NCBI RefSeq assembly: GCF_006337105.1
Contig: NZ_CP040871.1
Location: 2,808,501-2,872,500, forward strand
Reading direction: 5' to 3'
DNA length: 64,000 nucleotides
Source: Thermomonas aquatica
GTDB taxonomy: Bacteria; Pseudomonadota; Gammaproteobacteria; Xanthomonadales; Xanthomonadaceae
Each line of letters begins with the position of its first letter. Position 1 is the first letter of the stretch. The position numbers and the translations under genes were made by a program. Below are positions 1 through 64,000 of this stretch, one piece after another. The notes beneath the pieces were generated by a model. It was not told the origin of the DNA. It did not search any database and saw only the letters and a list, made by a program, of their open reading frames with translations.

Positions 1-1
1 C

Positions 2-181
2 ATCGATGCGGCCGGCATCGACGCGTTCGTCGCCGATACCGCCGCGATCGAAGACGCGATGCGCTTCGCCGCCGCCTGCGGCGCGCTCGCGGTCACCCGC
101 CATGGCGCATTCGCCGCCATGCCCACCCACGCCGAAGTCATCCGCCTGCTGCAGGACGAGGACCTCCATGGACCAGCCTGA
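2..181 (+). CDS. PfkB-family sugar kinase (fructokinase-like), C-terminal end
   Basis: Only the last 59 codons are inside the window; the 5' part lies upstream. The readable tail contains ACGALAVTRHGAFAAMPT, the typical C-terminal helix of PfkB/ribokinase-family kinases, where Ala-Gly/Cys-Ala-x-x-x-x-Gly lines the ATP site. Its stop overlaps the start of the next gene by 14 nt, so the two are co-transcribed and probably translationally coupled. Next to a mannose isomerase, the best guess is a fructokinase that phosphorylates the fructose made by that enzyme; this substrate is inferred from context, not from visible specificity residues. Confidence 0.72.
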   Translation: MDAAGIDAFVADTAAIEDAMRFAAACGALAVTRHGAFAAMPTHAEVIRLLQDEDLHGPA

Positions 182-1415
182 TTTCCGTTCGCCCGAGTTC
201 CTGCGCGCGCACATCGCCCGCACGATGGCGTTCTACCATCCGCGCTGCATCGATCCGGCCGGCGGTTTCTTCCACTACTTCAAGGACGACGGCACGGTCT
301 ACGACACGGGCCATCGCCACCTGGTCAGCAGCACCCGCTTCGTCTTCAATTACGCGATGGCGTATCGCGAGTTCGGCAACGCGGAATACCGCGAGGCGAT
401 GCTGCACGGCCTGCATTACCTGTGTTATGCGCATCTCGACGCCGAGACCGGCGGCTATGCCTGGACGATCCGCGACGGCGCGGCGGAGGACCGCAGCAAC
501 CACTGCTACGGCCTGGCCTTCGTGCTGCTGGCGTATGCGCATGCGCGGATGGCCGGCGTGGCCGAGGCCGCCGACTGGATGGAGGAAGTCTGGCTGCTGC
601 TGGAAGCGCGCTTCTGGGAGGCGGAACACGGCCTGTACAGGGACGAGGCCGATGCCGACTGGAACTTCAGCGGCTATCGCGGCCAGAACGCCAACATGCA
701 CATGTGCGAGGCGATGCTCGCCGCCTACGAGGCCAGCGACGACACGCGCTGGCTGGACCGCGCGCTGCTGCTGGCCGGCAACATGACCCGCCGGCAGGCG
801 GCCCAGGCCGGCGGCCTGGTCTGGGAGCATTACGACAGCGACTGGAACGTGGACTGGAACTACCACCTCGACGATCCGAAGCACCTGTTCCGCCCGTGGG
901 GATTCCAGCCCGGCCACCAGACCGAATGGGCCAAGCTGCTGTTGATCCTCGATCGCCACGTGGCGACCGATTGGCTGGCGCCGATGGCGCGCCACCTGTT
1001 CGACACCGCGCTGGCGTGCTCCTGGGACAGCGAACGCGGCGGGATGTACTACGGCTTCGCGCCGGAAGCGCGGCGGCAACCTGGCATGCAGGGTGCGCCG
1101 ATCGGCGGCGGGCTTCTTCCCGAGGGGATGTTCGTCTGCGACGACGACAAGTATTTCTGGGTGCAGGCCGAGTCGCTGGCCGCCGCGGCGCTGCTGGCCG
1201 CGCGCTTCGATGAGCCGCAGTACTGGGACTGGTATGAACACCTGTGGGCGTATGCGTGGGCGCACCTGGTCGATCACGCGCATGGCGCGTGGTACCGCAT
1301 CCTCGATGCCGACAACCGCAAGTACGGCGACCAGAAGAGTCCGGCCGGCAAGACCGACTACCACACCATGGGTGCGGCCTACGAAGTGATGAACCTGCTG
1401 AGGCCGGGCAAGTGA
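168..1415 (+). CDS. AGE-family sugar isomerase, probable D-mannose isomerase
   Basis: The 415-residue protein belongs to the N-acylglucosamine 2-epimerase (AGE) superfamily, an (alpha/alpha)6 barrel. Recognisable blocks include SNHCYGLAFVLLAYA (about residues 109-123), PWGFQPGHQTEWAKLL (about 244-259) and DYHTMGAAYEV near the C-terminus. His250 and His399 correspond to the paired histidines used for proton transfer in mannose isomerases and YihS. The family interconverts mannose and fructose (ManI) or epimerises related free sugars in the cytoplasm. The start was set at the ATG at 168 because codons upstream of it in this frame are the other frame of the kinase. It overlaps the kinase 5' and the GH47 gene 3', so all three form one operon. 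Epimerase activity on another sugar remains possible. Confidence 0.85.
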   Translation: MDQPDFRSPEFLRAHIARTMAFYHPRCIDPAGGFFHYFKDDGTVYDTGHRHLVSSTRFVFNYAMAYREFGNAEYREAMLHGLHYLCYAHLDAETGGYAWTIRDGAAEDRSNHCYGLAFVLLAYAHARMAGVAEAADWMEEVWLLLEARFWEAEHGLYRDEADADWNFSGYRGQNANMHMCEAMLAAYEASDDTRWLDRALLLAGNMTRRQAAQAGGLVWEHYDSDWNVDWNYHLDDPKHLFRPWGFQPGHQTEWAKLLLILDRHVATDWLAPMARHLFDTALACSWDSERGGMYYGFAPEARRQPGMQGAPIGGGLLPEGMFVCDDDKYFWVQAESLAAAALLAARFDEPQYWDWYEHLWAYAWAHLVDHAHGAWYRILDADNRKYGDQKSPAGKTDYHTMGAAYEVMNLLRPGK

Positions 1416-2833
1416 GCGGCGCGTCCGTTCGCGCCTTGGGCCTGGCCGCGGCCTTGTCGATGCTGGCGATGGCCGCAGGTTGCGCGCAATCCCCGCCCAG
1501 GCCGGGTGCGCCCGCCGCCGCGGCTTACGCACAGCCGATGGACGACGCCGAAGCCGCGCGCATGGCCGCACGCGTGCGCGAGGAAACCCGCCACGCCTGG
1601 CAGGGCTACATGCGCTACGCGAGCGGCCACGACGCGCTCAAGCCGTTGAGCAAGGCGCCGCACGACTGGTATCCGCAGTCGCTGCTGATGACCCCGGTGG
1701 ATGCGCTGGACACGCTGTTGTTGATGGGGCTGGACAAGGAGGCCGCCGAGGCGCGCGAACTGATCGTCACCCGCCTGTCGTTCGACCACGACATGAAGGT
1801 GCAGAACTTCGAGGTCACCATCCGCCTGCTCGGCGGCCTGTTGTCCGGCTACCAGATGACCGGCGACCGCAAGCTGCTCGAGTTGGCCGACGACCTCGGC
1901 ACGCGCCTGCTGCCGGCGTTCGAGTCGCCCACCGGCCTGCCGTACACCCACGTCAACCTGCGCACCGGCGAGGCCAGCGGCAAGGTCAGCAACCCGGCCG
2001 AGACCGGCACCCTGCTGCTGGAGTTCGGCACGCTCTCGAAACTCACCGGCAAGCCGGTCTATTACGACAAGGCCAAGCGCGCATTGGTCGCGACCTTCGA
2101 GCGGCGGTCGAAGATCGGCCTGGTCGGCAGCGGCATCGATGTCGAGACCGGCGCATGGACCGACCGCGACAGCCACATCGGCGGCGGCATCGACTCCTAT
2201 TACGAATACCTGCTGAAGTGCTGGAAGCTGTTCGGCGACCAGGACTGCAAGCGCATGTGGGAGCAGAGCGTCGGCCCGATGAACGCCTATCTCGCCGACG
2301 AACTGCGCGACGGCGAGCTCTGGTACGGCCACGCGGACATGGACACGGGCGCGCGCGCTGCCAGCGTCTACGGCGCGCTGGACGCGTTCCTGCCGGCGGT
2401 GCTGGCGCTGGGCGGCGACATCGACCGCGCCGCGCGCCTGCAACGGTCCGGCCAGGCGATGTGGCGACTGCACGGCATCGAGCCCGAAGCGCTCGACTAC
2501 CGCAAGATGGAGGTCGTGTCCGGTGGCTACCAGTTGCGCCCGGAGATCGTCGAGTCCGCGTACTACCTGCATCACTACACCCGCGACCCGCGCTGGCGCG
2601 CGATGGGCCGCGAGTTCTTCGACGACTTCGTCCGCCACGCCCGCACCGACGCAGGCTATGCGGCGATCCGCGACGTGCGCACGATGGAGCGGCGCGACGC
2701 GATGGAGAGTTTCCTGTTCGCCGAAACCTTCAAGTACTACTGGCTGCTGTTCTCGCCGCCGTCCGCGCTGGACTTCGATGGCGTGGTGTTCAACACCGAG
2801 GCGCATCCGTTGCGGAAGACCTGGAAGGACTGA
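1412..2833 (+). CDS. GH47 alpha-1,2-mannosidase, lipoprotein
   Basis: The predicted 473-residue protein starts at GTG 1412, overlapping the previous stop as GTGA. A hydrophobic leader ends in the lipobox LAMAAGC with Cys24, so it should be a lipid-anchored envelope protein. Family GH47 blocks are clear: VDALDTLLLMGL, QNFEVTIRLLGGLLSGY, YTHVNLRTGEASG, ETGTLLLEFGTLSKLTG, GGGIDSYYEYLLKCWKL, ESFLFAETFKYYWLLFSP and the terminal VFNTEAHPL, where the Thr of NTEAHP helps bind the catalytic calcium. GH47 enzymes are inverting exo-alpha-1,2-mannosidases best known from eukaryotic N-glycan processing, and are uncommon in bacteria. With the mannose isomerase and fructokinase, the context says mannose salvage from N-glycans or mannan. 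Cell location is inferred from the lipobox. Confidence 0.9.
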   Translation: MSGASVRALGLAAALSMLAMAAGCAQSPPRPGAPAAAAYAQPMDDAEAARMAARVREETRHAWQGYMRYASGHDALKPLSKAPHDWYPQSLLMTPVDALDTLLLMGLDKEAAEARELIVTRLSFDHDMKVQNFEVTIRLLGGLLSGYQMTGDRKLLELADDLGTRLLPAFESPTGLPYTHVNLRTGEASGKVSNPAETGTLLLEFGTLSKLTGKPVYYDKAKRALVATFERRSKIGLVGSGIDVETGAWTDRDSHIGGGIDSYYEYLLKCWKLFGDQDCKRMWEQSVGPMNAYLADELRDGELWYGHADMDTGARAASVYGALDAFLPAVLALGGDIDRAARLQRSGQAMWRLHGIEPEALDYRKMEVVSGGYQLRPEIVESAYYLHHYTRDPRWRAMGREFFDDFVRHARTDAGYAAIRDVRTMERRDAMESFLFAETFKYYWLLFSPPSALDFDGVVFNTEAHPLRKTWKD

Positions 2834-2965
2834 GGCCAGGCGCAGGCGCGGGCGGATCCGCGCGGACCGGTCCCGGGCCGGCTCGGCCCGTCGAACATGC
2901 CGCGGTGAGGTTCGCCGGCGGCATGTGCTTGCGGCTGCCCGCGCGGTCGCTCCTGCGGTCGGCCA

Positions 2966-2993
2966 TTGACGACTGAAAATATCTGTGTATATT
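2966..2993 (+). promoter_or_regulatory. sigma70-type promoter for the GntR-ABC operon
   Basis: TTGACG (2966-2971) and TATATT (2988-2993) are separated by 16 nt and lie just upstream of the GntR gene start at 3022. Its -10 box is embedded in the palindrome at 2984-3004. Confidence 0.75.
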
Positions 2994-3004
2994 CACTATA
3001 CACA
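2984..3004. promoter_or_regulatory. palindromic operator, probable GntR/YtrA autoregulation site
   Basis: TGTGTATA-TTCAC-TATACACA is a perfect inverted repeat with 8-bp arms and a 5-nt centre. It covers the -10 box of the adjacent promoter. YtrA-type GntR repressors typically bind such sites in front of their own ABC operons, so autorepression is the natural reading. Binding itself is inferred. Confidence 0.75.
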
Positions 3005-3021
3005 CTAAGTCGAAGGCCTGC

Positions 3022-3447
3022 ATGGGCGACGAACTGCTGCTGTCTCCGCACTCGAGCACGCCGATGTACGTGCAGATCGTGGAGCAGGTCGTCGCCAAGG
3101 TGATGGCGGGGGAATGGCAGGCGGGCGCGCCGTTGCCATCCATCCGCGAGCTCGCCGCCGGCAGCCGCGTCAGCGTGATCACGGTCAAGCGCGCCTACCT
3201 GGAACTGGAGCGGGCCGGCGTGATCGTGACGCGGCACGGCAAGGGTTCGTTCGTGGCCGATGCGCTGGACGCCACCCAGGCGCTGGCCACCCAGGAATTC
3301 CAGGCGCAGTTGCAGGGGCTGCTGGAGGCGGCCAGGAAGCTCGGGCTCGCGCGACGGGAGATCGTCGAACGGGTGGAACAGGCGCTGGCCGGGCAGGCCG
3401 ACGCCGCACACACGACCAAGAACCACGATCCAGGGAAACCGCAATGA
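3022..3447 (+). CDS. GntR-family transcriptional regulator, YtrA subfamily
   Basis: A 141-residue protein with an N-terminal winged helix-turn-helix: PMYVQIVEQVVAKVMAG, then LPSIRELAAGSRVSVITVKR and the wing YLELERAGVIVTRHGKGSFV (residues about 13-75). The short C-terminal part (about 65 residues) is helical and lacks the large ligand-binding domain of FadR or HutC types, which is diagnostic of the YtrA subfamily. These proteins usually repress a linked ABC transporter. The ATPase gene begins inside its stop codon (ATGA overlap at 3444), and a palindrome covers its promoter. The inducing signal is unknown; cell-wall-active antibiotics are common inducers in relatives. Confidence 0.9.
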   Translation: MGDELLLSPHSSTPMYVQIVEQVVAKVMAGEWQAGAPLPSIRELAAGSRVSVITVKRAYLELERAGVIVTRHGKGSFVADALDATQALATQEFQAQLQGLLEAARKLGLARREIVERVEQALAGQADAAHTTKNHDPGKPQ

Positions 3448-4328
3448 TCCCCGCCATCGCGCTGCAAGGCGTGCGCAAGCACTACGACGGCTTCGCCCTG
3501 CACGACATCGACCTGGTGCTGCCGGCCGGGCAGGTGATGGGCCTGGTCGGCGTCAATGGCGCCGGCAAGTCGACCCTGTTGCGTCTGCTGATGGGCCTTG
3601 TCCGTGCCGATGGCGGCACGGTGGAGGTGCTCGGCCAACGGATGCCACAGGCGCAGGTCGCGGTGAAGCGCGAGATCGGCTACGCCTCCGACGACATGCG
3701 CCTGTATCGCGGGCAGAGCCTGCGCTGGCACATGGACTTCATCCGCAGCGTCTATCCCGCGTGGGACGAGGCCTATGCGCAGGACCTGCTGAAGCGCTTC
3801 GACCTGCGGCCGCAGCAGGCACTCGGCGGCTTCTCCCACGGGCAACGGGTCAAGGCCCTGCTGCTGCTGATCTTCGCCCGCCATCCGCGGCTGCTGTTGC
3901 TGGACGAGCCGACCACGGGGCTGGATCCGGTCGCGCGCGGCGAGGTGCTCGACGCCATCGCCGACGTCCTGCGCGACGAAGAACGCTCGATCCTGTTCTC
4001 CTCGCACAACACCGCCGACATCGAGCAGATCGCCGATTCGATCGCCTTCCTGCATGGCGGCCACGTGGTCGCCGCGCGCGACAAGGAATCCTTCCTCGAC
4101 GGCTGGCGGCGGATCCTTTGCCGCGGCGCGTCCACGGAGGCGCTTCGCCGCCTGCCGGGCGTCGCCTCGATCCGCGACAGCGCGCCCTTGCTGGAAGTGA
4201 AGACCGGCGCGTTCGACGATGCCACCCTGCCTGCGCTGCAGGCGCTCGGGCTTGCCGTCGAATCGATCGAGCCGATGTCGCTGGAAGACATCTTCATCAC
4301 CACCGTCCGCGGGAGCGGCAACGCATGA
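3444..4328 (+). CDS. ABC transporter ATP-binding protein (ABC-2 type)
   Basis: 294 residues forming one complete nucleotide-binding domain. Walker A is GVNGAGKST (36-44). The signature is the variant GGFSHGQ, where Ser-His replaces the usual Ser-Gly of LSGGQ. Walker B with D-loop is [13 protein letters not shown], and the H-loop His is in SSHNTADIEQ. The C-terminal 80 residues resemble the regulatory tails of CcmA/YtrB-type ATPases and end with the SLEDIFITTV motif common in ABC-2 exporters. It powers the permease encoded 4 nt into its stop codon. Substrate unknown; drug, peptide or lipid export is typical for YtrA-controlled systems. Confidence 0.92.
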   Translation: MIPAIALQGVRKHYDGFALHDIDLVLPAGQVMGLVGVNGAGKSTLLRLLMGLVRADGGTVEVLGQRMPQAQVAVKREIGYASDDMRLYRGQSLRWHMDFIRSVYPAWDEAYAQDLLKRFDLRPQQALGGFSHGQRVKALLLLIFARHPRLLLLDEPTTGLDPVARGEVLDAIADVLRDEERSILFSSHNTADIEQIADSIAFLHGGHVVAARDKESFLDGWRRILCRGASTEALRRLPGVASIRDSAPLLEVKTGAFDDATLPALQALGLAVESIEPMSLEDIFITTVRGSGNA

Positions 4329-5011
4329 ACTGGCTCGCATCCGATGCCGCGATGGTCCGCAGGCTGATCGTCAAGGATTGGCAGGTCTACCAGAAGCAAC
4401 TCGCGGGCTTCATCGGTGGCCTGCTGTTTGCCCTGGGGTTGGTGGGGATGGGCACGCCGCTGATGTCGGCCGCCGGTGGGCTGTTGCTGCTGGTGCTGCT
4501 GATCGTGGTGGGCACCTTCGCGGTCGGGTCCCTGGTCATGGCCGAACGCAAGCAACAGACCCAGCCCTTCGTGATGAGCCTGCCGGTGACGCCGATGGAC
4601 GTCTTCTGGGGGAAGTTGCTGGCCAACCTGACGATCTACATGGTGCCGTTCCTGCTCGTGACCGGCGGCCTGCTGGGCCTGATCCTGGCCACGCCGGGTC
4701 CCGACGGCGCCGTGCCATGGGTGGTGCTGATCGCATTGTTCGTGCTGGTGAATTTCATCGTCTCGCTGTGCGTGGCGATCGCGGTGGATTCGGAAGGCTG
4801 GAACGCCTTCGCGATGCTGGCGCTGATGACACTGATCGGACCCTTCATCTACTGGGTCACCTGGATGGATGGCATACGCGAGCATCTGCGGGGCGATGCC
4901 GTCGTCTGGAGTCCGCAGGTGCTGGGGCTGGTCGGCGGCGAACTGGCGGTGATGGCCATCGCGATCCTCGCCGCCGGCTGGGCGCATGCGCGCAAGGCCT
5001 CGTTCCTCTGA
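4325..5011 (+). CDS. ABC-2 type transporter permease
   Basis: The 228-residue protein overlaps the ATPase gene by ATGA. About six hydrophobic membrane segments are visible, for example GGLLFALGLVGMGTPL, AGGLLLLVLLIVVGTFAVG, NLTIYMVPFLLVTGGLLGLI, VVLIALFVLVNFIVSLCVAIAV and a final LGLVGGELAVMAIAILAAGW. A cytoplasmic loop carrying AERKQQTQPFVMSLPVT follows segment 2-3, as in ABC-2 exporters and the YtrC/YhcI group. It should form a homodimeric inner-membrane channel with the preceding ATPase. The transported compound cannot be told from sequence. Confidence 0.88.
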   Translation: MNWLASDAAMVRRLIVKDWQVYQKQLAGFIGGLLFALGLVGMGTPLMSAAGGLLLLVLLIVVGTFAVGSLVMAERKQQTQPFVMSLPVTPMDVFWGKLLANLTIYMVPFLLVTGGLLGLILATPGPDGAVPWVVLIALFVLVNFIVSLCVAIAVDSEGWNAFAMLALMTLIGPFIYWVTWMDGIREHLRGDAVVWSPQVLGLVGGELAVMAIAILAAGWAHARKASFL

Positions 5012-5021
5012 GCTCGCCGCG

Positions 5022-6185
5022 ATGCAGGCCGGCAACCGCGTCCACTACATGGACAACCTGCGCGCGCTGGCGATGCTGGCCGGCGTGGTCTTCCATGCGG
5101 CGCTCGCCTACAGCCCGCTGATGCATCCGGTGTGGCCGGCGGCGGATGCTGGCAACGCACGCATCGTCGATGCGTTCGCCTGGTTCCTGCACATGTTCCG
5201 GATGCCGCTGTTCTTCGCGGTGGCGGGATATTTCGCGGCGCTGCTGGTGGCGCGGCGCGGCATGGCGGGCCTGTTCCGCAATCGTGGCGTGCGCGTGCTG
5301 CTGCCGTTGGTATTGTTCGCACCGCTCGTGCTCGCCGGCATGGGCCGGCTGACCGAACGCGCGGCGTTGTCGGCGGCGCATCCGTCGCCGGCGCTGGCGT
5401 GGATCCGCGCCTACATCGCCCAGCACGGCGCGATGCCGTCGATGCCGGGTTGGGCGCACCTGTGGTTCCTGTTCTACCTGCTGCTGTTCACGCTGATGGT
5501 CTGGATCGCGTCGACGCTGGAGCTGGGGCGCATCGGCCGCAGGATCGCGGCGATGCCCGCGGTCGCGATGCTTGCCGGCCTGCCGGTGCTGCTGGCGCCC
5601 GCACTGGCACTGACCGGGACGCCATGGCCCGCGCCGGAGTTCTTCGTGCCCGCGCTATGGGCGCTGGCGTTCTTCGGCGTCTACTTCGCATTCGGCTACC
5701 AGTTGTTCCATCACGAGGCCTTGCTCGCGCGCCTGCAGCCGCTGTCGGCCTTGCTGCCGATCGGCGCGATTGCGGCCTACGCGTTGCTGTTCCGCCTGAC
5801 CGACGGATTCGCGGCCACGCATGCTTCCACCGCCCAGCACATGCTGCATGCCCTGCTTGAAGCCTGCGCCGGGCTCTGGATGACGCTGTGGTGCCTGCTC
5901 GCCGCGCAGCGATGGCTGGACACCCGCAACGCGGCCATGCGCTGGCTCGCCGATGGCTCGTACTGGGTCTACATCGTGCACCTGCCATTGCTGCTTGCGA
6001 TCCAGTACCGGCTGCTGGACCTGCCGATGCACTGGGCCGCCAAGTTCGCGATCTCGGTATCGGCCACGGCGCTGTTGTCGTTCGCCAGCTACCAGCTGCT
6101 GGTCCGGCGCAGCGTGCTCGGCAGGTTGCTGAACGGCAGGCAGTCGGGCCGACGCAGCCGGGCGGTGGCGATGCACGGCAGCTAG
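5022..6185 (+). CDS. acyltransferase family 3 membrane protein (OpgC-like)
   Basis: 387 residues with about ten membrane segments. The N-terminus RVHYMDNLRALAMLAGVVFHA, with an early His in a helix, is the hallmark of the Acyltransferase_3 family (OpgC/MdoC, NodX). The motif FRMPLFFAVAGYFAALL follows, and the later SYWVYIVHLPLLLAIQY also fits. These integral membrane enzymes transfer acyl or succinyl groups onto envelope sugars. It starts 10 nt after the permease stop, so it may share the transcript. The ATG at 5022 was chosen over an upstream in-frame ATG at 4986 that lies inside the permease gene. The acceptor is unknown; osmoregulated glucan or surface polysaccharide are candidates. Confidence 0.82.
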   Translation: MQAGNRVHYMDNLRALAMLAGVVFHAALAYSPLMHPVWPAADAGNARIVDAFAWFLHMFRMPLFFAVAGYFAALLVARRGMAGLFRNRGVRVLLPLVLFAPLVLAGMGRLTERAALSAAHPSPALAWIRAYIAQHGAMPSMPGWAHLWFLFYLLLFTLMVWIASTLELGRIGRRIAAMPAVAMLAGLPVLLAPALALTGTPWPAPEFFVPALWALAFFGVYFAFGYQLFHHEALLARLQPLSALLPIGAIAAYALLFRLTDGFAATHASTAQHMLHALLEACAGLWMTLWCLLAAQRWLDTRNAAMRWLADGSYWVYIVHLPLLLAIQYRLLDLPMHWAAKFAISVSATALLSFASYQLLVRRSVLGRLLNGRQSGRRSRAVAMHGS

Positions 6186-6352
6186 CTGTGGAGCTCCAAG
6201 GCGTCGTCGCGGCGGGCGAATTCCGCTACCCGGCACGGTTCATGCCCCGCTTTGCGTTCGTTCAGCGCGATCGCCATCGTTTGACGAGGGCGTGACGCAG
6301 GCGGCGCGATGCTGCGCGAGCCGGGATATGCCGACGTGCAAGGAGTGTGCTC

Positions 6353-7873
6353 ATGCCCACCGCCAAGCAAACACGCCAGGCGAATCGAATCGAGCGCAAC
6401 GCGCCTGCGCCCGCAATCGCGCATCGCGCGCCGGGCGGATCGCGCGTACCGGCATGGTCGAGCGCAAGGCCGGAAGGCGCCAGGGCCGATGCGTCCGCGA
6501 CAGGGCGAGGGCAAGGCCCGATCGCGCGAACAGCGCAGGGCATTGCCCTCTGCCTGGTGTTCGGCTCCGCCATGGCAGCGTGCGCCGCACCGCAGGACGC
6601 CGGGGCGCAACGCACCGACGCCAGCCAGACCGGTTCCAATCCCGCATTGCCTGCGCCCCGCGCGCCGCGCCCGATCCCCACCATCAACATCGCCCCGGCG
6701 GTCGGTTGGCGAGCCGCGGAAAAACCCGAAGCGGCACCGGGTCTCGCGGTGAATGCCTACGCGGAAGGCTTGCAGCATCCGCGCTGGCTGTACGTGTTGC
6801 CGAATGGCGATGTGCTGGTGGCGGAGACCAATGCGCCGCCGAAGCCCGCCGAAACAGGACTGCGCGCATGGTTCATGAAGAAGGTGATGGGCCGCGCGGG
6901 CGCGGGCGTGCCGAGTGCGAACCGGATCAGCTTGTTGCGCGACGCCGACGGCGATGGCGTGGCCGAGACGCGCAGGATCCTGCTGGCCGGTCTGCATTCG
7001 CCCTTCGGCATGGCCTTGGCCGGCGGCCGCCTGTACGTGGCGAATGCCGACGCCATCGTCAGCGTCGCCTGGCGATCCCCGCGCAACGGCATGGCCGCCA
7101 TCGCCGAAGCGCCGCGCAAACTGACGGACTTGCCGGGTGGCCCGCGCAACCATCACTGGACCAAGAGTCTGCTCGCCAGTGGCGATGGCCGCCGCCTCTA
7201 CGTGGGGGTCGGATCCAACAGCAATGCCGCCGAGAACGGCATGCAGGAGGAAGCCTGGCGTGCCGACATCCTCGAGATCGACACCGCAAGCGGCCGCAAG
7301 CGCGTGTTCGCCTCGGGTTTGCGCAATCCGGTCGGCATGGCGTGGGAGCCGGCCACCGGTGCGCTGTGGACGGTGGTCAACGAACGCGACGAACTCGGCG
7401 ACCAGCTGGTGCCCGACTACCTCACCTCGGTGCGCGAGGCCGCGTTCTATGGCTGGCCATACAGCTATTACGGCCAGCATGTCGATGCCAGGGTCAGGCC
7501 GCAGCGGCCGGATCTGGTGGCGCGTGCCATCGCGCCGGACTATGCGCTGGGTTCGCATGTCGCGCCGCTGGGCCTGGCCTTCGCCAAGGGCGCGCGCCTG
7601 CCCGGCTATGCCGAGGGCGCCTTCGTCGGCCTGCATGGTTCGTGGAACCGCCGCGAACCCGCGGGCTACAAGGTCGTGTTCGTTCCCTTCGCCAACGGCA
7701 AGCCGCAAGGCCAACCCGTGGACGTACTGACCGGCTTCCTCGACGGTCGAGGCAATGCGCGCGGCCGGCCCGCCGGGGTGGCGATCGGCGGCGATGGGGC
7801 GCTGCTGGTCGCCGACGATGTCGGCAACCGCGTATGGCGCGTGACCGCCCTGCGCACGCCCGGCAACCGCTGA
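6353..7873 (+). CDS. sorbosone dehydrogenase-family beta-propeller protein
   Basis: 506 residues from the ATG at 6353; AAGGAG ends 7 nt upstream, which decides this start over the GTG at 6347. An unusually long basic N-terminus precedes a hydrophobic segment (IALCLVFGSAMAACAA), possibly a late lipobox or signal peptide. The remainder is a six-bladed propeller of the L-sorbosone/PQQ-glucose dehydrogenase (GSDH) class: LYVGVGSNSN, GLRNPVGMAWEP, TVVNERDELGD and FVGLHGSWNR are family blocks. Such proteins are usually periplasmic and may use PQQ. No PQQ synthesis genes are in the window. Substrate uncertain. The 167 bp before it show nothing coding. Confidence 0.8.
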   Translation: MPTAKQTRQANRIERNAPAPAIAHRAPGGSRVPAWSSARPEGARADASATGRGQGPIARTAQGIALCLVFGSAMAACAAPQDAGAQRTDASQTGSNPALPAPRAPRPIPTINIAPAVGWRAAEKPEAAPGLAVNAYAEGLQHPRWLYVLPNGDVLVAETNAPPKPAETGLRAWFMKKVMGRAGAGVPSANRISLLRDADGDGVAETRRILLAGLHSPFGMALAGGRLYVANADAIVSVAWRSPRNGMAAIAEAPRKLTDLPGGPRNHHWTKSLLASGDGRRLYVGVGSNSNAAENGMQEEAWRADILEIDTASGRKRVFASGLRNPVGMAWEPATGALWTVVNERDELGDQLVPDYLTSVREAAFYGWPYSYYGQHVDARVRPQRPDLVARAIAPDYALGSHVAPLGLAFAKGARLPGYAEGAFVGLHGSWNRREPAGYKVVFVPFANGKPQGQPVDVLTGFLDGRGNARGRPAGVAIGGDGALLVADDVGNRVWRVTALRTPGNR

Positions 7874-7951
7874 AGCCATTCGGATCTTGCGCACTGCGTC
7901 GATCGGCGCTGCATTTCGCCCGTCGTGGCGCTGCACGGTAAGATGGAATCC

Positions 7952-8350
7952 ATGTCCGCTCGCGCCATCCTCCTGCGCCTGTTGCTGTGCTTCGCCCTCG
8001 TGCTCAACGGGGTGGCGCCGGCGATGGCATCCGTGCGGATGCATGCAGGCACGGACGACCGCCATGCCGCCGCGAGCGAACCGGCGCAGGTGGCCGGGCA
8101 TGCCATGCCCTGCCACGAGGACGGATCGCCGCCGATGGCGAGCCCGGAGCAATCGCCCAAGCAACCCGCCGCGCCAGGCTGCTGCAAGTCGGCCACGTGC
8201 GCCTGTGCATGCATCAGCCATGCCGCCGCGTTGCCGCCGGCGATCGCGTTCCACGGTGCGGCGATGCCCCATGCCGGCGACATCCGGCCGATGCCGGCGG
8301 GCCATGCCGCCCCGGCCTTGCCCCACCTGATCCGACCTCCCATCGGCTGA
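7952..8350 (+). CDS. copL: CopL-family metal-binding regulatory protein
   Basis: A 132-residue small exported protein: a hydrophobic signal segment (LLRLLLCFALVLNGVAPAMA), then a His/Met-rich stretch and a Cys cluster CCKSATCACACISH with Cys77, 78, 83, 85 and 87, and another Cys at 54. The position directly before copA and copB matches the xanthomonad copLAB arrangement, where CopL is required for copper-responsive expression of copAB. Two other in-frame starts exist (GTG 7925, ATG 7943); the ATG nearest the signal peptide was taken because signal peptides rarely carry long leaders. Stop to copA start is 116 nt. It may sense or buffer copper in the periplasm. Confidence 0.82.
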   Translation: MSARAILLRLLLCFALVLNGVAPAMASVRMHAGTDDRHAAASEPAQVAGHAMPCHEDGSPPMASPEQSPKQPAAPGCCKSATCACACISHAAALPPAIAFHGAAMPHAGDIRPMPAGHAAPALPHLIRPPIG

Positions 8351-8466
8351 GTGTCCTGCGGCGCCACCGGCGCCGATCCGCATGCGCGCGCGCCTGCCGT
8401 GCGCTGCGCTTGCGGCCTTCGATCCGGCGCCTGCGCTGGACGCCCCGACACCACGATGGAGTTCAC

Positions 8467-10272
8467 ATGTCTTCCGATCCTTTCGGCCGAGATGCCGATG
8501 GCCTGTCCAAGCCTTCGCGGCGGCGATTCGTGCAGGGCCTGGCGGCCGGCGGTGCGATCGCCGGCCTCGGCCTGTGGCCGAAACCCGCCTGGGCATTGAA
8601 AGGGCCCGGCAACGCCAACGTGCTGTCCGGCACCGAGTTCGACCTCACCATCGGCGAGACGCCGATGGCGTTCACCGGGCGCGTGCGCAGCGCGGTCACC
8701 GTCAACGGCTCGCTGCCCGCGCCCGTGCTGCGCTGGCGCGAGGGCAGCACGGTGAACCTGCGGGTGTCCAATGCGCTGCCGGCCGGCTCGGTCCACGGCC
8801 ACGAAACCTCGATCCATTGGCACGGGATCCTGCTGCCCGCCAACATGGACGGGGTGCCGGGCTTGAGCTTCGACGGCATCCATCGCGGCCAGACGTACCG
8901 GTACCGCTTCGATGTCCGCCAGGGCGGCACCTACTGGTACCACAGCCATTCCGGCTTCCAGGAGCAGGCCGGCCTGTACGGCGCGCTGATCATCGATCCG
9001 GTCGAGCCCGAACCGTTCGCCTACGACCGCGATTACGTGGTGCTGCTGTCCGACTGGACCGACCTCGATCCACGGCGGTTGTTCTCGCGGCTGAAGAAGA
9101 TGCCGATGTACGACAACCATGCGCTGCGCACGGTCGGCGACTTCATGCGCGATGCCGGACGCGACGGCCTGGCGGCGACGCTCGCGGATCGCAGGCAGTG
9201 GGGCAGGATGCGGATGTCGCCGACCGACCTGTCGGATGTCAACGCGAACACCTACACCTACCTGCTCAACGGCAGCACCTCGCTGGGCAACTGGACCGGC
9301 CTGTTCCGCGGCGGCGAGAAGCTCCGCCTGCGTTTCATCAACGGCTCGGCGATGACCCATTTCGACGTGCGCATCCCCGGCCTGAAGATGACCGTGGTCG
9401 CCGCCGATGGCCAGTACGTGCACCCGGTGACGGTCGACGAGTTCCGCATCGCCACCGCCGAGACCTACGACGTGATCGTCGAGCCCTCCGGCCAGGACGC
9501 GTTCACCATTTTCGCCCAGGACATGGGCCGCACCGGCTACGTCGCCGGCACGCTGGCGGTGCGCGAAGGCCTGCGCGCGCCGGTCCCGCCGGTCGATCCG
9601 CGCCCGCTGCTGAGCATGGCCGACATGGGGCATGGCGGCATGGCCGCGGCCAAGGCCGGCGAGATGGCCTGCGGCGCGAACATGGGCATGCCGGGCATGG
9701 ACCACGGCGCGAAGCCCGGCATGGGGCATGGCGCCGGCATGCAGTCGCACCCGGCCAGCGAAACCGGCAACCCGCTGGTCGACATGCAGGCGATGTCGCC
9801 GGTGGCGAAACTCGACGATCCCGGCATCGGCCTGCGCGACAACGGGCGCAAGGCGCTGAGCTATTCGATGCTCAAGAGCGCGTTCGACGATCCGGACGGC
9901 CGCGAGCCGGGACGCGAGATCGAACTGCACCTGACCGGCCACATGGAACGTTTCGCCTGGAGTTTCGACGGCCGCAAGTTCGCCGATGCCGAACCGCTGC
10001 GCCTCAACTACGGCGAGCGCCTGCGCATCGTGCTGGTCAACGACACGATGATGACCCACCCGATCCACCTGCATGGCATGTGGAGCGACCTGGAGGACGC
10101 GCAGGGCGGGTTCCTGGTGCGCAAGCACACCATCGACATGCCGCCCGGCAGCAGGCGCAGCTACCGCGTCCGCGCCGACGCGCTGGGCGACTGGGCCTAC
10201 CACTGCCACCTGCTGTACCACATGGAGGCGGGGATGATGCGCACGGTGCGGGTCGGGGAGGGCATCGCATGA
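8467..10272 (+). CDS. copA: CopA multicopper oxidase, copper resistance
   Basis: 601 residues. A twin-arginine signal SRRRFVQGLAAGG (about 17-29) directs folded export to the periplasm. Copper-site motifs are complete: HWHG (His117, His119), YWYHSHSG (His159, His161), HPIHLHG (His531, 534, 536) and HCHLLYHMEAGMM (His579, Cys580, His581, His585, Met590). The region near residues 382-430 is Met/His rich (MADMGHGGM..., GMPGMDHG), as in CopA/PcoA copper-tolerance oxidases, and probably binds extra Cu(I). It should oxidise Cu(I) to the less toxic Cu(II). copB begins within its stop codon, and copL lies upstream. Confidence 0.96.
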   Translation: MSSDPFGRDADGLSKPSRRRFVQGLAAGGAIAGLGLWPKPAWALKGPGNANVLSGTEFDLTIGETPMAFTGRVRSAVTVNGSLPAPVLRWREGSTVNLRVSNALPAGSVHGHETSIHWHGILLPANMDGVPGLSFDGIHRGQTYRYRFDVRQGGTYWYHSHSGFQEQAGLYGALIIDPVEPEPFAYDRDYVVLLSDWTDLDPRRLFSRLKKMPMYDNHALRTVGDFMRDAGRDGLAATLADRRQWGRMRMSPTDLSDVNANTYTYLLNGSTSLGNWTGLFRGGEKLRLRFINGSAMTHFDVRIPGLKMTVVAADGQYVHPVTVDEFRIATAETYDVIVEPSGQDAFTIFAQDMGRTGYVAGTLAVREGLRAPVPPVDPRPLLSMADMGHGGMAAAKAGEMACGANMGMPGMDHGAKPGMGHGAGMQSHPASETGNPLVDMQAMSPVAKLDDPGIGLRDNGRKALSYSMLKSAFDDPDGREPGREIELHLTGHMERFAWSFDGRKFADAEPLRLNYGERLRIVLVNDTMMTHPIHLHGMWSDLEDAQGGFLVRKHTIDMPPGSRRSYRVRADALGDWAYHCHLLYHMEAGMMRTVRVGEGIA

Positions 10273-11237
10273 AGACCCTGGCGACAGGCCTGTTCGGGCT
10301 CGCGCTGCTGTCGGCGACGCCGGCATTCGCGCAGCAGGCGGATCACTCGAAGATGGACCACTCGAAGATGGATCGCGCTGCGCCGGCGGCGAAAGCCGAA
10401 CCCGCGCGGGATGCGCGGGCGCCGGCTGCGCAAACGGCGATCGAGCATGCGCAGATGGATCACTCGAGCATGGGCCATGACATGTCCGGCATGCAGGGCA
10501 TGGCGATGCCGCGCGCCGACGGCCGGCCCGCCACCCCGGTCCCGCCGCCCACCGACGCCGATCGCGCGGCGGCGGTGCCGCCTGCGGGCGGACACGCGAT
10601 GCACGGCACCACGCGGCAGTACTACGTGCTGTTCAATCGCCTCGAGGGATTCGACGCCGGGCCCGGCAGCGGCCAGGCATGGGAAGCGCGCGGCTGGGTC
10701 GGCGGCGACCGCAGCAAGCTCTGGCTGCGCAGCGAAGGCGAGCGCAGCGGCGGGCACGCCGAAAGCGCGGATCTGGAAGTGCTGTACGGGCGCGCGTTCG
10801 CCCGCTGGTGGGAGGTCGTGGCCGGCATGCGCCACGACTTCAAGCCGGGCGCCGCGCAGGACTTCGTGGCGGTGGGCGTGCAGGGGCTGGCGCCGTACAA
10901 GTTCGAGGTCGCGGCCACCGCCTACCTCGGCCGGTCCGGGCAGGCCGGCGCGCGGCTCGAAGTCGAATACGAAACGCGGCTGAGCGATCGCTGGATCCTG
11001 CAGCCGCTGCTCGAACTCGAATTCCATGGCAAGGACGACGCGCGGCGCGGCATCGGTTCCGGACTGGGCACGGCGGAGGCGGGCGCGCGCCTGCGTTGCG
11101 AGGTCACCCGCCAGTTCGCGCCCTACATCGGCATCGTCCATGAGCGGGCGTTCGGCCGCACCTCGGGCATGCGCCGCGCCGCCGGCGAAGAGGTCCGGGA
11201 TACCCGCTTGGTCGCGGGCCTCCGCTTCTGGTTCTGA
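10269..11237 (+). CDS. copB: CopB copper resistance outer-membrane protein
   Basis: 322 residues, overlapping copA by 4 nt. A signal peptide ends near TPAFA-QQ. The mature N-terminus has short Met/His repeats (DHSKMDHSKMD, HAQMDHSSMGHDM), typical copper-binding leaders of CopB. The C-terminal 210 residues (from about TTRQYYVLFNRLEGFD) form the CopB/PcoB beta-barrel domain and end in LRFWF, an aromatic terminus used for outer-membrane insertion. With CopA it gives periplasmic and outer-membrane copper sequestration. Its 3' end faces the 3' end of hvfC, 48 bp away; no strong hairpin was seen between them. Confidence 0.93.
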   Translation: MKTLATGLFGLALLSATPAFAQQADHSKMDHSKMDRAAPAAKAEPARDARAPAAQTAIEHAQMDHSSMGHDMSGMQGMAMPRADGRPATPVPPPTDADRAAAVPPAGGHAMHGTTRQYYVLFNRLEGFDAGPGSGQAWEARGWVGGDRSKLWLRSEGERSGGHAESADLEVLYGRAFARWWEVVAGMRHDFKPGAAQDFVAVGVQGLAPYKFEVAATAYLGRSGQAGARLEVEYETRLSDRWILQPLLELEFHGKDDARRGIGSGLGTAEAGARLRCEVTRQFAPYIGIVHERAFGRTSGMRRAAGEEVRDTRLVAGLRFWF

Positions 11238-11285
11238 GCGGAGAACCGCGCCGCGCCGCGTTGCGGGTCGAGCGCGAACGACCCG

Positions 11286-12026
11286 CTATGCGCGGGTGCC
11301 GGGCAGCACGCCTTCGGCATGCAGGCGTGCCAGCATCGGCACGGCATCGTGCAGGAAGGCGTCGAAGTCGGCTTGCCCGGCGTCATCGGCCAGGCGAAGC
11401 AAGAGCTCGCGTCCACTGCGCCCCGGGTTCGCGCCGATCAGCTCCAGCAATCGGTACAGCAGTGGCGACAGCTTGGAGAAATGCACGCGGCCATCGGATT
11501 CGCGGCGCAACAGGATCAGGGTCGGTTCTGCCGGCGCGGCCGTCGGTTGATGCTCCGGCCCGATGCGGTCCACCGGCCAGCGATAGGCCAACGGCCAGGC
11601 CAGCGGCGACAGCAACGGCACGCCATCGAGCAGGTCGCCGTGCGCATCGTGCGCCGGCATCGGGGCATCGCTGAGCTGCAGGCCGAGTTCGGCCCATTCG
11701 TAATGCGCGAGCTCCGCCAGCCACGGGCGCCGTGGATCGGGTTCGGCTTCGATGTGGGCGATGAGTTCGCGGCCCAGCTCGGTGAACAGCGGCGTCCGGC
11801 TGTGGTGGCGGGCGAGGAAGCCGCGCAGCAGCGCCTGCCAGCCGGCATCGCCCAGGGTCTTGCGGATCACCGGGAAACCGCCGGCCAGCAAGCCGTCCAG
11901 GTTGTTGTAGACCAGGTCGCTGTAGATCTTGAGGCGGCGGGCCTCGATGCCGGGCGGCCCGGCGTGCGCATCCGGATCGCGCACGTGCTGGGCCATCGCC
12001 TCGAATTGTTCGCGCAGGCGGCTCAT
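11286..12026 (-). CDS. hvfC: HvfC/BufC-type DUF2063 protein, partner of the DUF692 enzyme
   Basis: 246 residues with an N-terminal DUF2063 helical domain ([14 protein letters not shown] ... [28 protein letters not shown], about residues 5-60) and a winged-helix-like C-terminus. DUF2063 proteins form a complex with DUF692 iron enzymes and present the precursor peptide to them (MbnC, HvfC and BufC are the known cases). The gene overlaps hvfB by 4 nt, and it closes the operon. No DoxX-like hvfD/bufD follows; the next gene is the convergent copB. Confidence 0.87.
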
Positions 12027-12847
12027 GCGGGCTGCACCTGCAGGTCGCGGATGCGTTGCACTTCGTCCAGCAACACCGGCAACGGCGGGAAGTTGAAGTC
12101 GCGCTCCAGCAGCGTGGGGCGCACGCCGTGCACGCGGTAGGCATGCGCCAGCAGGCCCCAGACGGCGTCCTTCACCGGCGTGCCGTGGGTGTCGATCTTG
12201 AGGTCATCGGCCTCGTCGTAGTGGCCGGCGACGTGGTAGCTGGCGATGCGCGCGGTCGGCATCGCGTCGATGAAGCCGTGCGCATCGTAGCCGTGGTTGA
12301 TGGCATTGACGTGGACGTTGTTGACGTCCAGCAGCAGGTCGCAGTCGGCCTCGCGCAGCACGGCGTCGACGAATTCCACTTCGCTCAAGGCCTGGAACGG
12401 CGCGGCGTAGTAGCTCACGTTCTCGATCGCGATGCGCCGGCCCAGTGCGTCCTGCACGTCGCGGATGCGCGCGGCGACGTGGCGCACGGCTTCGTCGGTG
12501 AACGGGATCGGCAGCAGGTCGTAGAGATGGCCGTCCGCGCTGCAGTAGCTGAGGTGCTCGCTGTACAGCGCGGTCTGGTGGCGTTCGAGGAAATCGCGGG
12601 TCTTGCGCAGGAATGCCATGTCCAGCGGATCCGGCCCGCCCAGCGACAGCGACAGGCCGTGGCAGCTCAGCGGATGCCGCGAGGACAGCATGGCGAGCTT
12701 GTCGCCCAGCCCGCCACCGACGCCGATCCAGTTGTCCGGCGCGCATTCCAGAAAATCGAAGGCGCCCGCGGGCGCCTCGATCAACGCGTCGATCAGCGCG
12801 CGGCGCAGGCCGAGGCCCGCGCTGCGCATCGGCAATGCCTCAGGCAT
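12023..12847 (-). CDS. hvfB: HvfB/BufB-type DUF692 multinuclear iron oxidase (MNIO)
   Basis: 274 residues of the DUF692 (UPF0276) TIM-barrel family. Visible family blocks are [55 protein letters not shown] and YHVAGHYD, which together supply the His, Asp, Glu and Asn ligands of the iron site. Characterised members (MbnB, HvfB, BufB) oxidise cysteines of precursor peptides, giving oxazolone/thioamide or thiooxazole groups. It starts 6 nt after hvfA, whose EGKCG repeats are the expected substrate, and overlaps hvfC by 4 nt. An alternative in-frame ATG is at 12829. Confidence 0.92.
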
Positions 12848-12853
12848 GCGCGG

Positions 12854-13366
12854 TCAGTTGGAACCGCCGCACTTGCCCTCGCCGCATTTGCCTTCGCCGC
12901 ACTTGCCCTCGGCCTTGGCCTTGCCGGCGTCCTGCGCCGGCATGTCCTTCATCGCGGCATGGTGCTGGTCCATCTCGGCCTGGGTGATGAAGCCATCGCC
13001 GTCGATGTCGTGGGCGGCGAACTTCTCCTCCATGCCCTTGTGCGCGGCATCGAACTCGGCGCGCGACAGGCGGCCGTCCTTGTCCGCGTCCATGTCCGCC
13101 ATGGCGTGGTGCTTGCCGGGATTGGGCTTGCCGACGGAGGCGCCACTGCCCTTGGCGGCAGCCTGGTCGCCGCCGCACTTGCCCTCGCCGCATTTGCCTT
13201 CGCCGCACTTGCCTTCGGCGGCCTTGGCTTCGGCCTTGGGGGCATCCTGCATGTAGCCGCTGGCCATCGCCTGCATCGAGAACAGCGAACCGGCGACCAG
13301 GGTGCCGGTGGCGACGGCGGCGCCGATCGCCAGGGCGACCGGCTTGTTGGTTTTGGACTGTGACAT
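12854..13366 (-). CDS. hvfA: HvfA/bufferin-type RiPP precursor with two EF-hands and six EGKCG units
   Basis: The 170-residue precursor starts with a signal segment ending near MQAMASG (about residue 36). Residues 51-65 are three tandem EGKCG units (Cys54, 59, 64). Residues 93-104 (DADKDGRLSRAE) and 120-131 (DIDGDGFITQAE) are two canonical EF-hand loops with all acidic positions present. Residues 153-167 are a second EGKCG triplet (Cys156, 161, 166). EGKCG is the known substrate motif of DUF692 enzymes in HvfA and bufferin precursors, where Cys is converted to a metal-binding group. The start was taken at MSQSKT rather than 8 codons upstream. It leads the hvfABC operon, and a TAGGAT -10-like box (13405-13410, minus strand) lies upstream. 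The EF-hand insertion is unusual. Confidence 0.9.
   Translation of the reverse strand: MSQSKTNKPVALAIGAAVATGTLVAGSLFSMQAMASGYMQDAPKAEAKAAEGKCGEGKCGEGKCGGDQAAAKGSGASVGKPNPGKHHAMADMDADKDGRLSRAEFDAAHKGMEEKFAAHDIDGDGFITQAEMDQHHAAMKDMPAQDAGKAKAEGKCGEGKCGEGKCGGSN
12864..12907. repeat. 44-bp exact direct repeat, copy A (3' EGKCG block of hvfA)
   Basis: These 44 bases are identical to 13170-13213, 306 bp away (102 codons, in frame). They encode the C-terminal EGKCG triplet of hvfA. Identity at third codon positions points to recent duplication or gene conversion rather than independent selection on the peptide. Confidence 0.95.
13170..13213. repeat. 44-bp exact direct repeat, copy B (5' EGKCG block of hvfA)
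   Basis: Exact partner of 12864-12907. It encodes the N-terminal EGKCG triplet of hvfA and diverges at the next base (T here, C in copy A, plus strand). Confidence 0.95.
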
Positions 13367-13469
13367 GGCAACTCCGGCGCGTCGGCGCATCGTGGTGTGC
13401 CGGCATCCTACCGCGCGGACGGCGCTGCCGCGACTTGCCCGAAGGCATCCATGCGGCGGATCGGTGCGT

Positions 13470-14171
13470 TCACACCACCGTGGTGCTGCTTTCGTCGCGC
13501 TTGTCGCGCGGCGGCATCAGTTCCTCGCCGTGGATCAGGAACCACACGTTCTCGGCGATGTTGGTGGCGTGGTCGCCGATCCGCTCCAGGTTCTTGGCCA
13601 TGAACAGCAGGTGCGTGCACGGGGTGATCGCGCGCGCGTCTTCCATCATGTAGGTCAGCAGTTCTCGGAACAGGCCGGTGTACAGGGTGTCCAGTTCGGC
13701 GTCGTTGGCGCGCACGCGCAGGGCGGCATCGCCGTCGCGCTGGACGTAGGCATCGAGCACCTCGCGCACCTGGCGCGCGGCCATGCGGCCGAGCGCGTCC
13801 AGGCCGCGGGTGTGCGGCAGCGGCGGGCTCAGGTTCAGCGCCATCGAACGCTTGGCGATGTTGGCGGCGAGGTCGCCGATGCGCTCGATGTCCGAGGCCA
13901 CCCGCAACGCAGCCAGGATCACCCGCAGGTCCGTAGCCATCGGGCCGCGGCGGATTAGCCGGATCACGTCGTGGTTGACTTGCTGCTCCATTGCGTCGAT
14001 CGCCTCGTCGTTGCCGATCACGCGCTCGGCGGCCTTGTCGTCGCGGCGTTCGACCACGTCGAGCGCGGCATCCAGTTGCGCCACCGACATCTGGCCCATG
14101 CGGATCAGTTCGTCGAGCAGGGCGGCCTGCTCCTGGTCGTAGCTCTTGACGATGTGGTTGTGCTCGTTCAT
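13470..14171 (-). CDS. phoU: PhoU, phosphate signalling protein
   Basis: 233 residues of all-helical PhoU, with two repeats carrying the metal-binding signatures: NDEAIDAMEQQVNHDVIRL and RVASDIERIGDLAANIAKR in the first, ANDAELDTLYTGLFRELLTY and KNLERIGDHATNIAENVWF in the second. PhoU links the Pst transporter to PhoR and keeps the Pho regulon off when phosphate is plentiful. Its ATG overlaps the pstB stop, and it ends the pst operon. The gap to hvfA is 103 bp with no clear terminator. Confidence 0.97.
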   Translation of the reverse strand: MNEHNHIVKSYDQEQAALLDELIRMGQMSVAQLDAALDVVERRDDKAAERVIGNDEAIDAMEQQVNHDVIRLIRRGPMATDLRVILAALRVASDIERIGDLAANIAKRSMALNLSPPLPHTRGLDALGRMAARQVREVLDAYVQRDGDAALRVRANDAELDTLYTGLFRELLTYMMEDARAITPCTHLLFMAKNLERIGDHATNIAENVWFLIHGEELMPPRDKRDESSTTVV

Positions 14172-15013
14172 CAGCCGAAACGTCCCGTGATGTAGTCCTC
14201 GGTCTGCTGCTTCGAGGGGTTGGAGAAGATCTGCTCGGTGGCGCCGTGCTCGACCAGGTCGCCCAGGTACATGAAGGCGGTGTAGTCGGACACGCGCGCG
14301 GCCTGCTGCATGTTGTGGGTCACGATCATGATCGTGAAGTCCTGCTTGAGCTCCTCGACCAGCTGTTCGATGCGGCTGGTGGAGATCGGGTCCAGCGCCG
14401 AGGTCGGTTCGTCGAGCAGCAGCACGTCCGGGCGCAGTGCGACCGCGCGGGCGATGCACAGGCGCTGCTGCTGGCCGCCGGAGAGGCCGAGGCCGCTGGT
14501 CTTCAGCTTGTCCTTCACTTCGTCCCACAGCGCGGCCTGGCGCAGCGCCTGCTCGACGCGCGCGTCCATGTCGGCCTTGCCCAGGCGCTCGTGGTGGCGG
14601 ATGCCGTAGGCCACGTTCTCGTAGATCGTCATCGGGAACGGCACCGGCTTCTGGAACACCATGCCGACCTTGCTGCGCAGGCGGTTCATCGGGTACTTGG
14701 CATCGAGGATGTTCTCGCCGTCCAGCAGCACCTCGCCCTTGGCCTCCAGCTTCGGGTAGAGCGCATAGATGCGGTTGAACACGCGCAGCAGGGTGGACTT
14801 GCCGCAGCCGGACGGGCCGATCAGCGCGGTGACGCGCTTTTCCGGCACCTCCAGGTTGATGTGCTTGACCGCGTGGAACCTGTCGTACCAGAAGTTCAGG
14901 TCGCGCGCGGCGATCTTCACCGGCGGCGCCAGCGGCAGGGCGGCGTCGCGCACGGCGGCGGCGACGGAAAGGCGTGCATCGTTCATGGGATCGATCCGCG
15001 GGAAGTTAGTCAT
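14171..15013 (-). CDS. pstB: PstB, phosphate ABC transporter ATPase
   Basis: 280 residues with a single nucleotide-binding domain: Walker [11 protein letters not shown]-loop [20 protein letters not shown], signature [14 protein letters not shown], Walker [15 protein letters not shown] and the switch His in IVTHNMQQA. KPVPFPMSIYxNV is specific to PstB. Two starts are possible (15013 and the ATG at 14986); the first ten residues are not conserved in the family, so the shorter form of 271 residues may be real. The stop codon overlaps the start of phoU. Confidence 0.97.
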
Positions 15014-15902
15014 TTGCGACTTTGTTGCGCAGTAGCAAGGTGCGCGCGATCAGGCTGATGGCCAGCACGAACAGGGTCACAAGCAGCGCGCCGGCCCAGG
15101 CCAGGTGCTCCCAGTTCTCGAAGCCGGAGCCTGCGAACTTGTACATCACCAGCGGCACCGCGCTCATCGCGCCGGTGACGTCGAGGCTGAAGAACTCGTT
15201 GCCGAAGGCGGTGAACAGCAGCGGCGCGGTCTCGCCGGAGATGCGGGCGAGCGCGAGCAGCACGCCGGTGACGATGCCGGGCAGGGCGCTGCGGTACAGC
15301 ACCTGCATGGTCACCTTCCACTGCGGCACGCCCAGCGACAGCGCGGCTTCGCGCATCTGCACCGGCACCAGCCGCAGCATCTCGTCGGTGGTGCGCACCA
15401 CCACCGGCAGCACGATGAAGGCCAGCGCCAGCGCGCCGCCGATCGCGGAGAAATTGCCGCCGGTCTGCATCACGAACGCCGCGTAGACGAACAGGCCGAG
15501 CACGATCGACGGCGCCGACAGCAGGATGTCGTTGACGAAGCGCACCACCGTGCCGAGCTTGCGGTTGTTGCCGACTTCGGCCAGCCAGGTGCCGGCGGCG
15601 ATGCCGAGCGGCGTGCCGATCGCCACGCCCATGCCGCACATCAGCAGGGACCCGACGATGGCGTTGCGCAGGCCGCCGGCTTCCATCGGCGGCGGCTGGT
15701 CCTGGGTGAACAGCGACGGGCCGAGGTGGGCCAGGCCCTTGGCCAGCAGCGTCCACAGGATCCAGCCGAGGAAGGCCAGGCCGAACAGCGCGGCGGCGCA
15801 GGCCAGCGCGATCGCGATGATGTTGGTGATGCCGCGGCGCCGATACAGCGCGCTGCGCGCCTTGTCGCGGGCCATCGAAGCGGGAGCCGTCGCGGCGCTC
15901 AT
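15006..15902 (-). CDS. pstA: PstA, phosphate ABC transporter permease
   Basis: 298 residues with six membrane segments. The cytoplasmic EAA loop is [21 protein letters not shown], and the family motif [20 protein letters not shown] follows. The ATG at 15902 overlaps the pstC stop by 4 nt, and the 3' end overlaps pstB. With PstC it forms the inner-membrane phosphate channel. Confidence 0.96.
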
Positions 15903-16861
15903 CGGTTGCCCTCCTTGCGTGCCAGCTGCATCAGCATCAGGCGGGCGATCGCCAGCACCACGAAGGTCACGATGAACAGCACGAAGCCGAGCAGCAGCAG
16001 CGCGGCGCGGTAGGTTTCGGTGGCCTCGCCGAAATCGTTGGCGATCAGCGCGGCGATGGTGGTGGACGGTTCCAGCAACGACTTGGTGAAGCCGACGCTG
16101 TTGCCGATCACGAAGGCCACCGCCATGGTCTCGCCGAGCGCGCGCCCCAGGCCGAGGAACACGCCGCCGATCACCGCCGAGCGGGTGTACGGCAACACGA
16201 TGTCCCAGCTCACTTCCCACTTGGTCGCGCCCAGCGCGTAGGCCGATTCCTTCAGCCGCGACGGCACGGTCAGGAACACCTCGCGCATCACCGAGGAGAT
16301 GAACGGGATCACCATGATCGACAGCACGATGCCGGAGGTCAGCATGCCGGCGCCGATCGGCGGGCCCTGGAACAGCGGGCCGATCAGCGCCAGCGGGCCG
16401 ACGTGGTCGTTGAGCCAGGGGATCAGCGATTCGCGCATCACCGGCATCAGCACGAAGAAGCCCCACATGCCGTAGATGATCGAAGGCACGCCGGCCAGCA
16501 GTTCGATCGCGGTGCCCACCGGGGTGCGCAGCCAGCGCGGCGCGACCTCGGTCAGGAAGAAGGCGATGCCGAAGCTCACCGGCACCGCGATCAGCATGGC
16601 GATGATCGCGGTGACCACGGTGCCGTAGATCGGCACCAGCGCGCCGTACTTGTCCTCGACCGGGTTCCAGTCGGTGGAGAAGAAGAAGTCCAGGCCTTCG
16701 CTGGCCAGCACGCTGCGGCCGCCCCACAGCATCGACAGCGCGGCGCCGGCCAGGGTGACCAATACGAACACGGCGGTGGCGGTCAGCAGCCAGCGGAACA
16801 GGCGGTCGTTGCGCGCGTCGACGATGTCGCGCGCCGACGCGGGAAGGGCGGTGGCATTCAT
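15899..16861 (-). CDS. pstC: PstC, phosphate ABC transporter permease
   Basis: 320 residues. The N-terminus precedes the first membrane segment (WLLTATAVFVLVTLAGAAL). Family blocks are LAGVPSIIYGMWGFFVL, the EAA loop RLKESAYALGATKWEVSWD and GRALGETMAVAFVIGN. PstC pairs with PstA. It begins 34 bp after the upstream lipoprotein-type pstS and overlaps pstA by 4 nt, so pstS-C-A-B-phoU reads as one operon. Confidence 0.96.
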   Translation of the reverse strand: MNATALPASARDIVDARNDRLFRWLLTATAVFVLVTLAGAALSMLWGGRSVLASEGLDFFFSTDWNPVEDKYGALVPIYGTVVTAIIAMLIAVPVSFGIAFFLTEVAPRWLRTPVGTAIELLAGVPSIIYGMWGFFVLMPVMRESLIPWLNDHVGPLALIGPLFQGPPIGAGMLTSGIVLSIMVIPFISSVMREVFLTVPSRLKESAYALGATKWEVSWDIVLPYTRSAVIGGVFLGLGRALGETMAVAFVIGNSVGFTKSLLEPSTTIAALIANDFGEATETYRAALLLLGFVLFIVTFVVLAIARLMLMQLARKEGNR

Positions 16862-16895
16862 GCGTGGTCTCGGCTCGATGGGGGACTGGGCGCGC

Positions 16896-17987
16896 TTACT
16901 TCAGCTGCGCCGCCCAGTACGCCTCGACCTGTTGCACCAGTTCCGCCGGCAGCGGCACGTAGTCCAGCGCCTGCGCCTGCGCGCTGCCGTTGCCATGCGA
17001 CCAGCGGAAGAATTCCAGCGCGGCCTTGGCGGCCACCGCGTCGCGCGGCTGCTTGCGCATCAGGATGAAATTGGTGGCGGCGATCGGCCACGCATCGGCG
17101 CCCGGCGCATTGGTGATCACCAGGTTGAAGTCCCGTGCGTTCTGCCAGTCGGCGCTGGCGGCGGCCGCGGCGAAGCTGGCCGCGCTTGGCTGTACCCACG
17201 CGCCGGATGCGTTCTGCATCGCCGCATGCGCCATCCTGTTCTGCAGCGCGTACGACAGCTCGACGTAGCCGATCGCGCCCTTCAGCTGCTTCACGTACGA
17301 GGCCACGCCCTCGTTGCCCTTGCCGCCGACGCTGGTGCCGGTCCAGTTCACGGTGGTGCCTTCGCCGACCTTGGCCTTCCAGTCGGCGCTGACCTTGGAC
17401 AGGTAGTTGGTGAAGTTGTAGGTGGTGCCGGAACCGTCGGAGCGGCGCACCACGCTGATCTTCTCCGCCGGCAGCGCCACGCCCGGGTTGGCGGCGACGA
17501 TGGCCGCGTCGTTCCACATCGCGACCTTGCCCAGGTAGATGTCGGCGAGCAGCGCGCCGGTGAGGCGCAGCTTGCCGGCTTCGATCCCGGGCAGGTTGAC
17601 CACCGGCACCACCCCGCCGATCACCGACGGGAACTGCACCAGGCTGTCCTTGGCCAGTTCTTCCGGTGCCAGCGGCTTGTCCGAGGAACCGAAGTCGACG
17701 GTGCCGGCCTTGATCTGGGCGATGCCGCCGCCGGAGCCGATCGACTGGTAATTGACCTTGTTGCCGGTGGCGGCCGCGTAGTCGGCCGACCACTTGGAGA
17801 TCAGCGGATACACGAAGCTGGCGCCAGCACCGGTGATCTCGGCGGCGACCTTGTCGCCGACCGGGGCCGAAGCCGTCGACGCGGCCTCGCCATTGGCGGC
17901 GGCCGGCGCGGATTCGTTCTTGCAGGCGGTCAGGCCGGCCAGCAGGCACAGGCTGAGGGCGGCGATGCGGGGCAGGGTGCGGTTCAT
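16896..17987 (-). CDS. pstS: PstS phosphate-binding lipoprotein (first paralogue)
   Basis: 363 residues from the ATG at 17987. The leader LSLCLLAGLTAC is a lipobox, so this copy is membrane anchored. The mature protein has the PstS motifs TGAGASFVYPLISKW, YQSIGSGGGIAQI, VDFGSSDKPL and RRSDGSGTTYNFTNYL, which contact phosphate. Around 60% of its blocks read like the second copy (18156-19175); the two arose by duplication. A PHO box lies 56-73 bp upstream of its start. It heads the pstCAB-phoU operon. Confidence 0.95.
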   Translation of the reverse strand: MNRTLPRIAALSLCLLAGLTACKNESAPAAANGEAASTASAPVGDKVAAEITGAGASFVYPLISKWSADYAAATGNKVNYQSIGSGGGIAQIKAGTVDFGSSDKPLAPEELAKDSLVQFPSVIGGVVPVVNLPGIEAGKLRLTGALLADIYLGKVAMWNDAAIVAANPGVALPAEKISVVRRSDGSGTTYNFTNYLSKVSADWKAKVGEGTTVNWTGTSVGGKGNEGVASYVKQLKGAIGYVELSYALQNRMAHAAMQNASGAWVQPSAASFAAAAASADWQNARDFNLVITNAPGADAWPIAATNFILMRKQPRDAVAAKAALEFFRWSHGNGSAQAQALDYVPLPAELVQQVEAYWAAQLK

Positions 17988-18042
17988 CGGGGGCTCGTCT
18001 TCTGGTCGCATTGTTCGGATGGCGACATGAAATGATGTTTTT

Positions 18043-18060
18043 GTGACATGTCGATGACAG
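18043..18060 (-). promoter_or_regulatory. PHO box upstream of the pstS-C-A-B-phoU operon
   Basis: Minus strand reads CTGTCATCGACATGTCAC: two 7-bp PhoB half-sites (CTGTCAT, ATGTCAC) at 11-bp spacing, close to the consensus CTGTCAT-N4-CTGTCAT. It implies phosphate-starvation control by PhoB. Confidence 0.8.
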
Positions 18061-18096
18061 CGCCCCGGCTTTCGTCACAACGCCGGGTTCAGGCGC

Positions 18097-18123
18097 AAAA
18101 AAAAGCGGGCCCGAAGGCCCGCT
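18097..18123 (-). terminator. intrinsic terminator after the second pstS
   Basis: On the minus strand, GCGGGCC-TTCG-GGCCCGC (18105-18122) is followed by eight T (18104-18097). A textbook hairpin plus U-tract 33 bp after the stop codon of the 18156-19175 gene, which separates it from the pst operon. Confidence 0.92.
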
Positions 18124-18155
18124 CGCGACGTACATCCCTGGTCGGGGGATTCGGA

Positions 18156-19175
18156 TCAGTACTTCATCTCGGTCGCCCAGTAGGCGTCGATCTGCTGCAC
18201 CAGCGCATCCGGCAGCGGCACGTAGTCCAGCGCCTTGGCCTGGGCGTCGCCGTTGGCGTACACCCACTTGAAGAAGTCCTTGGCGTTCCTGGCACCGGCG
18301 GCGTTCTTCGGGGTCTTGTACATCAGGATGAAATTGGTGGCGGTGATCGGCCAGCTGTTCTCGCCCGGCGCATTGGTCATCACCAGGTAGAAGTCCCTGG
18401 CGTTCTTCCAGTTGGCGTTGGCGGCGGCGGCGGAGAAGGTGTCGTCGCTCGGGTTGACGAAGTTGCCGGCGGCGTTCTTCATGCGGCTGTAGGTCAGCTT
18501 CTGCTGCAGCGCGTAGGACAGCTCGACGTAGCCGATCGAACCGTTGATCTGCTTGACGTAGGCGGTCACGCCCTCGTTGCCCTTGCCGCCGATGCCGACC
18601 GGCCATTTCACCGCGGTGCCTTCGCCGACCGTGGACTTCCACTGCGCGTTGACCTTCGACAGGTAGTTGACGAAGTTGAAGGTGGTGCCGGAGCCGTCCG
18701 AACGGTGGACCACGGTGATCTTCAGGTCGGGCAGCTTGAGGCCGCCGTTCAGCGCGACGATGCGCGGGTCGTTCCACTTCTCGACCTTGCCCAGGAAGAT
18801 GTCGGCCAGCAGCTCGCCGTCCAGCTTCATCGCGCCGGCGACCACGCCCGGCACCTTCAGCACCGGCACCACGCCGCCGATCACCGACGGGAACTGGGCC
18901 AGGCCGAACTTGTCCAGCTCTTCCGGCTTCAACGGGGCGTCGGACGAGCCGAAGTCGACGGTGCCGGCCTTGATCTGGGCGATGCCGCCGCCGGAGCCGA
19001 TCGACTGGTAGTTGACCTTCTTGCCGGTGGCCTTGGCGTAGTCGGACGACCACTTCGACATGACCGGGTACACGAACGACGCGCCAGCGCCGGTGACATC
19101 GGCGGCCATGGCGCCTGCGGCGAAGCTGGTCGCCAGCGCGAGGGCGGCGACGCGGAATTGGATGGACTTGAACAC
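18156..19175 (-). CDS. pstS: PstS phosphate-binding protein (second paralogue, soluble)
   Basis: 339 residues from GTG 19175, which is preceded by GGAG at 6-nt spacing; there is no better ATG. The signal peptide VAALALATSFAAGAMA-AD lacks a lipobox, so unlike its neighbour this is a soluble periplasmic protein. Motifs TGAGASFVYPVMSKW, YQSIGSGGGIAQ, DFGSSDAPL and HRSDGSGTTFNFVNYL bind phosphate. It has its own terminator and a tandem PHO-box array upstream, so it is a separate strongly inducible unit. Having one anchored and one free PstS suggests different affinities or roles, which is an inference. Confidence 0.95.
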   Translation of the reverse strand: MFKSIQFRVAALALATSFAAGAMAADVTGAGASFVYPVMSKWSSDYAKATGKKVNYQSIGSGGGIAQIKAGTVDFGSSDAPLKPEELDKFGLAQFPSVIGGVVPVLKVPGVVAGAMKLDGELLADIFLGKVEKWNDPRIVALNGGLKLPDLKITVVHRSDGSGTTFNFVNYLSKVNAQWKSTVGEGTAVKWPVGIGGKGNEGVTAYVKQINGSIGYVELSYALQQKLTYSRMKNAAGNFVNPSDDTFSAAAANANWKNARDFYLVMTNAPGENSWPITATNFILMYKTPKNAAGARNAKDFFKWVYANGDAQAKALDYVPLPDALVQQIDAYWATEMKY

Positions 19176-19239
19176 GCGATGCTCCAGAGGTTGTGCACGA
19201 AATTGGAAAGGCGGGCCGCTGCCCGGCTGCGTGCATTGC

Positions 19240-19290
19240 ATAACGGTTCGATGACAGCGCGATGGAGGTGCGATGACAGATCGATGACAG
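19240..19290 (-). promoter_or_regulatory. tandem PHO-box array upstream of the second pstS
   Basis: Five 11-bp-spaced units are visible on the minus strand, starting from 19290: CTGTCAT, CTGTCAT, CCTCCAT, CTGTCAT and CCGTTAT, the strict 11-bp phasing of PhoB half-sites. Three units match the consensus exactly. Two or more PhoB dimers could bind in tandem, predicting strong induction by phosphate starvation. Confidence 0.88.
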
Positions 19291-19309
19291 TGCCGGCCGC
19301 GCGCGAACG

Positions 19310-19336
19310 AAAAAGGGCGCGACTTGCGTCGCGCCC
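19310..19336 (-). terminator. intrinsic terminator after the phosphate porin gene
   Basis: On the minus strand GGGCGCGAC-GCAA-GTCGCGCCC (19315-19336) is followed by TTTTT (19314-19310), 26 bp past the porin stop codon. Confidence 0.9.
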
Positions 19337-19362
19337 CTCCGGGTCCGATGGCGGTGCGGCGC

Positions 19363-20589
19363 TTACCAGAAGAACTGCGCGCGGAACTCGACCACGCTCG
19401 GGTCGTCGTGGAGGATCGCCTTGGCCGTACTGTTGTACTTGCTGCTGGTGACCTTCACGTAGTTCGCCGCCAGCTTGAAGTTGGAGCGCAGGTACCAGTT
19501 CGCGCCCAGCGTCCACGCATCCATCTTGCCGCCCAGCACGCCGGTGACCACCGGGGTGGCGCCGCTGGTGTTCAGGCTGCCGTCGTTGAGGTCGATGGTG
19601 TCGTAGCGCAGGCCGACCTGCCACATGCCGGATTCCGGCTCGTTCGGCAGCGGGGTGGTCGGGGTGCCCGCCTTGTAGCCCCAGGTCTCGCCGGTCACGT
19701 TCCACAGCGCGCTGAGGTAGGCACCCTTGCCGGTGAAGTCGGAGAAGCTGCCGCCGCGACCGGTGGTGCTGCGCATGTACTCGCCCTGCAGCTTGAACGG
19801 TCCCTTGACCCACATGCCTTCCAGGCCGGTGGTGGCGACCTTGTCGGCCAGGGTCAGGTTGCCGGTATCGACCAGGCGCACGCCGGACAGGTCGGCGTTC
19901 GGGCGGGCGCGCCAGCGCTGGGTATCCTGCACGTTGTTGCCGACGGCGCCGAGTTCGGCGTCATAGCGGGCATACGACAGGCCGAGGTGCAGGAGGTTGC
20001 CGGTCTCGTTGATCGGCGCCCAGGTGCCGCGCAGGCCGAAGCCGTTGCCGGCGCCCAGGTTGCGGGTCAATTCGCGGCCGAACACGCTGCCGGTCACGCT
20101 CCAGTTGGCATCGCCCATGCCGTAGGCGACGCCGACGCGGCGGGCGACTGCCCAGGTATTGGTGATGGTGGCCTTGGAGATGAAATCGTTGTTCTTGGTC
20201 GAGCTCAGCTCTTCCAGGCTGTTGGGCTGCTTGAACTGGCCGAACTGGACGAAGTTGCTGCTGTTGCCGCCGATCTTGTACTTCAGGTTGGTATCCAGCC
20301 ACTTGTCGGCCTTGGCGTCGTAGCCGAGCACCCACTCGAAGTTGCCCGGGCCCTTGCCTTTCAGGACCAGCTCGGCGCGGCGCAGCTTGAAGTCGCCGTC
20401 CTTGCCGTCGGTGGCCGAGCCGTTGAGGTTGGCCAGGTCGCTGTGGAACCAGTTGGCGTCGGCCTGCAGCAGGCCCTCGAAGCTGACTTCGGAGCCGGCG
20501 ATCACGTCGATCGGCACTTCCGCGTGCGCGGCCGGGGCGGCGAGGGCGGCCAGCAAGGCCATGGACAGGGTGCGGCGGGAGAGTTTCAT
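19363..20589 (-). CDS. OprO/OprP-family phosphate-selective porin
   Basis: 408 residues with signal peptide LSMALLAALAAPAAHA. The mature protein alternates polar and aromatic residues as in a 16-strand porin and ends in EFRAQFFW, the C-terminal aromatic signal for barrel insertion. Blocks DFKLRRAELVLKGKGPGNFEWVLGYDAK and FVQFGQFKQPNSLEELSS are typical of OprO/OprP/PorP porins, which pass phosphate or pyrophosphate across the outer membrane. It lies beside two pstS genes. One PhoB half-site (TTGTCAC at 20675-20669, minus strand) is upstream, but no full PHO box. Confidence 0.9.
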   Translation of the reverse strand: MKLSRRTLSMALLAALAAPAAHAEVPIDVIAGSEVSFEGLLQADANWFHSDLANLNGSATDGKDGDFKLRRAELVLKGKGPGNFEWVLGYDAKADKWLDTNLKYKIGGNSSNFVQFGQFKQPNSLEELSSTKNNDFISKATITNTWAVARRVGVAYGMGDANWSVTGSVFGRELTRNLGAGNGFGLRGTWAPINETGNLLHLGLSYARYDAELGAVGNNVQDTQRWRARPNADLSGVRLVDTGNLTLADKVATTGLEGMWVKGPFKLQGEYMRSTTGRGGSFSDFTGKGAYLSALWNVTGETWGYKAGTPTTPLPNEPESGMWQVGLRYDTIDLNDGSLNTSGATPVVTGVLGGKMDAWTLGANWYLRSNFKLAANYVKVTSSKYNSTAKAILHDDPSVVEFRAQFFW

Positions 20590-20663
20590 GGGGTTGCCCT
20601 GGTGAGGTTGGGAAGCGGCACGCGGGGTGCCGATGGCGCGCAGCCTAGGGCGTGAATCTTTCG

Positions 20664-21395
20664 TTATTGTGACAAGGCTGTCTTTTTATCGACATGTGCG
20701 CGCCATGCGCTGTCGTCATCGATGGCGGCGGTCTTGCCGGGAAACTTGCACAGGTCCCGGATCGGGCAGTGCGGGCAGTCCGGCTTGCGTGCCTTGCAGG
20801 TGTAGCGTCCGTGCAGGATCAGCCAGTGATGGGCGTCCAGCCGGAATTCCTCCGGCACCAGCTTCACCAGCTTGTCTTCGACGGTGCGGACGGTCTTGCC
20901 CGGCGCCAGCCCGGTGCGGTTGGACACACGGAAGATATGGGTGTCGACGGCGATGGTCGGTTCGCCGAACGCGGTATTGAGGATCACGTTGGCGGTCTTG
21001 CGGCCGACCCCGGGCAGGGCTTCCAGTGCGGCGCGCGTGCGCGGCACTTCGCCCTCATGTTGCTCGAGCAGCAGCCGGCACATGGCGATCACGTTCACCG
21101 CCTTGGTGTTGAACAGGCCGATGGTGGCGATGTACGGCTTCAGCCCGTCCTCGCCCAGCGCGAGGATCGCCCGCGGCGTGTTCGCGACCGGGAACAGCTT
21201 GCGCATCGCCTTGTTCACGCCGACATCGGTGGCCTGCGCTGACAGGATCACCGCCACCAGCAATTCGAACGGACTGGTGTATTCCAGTTCGGTGGTCGGT
21301 TCCGGGTTGAGCTCGCGCAGGCGCGAGAACAGTTCGACGATCTGTCCGCGGGTCAGCTTGCTGCCGCGCACGGGACGTTCCGATGCCGGCTTCAT
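20664..21395 (-). CDS. nth: endonuclease III, base-excision repair
   Basis: 243 residues from the ATG at 21395. The helix-hairpin-helix LPGVGRKTANVIL carries the catalytic Lys, the Asp is in VDTHIFRVSNR, and a C-terminal [4Fe-4S] cluster is ligated by C-x6-C-x2-C-x5-C (CKARKPDCPHCPIRDLC). It removes oxidised pyrimidines and cleaves AP sites. It overlaps a small cysteine-containing gene upstream by 4 nt, giving an operon with that gene and the crotonase. A 15-residue tail after the cluster is slightly long. Confidence 0.96.
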   Translation of the reverse strand: MKPASERPVRGSKLTRGQIVELFSRLRELNPEPTTELEYTSPFELLVAVILSAQATDVGVNKAMRKLFPVANTPRAILALGEDGLKPYIATIGLFNTKAVNVIAMCRLLLEQHEGEVPRTRAALEALPGVGRKTANVILNTAFGEPTIAVDTHIFRVSNRTGLAPGKTVRTVEDKLVKLVPEEFRLDAHHWLILHGRYTCKARKPDCPHCPIRDLCKFPGKTAAIDDDSAWRAHVDKKTALSQ

Positions 21396-21763
21396 GGCGT
21401 GCGCGCGGCCGCTTTCGCCAGTGCGCGCGCCAGCACGTCGGCGGCGGCCGACGGCAATGCCGGCGCCTTGGCGGCTTGCGAGGATGCTGGCGCACGCGCC
21501 GCTTCGCGTTCGGCCTTGCGCCGTGCGAGCCTTGCGCCACGCGCGCGGTAACGGTCGCGCGCGGCGAGCGCGAGCCGTCGCTGGTCGCGCGCGGCGGCGA
21601 GGCGTGCGTTGCAACCGTCAGCGCAGGCCGGACAGCGATGTGCGTCGAGCAGGCCCTGCGTCATCGCCGCATCCAGGTCGTCCGCGGCCAACAGCGCCAG
21701 CAAGGCATGCGCGCCGGCGCCGTCGGCGGACGCGCAGGCGCAATGCGGGCAGGGCGCGGCCAT
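21392..21763 (-). CDS. small conserved-looking protein with Cys pairs, unknown function
   Basis: 123 residues, overlapping both neighbours by 4 nt (ATGA on each side), which strongly supports translation. The N-terminus has CPHCAC (Cys5, 8, 10), then DAHRCPACADGCNARL (Cys44, 47, 51), so two CxxC pairs could bind zinc. The second half is Arg/Ala-rich and predicted helical (RYRARGARLARRKAERE). No signal or membrane segment. I do not recognise a named family. The position before nth may only reflect operon packing, though a nucleic-acid role is possible. Confidence 0.7.
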   Translation of the reverse strand: MAAPCPHCACASADGAGAHALLALLAADDLDAAMTQGLLDAHRCPACADGCNARLAAARDQRRLALAARDRYRARGARLARRKAEREAARAPASSQAAKAPALPSAAADVLARALAKAAARTP

Positions 21764-22545
21764 CAGCGTCCGTGGAACGCCGGCTTGCGCTTTTCCAGGA
21801 ACGCCGAGGTGCCTTCGCGCATGTCCTGGGTGGAGAACACCAGGCCGAACTGCGCGGCTTCGTATTCCAGGCCTTCCTCGATCCCGCATTCGCCGCCGAT
21901 GTTGACGCAGTCGATCATGCCGCGCAGGGCCAGTGGCGCCGAGCCCGCGAGTTGCGCCGCAAGCTTCATGGTCTCGGCTTCCAGTTCCGCCGCCGGCACC
22001 ACGCGGTTGACGATGCCGAGCTGCAGCGCACGTTCGGCATTGATCGGCGCGCCGGTCAGGCACAGCTCCAGGGTGGCGGCGCGGCCGCACAGGCGCAGCA
22101 GGCGCTGGGTGCCGCCGAAACCCGGGATCAGGCCGAGGTTGATCTCCGGCTGGCCGAGCTTGGCGCTGTCGGCGGCGATGCGCAGGTGGCAGCACATCGC
22201 CAGTTCCAGCCCGCCGCCGAGGGCGAAGCCGTTGACCATCGCGATCACCGGCTTCGGCATCTTTTCGACACGGCGCATCATGCGCGTCCCGCGCAGGGAG
22301 AAATCGCGGCCCTGCACCGGGCTCAGCGCATTCATTTCGGCGATGTCGGCGCCGGCCACGAACGCCTTGGGCCCGCTGCCGGTCAGGACCACCACGCGGA
22401 CCGCATCGTCGACGGCGGCGTCGGCGAAGGCGGCGTCGAGCGCGTCCAGGGTCGCTGCGTTCAGCGCGTTGAGCTTGTCGGGGCGGTTGACGCGGATCGT
22501 GCGCACGCCGTCGGCGGTGGCGATCAGCAGCAGGGGGTTGGTCAT
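21763..22545 (-). CDS. enoyl-CoA hydratase/isomerase (crotonase)
   Basis: 260 residues of the crotonase fold. Oxyanion-hole segments are KAFVAGADI and NGFALGGGLELAMCCHLRIA. The catalytic Glu lies in LGQPEINLGLIPGFGGTQRL, and the standard C-terminal FSTQDMREGTSAFLEKRKP is complete. Both hydratase acidic residues appear to be present, so hydration of enoyl-CoA in fatty-acid beta-oxidation is the likely activity. First gene of a three-gene run with the small Cys protein and nth. Confidence 0.93.
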   Translation of the reverse strand: MTNPLLLIATADGVRTIRVNRPDKLNALNAATLDALDAAFADAAVDDAVRVVVLTGSGPKAFVAGADIAEMNALSPVQGRDFSLRGTRMMRRVEKMPKPVIAMVNGFALGGGLELAMCCHLRIAADSAKLGQPEINLGLIPGFGGTQRLLRLCGRAATLELCLTGAPINAERALQLGIVNRVVPAAELEAETMKLAAQLAGSAPLALRGMIDCVNIGGECGIEEGLEYEAAQFGLVFSTQDMREGTSAFLEKRKPAFHGR

Positions 22546-22768
22546 GCGGCCTCTGGGAGTCGTTTTTGCGTGAAGGGGGAGGGGTTGGAACTTTTCCCGG
22601 CTGGCGCGGGTCGGAGTAAGGCCTCAGTGGCGGTTAAGCCCTGCGGCCGCTATCCTAGCGTGTCCATCCGGGGCGGTTCGACCGGCGGCAAGTTAAGCAC
22701 CGCGCGGCCTGGCCGCGTCGGACCCAAGGGCGGCGAAGCCGCCCCAAATTTTGAGCGAGGTTGTGTTG

Positions 22769-23503
22769 ATGAAGTTGCGCGTGCTTGCTGCCAGCCTGGC
22801 GGCCCTGACCCTCACCGCCGGCATCGCCTCGGCGCAGACCAAGCCGGCCGCGCCGGCCCCGGCCAAGCCCGCTGCCGCTACGGCCGCCCCGGCGGCGTCC
22901 GGTGCGGTCGACAAGACCCATGCGAGCTACGCCTTCGGCTGGTCGCTGGGCCAGGAACTGGTCAACTCCGGCGAACCGATCGACATCGCCACCGTCGTGC
23001 GCGGCGTGCAGGACGCCTATGCCAAGAAGCAGCCGGCCTATACCGAGCAGCAGCTGGGCACGGCCTATTCCGGCTTCCAGCAGCGCGTGCAGAAGAAGAT
23101 GGAAGACGCGTTCAAGAAGGCGCTGGCCGACAACCAGGCGCAGTCCACGGACTTCGTCACCAAGTACAAGGCCCAGCAGGGCGTGGTGACCCTGCCGAGC
23201 GGCATCATGTACCGCATCGCCAAGCAGGGCACCGGCGCCAAGGTCACCGCCACCAGCCAGGTGCAGATCGCGCTGCGCAGCTTCCTCGCCGCGGTCGGCG
23301 TGCCGCTCAGCGGCGTGCAGACCCCGCCGGCGTTCAAGGTCTCCGATGCGCCGATCCCCGCGCTGAAGGAAACCCTGCCGCTGATGTCGCAGGGTGCGGT
23401 GTGGGAAGTGGTGGTGCCGCCGGGCAAGGGCGTGGGCGACCAGAACCAGCAGTTCGCGCAGCAGGCCGTCGCCATCCAGGTCGAGCTGGGCGCGGTCAAG
23501 TAA
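22769..23503 (+). CDS. FKBP-type protein with N-terminal dimerisation domain and degenerate catalytic domain
   Basis: 244 residues. Signal peptide (LAALTLTAGIASAQ), an Ala/Pro linker, then the FKBP_N helical dimerisation segment (ASYAFGWSLGQELVNSGEPIDI ... YAKKQPAYTEQQL, about 50-105). The C-terminal domain begins normally (GVVTLPSGIMYRIAKQGTGAKVTATSQVQI), but the usual VHYxG...FDSS block is replaced by ALRSFLAAVGVPLSG and the active-site Tyr, Asp and Trp are missing. A periplasmic chaperone without prolyl isomerase activity is likely. The upstream 223 bp hold TATCCT near 22651 as a possible -10 box and nothing coding. Confidence 0.82.
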   Translation: MKLRVLAASLAALTLTAGIASAQTKPAAPAPAKPAAATAAPAASGAVDKTHASYAFGWSLGQELVNSGEPIDIATVVRGVQDAYAKKQPAYTEQQLGTAYSGFQQRVQKKMEDAFKKALADNQAQSTDFVTKYKAQQGVVTLPSGIMYRIAKQGTGAKVTATSQVQIALRSFLAAVGVPLSGVQTPPAFKVSDAPIPALKETLPLMSQGAVWEVVVPPGKGVGDQNQQFAQQAVAIQVELGAVK

Positions 23504-23586
23504 TCGTTGCCCTGTCCGCAGGTGTTCCGCGATGCGCCGGTTATGCCGGCGCATCGCGTTTCCGGAAGCGATGCTACGGTAGCGAC

Positions 23587-23778
23587 ATGACTTACCAGTT
23601 CCGTGCCGTGCTGAGTCCCTGCATCGGCATCTGCAACATCGACGACGACGGCCTGTGCGCCGGCTGCCACCGCAGCGGCGACGAGATCGCCGCGTGGCCG
23701 ATGATGAACGACGATGTCCGCCTGCGCCTGATGGAAGACGTCCTGCCCCGGCGTGCGGCGCGGCGCGAGCCGGCCTGA
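23587..23778 (+). CDS. DUF1289-family small Cys-rich protein
   Basis: 63 residues beginning at the ATG at 23587. SPCIGICNIDDDGLCAGCHR with four Cys (C-x3-C-x7-C-x2-C) is the DUF1289 signature, followed by the usual EIAAWPMMND helix. Members are predicted iron-sulfur or zinc proteins; no function is established. Its stop overlaps the start of the Nudix gene (TGATG), so the two are translationally coupled. Confidence 0.87.
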   Translation: MTYQFRAVLSPCIGICNIDDDGLCAGCHRSGDEIAAWPMMNDDVRLRLMEDVLPRRAARREPA

Positions 23779-24404
23779 TGCCCCTGGCCGCGCTTGTCGA
23801 GTCGCTGCGGCTGGCGGTGCATCCGCTTGACCGGCCGCCGGCCGGCGAACCCTGGAACCTGCACGAACTGGACGGCCTGCTGTCGCCCGGCGAGCCCAGG
23901 GCTGCAGCCGTGCTGGTGGGCGTGATGGCCCATGCAGACGGTCCCAGCGTGCTGCTCACCCGCCGCCATGACGGCCTGCGCCACCACGCCGGGCAAGTGA
24001 GTTTCCCCGGCGGCCGGATCGAAAGCTTCGACCCGAGCCCCGCCGCGGCCGCCCTGCGCGAGGCGCGGGAGGAAGTCGGCCTGCAGGCCGCGCAGGCCAC
24101 GGCGCTGGGCTATCTCGATCCGATGCTCACCATCACCGGCTTCCGCGTGCTGCCGTTGCTGGCGTTGATCGAGCCCGATTTCGCGCCGCGACCGGATCCG
24201 GGCGAGGTCGCCGAGGTGTTCGAGGTGCCGCTGGATCTGCTGCTGGATCCTGCCAGGCTGGAGAAAATCGAGCTGCAATTCGGCGGACGGCCGCGCCACG
24301 TGCTCCAATACCGTTATGACCAGCAACGGATCTGGGGCGTGACCGCCTCGATCCTGTTCAACCTCCGCGAACGCCTCGCGCATGCAATCCCCGGGAGGAT
24401 CTGA
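23778..24404 (+). CDS. Nudix hydrolase, CoA pyrophosphatase (NudL) type
   Basis: 208 residues. The Nudix box region is FPGGRIESFDPSPAAAALREAREEVGL. It is preceded by LLTRRHDGLRHHAGQVS, the UPF0035 motif that marks CoA pyrophosphatases. The enzyme should cleave CoA or its oxidised forms to 3',5'-ADP and phosphopantetheine. The C-terminus VTASILFNLRERLA is normal for the family. It overlaps DUF1289 at its start and the sulfurtransferase at its end. Confidence 0.9.
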   Translation: MPLAALVESLRLAVHPLDRPPAGEPWNLHELDGLLSPGEPRAAAVLVGVMAHADGPSVLLTRRHDGLRHHAGQVSFPGGRIESFDPSPAAAALREAREEVGLQAAQATALGYLDPMLTITGFRVLPLLALIEPDFAPRPDPGEVAEVFEVPLDLLLDPARLEKIELQFGGRPRHVLQYRYDQQRIWGVTASILFNLRERLAHAIPGRI

Positions 24405-25267
24405 TGGCCGGATGGACAACCCTGGTGCAGGCCGAAACCCTGGCGATCGGCCTCAACCGCAGCGACCTTGCGATCGTCGATTGCCGTTTCAGCCTGCTCG
24501 ATCCCAATGCCGGCGAGAACGCCTACCTGGCCTCGCACCTGCCGGGCGCGGTCTATGCGCACCTCGAGCGCGACCTGTCGGAAATGTCGCCGCATGGCGA
24601 GGGCCGGCACCCGTGGCCGTCCGCGGAGGTCTTCACCGCCAAGTTGTCGCGCTGGGGCATCGGGCCGACCGTGCAGGTCGTCGCCTACGACAATGGCGAT
24701 GGTGCGCACGCCGCGCGGTTGTGGTTCCTGCTGCGCATGCTGGGCCATGAAAAAGTCGCCGTGCTCGATGGCGGCTGGGCGCGCTGGACCGCGCTGGGCT
24801 TGCCGGTGTCATCGTCGCCCGCCACCGTCGCGGATCAGTTCCGGGCGAAATACCAGGCCGCCCAGCTGTCCTTCGACGCCTCGCGCCTGTTGGGCGCGGA
24901 GGCGGTCGAGGCGCACCTGCAGCAGGGCGGCATGCTGGTGGATGCGCGCGCAGCGTCGCGCTTCCGCGGCGAAGAGGAGCCGATCGACCGCATCGCCGGC
25001 CACGTGCCCGGCGCGATCAACCGTCCGTATTCCGACAATCTTGCCGACGGCCGCTTCAAGTCGCCGATGCAACTGGCCGACGAATTCCGCGCCATGCTCG
25101 GCGAGCGCAGCCCGGACCAGGTCGTGGCGATGTGCGGTTCCGGCGTCACCGCCTGTCACCACCTGCTGGCGATGGAACGCGCCGGATTGCGCGGCGCGAA
25201 GCTGTACACCGGTTCGTGGAGCGGCTGGATCAGCGACCCCGCGCGGCCCGTCGCGGCCGGCGCCTGA
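24404..25267 (+). CDS. 3-mercaptopyruvate/thiosulfate sulfurtransferase (SseA-like)
   Basis: 287 residues with two rhodanese domains. The N-terminal inactive domain ends in DGGWARWTALGLPV. The C-terminal domain carries the active-site loop CGSGVTAC with catalytic Cys244, the CG(S/T)G(V/T) loop of mercaptopyruvate sulfurtransferases rather than the CRxGxR/K loop of thiosulfate enzymes. It transfers sulfur from 3-mercaptopyruvate to a thiol or cyanide. The start overlaps the Nudix stop (TGATG). It is followed 19 bp later by arsC. Confidence 0.92.
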   Translation: MAGWTTLVQAETLAIGLNRSDLAIVDCRFSLLDPNAGENAYLASHLPGAVYAHLERDLSEMSPHGEGRHPWPSAEVFTAKLSRWGIGPTVQVVAYDNGDGAHAARLWFLLRMLGHEKVAVLDGGWARWTALGLPVSSSPATVADQFRAKYQAAQLSFDASRLLGAEAVEAHLQQGGMLVDARAASRFRGEEEPIDRIAGHVPGAINRPYSDNLADGRFKSPMQLADEFRAMLGERSPDQVVAMCGSGVTACHHLLAMERAGLRGAKLYTGSWSGWISDPARPVAAGA

Positions 25268-25286
25268 GCATGCGTCGATCCGCGCC

Positions 25287-25715
25287 ATGACCATGCCCGT
25301 CGAAATCTGGCACAACCCGGCCTGCGGCACCTCGCGCAATGCGCTGGCGCTGATCCGCCACGCCGGGATTGAACCGCGCATCGTCGAGTACCTGCAGTCG
25401 CCGCCGGACAAGGCGCGATTGCGCGAGGCGATCGCCGCCGCCGGCCTGTCCGTGCGCGAGGCGATCCGCAGCAAGGAGCCGGCCTACCTCGCCAACGGGC
25501 TGGACGATGCCGCGCTCACCGACGATGCGCTGCTCGACGCGATGCTCGCGCATCCGGCGCTGATCAACCGGCCGTTCGTGTTCAGCCCGCTGGGCACCCG
25601 CCTATGCCGGCCGGACTCGTCGCTGGTGCTGGACGTGCTGCCGCCCTGCGACAAGCCGTTCGTGAAGGAAGACGGCGAGGTGGTGATCGACGAACGCGGC
25701 AATCGCGTCCGCTAA
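25287..25715 (+). CDS. arsC: ArsC arsenate reductase (glutaredoxin-dependent)
   Basis: 142 residues. The thioredoxin-like fold has its active Cys13 in HNPACGTSRNAL. The arsenate-binding arginines are in INRPFVFSPLGTRLCRPDSS, which matches E. coli ArsC rather than the Spx/YffB type. It reduces arsenate to arsenite using glutathione and glutaredoxin. No arsB, acr3 or arsR is in the window, so this is a stand-alone copy in an operon with the sulfurtransferase. A second ATG six bases downstream (25293) is also possible. It ends 3 bp before the convergent crotonase. Confidence 0.92.
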   Translation: MTMPVEIWHNPACGTSRNALALIRHAGIEPRIVEYLQSPPDKARLREAIAAAGLSVREAIRSKEPAYLANGLDDAALTDDALLDAMLAHPALINRPFVFSPLGTRLCRPDSSLVLDVLPPCDKPFVKEDGEVVIDERGNRVR

Positions 25716-25718
25716 GGC

Positions 25719-26477
25719 TCACTTGCCGATGCGCGCCAGCATCGCGCGCAATCCCGCCTGCGTATCCGGCTCCATCCACGCACCGACGAAGCGCGGCAGG
25801 TCGATGCGTTCCGGCCGCAGCGCGGCCACGGCGTCGCGCCGGGCGATGCGGCGGGTTTCCTGCATCGGCTTGCGCGGCAATTGCAGCAGCTCTTCCAGCC
25901 ACACGCGGGCACGGGTGGCGACGTCGTCGATCCCGGTCAGTTCATCGACCAGCCCGATGCGCAACGCCTCGGCCGCATCCGGCATCGCACCGGCGACCAG
26001 CAGGCGTTCCGCGCGATGCGGCCCGACCACGCGCGCCAGCAGCGACTGGATGCCTTCCGGCGCCACCAGCCCGACCTGGGTTTCGTTGAGGCCGATCCGG
26101 TACGGGCCTTCGGCCATGATCCGGTAGTCGCAGCACAGCGCCAGCACGCAGCCGCCGGCGGGCGCATGCCCGGCCATCGCCGCGACCACCGGCACCGGCG
26201 ATTCCAGCAGGGCGCGCGCGGCATCGAAGAACGCGGTCCAGGCGTGCAACAACGCGGCCTGGTCGTCGCCCAGCGAGAGCAGGTAGGGCACGTCGAGGCC
26301 GGCCGAGAACACCTTCGGGCCGCCGGACAGCACGATGCCGCCGGCGCCATTGGCCAGCGCGGCGGCCAGCGCGGCGGCCAGGTCGTTGCACAGCGCGGGA
26401 TCCAGCGCGTTGACCGGCGGGCGCGCCAAGCGCAGTTCGGTGACGTGGCCGTGGACGAGGGTTTCGACGAGCGGCAT
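25719..26477 (-). CDS. enoyl-CoA isomerase/hydratase-family protein (ECI1-like)
   Basis: 252 residues of the crotonase fold with GHAPAGGCVLALCCDYRIMA for the oxyanion hole. The segment YRIGLNETQVGLVAP resembles the Glu-containing loop of mitochondrial delta3,delta2-enoyl-CoA isomerase (IGLNETQLGIIAP), so double-bond isomerisation fits better than hydration. Its start lies 39 bp from the divergent copper chaperone gene. The exact acyl-CoA substrate is unknown. Confidence 0.85.
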   Translation of the reverse strand: MPLVETLVHGHVTELRLARPPVNALDPALCNDLAAALAAALANGAGGIVLSGGPKVFSAGLDVPYLLSLGDDQAALLHAWTAFFDAARALLESPVPVVAAMAGHAPAGGCVLALCCDYRIMAEGPYRIGLNETQVGLVAPEGIQSLLARVVGPHRAERLLVAGAMPDAAEALRIGLVDELTGIDDVATRARVWLEELLQLPRKPMQETRRIARRDAVAALRPERIDLPRFVGAWMEPDTQAGLRAMLARIGK

Positions 26478-26504
26478 GGCGGGATCCGGATGCAGGGCAG
26501 CCGT

Positions 26505-26517
26505 TATCATAGGCGCA
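26505..26517 (+). promoter_or_regulatory. -10 box and probable leaderless start of the PCuAC gene
   Basis: TATCAT (26505-26510) lies six bases before the ATG at 26517, so a standard start point would fall on or near the first codon. No good -35 is visible. Leaderless transcription is inferred. Confidence 0.4.
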
Positions 26518-26945
26518 TGAAGATCCGCATCGCATTGCTGCTGTTGTGCCTGCCGCTGTCCGCCTGCGCCCGCGACTGCGCGCCCAAGGTCAAGGACGGC
26601 TGGATCCGCCTCATGCCCGGCGGCATGCCGATGCAGGCCGGGTTCGGCCGGATCGACAACCATTGCCCGATGCCGGCGACCATCGTCTCGGCCAGCAGCC
26701 CGGCCTACGGCAGCGTCGAGTTGCACGAATCGAAGCTGGTCGACGGCATCAACCGCATGCGCGAAGTGCCGGAGCTGCGGATCGCGCCGGATGGCGCGGC
26801 GCTGCTGCAGCCGGGCGGCCTGCACCTGATGCTGATGCAGCCGAAGGCGACGCTGAAGCCGGGCAGCCGCGTCGCCATCGTGTTCAAGCTGAAGGACGGC
26901 CGCGAACTGCTCGGCGAATTCGAGGCGCGCAAGCCGGCGCCCTGA
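26517..26945 (+). CDS. PCuAC-family copper chaperone, lipoprotein
   Basis: 142 residues. Leader LLLLCLPLSAC gives a lipobox with Cys17. The copper site H-x10-M-x21-H-x-M is exact: His70, Met81, His103 and Met105, the Cu(I)-binding motif of PCuAC/DUF461. Members deliver copper to cytochrome oxidase in the periplasm. It stands alone here, 13-16 kb from copLAB and hvfABC; a link is speculative. Extra Cys at 21 and 50 may form a disulfide. Confidence 0.9.
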   Translation: MKIRIALLLLCLPLSACARDCAPKVKDGWIRLMPGGMPMQAGFGRIDNHCPMPATIVSASSPAYGSVELHESKLVDGINRMREVPELRIAPDGAALLQPGGLHLMLMQPKATLKPGSRVAIVFKLKDGRELLGEFEARKPAP

Positions 26946-26960
26946 TTCCATCGGCGGACT

Positions 26961-27385
26961 TCAGTCCGTTGCCGGCGCCATCAGCGATTCATGCGCGCGC
27001 CGCACGCCCTCCGGCAGCGGCCGCGACTTGCCGCTGCGGCGGTCGATCCACACCACCACCGCATGCCCGTCGCAGTGCAGGGTGCCGTCCGCCGCCAGGA
27101 TGCGATGGCCGAGGGTCACGCTGCTGGTGCCGAGCCGCTCGGTGAACAGCTCGACGAAGACATTCGCCGGGTACTCGATCGGCAGCTTGTAGTTGAGCAG
27201 GGTCTGCGCGAGCACCGGGCCGTATTCCTCCGTCACCCACGGTGCGTCCAGGCCTTCCAACCACTCGATGCGCGCCTGTTCGATGAAGGTCAGATAGCGC
27301 GCATTGTTGACGTGGTTGAACGCGTCCAGGTCGCTCCAGCGCAGCGGGATCGCCATGCGGAACAACGTGCCGGTTGCTGGCTGGC

Positions 27386-27389
<4 letters not shown>
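26961..27389 (-). CDS. acyl-CoA thioesterase, YbgC/4HBT hotdog family
   Basis: 142 residues of the hotdog fold. [26 protein letters not shown] contains the active-site Asp and the HVNN signature of 4-hydroxybenzoyl-CoA thioesterase-type enzymes. The start overlaps the uvrA stop by 4 nt, so it is co-transcribed with the repair gene. Substrate cannot be told from sequence. Confidence 0.88.
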
Positions 27390-30295
<2,906 letters not shown>

Positions 30296-30709
30296 CGTGG
30301 GTCTGTCCTGCGGGTGGGGGTGGCCGGCGCGATGCGAAGGCCAATCGGGAAGCGTAGCGAGCAGGTGATTTGGGGGCAAATCGGTGGATTGCCAGCTTTC
30401 GTTATGGGCGTCTCCGGGGCTGCGACGCAGGGCCGCCGTGTGCCCCGGGGCTGGCCTCGCCGCCTTGTCCAGTCGTCCTGACTGATGCGGCGGGCGCGGG
30501 CACGCCGCTTCGCGGCTCCTCCGGCCCGGCGCAGCGCGCCGGGCGTTCAGCCGGGCTGCGCGGTAGTGCCGCGCAAGCGGCCCAGCTTCACCCATGGCCC
30601 GCTCGAACTCCTCCCCCAGACACACGACGCCCCCGAGCCATGTCGCGGGGTGTGGACAAGCGGTTTTCGCTCTTCGGCTGTTCCCATCCAATGTCGTCAA
30701 CTCACCCGA

Positions 30710-30825
30710 GCGTCCCGAGGCGGCCGGGGGTAATCCCGAGCGGGCCACGGATGGCCCGCGCCCGTGACCTGAGTCCTGGACGACTCGAGGGAGCGGCGGG
30801 ATTGCCCCCGGCCGCCTCGGGACGC
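30710..30825. repeat. 29-bp inverted repeat enclosing two smaller hairpins
   Basis: Left arm 30710-30738 and right arm 30797-30825 pair over 29 bp with one mismatch. The 58-bp loop contains GCGGGCCA-CGGA-TGGCCCGC (30740-30759, perfect 8-bp stem) and GAGTC-CTGGAC-GACTC (30771-30786). DNA cruciform, a structured RNA, or a REP/MITE-like element are possible. It ends 15 bp before the rplU -35 box. Confidence 0.85.
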
Positions 30826-30840
30826 GATCCGGGACCCCAG

Positions 30841-30870
30841 TTGACCCTAACTAGCTGAATCCCCTACAAT
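30841..30870 (+). promoter_or_regulatory. sigma70 promoter of rplU-rpmA
   Basis: TTGACC (30841-30846), 18-nt spacer and TACAAT (30865-30870), giving a transcript with a leader of about 90 nt before rplU. Confidence 0.82.
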
Positions 30871-30967
30871 TCCGCTCCTGTCTGCCCTCGATGGCACTCA
30901 GCGTGTCGGATTTAACGGCCGACATGACCAAGAAGAACTACAGAAACCACAGTCAGGAACCACCATC

Positions 30968-31276
30968 ATGTACGCAGTACTGGTCACCGGCGGTAAGCAA
31001 TACCGCGTGATGCAGGGCGAAAAGCTCCGCGTCGAGAAACTCGAAGCCGAAGCCGGCAGCGAGATCAAGTTCGACAACATCCTGCTGCTCGGCGACGCCG
31101 ACGGCATCAAGCTGGGCGACGCGCTGAAGGGCGCTTCGGTTGCCGCCAAGGTCGTCGGCCACGGCCGTGCCGACAAGGTGCGCATCGTGAAGTTCCGTCG
31201 CCGCAAGCACCATCGCAAGCAGATGGGCCACCGCCAGCACTACACCGAAATCGAAATCACCGGCATCGCCGGCTGA
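30968..31276 (+). CDS. rplU: 50S ribosomal protein L21
   Basis: 102 residues beginning [20 protein letters not shown], the invariant L21 start, and containing [25 protein letters not shown], the rRNA-binding basic block. Transcribed with rpmA 17 bp downstream from the promoter at 30841. Confidence 0.99.
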
Positions 31277-31293
31277 GCTAAGGAGAATCCGTC

Positions 31294-32737
<1,444 letters not shown>

Positions 32738-32830
32738 GGCATTCGCGCAGGCAGCGAGAAAACGCCCGGAGCGTTTTTCGACATCGCGTCGGCGATGCTC
32801 CGGATCGTGCCCGCCAACCACGGCGGGCAC

Positions 32831-32858
32831 AAAAAACCCGGCTTTCGCCGGGTTTTTT
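32831..32858. terminator. bidirectional terminator between obgE and rpsT
   Basis: AAAAAACCCGGC-TTTC-GCCGGGTTTTTT, a perfect 12-bp stem with A- and T-tracts on both sides. It serves obgE on the plus strand and rpsT on the minus strand. Confidence 0.95.
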
Positions 32859-32876
32859 GCGAATGACGCTGCGGCC

Positions 32877-33146
32877 TCAGGCGGCCTTCAGCGCCTTGAT
32901 GCGCGCGGTCAGGCGGGCCTTGTGACGGGCGGCCTTGTTCTTGTGGATCAGGCCGCGGGCGGCGAAGCGATCCAGCAGCGGCTGCGCGGTGACGAACGCG
33001 GCGGTTGCGGCTTCGGCATCGTTGGCGTCGAGCGCCTTGATCACCTTCTTGACGGCGGTACGCAGCATGGAGCGCTGGGCGACGTTGCGTTCGTTGCGCA
33101 CGACGGTCTGCTTGGCGCGCTTCTTGGCGGACTTGATATTGGCCAC
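32877..33146 (-). CDS. rpsT: 30S ribosomal protein S20
   Basis: 89 residues: [21 protein letters not shown] and a Lys/Arg-rich helical remainder ending with [10 protein letters not shown]. It is a primary 16S rRNA-binding protein. Monocistronic, ending at the bidirectional terminator, and divergent from murJ with 155 bp between starts. Confidence 0.98.
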
Positions 33147-33301
33147 GAGGAAAATCCTGGAGAGTCTGTTGGGGCTGAAAGAATCGGCCGCCGGCAGGAC
33201 TGCCCACGGACGAAAGGATCTGGAAGACTCAAAATTATGGGCGATTCAATGGCTTGCGTCAACAACCCCGGTTTTGGCCCCGGCAGCCGGGCGGGACGGG
33301 C

Positions 33302-34930
33302 ATGAGCGGCGGCCCGGCATCGGCCAAACCCGGCCGCAGCATGACCCGCGGCGTCCTGTCCTTCGGCGGGATGACCATGCTCAGCCGGGTGTTCGGCCTG
33401 GTCCGCGACCAGGTGTTCAACACCACCTTCGGCACCAACTGGATGACCGACGCCTTCTGGGTCGCCTTCCGCATCCCCAATTTCATGCGCCGGCTGTTCG
33501 CCGAGGGCTCGTTCTCCACCGCCTTCGTGCCGGTGTTCACCGAGATCAAGGAAAAGCGCAGCCACGACGACCTGAAGGCGCTGATGGGCCGCACCGCGGG
33601 CACCCTGGGCGGGGTGCTGCTGCTGATCACCGCGCTGGGCATGATCTTCGCCCCCCAGCTGGCCACCGCCTTCACCCAGGCCGAGCCGGCGCCGGGCCAG
33701 GACCAGCTGATCACCGACCTGCTGCGGCTGACCTTCCCGTTCCTGCTGTTCGTGTCGCTGACCGCCCTGTCCGCGGGCGCCCTGAACAGTTTCCAGCGCT
33801 TCGGCTGGCCGGCGTTCACCCCGATCATCCTCAACCTGTGCATGATCGCCGGCGCGCTGTGGGGCTCGAAATTCACCCACCCGCCGATCCTGGCGATGGG
33901 CTGGGCGATCCTCGCCGCCGGCGTGCTGCAGCTGCTGTTCCAGCTGCCGCAGCTGGCGAAACTCGATCTGTTGGCGTTGCCGCGCTGGGGCTGGAACCAC
34001 CCGGACGTGCGCAAGGTGATGCGGCTGATGGTGCCGACCCTGCTGGGCTCCTCGGTGGCGCAGGTCAACCTGCTGTTCGACACCTTCATCGCCGCAATGC
34101 TGGTGCACGGCTCGCAGAGCTGGCTGTCCACCGCCGACCGTTTCCTCGAGTTCCCGCTGGGCGTATTCGGCATCGCGCTGGGCACGGTGATCCTGCCCAC
34201 GCTGTCCCGCCACCACGTCAACACCGACCGTGCGGGGTTCTCGAAGTCGCTGGACTGGGGCCTGCGCACCACCCTGATCATCATCGTCCCGGCGATGCTG
34301 GGCCTGATGCTGCTGTCGCTGCCGTTGGTCTCGACGATCTTCCAGTACGGCAAGTTCACCGCCGAGGCGGCGAGGATGACCGCATTGTCGGTGTTCGGCC
34401 TGAGCTTCGGCCTGCCGGCGTTCGCCATGGTCAAGACCGTGCTGCCGGCGTTCTACGCGCGCCAGGACACCAGGACGCCGGTACGCGCCGGACTGGTGGC
34501 GATGGTCGCCAACATGCTGTTCAACGTCGGCCTGCTGGCCCTGCTGTACATGCTGTGGGTGCCGGACGCGGCCAAGGCCGACGGCGTGATGGCGGCCCTG
34601 GCGCGGGTGCCCGGCCTGCATTTCGCGCTGGGCATCGCCAGCGCGCTGAGCAGCTACCTCAACCTGGTGCTGCTGTGGCGCTGGCTGCGCAAGGCCGATG
34701 TGTTCGATCCGCAGCCGGGCTGGACGCGCTTCCTGGTGCGGATGCTGCTGGCGAACGGGGTGATGGCGGCGGCGCTGGTCGCCGGCCTGCAACTGGCGCC
34801 GGATTTCACCGTGGTCGACAAATGGCAGCGGATCGGCTGGCTGGGCGCGCTGGTGTTCGGCGGCGCGGCGGTCTACGGCTTGGCGATGCTGGCGCTGGGC
34901 TTCCGCCCGCGCGACTTCCGCGAGCACTGA
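33302..34930 (+). CDS. murJ: MurJ lipid II flippase
   Basis: 542 residues with about 14 membrane segments. The N-terminal GGMTMLSRVFGLVRDQVFNTTFG and FRIPNFMRRLFAEGSFSTAFVPVF are the MurJ/MviN signatures with the essential arginines, and PTLLGSSVAQVNLLFDT covers the central cavity helix. It flips the peptidoglycan precursor across the inner membrane. ATG 33302 was used; MTRGVLSFGG, 13 codons later (33341), is an alternative. Confidence 0.97.
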   Translation: MSGGPASAKPGRSMTRGVLSFGGMTMLSRVFGLVRDQVFNTTFGTNWMTDAFWVAFRIPNFMRRLFAEGSFSTAFVPVFTEIKEKRSHDDLKALMGRTAGTLGGVLLLITALGMIFAPQLATAFTQAEPAPGQDQLITDLLRLTFPFLLFVSLTALSAGALNSFQRFGWPAFTPIILNLCMIAGALWGSKFTHPPILAMGWAILAAGVLQLLFQLPQLAKLDLLALPRWGWNHPDVRKVMRLMVPTLLGSSVAQVNLLFDTFIAAMLVHGSQSWLSTADRFLEFPLGVFGIALGTVILPTLSRHHVNTDRAGFSKSLDWGLRTTLIIIVPAMLGLMLLSLPLVSTIFQYGKFTAEAARMTALSVFGLSFGLPAFAMVKTVLPAFYARQDTRTPVRAGLVAMVANMLFNVGLLALLYMLWVPDAAKADGVMAALARVPGLHFALGIASALSSYLNLVLLWRWLRKADVFDPQPGWTRFLVRMLLANGVMAAALVAGLQLAPDFTVVDKWQRIGWLGALVFGGAAVYGLAMLALGFRPRDFREH

Positions 34931-34952
34931 GGCCGCGATGCTGCACCGCAGC

Positions 34953-34958
34953 TATACT
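34953..34958 (+). promoter_or_regulatory. -10 box (TATACT) before ribF
   Basis: TATACT lies 11 bp before the ribF ATG; no strong -35 is seen. It may give a promoter for ribF-ileS-lspA-ispH with a short leader. Confidence 0.4.
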
Positions 34959-34969
34959 CCAAGGTCATC

Positions 34970-35923
34970 ATGAAGCCTCTGTTCCGCGACGCCGATGGCC
35001 GGGCCCCGAGCCCGCAGGGCAGCGTGGCCTGCATCGGCGCCTTCGACGGCCTGCACCTGGGCCATCGCGCGTTGGTCGGCCGCGCGGTTGCGCGTGCGCG
35101 CGCACTCGGCTTGCCGGCGGTGGCGCTGAGCTTCGAGCCGCTGCCGCGCGAGTTCTTCGCCAGGGACGCCAAGCCGCCGCGCCTGATGCTGCCGCGCGCC
35201 AAGCTGGAAGGCCTGTACGCGCTGGGTTGCGACGTCATCGGCCTGTTGCGCTTCAACGCACGACTGGCGGCGATGCCGGCCGAAGACTTCGTGCGCAAGG
35301 TGCTGGTGGAGCGCCTGCATGCGCGCGAGGTCTGGGTCGGCCCCGAGTTCCGTTTCGGCAAGGGCCGAGCCGGCGACATCGCCTTGCTGAAGGCGATGGG
35401 CGCCGAACTCGGCTTCACCGCGCATGAGATCGAACCGGTGCAGCTCGCCGGCGAACGCGTGTCCAGCACCCGCATCCGCACGGCGCTGGGCAACGGCGAT
35501 TTCGATACCGCCGCGCGCCTGCTCGGCCGCCCGTATGCGATCGGCGGGCATGTCGTGCGCGGCCAGCAGCTCGGCCGCACCCTCGGCTATCCCACCGCGA
35601 ACCTGCGCTACGGCGGCAAGACGCCGGCCTTGCGCGGCATTTACGCGACCTGGGTGCACGGCGTCGCCGACAGGCCGTGGCCCTCGGTGTCCAGCTTCGG
35701 GACCCGCCCGACCGTGTTCGGCGTCGATCCGCTGCTGGAAGCGCACCTGTTCGATTTCGATGGCGACCTCTACGGCCGCCGCATCGAAGTCGAATTCGTC
35801 GCCCGCCTGCGCGACGAGGAAAAATTCCCCGACCTGCCGACCATGGTGGCGCAGATCAAGCGCGACGACGAGCAGGCGCGGGCCATCCTCGACCATTCAA
35901 CGCCACAGCGAGCCACCGCGTGA
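34970..35923 (+). CDS. ribF: RibF bifunctional riboflavin kinase/FMN adenylyltransferase
   Basis: 317 residues. The N-terminal nucleotidyltransferase has IGAFDGLHLGHRAL and VSSTRIRTALGNGDF. The C-terminal kinase domain has GRTLGYPTANL and the catalytic Glu region FDGDLYGRRIEVEFVARLRDEEKF. It converts riboflavin to FMN and FAD. It precedes ileS by 80 bp. Confidence 0.97.
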   Translation: MKPLFRDADGRAPSPQGSVACIGAFDGLHLGHRALVGRAVARARALGLPAVALSFEPLPREFFARDAKPPRLMLPRAKLEGLYALGCDVIGLLRFNARLAAMPAEDFVRKVLVERLHAREVWVGPEFRFGKGRAGDIALLKAMGAELGFTAHEIEPVQLAGERVSSTRIRTALGNGDFDTAARLLGRPYAIGGHVVRGQQLGRTLGYPTANLRYGGKTPALRGIYATWVHGVADRPWPSVSSFGTRPTVFGVDPLLEAHLFDFDGDLYGRRIEVEFVARLRDEEKFPDLPTMVAQIKRDDEQARAILDHSTPQRATA

Positions 35924-36003
35924 CATGCGCTCGCCCCTGAGCAAGAGCCCGCGCTTCCGTGTGCGGAGTTTCCAAGAAGAGCATCGACCAAACAGGCCTC
36001 CGT

Positions 36004-38856
36004 GTGACCGATAAAACCGACAACCCCTACAAGGCCACCATCCTGCTGCCGGAGACCGCGTTCCCGATGCGCGGCGACCTGCCCAAGCGCGAACCCGACA
36101 CGCTGGCGCGCTGGGAAAGCGAAGGCCTGTACGCGCAACTCCGCAGCGTGGCCAAGGGCCGCCCGCAGTTCGTGTTGCACGACGGCCCGCCGTACGCGAA
36201 CGGCGCGATCCACCTGGGCCATGCGGTCAACAAGATCCTCAAGGACATCATCGTCAAGTCGAAGACGGTGGCCGGCTTCGATGCGCCGTACATCCCGGGT
36301 TGGGACTGCCACGGCCTGCCGATCGAGATCGCGATCGAGAAGAAGTGGGGCAAGGTCGGGGTCAAGCTGGACGCGGTCGAGTTCCGGCAGAAGTGCCGCG
36401 AGTACGCCAACGAGCAGATCGACGTGCAGCGCCGCGACTTCAAGCGCCTCGGCGTGCTGGGCGATTGGGACAATCCGTACCGCACGCTGGACTTCAAGTT
36501 CGAGGCCGACGAGATCCGCGCGCTCGCGAAAGTGGTCGAGAACGGTCACCTGCTGCGTGGGGTGAAGCCGGTGTACTGGTGCTTCGATTGCGGTTCCGCA
36601 CTCGCGGAAGCGGAGATCGAGTACCAGGACAAGGTCTCGCCCGCAGTCGACGTGGCCTACGCCGCGCGCGAGAACAAGAAGATCGCCGGCGTGTTCGGCA
36701 TCGGCGTGCCCGATGGCGTCGAGATCGCGGTGCCGATCTGGACCACCACGCCGTGGACGCTGCCGGCATCGCTGGCGATCTCGATGGGCCCGGAACTCGA
36801 TTATGTGTTGGTCGAAGGCCCGGCCAAGGGCGACGGTTCGCGGCGTTGGCTGGTGCTGGCCGAAGCGCTGGCGGAGAAGGCGCTCAAGCGCTACGGCGTC
36901 GATGAAGTCGTGCTGCTCGGCCGCGCCAGCGGCGAGAAGCTCGAGAACATGTTGTTCGCGCATCCGTTCTATCCGGAGCGCGACATCCCGATCCTGCTCG
37001 GCGACCACGTCAGCGCCGAAGACGGCACCGGCGCCGTGCATACCGCGCCCGGCCACGGCCAGGAAGACTTCGCGGTCTCGCAGAAGTACGGCCTGGTCGA
37101 GAAGTATTCGGCAGCGCAGCTCAATCCGGTCGATGGTCGCGGCGTGTACCTGACGTCGACGCCGCCCGCCGACGGCGTCGAGCTCGCCGGCATGCATGTG
37201 TGGAAGGCCAACGACGCGCTGGTCGAGGTGCTGCGCGCGAACGAAGCGCTGCTCGCGTTCTCCAAGCTGACCCACAGCTACCCGCATTGCTGGCGGCACA
37301 AGACGCCGGTGGCGTTCCGGGCCACCCCGCAGTGGTTCATCTCGATGGACCAGGCGAACCTGCGCAGCGACGCACTGGCCGCGATCAAGGGCGTGAAGTG
37401 GTACCCGGAATGGGGCGAGGCGCGCATCGCCGGGATGGTGGCGGACCGCCCGGACTGGACGATCTCGCGCCAGCGTACCTGGGGCGTGCCGATCGCCTTG
37501 TTCGTGCATCGCGAAACCGGCGAGCCGCATCCGCGCAGCGTCGAGCTGATGCGCGCCGTGGCCGAGCGCGTGGAGCAGGGCGGCGTCGACGTCTGGTATT
37601 CGCTCGATGCCGCCGAACTGCTCGGCGACGAAGCGAAGGATTACGACAAGATCACCGACATCCTCGATGTCTGGTTCGATTCCGGCGTCACCCACGAAGC
37701 CGTGCTGTTGCCGCGCGGCCTTGGCAAGCCCGCCGACCTCTACCTGGAAGGTTCCGACCAGCATCGCGGCTGGTTCCAGTCTTCGCTGCTCACCGGCGTC
37801 GCCATCGACAAGGCCGCGCCGTACCGGCAATGCCTGACCCACGGCTTCACCGTGGACGAGCACGGCCGCAAGATGTCGAAGTCGCTGGGCAACGGCATCG
37901 AGCCGCAGGACATCATGAAGACCCTGGGCGCGGACATCCTGCGCCTGTGGATCGCCAGCGCCGACTACAGCAACGAGATGTCGCTGTCGCAGGAGATCCT
38001 CAAGCGCAACGCCGATGCCTATCGCCGCATCCGCAACACCGCGCGTTTCCTGCTCGGCAACCTGCACGGCTTCGACCCGGCGCGCGACCTGCGCGCGCTC
38101 GACGACATGGTCGCGCTGGACCGCTGGATCGTGCATCGCGCCTGGCAGGTGCAGGAAGAGATCGCCAAGGCCTACGCGGACTACGACTTCGCCGCGGTGG
38201 TGCAGGCGCTGATGAACTTCTGCAGCGTCGACCTGGGTTCGCTCTACCTCGACGTGACCAAGGACCGGCTGTACACGATGGGCGAGGATTCGCGCGGGCG
38301 TCGCAGCGCGCAGTCGGCGATGTTCCGCATCGCCGAGGCCTTCGTGCGCTGGATCGCGCCGGTGCTGAGCTTCACCGCCGACGAGATGTGGGGCCACCTG
38401 CCGGGCGAGCGCGCCGGCAACGTGCTGTTCGCGACCTGGTACGACGGCCTCGCGCCGCTGGCGGACGATGCCGCGCTGTCGGCAGCGGACATGGACGGCT
38501 TGCTGGCGCTGCGCGAGCAGGTCGCCAAGGTGCTGGAACCGATGCGCGCCGCCGGCGAGATCGGCGCCGCGCTGGATGCGGAAATCGAATTGCGCTGCGG
38601 CGTCGCCGAGCAGAACCGGCTGGCGCCGCTGGCCGACGAACTGCGCTTCCTGTTCATCAGCGGCGACGTGCGGGTGGTGCCGGACGCGGAGGCGAAGGGC
38701 GTGGTCGGCGTGTTTGCGCAAGCGACGACTAAGGCCAAATGCGTGCGTTGCTGGCATCGCCGCGGGGACGTCGGTGCGGATCCGCGGCATCCGGAGCTGT
38801 GCATGCGCTGCGTGTCCAACATCGAAGGCCCCGGCGAAACACGGGAGTGGTTCTGA
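36004..38856 (+). CDS. ileS: isoleucyl-tRNA synthetase
   Basis: 950 residues. Class I signatures are [15 protein letters not shown] (HIGH) and [10 protein letters not shown] (KMSKS), with the editing domain containing [12 protein letters not shown] and the C-terminal zinc finger [12 protein letters not shown] ... CMRCVSN. The GTG at 36004 ([15 protein letters not shown]) was taken as start because homology begins there; another GTG is at 35959. The stop overlaps the lspA start (TGATG). Confidence 0.98.
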
Positions 38857-39359
38857 TGGCCGCGCCGGTCAAGCCGAATGCGTTGCCCTGGCTGTTGGCA
38901 TCGGTCATCGTCGTCGTCGTCGACCAGTGGTCGAAGGCCTGGGTGTTGCACGCACTGCCGGAATTCACCGCGGTGCCGGTGATCGACGGTTTCTGGAACT
39001 GGTACCGCACCTACAACACCGGCGCGGCCTTCAGCTTCCTCGCCGATGCCGGCGGCTGGCAGAAGTACTTCTTCGCCACGCTCGCCTTCGCCATCAGCGG
39101 GCTGATGGCGTGGATGCTGTCGCGCACGCCGCGCGGCGACTGGAAGCAGGCGCTGCCGCTGGCGCTGGTGATCGGCGGCGCGCTGGGCAACGTGATCGAC
39201 CGCTTCATGCACGGCCACGTGGTCGATTTCATCCAGTGGTACGTCGGCGAGCACTATTGGCCGGCGTTCAACATCGCCGACTGCGCGGTGGTCGGCGGCG
39301 CCATCGGCATCGGCCTGTTCGGGCTGCTGTCGGGCAAGCCGAAAGCGCAGGGCGGATAA
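38856..39359 (+). CDS. lspA: lipoprotein signal peptidase (signal peptidase II)
   Basis: 167 residues with four membrane segments. The two catalytic aspartates are in [14 protein letters not shown] and [12 protein letters not shown]. It cleaves lipoprotein signal peptides, which here would include GH47, PstS, PCuAC and the RND/NodT-type channel. It overlaps ileS and is 7 bp from ispH. Confidence 0.97.
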
Positions 39360-39366
39360 TCGCGGC

Positions 39367-40320
39367 ATGGATATCCTGCTCGCCAACCCGCGCGGTTTCT
39401 GCGCCGGCGTCGATCGTGCCATCGAGATCGTCAAGCGCGCCATCGAGACCCTGGGCGCGCCGATCTACGTGCGCCACGAGGTCGTGCACAACAAGTTCGT
39501 GGTCGACGACCTGAAGGCGCGCGGCGCGATCTTCGTCGAGGAACTGGACGAAGTGCCGGACGGCAACACGGTGATCTTCAGCGCGCACGGCGTCTCGCAG
39601 GCGGTGCGCCGCGAAGCGGAACGCCGCGGCCTGAAGGTGTTCGATGCCACTTGCCCGCTGGTGACGAAGGTGCACCTGGAAGTGGCGCGGCAATGCCGCA
39701 ACGGCCGCGACATGGTCTTGATCGGCCACGCCGGGCATCCGGAAGTGGAAGGCACGATGGGGCAGTGGAACCGCGAGGGCGGCATCGGCAGCATCCACCT
39801 GGTCGAGGACATCGATGACGTTGCCACGCTCGAGATCGCGCAGCCTGGCAACTGCTCGTTCACCACCCAGACCACGCTGAGCGTGGACGACACCCGCGAC
39901 ATCATCGCCGCGTTGAAGGCCCGCTTCCCGGAGATGCAGGGGCCGAAGAACGACGACATCTGCTACGCCACCCAGAACCGCCAGGACGCCGTGCGCGAGC
40001 TGGTCGGCGAGGGCTGCGACGCGGTGCTGGTGGTCGGCTCGCCGAATTCCTCCAATTCCAACCGCCTGCGCGAGCTGGCCGAACGCGAAGGTGCGGCGGC
40101 CTGGCTGATCGATGGCGCCGACGAGATCGATCCCGCCTGGGTGGCGGGGCGCAAGCGCATCGGCGTCACCGCCGGCGCCTCCGCGCCCGACGTGCTGGTG
40201 CAGGGCGTGCTCGCGCGGCTGCGCGAGCTCGGTGCGGCCAGCGTGCGCGAGCTGCATGGCGAGCCGGAAGACATGGTGTTCGCCCTGCCCAAGGAACTGC
40301 GCCTGCGGCTGGTGGACTGA
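39367..40320 (+). CDS. ispH: IspH, HMBPP reductase
   Basis: 317 residues. The three [4Fe-4S] Cys are in [24 protein letters not shown] and [14 protein letters not shown], and FSAHGVS and [10 protein letters not shown] are family blocks. It makes IPP and DMAPP, the last step of the MEP pathway. It ends the murJ-to-ispH block. Confidence 0.98.
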
Positions 40321-40325
40321 CGCGC

Positions 40326-40352
40326 GAACGCCACGCTTCAAGCGTGGCGTTC
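40326..40352 (+). terminator. strong hairpin after ispH, possible weak terminator
   Basis: GAACGCCACGC-TTCAA-GCGTGGCGTTC is a perfect 11-bp stem 5 bp after the ispH stop, but is followed by GGTAGCGC rather than a T-run. It may need Rho or act on mRNA 3' stability. Confidence 0.55.
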
Positions 40353-40490
40353 GGTAGCGCAGAAAAGCGGGGCGGCCGGGATGGGCGACGCGCTGCGTCA
40401 CTGACGAGGAACCACCGGCGCCCCGGGGGAGGAGCGGGCAACGTCCGTGTCGCCCGTTCCCGAATGCTGCCCGCATCGAGGCAGGTTCGC

Positions 40491-40511
40491 CATGACAGGA
40501 TTGCTGTCATG
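40491..40511. promoter_or_regulatory. palindrome CATGACAG-GATTG-CTGTCATG upstream of XRE gene
   Basis: Perfect 8-bp arms around a 5-nt centre, 109 bp upstream of the XRE regulator start. It is a plausible operator for that regulator. The ATGACAG/CTGTCAT half-sites are inverted, so it is not a PHO box. Confidence 0.6.
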
Positions 40512-40619
40512 CCCATGTACAGGCGTTCTGCATATTGGGGTTCCGGTGGAATTGACAGCCAGCGTGTGCATAATAGGGACAGTGTTGATGGCCGCCAGCA
40601 AGGCTGGCAAGTCGGGCTC

Positions 40620-41003
40620 ATGAAGATGCAGGAACGGATCCGGCGCGCGCGTCGCAAGGCCGGTTTGTCGCAGGCGGGCCTGGCGGAGCTCGTCAAGGTC
40701 CAGCGCAGCGCGGTTTCCAACTGGGAATCCGCGAACGACGTGCAGCCGTCGATGCAGAACATGGTGGCGATCGCCCGCGCCTGCCGCGTCTCGATCGAAT
40801 GGCTGGGCACGGGCCGCGGCGGCATGACATCCGACCCGGAAGCGCTGGCCGACATTCCCGCGGCGGATGCCGAACTGGTGGATGCGCACGAGGAACGCGC
40901 GCTGCTGGCGGCGTACCGCAACCTGGCGCGCCGTTCGCAGCACCTGGTCATGGAATTGATCCTTGCCCTGCAGGCCGGGCACCGCGGAAGCAAGGCGAGG
41001 TGA
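40620..41003 (+). CDS. XRE-family helix-turn-helix regulator
   Basis: 127 residues. The N-terminal Cro/CI domain is RIRRARRKAGLSQAGLAELVKVQRSAVSNWES with the usual end MVAIARACRVSIEWLGTGRG (residues 3-66). The C-terminal 60 residues are helical and have no LexA-type protease Ser/Lys dyad. It stands alone between ispH and a tRNA gene. A palindrome 109 bp upstream is a candidate operator. Target genes unknown; phage-like origin possible but no other phage gene is nearby. Confidence 0.85.
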   Translation: MKMQERIRRARRKAGLSQAGLAELVKVQRSAVSNWESANDVQPSMQNMVAIARACRVSIEWLGTGRGGMTSDPEALADIPAADAELVDAHEERALLAAYRNLARRSQHLVMELILALQAGHRGSKAR

Positions 41004-41060
41004 GGGATTGCCGCGTTCTCGCTGGAACGCCGGCCCGGCAGCGGCTAGAATTGCGCCCAC

Positions 41061-41136
41061 GCCGGAATAGCTCAGTTGGTAGAGCACGTCATTCGTAATG
41101 ATGGGGTCGTAGGTTCGATTCCTATTTCCGGCACCA
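41061..41136 (+). tRNA. tRNA-Thr, anticodon CGT
   Basis: 76 nt folding as a full cloverleaf: acceptor GCCGGAA/TTCCGGC, D arm GCTC-AGTTGGTA-GAGC, anticodon stem CGTCA/TGATG with loop TTCGTAA (anticodon CGT, reads ACG), T arm GTAGG-TTCGATT-CCTAT, discriminator A and encoded CCA. Confidence 0.97.
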
Positions 41137-41149
41137 GCTGCAACGAAGA

Positions 41150-41173
41150 AGCCCGCCCCGCGCGGGCTTTTTC
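41150..41173 (+). terminator. intrinsic terminator after tRNA-Thr
   Basis: AGCCCGC-CCCGC-GCGGGCT followed by TTTT, 13 bp after the tRNA end. Confidence 0.88.
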
Positions 41174-41219
41174 GTGCCCGCGTCTTAACGGCTGCGACCT
41201 GTGGCGGCTAGGATGCGGC

Positions 41220-42623
41220 ATGGCCAAGACCGCATCCAGCACATCCTCGGCGAAACGCCGGACCGCCTACGTCTGCGGCGAATGCGGCGCCGACTACGCC
41301 AAGTGGCAGGGCCAGTGCGATGCCTGCGGTGCATGGAATACGCTGGGCGAGGTCGTGCTGGAAAGCGCGGCGCAGGCGGCATCGCCGGCGTCGCGGCGCG
41401 GCGGCTGGGCGGGCAAGGTGGATGCGCCGAAAGTGACCGCGTTGGCGGACGTGCGCGCGGACGCGCAGGCGCGGGTGTCCACCGGCATCGGCGAATTCGA
41501 CCGCGTGCTCGGCGGCGGCCTGGCCGAAGGCGCGGTGGTGCTGGTCGGCGGCGATCCCGGCATCGGCAAGTCGACGCTGCTGCTGCAGGCGCTGGCGCTG
41601 ATGGCGGCGAAATTGCCGGGCCTGTACGTGACCGGCGAGGAATCCCTCGCGCAGGTGGCCGGGCGCGGGCAGCGCCTGGGCCTGCCGCTCGACGGCGTGC
41701 AGGCGCTGGCCGAAACCTGCGTCGAGCGCATCCTCGAGCATGCGCTCGCGGCGCAGCCGAAACTGATCGTCGCCGATTCCATCCAGACCCTGTGGACGGA
41801 CACGCTGAGCGCGGCGCCGGGTTCGGTGTCGCAGGTGCGCGAGGCCGCGGCGCGGCTGGTGCGCTATGCCAAGGAGACCGGCACCGCGGTGTTCCTGGTC
41901 GGGCATGTCACCAAGGAAGGCGGCATCGCCGGTCCGCGCGTGCTGGAGCACATGGTGGATGCCGTGCTGTATTTCGAGGGCGATTCCGGTTCGCGCTTCC
42001 GCGTGTTGCGCGCGTTCAAGAACCGCTTCGGTGCGGTCAACGAGCTCGGCGTGTTCGCGATGGGCGACAAGGGCTTGCGCGAGGTGCCGAATCCGTCCGC
42101 GATCTTCCTGTCCGGCGCCAGCGCGCCACAGCCCGGCAGTTGCGTGATGGTCACCCGCGAAGGCACCCGGCCGCTGCTGGTGGAGGTGCAGGCATTGGTG
42201 GATGCCTCGCCGCTGTCGAATCCGCGTCGCGTGGCGGTGGGCATGGAAGGCAACCGGTTGGCGATGCTGCTGGCGGTGCTGCATCGGCATGGCGGGATCA
42301 TGACCGGCGACCAGGACGTGTTCGTCAACGTGGTCGGCGGCATCCGCGTGCAGGAAACCGCCGCGGACTTGCCGGTGCTGCTGGCGGTGCTGTCGTCGTT
42401 GCGCGACAGGCCGCTGCCGGAAAAGACGATCGCCTTCGGCGAAGTCGGCCTGAGCGGCGAGATCCGCCCGGTGCCGAACGGCGAGGAGCGCCTCAACGAA
42501 GCGGCGACGCACGGTTTCAAGCGCGCCATCGTGGCCAAGGCCAATGCGCCGAAGTCCGGCAGCTACAAGGGCATGCAGGTGATCGCGGTCGAACGCCTGG
42601 CCGAGGCGCTGGAGCACGCGTAG
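41220..42623 (+). CDS. radA: RadA recombination protein
   Basis: 467 residues. Order: zinc finger CGECGADYAKWQGQCDACGAW (about 19-39, a C4 site), RecA-like ATPase with GDPGIGKSTLLLQ and the KNRFG motif, then a Lon-like domain (VFVNVVGGIRVQETAADLPVLLA, AFGEVGLSGEIRPV). A branch-migration helicase in recombinational repair. It is 7 bp convergent with the emrB-type gene; no terminator hairpin was seen between them. Confidence 0.97.
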   Translation: MAKTASSTSSAKRRTAYVCGECGADYAKWQGQCDACGAWNTLGEVVLESAAQAASPASRRGGWAGKVDAPKVTALADVRADAQARVSTGIGEFDRVLGGGLAEGAVVLVGGDPGIGKSTLLLQALALMAAKLPGLYVTGEESLAQVAGRGQRLGLPLDGVQALAETCVERILEHALAAQPKLIVADSIQTLWTDTLSAAPGSVSQVREAAARLVRYAKETGTAVFLVGHVTKEGGIAGPRVLEHMVDAVLYFEGDSGSRFRVLRAFKNRFGAVNELGVFAMGDKGLREVPNPSAIFLSGASAPQPGSCVMVTREGTRPLLVEVQALVDASPLSNPRRVAVGMEGNRLAMLLAVLHRHGGIMTGDQDVFVNVVGGIRVQETAADLPVLLAVLSSLRDRPLPEKTIAFGEVGLSGEIRPVPNGEERLNEAATHGFKRAIVAKANAPKSGSYKGMQVIAVERLAEALEHA

Positions 42624-42630
42624 TCCCCGT

Positions 42631-44223
42631 TCAATGCCCGCCGGCCGCGGCACCGCCGGCCTTGGCGGCGAACGGCGGCTTGGCGATCCAGACGAAGGCG
42701 ATCACGCACAGGAACAGGATCCCGAGCAGGTGGAAGATCTCGTTGAAGCCGAGCTGCGCGGCCTGGTTGGAGATCATCCGTTCCAGCACCGCCGCGCCGC
42801 GCTGCAGGTCGCCGCCGCCGTATTGGGCCACGGCCTGCAGCGTGTTCGGATCGTAGGCGGAAATCCTTTCGGTGAGGTGGGCGTGGTGCACCGCGCCGCG
42901 TTCGGTCCAGGCATAGGTGGTCAGCGATGCGGCGAAGCTGCCGCCCAGGGTGCGCACGAAGGTAGCGAGCCCCGAGCCGGCGGCGATCTCGTGCGGTTCC
43001 AGGTCGGACAGCAGGATCTGCAGCACCGGCATGAAGAACAGCGCCACGCCGATGCCCTGGAACAGCTGCACCCAGGCCACGTGGGCGAAGTCCACGTCCA
43101 GGTTGAAGTAGGAACGGGTGAAGCTGGTCAGCGACATCGCCACGAAGGCCACGCTGGCCAGCATGCGCAGGTCGAAGCGGTTGGCGTACTTGCCGACGAA
43201 TGGCGTGAGCAGCACCGGCAGGATGCCGATCGGCGCGGTGGCGAAGCCGGCCCAGATCGCGGTGTAGCCCAGGTTGCGCTGCAGCCACAGCGGCACCAGG
43301 ATGCCGACGCTGAAGAACGCCGAGTAGGCCAGCACCATCGCGATGGTCCCGGCGGCGAAGTTGCGGTGGCGGAACAGGCGCAGGTTGACGATCGGATCCT
43401 TGTCGGTCAGTTCCCAGATCACGAACACCGCCAGCGCGATCGCCGAGACGATGGCCAGCACCACGATCGTGGTGGAGTGGAACCAGTCCTCGTCGTTGCC
43501 GAGGTCGAGCAGGATCTGCAGCGCGCCCACGCCCAGCACCAGGGTGGCCAGGCCGACGTAGTCCATCTTCGGCTTTTCCAGCCGTTCCGGGCGGCCCTTC
43601 AATTGGCGGCCCACCACCGTGCTGGCGAAGATGCCGATCGGCACGTTGACGAAGAAGATCCATTCCCAGCTGTAGTTGTCGGTGATCCAGCCGCCCAGGA
43701 TCGGGCCGGCGATGGGCGCGACCACCGTCACCATCGCCAGCAGCGCGATCGCCTGTCCGCGCCGCGCCGGCGGGTAGATCGACAGCAGCAGCGCCTGGGT
43801 GATCGGGTACATCGGCCCGGCCACGAAGCCCTGCAACGCGCGCGCCAGCACCAGCAGGCCCATGCTGTTGGCGATGCCGCACAGGAACGAGGCGATCACG
43901 AACGCCATCGTCGACCACACGAACAGCTTGCGTTCGCCGAAGCGGCGCGCCAGCCAGCCGGTCAGCGGCAGCGCGATCGCGGTGCTCACCGCGAACGAGG
44001 TGATCACCCACGTCGCCTGGTTGGCGCTGCCGCCGAGGTTGCCGGAGATGGTCGGCAGCGAGACGTTGGCGATGGTGGTGTCCAGCACCTGCATGAAGCT
44101 GGCCAGCGCCAGCCCCAGCGTGGTCAGGGCGACGTTCGGTGGGCGGAAATCCTCCGGCTTCGCCACGGCCTCGCGACCCGGCGGCAAGCCGAAGTTTTCC
44201 TCTTCTTGCGCGATGGTGGACAT
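42631..44223 (-). CDS. emrB: EmrB-type DHA2 drug:H+ antiporter
   Basis: 530 residues with 14 membrane segments, the number of the DHA2 family. MQVLDTTIANVSLPTI is the segment-1 motif D1, GWLARRFGERKLF the loop 2-3 motif A and PIAGPILGGWI the antiporter motif C. It works with the adjacent EmrA adaptor and the NodT-like outer-membrane channel as a tripartite pump. Substrate unknown. Third-from-promoter gene of a MarR-controlled operon (marR-nodT-emrA-emrB, all minus strand). Confidence 0.94.
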   Translation of the reverse strand: MSTIAQEEENFGLPPGREAVAKPEDFRPPNVALTTLGLALASFMQVLDTTIANVSLPTISGNLGGSANQATWVITSFAVSTAIALPLTGWLARRFGERKLFVWSTMAFVIASFLCGIANSMGLLVLARALQGFVAGPMYPITQALLLSIYPPARRGQAIALLAMVTVVAPIAGPILGGWITDNYSWEWIFFVNVPIGIFASTVVGRQLKGRPERLEKPKMDYVGLATLVLGVGALQILLDLGNDEDWFHSTTIVVLAIVSAIALAVFVIWELTDKDPIVNLRLFRHRNFAAGTIAMVLAYSAFFSVGILVPLWLQRNLGYTAIWAGFATAPIGILPVLLTPFVGKYANRFDLRMLASVAFVAMSLTSFTRSYFNLDVDFAHVAWVQLFQGIGVALFFMPVLQILLSDLEPHEIAAGSGLATFVRTLGGSFAASLTTYAWTERGAVHHAHLTERISAYDPNTLQAVAQYGGGDLQRGAAVLERMISNQAAQLGFNEIFHLLGILFLCVIAFVWIAKPPFAAKAGGAAAGGH

Positions 44224-44348
44224 GCGGTTCCGGGATCAGGAAGAAGGTGCAGGAGCGGCAGCGCGGTGGCTGCCGGCGACAGGGGGCGCGTTCCGACGAG
44301 GGGGAGGGATCGGGAACGCGGCCGCCTGCGCGACTCCTGCGTGGAAGG

Positions 44349-45569
44349 TCAGGCCTTGTGGCCCTGCGGCAAGTTGCTTTCGATGACGTCGCGGATCAGC
44401 GCGTCGGCATCCTTCAGCTGCTTGGCATAGGCCTGGGTGGCCAGCACCGGCTCGCGCGCGCTGGCGGCGGGCAGCACCGGGCCGTCCTGGTCGCGCACGC
44501 TGACGTCGACCGCCATGCTCATGCCCAGGCGCAGCGGGTGTTCGCGCAGCTGCTTCGGGTCCAGTTCGACCCGCACCGGCACGCGCTGCACGATCTTGAT
44601 CCAGTTGCCGCTGGCGTTCTGCGCCGGCAGCAGGGCGAACGCACTGCCGGTGCCCAGGCCCAGGCTGGTCAGCTTGCCGGTGTAGACCACCTTGTCGCCG
44701 TACACGTCGGCGACGAGTTCCACCGGCTGGCCCAGGCGCAGGTTGCGCAGCTGGGTTTCCTTGAAGTTGGCGTCGACCCACACCTGTTCCAGCGGCACCA
44801 CGGTCAGCAGGGCGGTGCCCGGCTGCACGCGCTGGCCCAGCTGCACGCTGCGCTTGCCGACATAGCCGTCGATCGGCGCGACGATCGCCGCGCGCTGCAG
44901 GTTCAGGTAGGCCTGGCGCAGCTGCGCGGCGGCGGCCTGCACCTGCGGCTGGTTGGCGACGGTGGTGGCATCGACCAGCGCGCGGTTGCGCGACAGGCTG
45001 CCGCGCGAGGCCGACAGCGCCGCTTCGGCGGACTTCAGTTGCGCCTGTGCATGCGCGAGTTCTTCGGCGGACACCGCACCGCTGGCGACCAGCCCGCTGC
45101 GGCGGGCGACGTCGGCGCGTGCCTGCGCCACCGCGACTTCGCGCGCGGCGATATCGGCCTGCGCCGAATCCACGCTGCTGTACAGCCCGCGCACCTGGCG
45201 CACGGTACCGGCGAGGTTGGCCTTGGCCTGTTCGTAGGTGACCTGCGCATCGTTCGGGTCCAGCTGCACCAGCACCTGGCCGGCCTGCACGCGCATGCCG
45301 TCCTCGGCGTGGATCTCGACCACGGTGCCCGCGGTCTGCGGGGTGATGCTGACGATGTTGCCCTGCACGTAGGCGTCGTCGGTGTCCTGGTGCCAGCGCG
45401 CGACCAGCAGGTAGTACGCCAGCCAGCCGATGCCGGCCAGCAAGGCGACGACCAGCAGGATCAGCAGCGCGCGCTTGCGCTTGCCGTTGGCCGGCTTCAG
45501 CGAACTTTGCGAGACCGGCAGCGGCGCGCCTTGGCCCGCGGAGGTGTTCGGAGTGGTTTCGGTGGTCAT
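44349..45569 (-). CDS. emrA: EmrA-type membrane-fusion (HlyD family) adaptor
   Basis: 406 residues from ATG 45569. One N-terminal membrane anchor (RALLILLVVALLAGIGWLAYYLLVA), the biotinyl-lipoyl-like DAYVQGNIVSITPQTAGTVVEI, a long periplasmic hairpin with coiled-coil Ala/Gln/Arg heptads (about 110-215) and a barrel domain with PIDGYVGKRSVQLGQRVQPGT. Connects EmrB to the outer-membrane channel. A 125-bp gap to emrB holds no gene. Confidence 0.93.
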   Translation of the reverse strand: MTTETTPNTSAGQGAPLPVSQSSLKPANGKRKRALLILLVVALLAGIGWLAYYLLVARWHQDTDDAYVQGNIVSITPQTAGTVVEIHAEDGMRVQAGQVLVQLDPNDAQVTYEQAKANLAGTVRQVRGLYSSVDSAQADIAAREVAVAQARADVARRSGLVASGAVSAEELAHAQAQLKSAEAALSASRGSLSRNRALVDATTVANQPQVQAAAAQLRQAYLNLQRAAIVAPIDGYVGKRSVQLGQRVQPGTALLTVVPLEQVWVDANFKETQLRNLRLGQPVELVADVYGDKVVYTGKLTSLGLGTGSAFALLPAQNASGNWIKIVQRVPVRVELDPKQLREHPLRLGMSMAVDVSVRDQDGPVLPAASAREPVLATQAYAKQLKDADALIRDVIESNLPQGHKA

Positions 45570-45579
45570 GTCGGGTCGC

Positions 45580-47028
45580 TCAGTTCGATGCGGTGGTGTT
45601 GGGCGCGGTCGTGTTCGATTGGGGCAGGGCAATGCCGCCGCCGAGCGCCTGGTCGAGGTCGATGGTCGCGGTGCGCCGTTTCGCGTTCAGCGCGGCCAGT
45701 TGCTGGTCGAGTTGCAGCAGCGGCTTCTGCGCGGCCAGCACGTCCAGCTGGTTGGCCAGGCCGGCGCGATGGCGCTGCGCGACCGCGGCATACGCCTTGG
45801 CCGCGGTGTCGCGGGCGATGCGGGTGCTGGCGAGTTGCGCATCCAGCGCACGCGCGCCTTGTACGGCATCGGCCACTTCGCGGATCGCGCCGAGCAGCGA
45901 CTGGTTGTAGTTCGCCACGGCGAGGTCGTAGTCGGCATTGCTACCCATCAGCTGGTTGCGCAGGCGGCCGCCTTCGAAGATCGGCAACGTGAGTGCGGGG
46001 CCGCCATTGACCAGCAGCGCGTCGCTGCCGAACAGGTCGCCGAGGTTGCCGGCGGCCAGGCCGACCATCATGCTGAGGTTGATGGTCGGGTAGAACGCGG
46101 CCTTGCTGGCATCGATGCCGTGCTGCGCGGCTTCGACCCGCCAGCGCGCGGCGACGATGTCGGCGCGACGGGCGAGCAGGTCGCTGGGCAGTTGCGAGGG
46201 CACCGCGACATCCGGCGTCGCCAGCATCGGGCGCGCGATCTCGAGGCCACGATCCGGGCCGGCACCGACCAATGCCGCGAGCGCATTGCGCAGCGCGTCG
46301 ATCTGCTGCTGCGCGGCCTGCGCCTGCTGGCGTGCGGCGGCGGAAGCGCTCTGGTTCTGGTTGAGCGCGATGGTGTTGTCCAGGCCGGCCTTGATCCGCT
46401 GCTGGTTGAGCTTCACCAAGGCATCGGAACGTGCGGCTTCGGCATTGGCCGCGTCCTGCGCATCGAAGGCCTGCGCCAGCGCGACATAGGCGCGCACGAT
46501 GTTCGCCGCCAGCTGCAGGCGCGCGGCCTGCGCGTCGACTTCGGCCGCACGCGCATTGCCCAGCGCGGCCTGCCATTTGGCCTTGTCCGCGCCCCAGAAA
46601 TCCGGGTTGTACTTGAAGTTGAGGGTGAGCAGTTCGGCGACGCTGAAATCGCCGCCGAGATCGGGGCCGGCCAGCGTTTCCGGAATCTGCAGGCCCAGCA
46701 CTTGCGCGCCGGCGCCCAGGCTCGGCTTGCGCGCGGCATCCGCCAACCCGGCTTGCGCGATCGCCTTGCGGGTGCGTGCGTCGGCGGCATCCAGCGCCGG
46801 CGAGGCGGCCAGCGCCTCATCGATCAACCCATCCAGCTGCGGATCGCCGAACGCGGCCCACCAGCGCTCGGACGGCCAGGCGGCGTCGGAGACCTTGGCG
46901 TTGCCCAGCGATTTGCCGGCGGAAAGCGTGGCCGGATCGCGCCGGCTGCCTTCAGCGACGAGGCCGTTGCTGCTGGCGCAGCCGGCCAGCAGCGCGCTGG
47001 CGATGGCGAGGGGAAGGAGTTTGTTCAT
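45580..47028 (-). CDS. NodT-family outer-membrane efflux lipoprotein
   Basis: 482 residues. Leader PLAIASALLAGC gives a lipobox. Two TolC-like repeats follow, with WWAAFGDPQLDGLIDEAL at the start of the first and LLARRADIVAARWRVEAAQHG at the start of the second, the latter being the RND/NodT signature. It supplies the outer-membrane duct for the EmrAB pump. Located between the MarR gene and emrA. Confidence 0.94.
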   Translation of the reverse strand: MNKLLPLAIASALLAGCASSNGLVAEGSRRDPATLSAGKSLGNAKVSDAAWPSERWWAAFGDPQLDGLIDEALAASPALDAADARTRKAIAQAGLADAARKPSLGAGAQVLGLQIPETLAGPDLGGDFSVAELLTLNFKYNPDFWGADKAKWQAALGNARAAEVDAQAARLQLAANIVRAYVALAQAFDAQDAANAEAARSDALVKLNQQRIKAGLDNTIALNQNQSASAAARQQAQAAQQQIDALRNALAALVGAGPDRGLEIARPMLATPDVAVPSQLPSDLLARRADIVAARWRVEAAQHGIDASKAAFYPTINLSMMVGLAAGNLGDLFGSDALLVNGGPALTLPIFEGGRLRNQLMGSNADYDLAVANYNQSLLGAIREVADAVQGARALDAQLASTRIARDTAAKAYAAVAQRHRAGLANQLDVLAAQKPLLQLDQQLAALNAKRRTATIDLDQALGGGIALPQSNTTAPNTTASN

Positions 47029-47031
47029 GGC

Positions 47032-47490
47032 TCAGTCTTCGGCAACGAGGTTGTCGCGCACCTGCTCCAGCAGGCGGGTGAGTTGGGTGCGGGTGGCGTC
47101 GTCCATGCCCTGCAGGGCGCGTTCGCGCACGCGCTGGCCGCACTGGTCGATGTCGCGCCACATCGCCACGCCGGCCTCGGTCAGGTGGATGTGCAGGGCG
47201 CGGCGGTCGTTCGGGTCGGCCACGCGCTGCAACAGGCCGCGGGCTTCCAGCTTGTCGAGCAGGCGGGTCATCGCACCGGGGTTGAGGTCGGCGGCGCGGG
47301 CGAGGTCGGTGACGCTGGCGATGCCGGTGGCCAGCTTCTTGATCGCGATGAACTGGCTGAAGGTCAGGTCATGGCCGGCGTCGGCCAGTTCCTTCTCCAT
47401 GCGCGCCCACATGGCATCGCGGGTCTGCCGGAACAGCAGGCCCAGGGCGGAGCCGCTGCAGGCCTCGGCGGGGGTGGCGGGTACGTTCAT
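47032..47490 (-). CDS. MarR-family regulator of the efflux operon (EmrR-like)
   Basis: 152 residues. Winged helix core: FSQFIAIKKLATGIASVTDLARAADLNPGAMTRLLDKLEARGLLQRV and the wing DPNDRRALHIHLTEAG. It stands first in the operon with nodT-emrA-emrB, 4 bp upstream of the channel gene. An inverted repeat in its promoter suggests autorepression. The -10 box lies so close to the ATG that the mRNA is likely leaderless. Confidence 0.92.
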   Translation of the reverse strand: MNVPATPAEACSGSALGLLFRQTRDAMWARMEKELADAGHDLTFSQFIAIKKLATGIASVTDLARAADLNPGAMTRLLDKLEARGLLQRVADPNDRRALHIHLTEAGVAMWRDIDQCGQRVRERALQGMDDATRTQLTRLLEQVRDNLVAED

Positions 47491-47498
47491 GGGGCGGC

Positions 47499-47527
47499 AT
47501 ATTGCCCGCCCATGCAATAGTTGTCAA
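47499..47527 (-). promoter_or_regulatory. promoter of the marR-nodT-emrAB operon
   Basis: Minus strand: TTGACA (47527-47522), 17-nt spacer and CAATAT (47504-47499). The expected start point lies about 2-3 nt before the marR ATG at 47490. Confidence 0.75.
47500..47519. promoter_or_regulatory. inverted-repeat operator, probable MarR-family site
   Basis: TATTGC-N8-GCAATA lies between the -35 and -10 boxes, overlapping the latter. Consistent with steric repression by the MarR protein encoded just downstream. Confidence 0.6.
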
Positions 47528-47568
47528 TGCAAATATTATCGCTGCAAACGTATTCGCGGCGGCTGCAT

Positions 47569-48360
47569 TCAGCTTGCTCGGTGCAGGACCAGTTCCAGCA
47601 CGAACTTGCTGCCGAAGAAGGCCAGCAGCAGCAGGACCATCGCCGCCAGCGTCCAGCGCACCGCGGTGGCGCCGCGCCAGCCGAAGCGCCAGCGGCCGAG
47701 CAGCAAGGCGCCGAATGCCAGCCACGAGAGCACGCTCAGCACGGTCTTGTGCACCAGGTGCTGGGCCAGCAGGTCGTCGACGAACAGCACGCCGGTCAGC
47801 AGCACCGCGCCCAGCAGCACGAAACCGACGCTGATGGTGCGGAACAGCAGGGTTTCCAACTCTGTGAGCGGCGGCAGCGCGCGCAGCCAGCGGTGGAATT
47901 CGCGGCGGCGCAGCGCGCGTTCCTGCGCCCACAGGAAGATCGCCAGCAGCGCGGCGATGGCCAGGGTGGCGTAGGCCAGCAGGGCCAGCCAGGCATGCAG
48001 CAGCAATCGCCAGTCCAGCGGCTCCGGCTTAGTCGCATGACCGTACAGCGAATAGCCCAGCAAGGTCAGCGCGGCCAACGGGAAGACCACCACGCCGAGT
48101 GCGCGCATGCGCCCGGAGGCGCCGACGATCGCGGTCAGGATCGCCATGCCGAGGCCGGCCAGCGACAGCGCCGCGAAGAAATGCAGGTCGGTGATGCCGC
48201 TGCCGCGCCAGGCCAGGTAGTGGGTCGCGCCATGCAGGAGCAGGGCCAGGTTGGCGGGCAGCAGCCAGCTTCGCGAGGCGTCATCGTCGCGCTGGACCGA
48301 AGCGACCAGCCAGCCCGAGGCGACCAGGTACAACGCGATGGCGATGAGAACGATTGTCAT
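47569..48360 (-). CDS. cytochrome c assembly-type membrane protein (YpjD/CcsA-like)
   Basis: 263 residues with about eight membrane segments. It belongs to the CcsA/CcmC-like group, with the haem-handling-type segment LDWRLLLHAWLALLAYATLAI and a late His in VHKTVLSVLSWLAFG. The tryptophan-rich WWD motif of full CcmC/CcsA is weak. Divergent from ffh by 64 bp, an arrangement seen in many gammaproteobacteria. Role unclear. Confidence 0.8.
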   Translation of the reverse strand: MTIVLIAIALYLVASGWLVASVQRDDDASRSWLLPANLALLLHGATHYLAWRGSGITDLHFFAALSLAGLGMAILTAIVGASGRMRALGVVVFPLAALTLLGYSLYGHATKPEPLDWRLLLHAWLALLAYATLAIAALLAIFLWAQERALRRREFHRWLRALPPLTELETLLFRTISVGFVLLGAVLLTGVLFVDDLLAQHLVHKTVLSVLSWLAFGALLLGRWRFGWRGATAVRWTLAAMVLLLLAFFGSKFVLELVLHRAS

Positions 48361-48389
48361 CGATCCAGTGTCGCACAAAGGCTGCCCGC

Positions 48390-48395
48390 TATAAT
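48390..48395 (+). promoter_or_regulatory. -10 box (TATAAT) for ffh
   Basis: A perfect TATAAT 30 bp before the ffh ATG; only a weak -35 (AGTGTC, 48367-48372) is seen at 17 nt. Confidence 0.6.
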
Positions 48396-48424
48396 CGCGG
48401 GCCGTTTCTCTTGCGCAGCCCACG

Positions 48425-49795
48425 ATGTTCGAATCCCTGACCCAACGCCTGTCCGGCACCTTCGAACGCCTGCGCGGACGTGGCCGCCTGACCGATTCCA
48501 ACATCAGCGAAGCCGTGCGCGAAGTGCGCATCGCCCTGCTGGAAGCGGACGTCGCGCTGCCGGTGGTGCAGGCGCTGATCCAGCGGATCAAGGTGCGCGC
48601 GGTCGGCCAGGAAGTGATGCGCTCGCTGACCCCGGGCCAGGTGCTGGTGCGCATCGTGCGCGACGAACTGGCCGCGGTGATGGGCGCGCAGGCGTCCGAC
48701 CTGAACCTCAACGTGCCGGCGCCGGCGGTGATCCTGATGGCCGGCCTGCAGGGCGCGGGCAAGACCACCACCGTGGCCAAGCTCGCCAAGCACCTGAAGG
48801 AAAAGCGCAAGAAGAAGGTGATGGTGGTCAGCGCCGACGTCTATCGTCCGGCCGCGATCGAGCAATTGCAGACGCTGGCCGGGCAGGTCGGTGCGCTGTT
48901 CTTCCCGTCGGATGCGTCGCAGAAGCCGGAAGCGATCGTCAAGGCGGCGATCGACGACGCCCGCAAGTCGTTCGCCGACGTGCTGATCGTCGATACCGCC
49001 GGCCGCACCAGCATCGACGACGCGATGATGGCGGAGATCAAGGCGCTGCACGGTGCGGTCAATCCGGTCGAAACCCTGTTCGTGGTCGATTCGATGACCG
49101 GCCAGGACGCCGCGGTGACGGCGAAGCACTTCGGCGAGGCGCTGCCGCTGACCGGCGTGGTGCTGACCAAGACCGATGGCGATGCGCGCGGCGGCGCGGC
49201 GCTCTCCGTGCGTTACATCACCGGCAAGCCGATCAAGTTCATCGGCGTCGGCGAGAAGCCGGATGGCCTCGACGTGTTCCATCCGGACCGTGCCGCTGGC
49301 CGTATCCTCGACATGGGCGACGTGCTGTCGCTGGTCGAGCAGGTCGAGGCGCAGGTCGACCACGACAAGGCGAAGAAACTGGCGGAGAAGGTCGCCAAGG
49401 GCAAGAAGTTCGACCTCAACGACATGCGCGACCAGCTCGAGCAGATGCAGAACATGGGCGGCCTGCACGGCCTGATGGACAAGCTGCCCGGCGTCGGCCA
49501 GCTGCCGGAATCGGTGAAGCAGCAGGTCACCGGCAAGGAAGTGCCGCGGATGATCGCGATCATCAATTCGATGACGAAGAAAGAGCGCCGCAACCCCGAC
49601 CTGCTCAACGGTTCGCGCCGCGCCCGCGTCGCCCGCGGCTCCGGCCTGACCCCGGCCGACGTCAACAAGGTGCTGAAGCAGTACCAGCAGATGGAAAAGA
49701 TGATGGGCAAGCTGGGCCGCGGCGGCATGAAGGGCATGATGCGCGGGCTGAGCGGGATGATGGGCGGGCGCGGCGGCATGCCGCCGATGCGTTGA
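48425..49795 (+). CDS. ffh: Ffh, signal recognition particle protein
   Basis: 456 residues. NG domain with GLQGAGKTTTVAKLAK, DTAGRTSIDDAMM, TKTDGDARGGAALS and GVGEKPDGLDVFHP, followed by the Met-rich M domain (about 300-456) ending GGMKGMMRGLSGMMGGRGGMPPMR. With 4.5S RNA it targets membrane proteins. Confidence 0.98.
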   Translation: MFESLTQRLSGTFERLRGRGRLTDSNISEAVREVRIALLEADVALPVVQALIQRIKVRAVGQEVMRSLTPGQVLVRIVRDELAAVMGAQASDLNLNVPAPAVILMAGLQGAGKTTTVAKLAKHLKEKRKKKVMVVSADVYRPAAIEQLQTLAGQVGALFFPSDASQKPEAIVKAAIDDARKSFADVLIVDTAGRTSIDDAMMAEIKALHGAVNPVETLFVVDSMTGQDAAVTAKHFGEALPLTGVVLTKTDGDARGGAALSVRYITGKPIKFIGVGEKPDGLDVFHPDRAAGRILDMGDVLSLVEQVEAQVDHDKAKKLAEKVAKGKKFDLNDMRDQLEQMQNMGGLHGLMDKLPGVGQLPESVKQQVTGKEVPRMIAIINSMTKKERRNPDLLNGSRRARVARGSGLTPADVNKVLKQYQQMEKMMGKLGRGGMKGMMRGLSGMMGGRGGMPPMR

Positions 49796-49821
49796 TGCCG
49801 GCGACTCCGGGGGAAGGCACG

Positions 49822-50919
49822 ATGAGCGAGGCAATCCCGGCGCAGCCGGCTGCTGCCATGGCTAGGACCGGGACCGGGCGGGTCGTGCGCCACCAGCCGG
49901 CGTTCGCCGGGCGCGCAGGCGAGTACTTCGGCATCTGGTTCGTCAACCTGCTGCTGGGCATCGTCACCCTCGGCATCTATTCGGCCTGGGCCAAGGTGCG
50001 CAGCGAGCGCTACTTCTACGGCAACACCACGCTTGCCGGTTCCAGCTTCGACTACCTCGCCGATCCGATCGCGATCCTCAAGGGGCGCCTGATCGCCTAT
50101 GCGGTGGTGATCGCGCTGTTGCTGTCGTCGAAGTTCCTGCCGATCCTGTATTTCGCGCTGATCCTGGCCCTGTTCGCGCTGATGCCGCTGATCATCGTGC
50201 TGGGGCTGCGCTTCCGCGCGCGCAATTCGGCGTGGCGCGGGCTGAGCTTCCGTTTCGATCGCGAAGGCGGCGCGGCCTATGGCCCGTTCCTCGGCTGGCA
50301 GCTGCTCAGCGCGATCACCGGCACGTTGCTGTATCCGCTGATGAAACTGAAGCAGCACGAATTCGTCGCCGGCGGGCACCGGTTCGGCCGCAAGCGCTTC
50401 GAGTTCGCCGGCGACGCCTCGCGCTACTACCCGCCGTACCTGGTCGCGTTGGGCATCGGTGCCGGCCTGATGCTGGCGTTCGGGATCGCGTTCAGCGCGG
50501 CGATCTTCGCCGGCGTCCACGCGGCCGAGGGTCCGGCCGCGCAGGCGCTGGGCGTCGGGGTGGTCGCCGCGCTCGTGCTGTTCTACGCCGGCATGTTCGC
50601 GCTCGGCATCTTCCTGCGCGTTCGCTACGCCAACCTGCTGTGGAACAACACCCGGCTCGGGCCGCACCGCTTCGAATCCAGCCTGCGCGTGCGCGACATG
50701 ATGTGGCTGTACGCCAGCAACCTGGTCGCCATCGTCTGCACGCTCGGATTGGCCGTGCCATGGGCGATGATCCGGCTCGCGCGCTACCGCGCCGCGCACT
50801 TCGCCGTGCTTGCCGACGGCGGCATCGACGATTTCGTCCGCGACCAGGAGCGCGAGCATGCCGCGGCCGGCGCGGAACTGATCGACGCGCTCGACGTGGG
50901 CATCGACCTCGGCCTCTGA
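49822..50919 (+). CDS. YjgN/DUF898-family membrane protein
   Basis: 365 residues with a GGGAAGG ribosome-binding site 4-10 nt before the ATG at 49822; another in-frame ATG overlaps the ffh stop (49795). The N-terminal [34 protein letters not shown] is the DUF898 signature, and a similar block recurs at the C-terminus ([18 protein letters not shown]). About six membrane segments. Function unknown. The stop overlaps the M48 protease start, suggesting a functional pair. Confidence 0.85.
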
Positions 50920-51947
50920 TGCCGCTGCCGGCGACCTGGTACGACGGCGAGTCCAGCCGAGCCCGCGCGGTCCGGCTGGGCTGCGCGCAAGGCATGCTCC
51001 AGCTCGCCTTCGACGATGCCGAAACCCGGCAATGGCCGCTGGAATCGGTGGCGATCAATCCCCGCCTGGGCCGCACGCCGCGGATCCTGCGCCTGCCGGA
51101 CGGTGCGCGGGTGGAGGTCGCCGATTCGCCGGAACTCGAGGCCTGGTTCCAGGGCGCGGGCGGGCGCATCGAGGGGTTCGCCGATTGGCTGGAGCGGCGC
51201 CGCGGCGCGATCATCGCCTCGGCCGCGCTGGTGCTGGCGGCGACCCTGCTGTTCCTGCGTTTCGGCATGCCGTGGCTCGCCCGCGAAGTCGCCGAGCGCA
51301 TGCCGCCGGCGATCGAGCGCCATGCCAGCGACCAGGTGGTGGCGATGCTCGAGCGCATCCATTTCAAGCCGAGCCAGGTGCCCGCCGCGCGTCGCGCAAG
51401 CCTGGATCGGCGCTTCCGTGCGCTGGTGGCGGGCGAGCCGCGTTCCGCCGGGATGCGCCTGTCGATCGTGCGCGCGCCCGGCATCGGCCCGAATGCCTTC
51501 GCCTTGCCGGATGGCCGCATCTTCGTCACCGACGAATTGATCGGCCTGGCCGAAACCGACGAGGAGGTGCTGGCGGTGCTCGCCCACGAAGCCGGGCACC
51601 ACGTGCATCGCCACGGCATGCGCGGGGCGCTGGAAAGCTCCTCGGTGTTCGTCATCGCCGGCTTGCTGTTCGGCGACGCGTCGGGCTCGTCGCTGGCGGT
51701 GTCGATCCCGGCCACCCTGCTGATCAGCGGTTTCTCGCGCGGCTACGAGCGCGAGGCCGACGCCTATGCCTTCGAACTGCTGCTGCGCCGCGGGCAATCG
51801 CCGAAGGCGTTCGCCTCGATGATGCGGCGGCTGTCCGCCGGTGTTCCCAAAGGGCTGGAGCAGGGGGCGGTCGGTTATCTGTCCACCCATCCGCCCAGCC
51901 CGGAGCGCATCGCCGCCGCGGAGCGAGCGGCGGCGGCCCGTCGCTGA
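50919..51947 (+). CDS. M48-family zinc metalloprotease
   Basis: 342 residues. The N-terminus (1-95) is soluble, then one membrane segment ([21 protein letters not shown]). The catalytic zinc site is [11 protein letters not shown] (HExxH) with the third ligand in [13 protein letters not shown]. Comparable to BepA/LoiP-type envelope proteases, but with an extra N-terminal domain. Coupled to the DUF898 gene, so the two probably act together in membrane quality control (inference). Confidence 0.88.
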
Positions 51948-51977
51948 GTCGGGCTTTGCCTCGCCGGATCAAGGCGT

Positions 51978-51983
51978 TATACT
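51978..51983 (+). promoter_or_regulatory. -10 box (TATACT) before rpsP
   Basis: TATACT about 51 bp before the rpsP start, in the 86-bp gap after the M48 gene; -35 not clear. Confidence 0.45.
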
Positions 51984-52033
51984 TGCCGGCTTACCCGGCC
52001 ATTCCGGCCGCTGGGCTCCACCGAGAAACCGCA

Positions 52034-52282
52034 ATGGTCAAGATCCGCCTTACCCGTGGCGGCGCCAAGAAGCGCCCCTTCTACCACATCATCGTCACCG
52101 ACAGCCGCAGCGCGCGCGACGGCCGCAACATCGAGCGCGTGGGTTTCTACAACCCGGTCGCGCAGGGCGCCGAGAAGCGCATCGAGCTGGACCTGGACCG
52201 CGTCAAGCACTGGGTCGACAACGGCGCGCAGCTGACCGACAAGGTCGCCGACCTGTACAAGCAGGCCGCCAAGGCCGCCTGA
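52034..52282 (+). CDS. rpsP: 30S ribosomal protein S16
   Basis: 82 residues: [20 protein letters not shown], then [19 protein letters not shown], both invariant in S16. First gene of rpsP-rimM-trmD, with rplS 164 bp after trmD behind its own -10 box. Confidence 0.99.
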
Positions 52283-52319
52283 CGCCGCAGCCGCCCGTGA
52301 TGCGGGCGGCGCTGCTTCC

Positions 52320-52841
52320 ATGAACGCACCGGACAGCCGCCAGCGGATGATCACCGTGGGCCGGTTGCACGGTGCGTTCGGCGTGCGCGGCGAAGTGAAG
52401 CTGGAAAGCTTCACCGACCCGTTGCGCGCCATCGGCAAATACCAGCCCTGGACCCTGCGCGACGCCCGCGGCGTCGAGCGCACCTGCGAAGGCGTGCGCG
52501 TGCGCGAGGGCGGCAAGGGCCTGATCGCGACGATGCCCGGCATCGAGGACAAGGACGCCGCCGATGCACTGCGCGGTACGGAGGTGCTGGTGCCGCGTTC
52601 GGCATTGCCGCCGCCGGCGGACGGCGAGTACTACTGGGTCGACCTGGAAGGCCTGCGCGTGGTGAATGTCGAAGGCGTGGATTTCGGCATCGTTTCGCAT
52701 CTGTTCTCGACCGGCGCCAACGATGTGCTGGTCGCGCAGGGCGAACGCGAGCGGATGATCCCGTTCGTGCTGCCGGACTACATCCGCAGCGTGGATTTCG
52801 CTGCCGGCATCGTCACCGTCGATTGGGACGCGGACTTCTGA
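52320..52841 (+). CDS. rimM: RimM, 16S rRNA-processing protein
   Basis: 173 residues: N-terminal [21 protein letters not shown] and C-terminal PRC-barrel with [24 protein letters not shown] and [14 protein letters not shown] 30S maturation factor that binds S19. Confidence 0.97.
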
Positions 52842-52852
52842 GGTCGATGCCG

Positions 52853-53623
52853 ATGCGCTTCGACATCGTCAGCCTGTTCCCCGAATTCGTCGCCCAGCTG
52901 GCCGCGCACGGCGTGGTCGGGCGTGCCGGCGAGCGCGGGCTGCTGTCGATCCACGGCTGGAACCCGCGCGACCATGCCGAGGGCAATTACCGCCGGGTCG
53001 ACGACCGCCCGTTCGGCGGCGGCCCGGGCATGGTGATGCTGATCGACCCGCTGCGCGCCACGCTGCGCGCCGCCCGCGAGGCCGATCCGGCGCCGGCGAA
53101 GGTGGTCTACCTCAGCCCGCAAGGCCAGCGCCTGACCCAGGCGAAAGTCCGCGAACTGGCCGCGCTGCCGCGCCTGGTCCTGCTCTGCGGCCGCTACGAG
53201 GGTGTGGACGAGCGCCTGCTGCAGGCCGAGGTGGACGAGGAAATCTCGATCGGCGACTACGTGCTGTCCGGCGGCGAACTGGCGGCGGCGGTGCTGGTCG
53301 ATGCCGTGGCCAGGCTGCAGGACGGCGCGCTGAACGACGCCGAATCCGCGGTGCAGGACAGTTTCGAGGGCGATGGCCTGCTGGATTGCCCGCACTACAC
53401 CCGCCCGGTCGAGCACGAGCTGGGCTCGGTGCCGGAAGTGCTGCTGTCCGGCAACCATGCCGGGATCGCCCGCTGGCGCCGGCAGCAGGCGCTGGGCCGC
53501 ACCTGGCTGCGCCGGCCCGACCTGCTGGACGAGGCGGCGCTGTCCAGGGCCGACCGCGGCCTGCTGGAGGGCTTCCGGGCGCAATACGCGGCCGCCCTGC
53601 AGGACGCCGGCGAGGACGCCTAA
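52853..53623 (+). CDS. trmD: TrmD, tRNA (guanine-N1)-methyltransferase
   Basis: 256 residues from the ATG at 52853 (an in-frame ATG at 52847 adds two). [33 protein letters not shown] and [13 protein letters not shown] form the trefoil-knot SAM site. It makes m1G37. Confidence 0.98.
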
Positions 53624-53652
53624 GCCCCTAGCGCGCAAGGAAAAAATGCCGT

Positions 53653-53658
53653 TATAAT
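53653..53658 (+). promoter_or_regulatory. -10 box (TATAAT) in the trmD-rplS gap
   Basis: Perfect TATAAT 130 bp before rplS. It would give a transcript with a long leader; no -35 is clear. Confidence 0.5.
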
Positions 53659-53787
53659 GCGCGGCTTCGCTTCACCCCGATCCATCGCTACACCAGTGCC
53701 ATGACGCGGGTCCACGTGCACTCGCGCATATAACGACTCCAACAGGCGCGTGCAGAAGCACGCACACACTGCAAACAGGTTGATCCC

Positions 53788-54210
53788 ATGAACAAGCCCT
53801 CGATCCACACCCTGCTCCAGGATTTCGAAAGCGCGCAAATCACCCGCAAGCTTCCCGACTTCGGCCCCGGCGACACCGTCGTCGTCAACGTCAAGGTCAA
53901 GGAAGGCAACCGCGAGCGCGTGCAGGCGTACGAAGGCGTGGTCATCGGCAAGAAGAACGCCGGCCTGAACTCCGCGTTCACCGTGCGCAAGATCTCGCAC
54001 GGCTTCGGCGTCGAGCGCGTGTTCCAGACCCACAGCGCCACCATCGACTCGGTGCAGGTCAAGCGCCGCGGCGACGTGCGCGCCAGCAAGCTGTACTACC
54101 TGCGCGGCCTGGAAGGCAAGAAGGCGCGCATCAAGGAAGACCTGGCCGGCAACGCCAAGGCCAAGGCTGCCGCGCTCGCCGCGGCGGCTGCCGAAGCCGC
54201 CGCCGAGTAA
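53788..54210 (+). CDS. rplS: 50S ribosomal protein L19
   Basis: 140 residues. [29 protein letters not shown] and [18 protein letters not shown] are invariant L19 blocks; an Ala-rich tail of about 25 residues ([17 protein letters not shown]) extends beyond the usual length, as in related xanthomonads. The 164-bp upstream gap contains the -10 box listed. Confidence 0.98.
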
Positions 54211-54282
54211 GGCGCGCATCGGCTGCTTCCCGCAACGGCCACCTCCGGGTGGCCGTTTGCATTCCGGGAGTCCGATGGGTCG

Positions 54283-54690
54283 ATGACGATGCAGACCGAA
54301 CCCGTCGCCAGCGTCCGCCTCGACCTGTGGCTGTGGGCGGCCCGTTTCTACAAGACGCGGGCATTGGCGAAGCATGCGATCGAGACCGGCAAGGTCGATC
54401 TCGGCGGCCAGCGCGCGAAACCCTCGCGCGGCGTGCGTGTCGGCGATGCGCTGGTGGTTGCGCGCGGCGAGGAGCGCTTCGAGCTGGAAGTCGCCGCCCT
54501 CAGCGACGTGCGCGGACCGGCCAGCGTCGCGCAGGCCCTGTACCGCGAATCGGATGCATCGAAAATCGCGCGCGAGCAGGCGCGGGCGGCGCGCGCCGCC
54601 GAGCGCGCCGGCTTCCGCCCGCCGGAAACCAGGCCGGACAAGCGCGCGCGCCGGCTGATCCGCGCGCTGGGCGACATCGACGCGCTTTGA
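54283..54690 (+). CDS. hslR: S4-domain RNA-binding protein (Hsp15-like)
   Basis: 135 residues with S4 domain RLDLWLWAARFYKTRALAKHAIETGKVDLGGQRAKPSRGVRVGDAL (about residues 12-57) and the Arg/Ala-rich C-terminus of Hsp15. Hsp15 rescues stalled 50S subunits with attached peptidyl-tRNA. A second ATG 6 nt downstream (54289) may be used. Confidence 0.88.
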   Translation: MTMQTEPVASVRLDLWLWAARFYKTRALAKHAIETGKVDLGGQRAKPSRGVRVGDALVVARGEERFELEVAALSDVRGPASVAQALYRESDASKIAREQARAARAAERAGFRPPETRPDKRARRLIRALGDIDAL

Positions 54691-54777
54691 AGCCGGGCGG
54701 CCTATCCCGGAAGGCGGATTGCCGGGTCGGATGCGCTTGCCGACACTGCCGCGTAAGGATCCCGCCCGGGAGGCGGC

Positions 54778-55467
54778 ATGCAGACCCTGCGCCGCGGCAG
54801 CCGTGGCATCCACGTGGAGTTCATGCAGCGCCTGCTGGTGCGCGCGGACACCCGCGAGCATGCGGACTACCCGTACTTCGGCAGCGACGGCCGGTTCGAC
54901 GGCGAAACCGATCGCGCGGTGCGCGCGTTCCAGCGTCGGCATCCGGGGCTGGTGGTGGACGGCATCGTCGGCCCGCAAACATGGACGGCGCTCGGCTTGC
55001 GCAACCAGCGCGAGCATCCCATCCAGCGGCATGGGCAGCCCACCGGCATGAGTTGCTGGGCGACCGCCGCCGGGATGATCGATGCGAGCAATTACGCGAC
55101 GCCGGACGGCGTGGCGTTGGGCACGACGGGCGGCCTTGCGCCGGAATTCGAGAACATCGAGGCCTTCGCCCGCCATCTCGGCTGGCGCATGCCGGATCAC
55201 ACGCCGGACGTGGGTGAGCTGGTCGCGCTGTTGATGCGCACGCCGCTGTGGATCGGCGTCCAGCACGCCACCGGCCGCCATGCGGTAGTGCTGAGCGGCG
55301 TCTACAGCGACGGCGATGCCTCGGGCCAAGGCACCATGGTGCGCATCCACGATCCGTGGCCGGTGGGGCATGGGGCGGTCTACGGCAGCTTCGTCAGCCC
55401 GATCATCCTGCGCGACGGCAGTTACCGCGCGCCGGCTTCGCTGGAATACCTGCTGATCCCGCCCTGA
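54778..55467 (+). CDS. peptidoglycan-binding/papain-like cysteine protease-fold protein (first paralogue)
   Basis: 229 residues with no signal peptide. Residues 1-75 are a PG_binding_1 domain (TLRRGSRGIHVEFMQRLL ... IVGPQTWTAL). Residues about 87-229 are papain-like (C39/AvrRpt2-type), with Cys93 in GMSCWATAAGM, His168 in TGRHAVVLSGV and Asp192 in RIHDPWPV making a plausible triad. Related in order and triad to the protein at 55613. Substrate unknown; a cell-wall-directed effector, toxin or autolysin is possible. Confidence 0.75.
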   Translation: MQTLRRGSRGIHVEFMQRLLVRADTREHADYPYFGSDGRFDGETDRAVRAFQRRHPGLVVDGIVGPQTWTALGLRNQREHPIQRHGQPTGMSCWATAAGMIDASNYATPDGVALGTTGGLAPEFENIEAFARHLGWRMPDHTPDVGELVALLMRTPLWIGVQHATGRHAVVLSGVYSDGDASGQGTMVRIHDPWPVGHGAVYGSFVSPIILRDGSYRAPASLEYLLIPP

Positions 55468-55487
55468 GCGATCGCTCCGGCACCGCC

Positions 55488-55520
55488 CGTAGGCGATAGG
55501 CCGAAGCGCTTATCGGGCGC
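55488..55520. repeat. REP-like short palindromic sequence
   Basis: CGATA (55494-55498) and TATCG (55511-55515) bracket a GTAGG...CCGAAGCG core, resembling the GTAG-headed repetitive extragenic palindromes of gammaproteobacteria. Only one copy is seen here, so the assignment is tentative. Confidence 0.3.
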
Positions 55521-55612
55521 CGGCCGCGGCATCGGCGCTACCTCGTATTGGGAATGGCGCGCGCAAGGCGCCCGCCGCAGCATTGCGCACCATCACTCGA
55601 GGGATGCGCACG

Positions 55613-56353
55613 ATGACTGTCACGGTGTTGAGGCTCGGCTCCAGGGGCGAGCAGGTACGCAGGCTGCAGGAAGCGTTGAACCGGAAACTGCCCGGTACCA
55701 CGCTCAGCGTCGACGGCGATTTCGGCAGCCGCACGCTGGCCGCGGTGCGCCGTTACCAGGACGAAGCCTGGCTGGTGGTGGACGGCGAGGCGGGGCAGTG
55801 CACCCAGAATGCGCTGTTCGATGCCGAGGCCTACGCGCCGGCCCGGCATGTCCGTCCGTTCATCCCGCAACCGACCAACAGCACCTGCTGGGCCGCGGCG
55901 ACCGCCATGCTCAAGCGCAGCAGCGTGGGCGCGGTGAAGGCGGCCACGCCGTCGGACATGTGGGACGACACCAACGGCCTCTACAACCAGTCCGATGTGG
56001 CCAACTGGGTGCCGCAGACCGAGCGCTACGCGCGCGTGCACGGCCTGCGCTACTACCCGCCGTCTTCGTGGACGCCGCAGGGGTTCGCCGCGCTGGTGCG
56101 GCATGGGCCGGTGATGGTGGACACGCTGTGGAACGTCAGCGGCTACCTGACGCGCATACCCAGCGGCTACCAGGGCAGCCCGGGCCACATGACCTTGGTC
56201 GTGGGCGTGCGCGGCGACAACGATCCGAGCGGCATCGGCACCAGCCTGATGGTGTACGACCCGTGGGAGCCGAACGTGGGAAAGCGCTGGCGGGTGAGCT
56301 ATCACCGCTGGGTCAGCGAAGTCAGCACCCGCACTTACCGCCTGTTCCAGTAG
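55613..56353 (+). CDS. peptidoglycan-binding/papain-like cysteine protease-fold protein (second paralogue)
   Basis: 246 residues; the ATG at 55613 was chosen because GAGGG lies 9 nt upstream. No signal peptide. PG_binding_1 at 1-60 (LRLGSRGEQVRRLQEALN ... DGDFGSRTLAAVRRYQ). Papain-like domain about 85-246, with Cys92 in NSTCWAAATAML, His192 in GHMTLVVGV and Asp216 in VYDPWEP. Follows its paralogue by 145 bp, and is convergent with katG. Gene duplication with divergence is the likely origin. Confidence 0.77.
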   Translation: MTVTVLRLGSRGEQVRRLQEALNRKLPGTTLSVDGDFGSRTLAAVRRYQDEAWLVVDGEAGQCTQNALFDAEAYAPARHVRPFIPQPTNSTCWAAATAMLKRSSVGAVKAATPSDMWDDTNGLYNQSDVANWVPQTERYARVHGLRYYPPSSWTPQGFAALVRHGPVMVDTLWNVSGYLTRIPSGYQGSPGHMTLVVGVRGDNDPSGIGTSLMVYDPWEPNVGKRWRVSYHRWVSEVSTRTYRLFQ

Positions 56354-56401
56354 CGCGGCGGGCGAACGGCCGCATGCGCGTCCGTTCGCCGCCGGGCACC
56401 G

Positions 56402-58751
<2,350 letters not shown>

Positions 58752-58785
58752 CGAACCCGCAGGCATCGACCATGCCGAAGACGAC

Positions 58786-58807
58786 AACGGCCGCATGCGC
58801 GGCCGTT
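58786..58807. other. strong hairpin after the DUF937 gene
   Basis: AACGGCCGC-ATGC-GCGGCCGTT, a perfect 9-bp stem 23 bp past the DUF937 stop, without a T-run. Possible Rho-dependent end or RNA stability element. Confidence 0.5.
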
Positions 58808-58829
58808 GCGGGAGATCGGGCGAGGGCGC

Positions 58830-59444
58830 TCAGCCGCCGCCGCGCATCGCCCCCATGCCGACCTTGAGCAGGTCGCCGAGGCCGAGCTGGCCATCGCCAT
58901 CCTGGTCGAGCACCGCGCCGAGCAGGCCGCCGCCGAGGCCGCCCTGTTGCTGCTGCACCTGGCGCTCCTGGCCGAGGATGTTGCCGAGGTCCTGCGGCGA
59001 GCCTTGCGCTGCGCCGCCGCCGAACATGCGCTTGGCGAGATAGGCCATCACGATCGGGGCGAGGATCTTCAGCAGCATCTGCGCCTTGTCGCTGCCGAGG
59101 CCGGTGGCCTGGCCCAGGCCGGCTTCGGCCTGTGGCTGCTGGCCGCCGAAGATGTGGCCGAGCTGGCCCAGACCGTCGGTCTGCCGGTTCTGCTGGCCGC
59201 CGAGCACCGCGCCGAGGATGTCGGCGATGCCGCCGCCGGACGCGTGGTCGCGGCCCAGCGCACCGAACAACGCATCCGCGCCGTCGGCCTGGCTGGTGTT
59301 GCGGCCCATCGCGCCCAGGATCATCGGCAGCGCCGCGGCGATCGCGCCGGCGGTCTGCGCCTGCCCGGTGCCGAGTTGCGAACCGATCTGCTGCACGTCG
59401 GCACGCGACAGCTGGGAGAAGATTTCATCGGTCAATGAACTCAT
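58830..59444 (-). CDS. DUF937-family protein with EF-hand-like C-terminus
   Basis: 204 residues from ATG 59444. DUF937 covers most of it: LTDEIFSQLSRADVQQIGSQLG, AALPMILGAMGRNTSQADGADALFGALGRDH and a Gly/Gln-rich tail. Near the end, DQDGDGQLGLGD fits an EF-hand-like calcium loop with Asp in place of the last Glu. YidB-type relatives have no defined role. Sits upstream of katG on the same strand, separated by the katG promoter region. Confidence 0.85.
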   Translation of the reverse strand: MSSLTDEIFSQLSRADVQQIGSQLGTGQAQTAGAIAAALPMILGAMGRNTSQADGADALFGALGRDHASGGGIADILGAVLGGQQNRQTDGLGQLGHIFGGQQPQAEAGLGQATGLGSDKAQMLLKILAPIVMAYLAKRMFGGGAAQGSPQDLGNILGQERQVQQQQGGLGGGLLGAVLDQDGDGQLGLGDLLKVGMGAMRGGG

Positions 59445-59588
59445 CTTGTGTTCCTCGCAAGCGCCAGGCGGAATGATCCGCGGGACGGACACGGTAGCAG
59501 GACGCGACGCCGCGCAAGGGCTGTTCCGGGTTTTTTTTCGCATCGCGGGGCTCGTTATCCTGCGGCAGTCCCCCGCCATGCCATCGCC

Positions 59589-59802
59589 ATGACCACACGC
59601 GCCGCGCGCCTGCTGCAGCTGCTGGACGAGTTGCAGCGCAGGCGCACGCCGGTGCCTGGCGTTCTAGATGCGGGTCGGTGCGCTGGAGTCGCGGCCGGCC
59701 TTCGTCGAGTTCGTGCAGCGGCATATCGGCCGTCCGGCCGCCCAGCGTGCCAATGCGCGCGATACCGCCCTGGCCGCCGAGCATCCGCCGCTGTCGGCGT
59801 GA
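59589..59802 (+). pseudogene. fused remnants: N-terminus of a WYL/HTH regulator and C-terminus of a glutathione S-transferase-like gene
   Basis: Starting at ATG 59589, MTTRAARLLQLLDELQRRRTP resembles the first helices of a YafY/WYL-type regulator. Homology ends near 59660, and the sequence then reads, in another frame from 59668, a 44-residue tail (GALESRPAFVEFVQRHIGRP...) resembling the end of a glutathione S-transferase. The junction GTTCTAGATG contains a stop codon. This is best explained by a deletion that joined two genes. The identifications rest on short segments. Confidence 0.45.
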
Positions 59803-59847
59803 CCGCACCCGCCTCGCGCGGCAAGGGCACTGCCGGCATCGGTCGGG

Positions 59848-60918
59848 CTACTGCGCCGTGGCGGTGACCCAGGCCTTGCGTATCAGCCGGCCGCACTGGG
59901 CGGAACGATAGCCTTCGCCCAGGCTCTGGTCGGGATCCTGGCCCGACGTCGCCTGCTTGCGGGCGACGATGCCGTACCAGGTCTTGCTGGCATCGATCCA
60001 AGGATAGAAACCGAAGGCGCCGGCGCTGCTGAACGCCCCGTCGCCGACGATCGGATCGGCCTCGACCCAGTGGCCCAGCGAGTAGTTCCAGCTTTCGGTG
60101 GTCGGCACGGGTGTATTGACCGCTTGCAGGCAGGTCGCCGGGTTGGTGCACACCGCGTGGGTGCCGAGCAGGGCGCCGAGTGCCAGTTGCCCGCCGAGCA
60201 GCCTGCGCAGGAACAGCGCGTAGTCGTCGGCGGTGGTGTAGATCCCGCCGGCCAGTTGCGGCTGCGTGTAGATCAGCGCGATGTCGTTGCCGACCTTGGC
60301 GCGGATCTCCGCGGCGAGGCCGTCGTTGCGCAACGCGCCCAGACCGATCGTACTCGCGTGCTTTTCCATGTGGCCGCCGCCGTAGGAGAACAGCCCGTCG
60401 GTGGCCGGGTGGTAGACGCCGTTGTTGCCGAAGGCGACGCACTCGTCGACGCTTTGCCCCTGCTGGCAACCGTTGAAGCTGCTGTAGCCGCTGCGGAAAT
60501 TCAGGAACTTGATGTCCTGTGCGGTGAGCAAGCCCGTGCGTACTTGGGCCACGTAGGCGGCGAAGATCCATTTCGATGCCGATGCGATGGCCATCGGCGT
60601 GTCCGCCTTGTACACCGTGGCATCGGTCGCCGAGTTCACCGAGCCCGCGGCGAGGCTCGCGGACCTGTCGCCGATTTCCCAATAGAACGGCCGGATCGCC
60701 GCGCACGCGTTGCTGCCGCTCTGCGCGGTCGCGGTGGACGCCGCACTGCGTTGCGCATTGCTGGGCGGCGGGACAGGCGGAGGCGGTTGCGAGGGAGGCG
60801 GCAGCGGCGGAGCCGGCGAAGACGCACCGCCGCCACCGCATCCCTGCAGGCATGGCAGGAGCAACATCAACAGGAAGGCGTGGCGCTGCGCTGGCCGCGG
60901 CAAGCGAATCCGGGTCAT
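59848..60918 (-). CDS. beta-lactamase-fold serine hydrolase, lipoprotein
   Basis: 356 residues from ATG 60918. Leader FLLMLLLPCLQGC is a lipobox, followed by a Pro-rich linker (APPLPPPSQPPPPVPPPS) of about 25 residues. The enzyme domain has the SxxK motif in IASASKWIF, the rest of the class C/DD-peptidase fold, and later GGIYTTADDYALFLRRLL and LGHWVE. Could be an esterase, D-alanyl peptidase or penicillin-binding-like hydrolase. A 169-bp gap to mutS holds nothing obvious. Confidence 0.8.
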   Translation of the reverse strand: MTRIRLPRPAQRHAFLLMLLLPCLQGCGGGGASSPAPPLPPPSQPPPPVPPPSNAQRSAASTATAQSGSNACAAIRPFYWEIGDRSASLAAGSVNSATDATVYKADTPMAIASASKWIFAAYVAQVRTGLLTAQDIKFLNFRSGYSSFNGCQQGQSVDECVAFGNNGVYHPATDGLFSYGGGHMEKHASTIGLGALRNDGLAAEIRAKVGNDIALIYTQPQLAGGIYTTADDYALFLRRLLGGQLALGALLGTHAVCTNPATCLQAVNTPVPTTESWNYSLGHWVEADPIVGDGAFSSAGAFGFYPWIDASKTWYGIVARKQATSGQDPDQSLGEGYRSAQCGRLIRKAWVTATAQ

Positions 60919-61087
60919 GCAAAACCTCTGTGGTTGGATGCGCTGCGATGGACAGCGCTTATCGCAACTAACGCCTTCTTGCGCAGGCGGTTGACGGGCG
61001 GTCATCGCGCAGCGCCATGCGATCCGCGATCGGTTCGTCCGCAGGCACCGCCGCGGCATCCGGGTTTGCAGGCCGGTGGCGCGCGGT

Positions 61088-63652
61088 TCAGCCCAGCGCT
61101 TTCAGCCGATACAAGGCCTCCAGCGCCTGCTTCGGCGTGAGATCGTCCGGATCGATCGCGGCCAGTGCGTCGAGCGCCGCCGATTGCGGCGAGAACAGGC
61201 CGAACTGCTGCGGCGAATCCAGCGCCGGCGCACTCATCGGCACCAGCGGCGCATCGCGGTTCTGCGATTCCAGTTCGGCCAGCCGCGCGCGCGCCTGCTG
61301 CAGCGCGGCCTTCGGCAGGCCCGCCAGTGCCGCAACCTGCAGCCCGAAGCTGCGGTTTGCAGGTCCCGGCCGCACCGCGTGCATGAACACCAGCGCATCG
61401 CCGTGTTCGACCGCATCCAGGTGCAGGTTGGCGATGCCGCTGCCGGGTTCGGCCAAGGCGGTCAGTTCGAAATAGTGCGTCGCGAACAAGGTGTAGCTGC
61501 GATTGCTCGCCGCCAGTTGCCGCGCGACCGCGTCCGCGAGCGCGAGGCCGTCATAGGTGGACGTGCCGCGGCCGATCTCGTCCATCAGCACCAGCGACTG
61601 TTCGGTGGCGTGGTGGAGGATGTAGGCGGTCTCGCTCATCTCGACCATGAAGGTCGATTGCCCGCGCGCCAGGTCGTCGCCGGCGCCGATGCGGGTGAGG
61701 ATGCGGTCGATCGGGCCGATGGTCGCCTTCGCCGCCGGCACGAAGCTGCCGATGCAGGCCAGCAGCACGATCAGCGCGTTCTGCCGCATGAACGTGCTCT
61801 TGCCGCCCATGTTCGGGCCGGTGATCACGTACATGCGGGTGGCGTCGTCGAACACCAGGTCGTTGGGTTCGAACGGCGCGTCGCGCACTGCTTCCACCAC
61901 CGGATGGCGGCCGCGTTCGATGGCGATGCCCGGTGTGTCGCGCAACTGCGGCATCGTCCAGTCCAGCGATTGCGCGCGTTCGGCGAAACCGGCGAAGACA
62001 TCGAGTTCGCTCAGCGCGCCCGCGCAGCGGCGCAGCGGTTCCAGCTGCTCGTTGAGCAGGTCGAGCAGGCCGTCGTACAGCAGCTTCTCGCGGGTGAGCG
62101 AGCGGTCGCGCGCGGACAGCACCTTGTCCTCGAAGCCCTTCAGTTCCTCGGTGATGTAGCGCTCGGCGCCGGTCAGGGTCTGCCGCCGCGTGTAGTGCAC
62201 CGGCGCCTTGTCGGCCTGGCCCTTGCTGATCTCGATGTAGTAGCCGTGCACGCGGTTGTAGCCGACCTTGAGGGTGGCGATGCCGGTGGCCTCGCGCTCG
62301 CGCGCTTCCAGGTCGATCAGGAATTGGTCCGCGTTGGTCGACAGCGTGCGCAGCTCGTCCAGCTCGAAATCGTAGCCCTCGAGGATCACCCCGCCGTCGC
62401 GCGCCAGCAGCGGCGGTTGCGGCACGATGGCCGAGCGCAGCAGGTGCGCGGTCGCATCGTGTTCGCCGAGTTCGTCGTGCAGGGCGCGCAGGCGTGGCGA
62501 ATCCAGCGACGCCAGGATCTCGCGCACGGCGGGCAGCAGCGACAGGCCGTCGCGCAGGGTCGAGAGGTCACGCGGGCGCGCGCTGCGCAGGGCGACGCGC
62601 GAGAGGATGCGTTCGAGGTCGCCTAGGCCGCGGAAGGCTTCGCGCAGCAGGTCGTCGGCGCGATGCTCGATCAACGTGGCCACTGCGTGATGACGCTCGC
62701 CGACGGTCTGCCGGTTGCGCAGCGGGCGATTCAACCAGCGCCGCAGCAGGCGCCCGCCCATCGGGGTGATGGTGGAATCGAGCACGCCGAGCAGGGTCGC
62801 GCGCGCATCGCCGTCGATGCGCGAATCCAGTTCGAGGTGGCGGCGGGTCGCGGCATTCATCGCCACCGCTTCGTCGCTGGTTTCCAGGGCGATCGCGCGC
62901 AAATGCGGCAGGCGCTGCTTCTGGGTTTCCTCGATGTAGCCGAGCAAGGCGCCGGCGGCGGCGATCGCGCGCGGCTTGTCGTCGATGCCGAACGCGGTCA
63001 GGTCGTGCACGCCGAAGAACTGCAGCAGCTGGCGGCGGCCGGAGTCGGCATCGAACAGCCACGGTGCGCGGCGGCGCAGGCCGCGCGCTTCCAGCACCGC
63101 CTCGGGCCAACCCTCTTCGTCGGCGATCAGGGTTTCCGCCGGTTGCAGGCGGGCGAGTTCGGCTTCCAGCGCGTCGTCGTTGTCGACTTCGTTCGCCCGC
63201 AGGCGGCCGCTGGCGAGATCCGCCCAGGCCAGTCCGTAGCCGTGCTTGAAACGGCTGATCGCCAGCAGCAACGTGTCGCGGCGTTCGTCGAGCAGGGCTT
63301 CGTCGGTGACCGTGCCCGGGGTGACGATACGCACTACCTTGCGTTCGACCAGACCCTTGGCCAGTGCCGGGTCGCCGATCTGTTCGCAGATCGCCACCGA
63401 CTCGCCCAGCGCCACCAGCCGCGCCAGGTAGCCCTCGTAGGCGTGGTGGGGCACGCCGGCCATCGGGATCGGCTGGCCGGCGGAACTGCCGCGCTGGGTC
63501 AGGGTGATGTCCAGCAGGCGCGCGGCCTTGCGCGCATCGTCGTAGAACAGTTCGTAGAAATCGCCCATCCGGAAGAACAGCAGGACGTCCGGGTGCTCCG
63601 CCTTGGCGGCGAAGAATTGGCGCATCAGCGGCGTGTGTTGCTCGAGGGACAT
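61088..63652 (-). CDS. mutS: MutS DNA mismatch repair ATPase
   Basis: 854 residues from ATG 63652 ([12 protein letters not shown]). Mismatch-binding [14 protein letters not shown] with Phe-x-Glu, ATPase P-loop [57 protein letters not shown] and FATHYFELT. Recognises mispairs and starts repair with MutL. Confidence 0.98.
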
Positions 63653-63880
63653 GCGCAAGCGTGGGCGAGGGGCCGGATAGTGTGCCCGATCCACCCCGCG
63701 CACCCATCGTTCCGGCTGTAACGACCGCTGGACACGCAGGCGTACGGATGTGTTAGTTTTCCGTCAAGGCGGTCTTCACGCTGCCCGCGCGCCATCCCCC
63801 ACGTGGCCGAGTCGATGACGATGCAGCCGTCGCGCACGCGACGGCGCGCATGCCGGCGTATTCAAACCAAGGGGGAGTCC

Positions 63881-64000
63881 ATGTATCGCAAGCAACCGCA
63901 GCCCAAGCAGTTGGCAGTCGCCGTGTTCGCGGCATTGGCCGCGATGTCGGTGTTGCCCGTGTTCGCACAGGACGCCGCGCCGGCCGAGAAGAAGGAAGTG
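63881..64000 (+). CDS. TonB-dependent receptor, N-terminal fragment
   Basis: The first 40 codons only; the gene runs off the end. MYRKQPQPKQLAVAVFAALAAMSVLPVFAQDAAPAEKKEV is a signal peptide plus the EKKE linker typical of xanthomonad TonB-dependent outer-membrane receptors. GGGGGAG is present 4-10 nt before the ATG. The 228-bp gap from mutS contains the promoter region, and no other gene. Confidence 0.62.
   Translation, partial: MYRKQPQPKQLAVAVFAALAAMSVLPVFAQDAAPAEKKEV

Follow-up and report, generated by a model that had tools for sequence, protein, structure and literature searches.

Organization of the hvfABC locus

The DNA analyzed in this work is a stretch of 64,000 nt from Thermomonas aquatica (contig NZ_CP040871.1, positions 2,808,501 to 2,872,500), referred to below as the window. 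It carries on its minus strand a three-gene operon whose first gene (12854..13366) encodes an hvfA-like precursor of 170 amino acids. The open reading frame starts with ATG at 13366 and ends with the stop codon at 12856-12854; an alternative in-frame ATG at 13390 would extend the product to 178 amino acids. An earlier inspection of the letters alone (the sequence-only reading) gave the right span and named no strand; the gene belongs to the minus strand, and the plus strand of 12854-13366 holds a frame unrelated to the precursor.

The precursor comprises, in this order, an export-type hydrophobic N-terminus (residues 1-35; 13262..13366), a block of three EGKCG motifs (residues 51-65 with Cys54, Cys59 and Cys64; 13172..13216), two EF-hand loops (residues 93-104 and 120-131; 13055..13090 and 12974..13009) and a second block of three EGKCG motifs (residues 153-167 with Cys156, Cys161 and Cys166; 12866..12910), all encoded on the minus strand. 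By our reading the signal would be cleaved after AMA. Both EGKCG blocks read EGKCGEGKCGEGKCG, and the corresponding 45-nt stretches of DNA differ by a single base (GAA/GAG). The NCBIfam model KCGExKCG_twice (NF050137) recognizes three stretches of the precursor with 32.2 bits (cut-off 19.5), and the HvfA equivalog model NF050188 gives 23 bits, below its cut-off of 95, so that the protein is not an HvfA in the strict sense. Loop 1 (DADKDGRLSRAE) and loop 2 (DIDGDGFITQAE) have acidic ligands at positions 1, 3, 5 and 12, and the Pfam models EF-hand_1, _5, _6 and _7 score over their cut-offs (best E 6.1e-8), EF-hand_5 (PF13202) in two stretches with 28.9 bits (cut-off 25.9). The open reading frame and the Pfam and NCBIfam matches thus bear out what had been proposed from the letters alone: two identical EGKCG triplets placed around a pair of canonical EF-hand loops.

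An AlphaFold2 model of the precursor based on 38 sequences (mean pLDDT 60.8, pTM 0.39) contains a confident EF-hand pair, with block-mean pLDDT of 90-94 at residues 91-140 and low values in both tails (38-41 at residues 41-80 and 47-48 at residues 151-170). A Foldseek search of the PDB with this model gave no match at E <= 0.001; the best hit had an E value of 0.068 and the hits were mostly EF-hand proteins. Three other identities were considered and rejected: a lanmodulin (NF053806, 17.8 bits against a cut-off of 135), a XopAW-type calcium-binding effector (NF041410, 27.9 bits against 120, with similarity confined to the EF-hands) and a protein of viral origin, for which a scan of viral contigs returned only two EF-hand matches covering residues 88-136.

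The second gene, hvfB (12023..12847, minus strand), encodes an MNIO (DUF692) maturase of 274 amino acids that matches PF05114 with E 4.8e-101 and the model "HvfB family MNIO-type RiPP peptide maturase" (NF003818) with 421.9 bits (cut-off 360); its relatives in the PDB are 3bww and MbnB. The third, hvfC (11286..12026, minus strand), encodes a DUF2063 partner of 246 amino acids with 269.1 bits for the model "HvfC family RiPP maturation protein" (NF050145, cut-off 142). Both models being passed, the precursor does head an operon with a DUF692 enzyme and a DUF2063 partner, as the sequence-only reading had it. These data support the identification of the window protein as an EGKCG precursor, encoded next to genes for an MNIO and for a partner of the HvfC type, and equipped with an EF-hand pair of the calcium type.

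Upstream of hvfABC on the same strand lie phoU and pstB-like genes (13470..15013, minus strand), assigned by the Pfam models PhoU and ABC_tran and by synteny. A simple, crude scan detected neither promoter nor terminator in 13200-13700, and no Rfam match to a structured RNA was found in 7500-19500. Two tandem open reading frames at 16896-19241 (minus strand), upstream of the pst transporter genes, are pstS-like (phosphate-binding) by reading. On the other side, multicopper oxidase and CopB genes (7925-11237, plus strand; Pfam) are convergent with hvfABC and possibly form a copLAB-like group; the small open reading frame preceding the multicopper oxidase gene gave no Pfam match and is presumably CopL-like. 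The gene next to the operon is the convergent copB, and DoxX (hvfX), frequent but not universal in EGKCG clusters, is absent beside hvfABC in the window. The genome has a second MNIO gene (L001; G000:C1:1582177-1582968) in what looks like a bufferin cluster, with a Cys-rich CK-motif open reading frame without Pfam match upstream and a DoxX-domain one downstream.

EGKCG motifs on both sides of the EF-hand pair

At E <= 0.001 the precursor matches 1429 of 3048 candidate proteins. The best 120 of these 1429 homologs were classified, and two (P0066 and P0098) were left out as they lack a recognizable EF pair; EGKCG-type motifs stand on both sides of the EF pair in 117 of the remaining 118 and on the N-side only in one. 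A narrower EGKCG pattern applied to the best 120 gave 110 with motifs on both sides, seven C-only and three N-only. Since homologs were ranked by likeness to a query with two blocks, this sample leans towards the both-sides form. Among 80 named genome loci, 27 combine an EF hit with two or more EGKCG-type motifs in a single frame: 15 with motifs on both sides (the sandwich form), 11 N-only and one C-only. Thirteen of the 15 sandwiches come from Thermomonas, Vulcaniibacterium, Pseudoxanthomonas, Luteimonas, Lysobacter and uncultured Xanthomonadaceae, the other two from one Moraxellaceae and one gammaproteobacterial MAG. The N-only loci belong to Pseudomonas (ten) and Nitrosospira (one). The C-only locus, L230 of a Flavobacteriales MAG, encodes an EF-hand pair with a KCGDGKCGDGKCG tail at the C-terminus, and no HvfB was found in its fetched flank. 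The fetched flanks encode HvfB at 14 of the 15 sandwich loci against one of the 11 N-only loci, two of which (L220 and L227) lie on contigs ending about 0.3 kb past the gene and are uninformative on HvfB or MNIO.

The finding of N-only chimaeras in Pseudomonas, in Nitrosospira and at four sampled loci of the window's own family, together with the freely varying numbers of EGKCG repeats among homologs, would suit a model in which the N-side block alone is the true substrate, and its C-side counterpart a by-product of repeat formation with little role. Against such a model stand the C-side residues E163, G164, C166 and G167, which are invariant among 38 aligned homologs, and members richer in C-side than in N-side motifs (one N-side and three C-side in L146, one and four in L185), and we regard it as quite improbable.

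The 44 of 45 identical bases of the two blocks in the window prompted a comparison of EGKCG units at the DNA level in the 33 loci, among 41 EF-bearing ones, with exact EGKCG on both sides. N- and C-side units of the same gene differ at 1.13 of 15 nt (275 pairs) and units of different genes at 1.37 (8205 pairs). Concerted evolution or gene conversion was rejected as the signal is weak; codon bias may account for most of it.

The predicted calcium-binding core

The loop ligands are kept in all 42 sandwich proteins compared. In loop 1, position 1 is D, position 3 D or N, position 5 D and position 12 E in all 42; loop 2 differs from this only at position 5, with D in 41 proteins and N in one. Such conservation indicates that Ca2+ binding by the sandwich EF-hands is very likely under selection.

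Free Ca2+ in the cytosol usually lies far below 13.7 μM. For EfhP of Pseudomonas (PA4107) the available text of PMC9132961 gives a Ca2+ Kd of 13.7 μM and describes the decalcified protein, on the basis of NMR, as a likely molten globule and the hydrophobicity of the protein as shifting with Ca2+. By analogy with EfhP, a relative by architecture, this Kd favours folding of the EF core of the window protein after its export.

Among the 118 homologs retained from the best 120 of 1429, the residue six positions ahead of loop 1 is Cys in 82 cases and His in 27; the 46 sampled loci give 32 Cys and six His. In the window protein it is His87. As His is frequent in this region, the pattern is no more than suggestive.

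Joint loss of EGKCG motifs and maturase genes in Thermomonas

A match to the precursor was found in all 25 Thermomonas genomes. Eighteen of them, the window's included, have a sandwich with hvfB beside it, and HvfC is matched at E <= 1.2e-35 in all 18. The other seven (G014, G015, G016, G017, G019, G021 and G023) encode an EF-hand pair with no EGKCG and no hvfBC; four of these have no HvfC match and three have matches at E >= 2.2e-8 only. The weak HvfC matches listed for Thermomonas, ten in number, each lie beside an MNIO of the genome's other cluster. Four of the seven lack any MNIO. With kinship ignored, the chance of this perfect 18/7 split is 2e-6. On a tree of the IleRS marker with 25 rows the sandwich/EF-only label requires four changes, at least three of them forced by supported branches, and it is somewhat clustered (10-11 of 500 shuffles are as low). 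Repeated disappearance of EGKCG from proteins that retain the EF-hands points to two separable parts. That relatives have repeatedly lost the tails together with the enzymes seems not to have been reported before.

The EF-only proteins match the precursor with E values of 3.4e-20 to 8.9e-13. Their gene directly follows phoU, with hvfBC gone, in three of the seven genomes (L287-L289); at the other four loci (L290-L293) there is no phoU in the stretch examined. The mature part of all seven is, by reading, devoid of Cys; L288 and L289 have one each, located in the hydrophobic signal. Histidines of the exiting helix are common to EF-only and sandwich proteins; past this helix, the tail has two to four His in all seven EF-only proteins, against none in 16 and one in one of 17 sandwich relatives. 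The C-terminus ends in His throughout L287-L293, and the ending EHAGHH in five of the seven suggests common descent of some EF-only proteins and not seven inventions. The EF-only genes, above all L290-L293, may be foreign replacements or an older paralogue kept after loss of the sandwich; no second EF protein of comparable score was found in the sandwich genomes, the next matches having E >= 3.4e-9.

Independent turnover of the EF module

Seven genomes of 25 with an EF pair and neither EGKCG nor hvfBC indicate that the pair is useful alone, as would be expected of an EfhP-like calcium sensor in which the EF pair works in envelope Ca2+ signalling and the modified cysteines serve as an auxiliary second input or as an anchoring site for a different metal. 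The Ca2+-dependent hydrophobicity of EfhP is in keeping with such a role, and so is the dual Ca/Fe sensing suggested for EfhP in the accessible part of PMC11559002. Precursors without EF-hands point the other way: they are common beside the same maturases (69 of 119 distinct open reading frames, in a set biased by the searches), and the HvfB tree shows frequent changes of EF state, so the EF pair is not needed for the precursor role. A partner protein for the sensor is not known, and the C-terminal extension of the EfhP type is absent from the window protein. We consider a calcium sensor unlikely.

With the EF or EF-less state of the neighbouring precursor mapped on a tree of 99 HvfB sequences, no fewer than 11 changes are required (shuffled mean 32.7), six of them forced by well-supported branches. 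This tree was built by a quick method with no bootstrap. Rows with an HvfB match shorter than 200 amino acids, identical rows and rows with fewer than two EGKCG-type motifs in frame were left out, as were L084, for its very long branch, and L116 and L125, whose genomes were already represented by other loci; L138, which shares its genome with L084 and has an equally long branch (5.46), was kept. A more careful tree of 89 rows, in which the EF-bearing L197 carried the EF-less label, gave eight changes of that label, five of them forced. The export region is common to EF-bearing and EF-less precursors, and the GY-type motif that follows it is present in 44 of 46 EF-bearing proteins by pattern and in most EF-less ones by reading. 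The turnover of the EF state and the shared export region mean that related maturases serve both kinds of precursor; the EGKCG and EF modules have been gained and lost separately.

Conserved gene order

Gene order was compared in the window and 60 loci chosen, not at random, among high-scoring matches. At the 39 sandwich loci of the window's family (window included) hvfB and hvfC are downstream in all 39, and phoU precedes the operon on the same strand at a distance of up to 6 kb in 38 loci and of up to 1 kb in 29. Sampled EF-less loci of the family have hvfBC in 16 of 16 and phoU in eight of 16 cases, sampled N-only loci in three and none of four, and sandwich loci from other families in two and none of two. 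In gene order, phoU/pstB is the conserved address of hvfABC in the window's family. The order pstB-phoU-hvfABC (L145-L204) is often continued by an RNase T-like gene, assigned in one relative by a Pfam scan and in the others by the first residues.

The constancy of this address and the lack of a visible promoter in the window's phoU-hvfA interval (crude scan) could mean that hvfABC is read together with pst-phoU and serves in phosphate or calcium-phosphate stress, copper not being the main ligand. The same address is used by half of the sampled EF-less loci and is missing from both sandwiches of other families, so it may reflect shared ancestry only and is by itself no proof of a phosphate function; of the explanations considered here we give this one very little credence. 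A general link to copper through the neighbourhood was likewise rejected. CopA adjoins hvfABC at one of the 39 family sandwich loci, the window itself, and as pst-phoU is the conserved neighbour, gene order gives copper no general support.

Proposed function of the sandwich precursor

We favour, as somewhat more likely than not, the explanation that hvfABC produces an exported copper-binding metallophore protein of the captophorin/HvfA type, with thiooxazole tails and a separable Ca2+-dependent core. In the cytosol, HvfB and HvfC would act on both tails, oxidizing their EGKCG cysteines to 5-thiooxazoles as in characterized EGKCG systems, while the EF-hand pair, judging from EfhP, would be empty and loosely folded, so that neither modification nor export is blocked. 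After export, Ca2+ would fill the EF-hands, the core would fold, and the two flexible modified tails would be left free to sequester copper. The strict association of EGKCG on the EF protein with hvfBC (18 of 18 against none of seven Thermomonas genomes) was counted in favour of this explanation, along with hvfB and hvfC downstream at all 39 family sandwich loci, the conserved loop ligands, the AlphaFold2 model, the captophorin and EfhP literature, and the multicopper oxidase gene and copB facing the operon in the window's genome. Counted against it were the restriction of the copper-gene neighbour to the window, the lack of an adjacent DoxX, the failure of the simple scan to detect a promoter or terminator, the persistence of EF-less and EF-only forms, the weak Foldseek hits, and the lack of published cases, in the literature covered, of MNIO action past an EF-hand domain. 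Sequestration of copper by thiooxazole tails is likely by analogy with the characterized systems, and a two-metal function of the precursor is plausible.

A tighter coupling of the two metals can be imagined, in which the core is soft and empty in the cytosol while the tails are modified, and periplasmic Ca2+ then joins the tails into shared Cu sites, to which the frequent Cys or His six residues before loop 1 might belong; on loss of the maturases EGKCG would disappear and the calcium core be kept, with a His tail that may bind metal unmodified. Clamping of the tails triggered by Ca2+ is possible, and the persistence of both EF-less and EF-only forms argues against any obligate Ca/Cu coupling; we hold this elaborated version to be rather unlikely.

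The separable metallophore protein that we favour has a wider bearing. MNIO enzymes have mostly been studied on short flexible peptides. A precursor with a foldable insert separating its two modification sites can show whether these enzymes act on proteins, and how such a substrate remains accessible to both modification and export. For the role of each part, ready comparisons come from lineages in which the maturase and the EGKCG sites, or the EF-hands, have been lost.

Comparison with known systems

The captophorins are among the closest known systems. According to the text of PMC13097082, fontiphorin, oxazolin and gonophorin carry 5-thiooxazoles, fontiphorin binds copper, the 5-thiooxazole revises an older oxazolone/thioamide assignment, and captophorins is the name given to the class; in NedA, according to the accessible text of PMC12636315, three EGKCG motifs each undergo a shift of -4 Da. 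HvfA/oxazolin, fontiphorin and gonophorin share with the window protein the EGKCG repeats, the HvfB-type MNIO, and the HvfC-type partner; captophorins also have a signal peptide, and the N-terminus of the window protein reads as a putative one. Unlike the window protein, captophorins come with no mention of an EF-hand in the available text of PMC13097082 and PMC13419390, where the term occurs 0 times.

EfhP resembles the window protein in its EF-hand pair, EGKCG repeats (four, as stated in the text seen of PMC11559002, from 2024) and predicted periplasmic location, and efhP was reported in 2014 to lie beside DUF692 and DUF2063 genes in P. aeruginosa (available text of PMC4053335). The ten Pseudomonas relatives in our set, EfhP-like by reading and not including EfhP itself, differ from the window protein in having EGKCG on the N-side only, the last Cys nine and not six residues before loop 1, and a C-terminal ANGKKMPxGLF extension that the window protein lacks; no MNIO was found in their fetched flanks, those of L220 and L227 being cut short by the contig end. 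The EF-only Thermomonas proteins have a related EF pair and, in three of seven cases, the same place after phoU, and differ from the window protein by the absence of EGKCG and hvfBC and by a tail ending in His.

Chimaeras of EGKCG and EF-hands linked to MNIOs were published in July 2025, with copper and Ca2+ roles suggested and EfhP cited (text of PMC12452194, as far as available). They contradict the statement of the sequence-only reading that HvfA and bufferin precursors lack an EF-hand module, and its main claim to novelty fails with them; that reading had itself allowed that known precursors of this architecture would undo it, which applies to EF-hand precursors in general and not necessarily to the both-sides form. 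The Buf_EGKCG/EF-hand_5 chimaera of that paper agrees with the window protein in two EF-hand_5 domains, in the MNIO and DUF2063 genes, and in a short EGKCG part that has no 17-residue repeats and is predicted to be unstructured. Its EF-hands are, per the text, C-terminal of EGKCG only. In the window protein, too, the EF-hands (93-131) follow a short EGKCG part (51-65), and an equal block is added at 153-167. EGKCG on both sides of EF-hands is not described in the texts, figures and supplements aside, of PMC12452194, PMC13097082, PMC13419390, PMC12538549, PMC12636315, PMC4053335, PMC11559002 and PMC9132961, so that the two-sided form seems to be undescribed; nor did the accessible literature on EGKCG/MNIO systems yield an MNIO acting on a block that lies past an EF-hand domain. 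The EGKCG/EF-hand kind of precursor is thus already known, and the new part is its two-tailed variant with the pattern of its loss.
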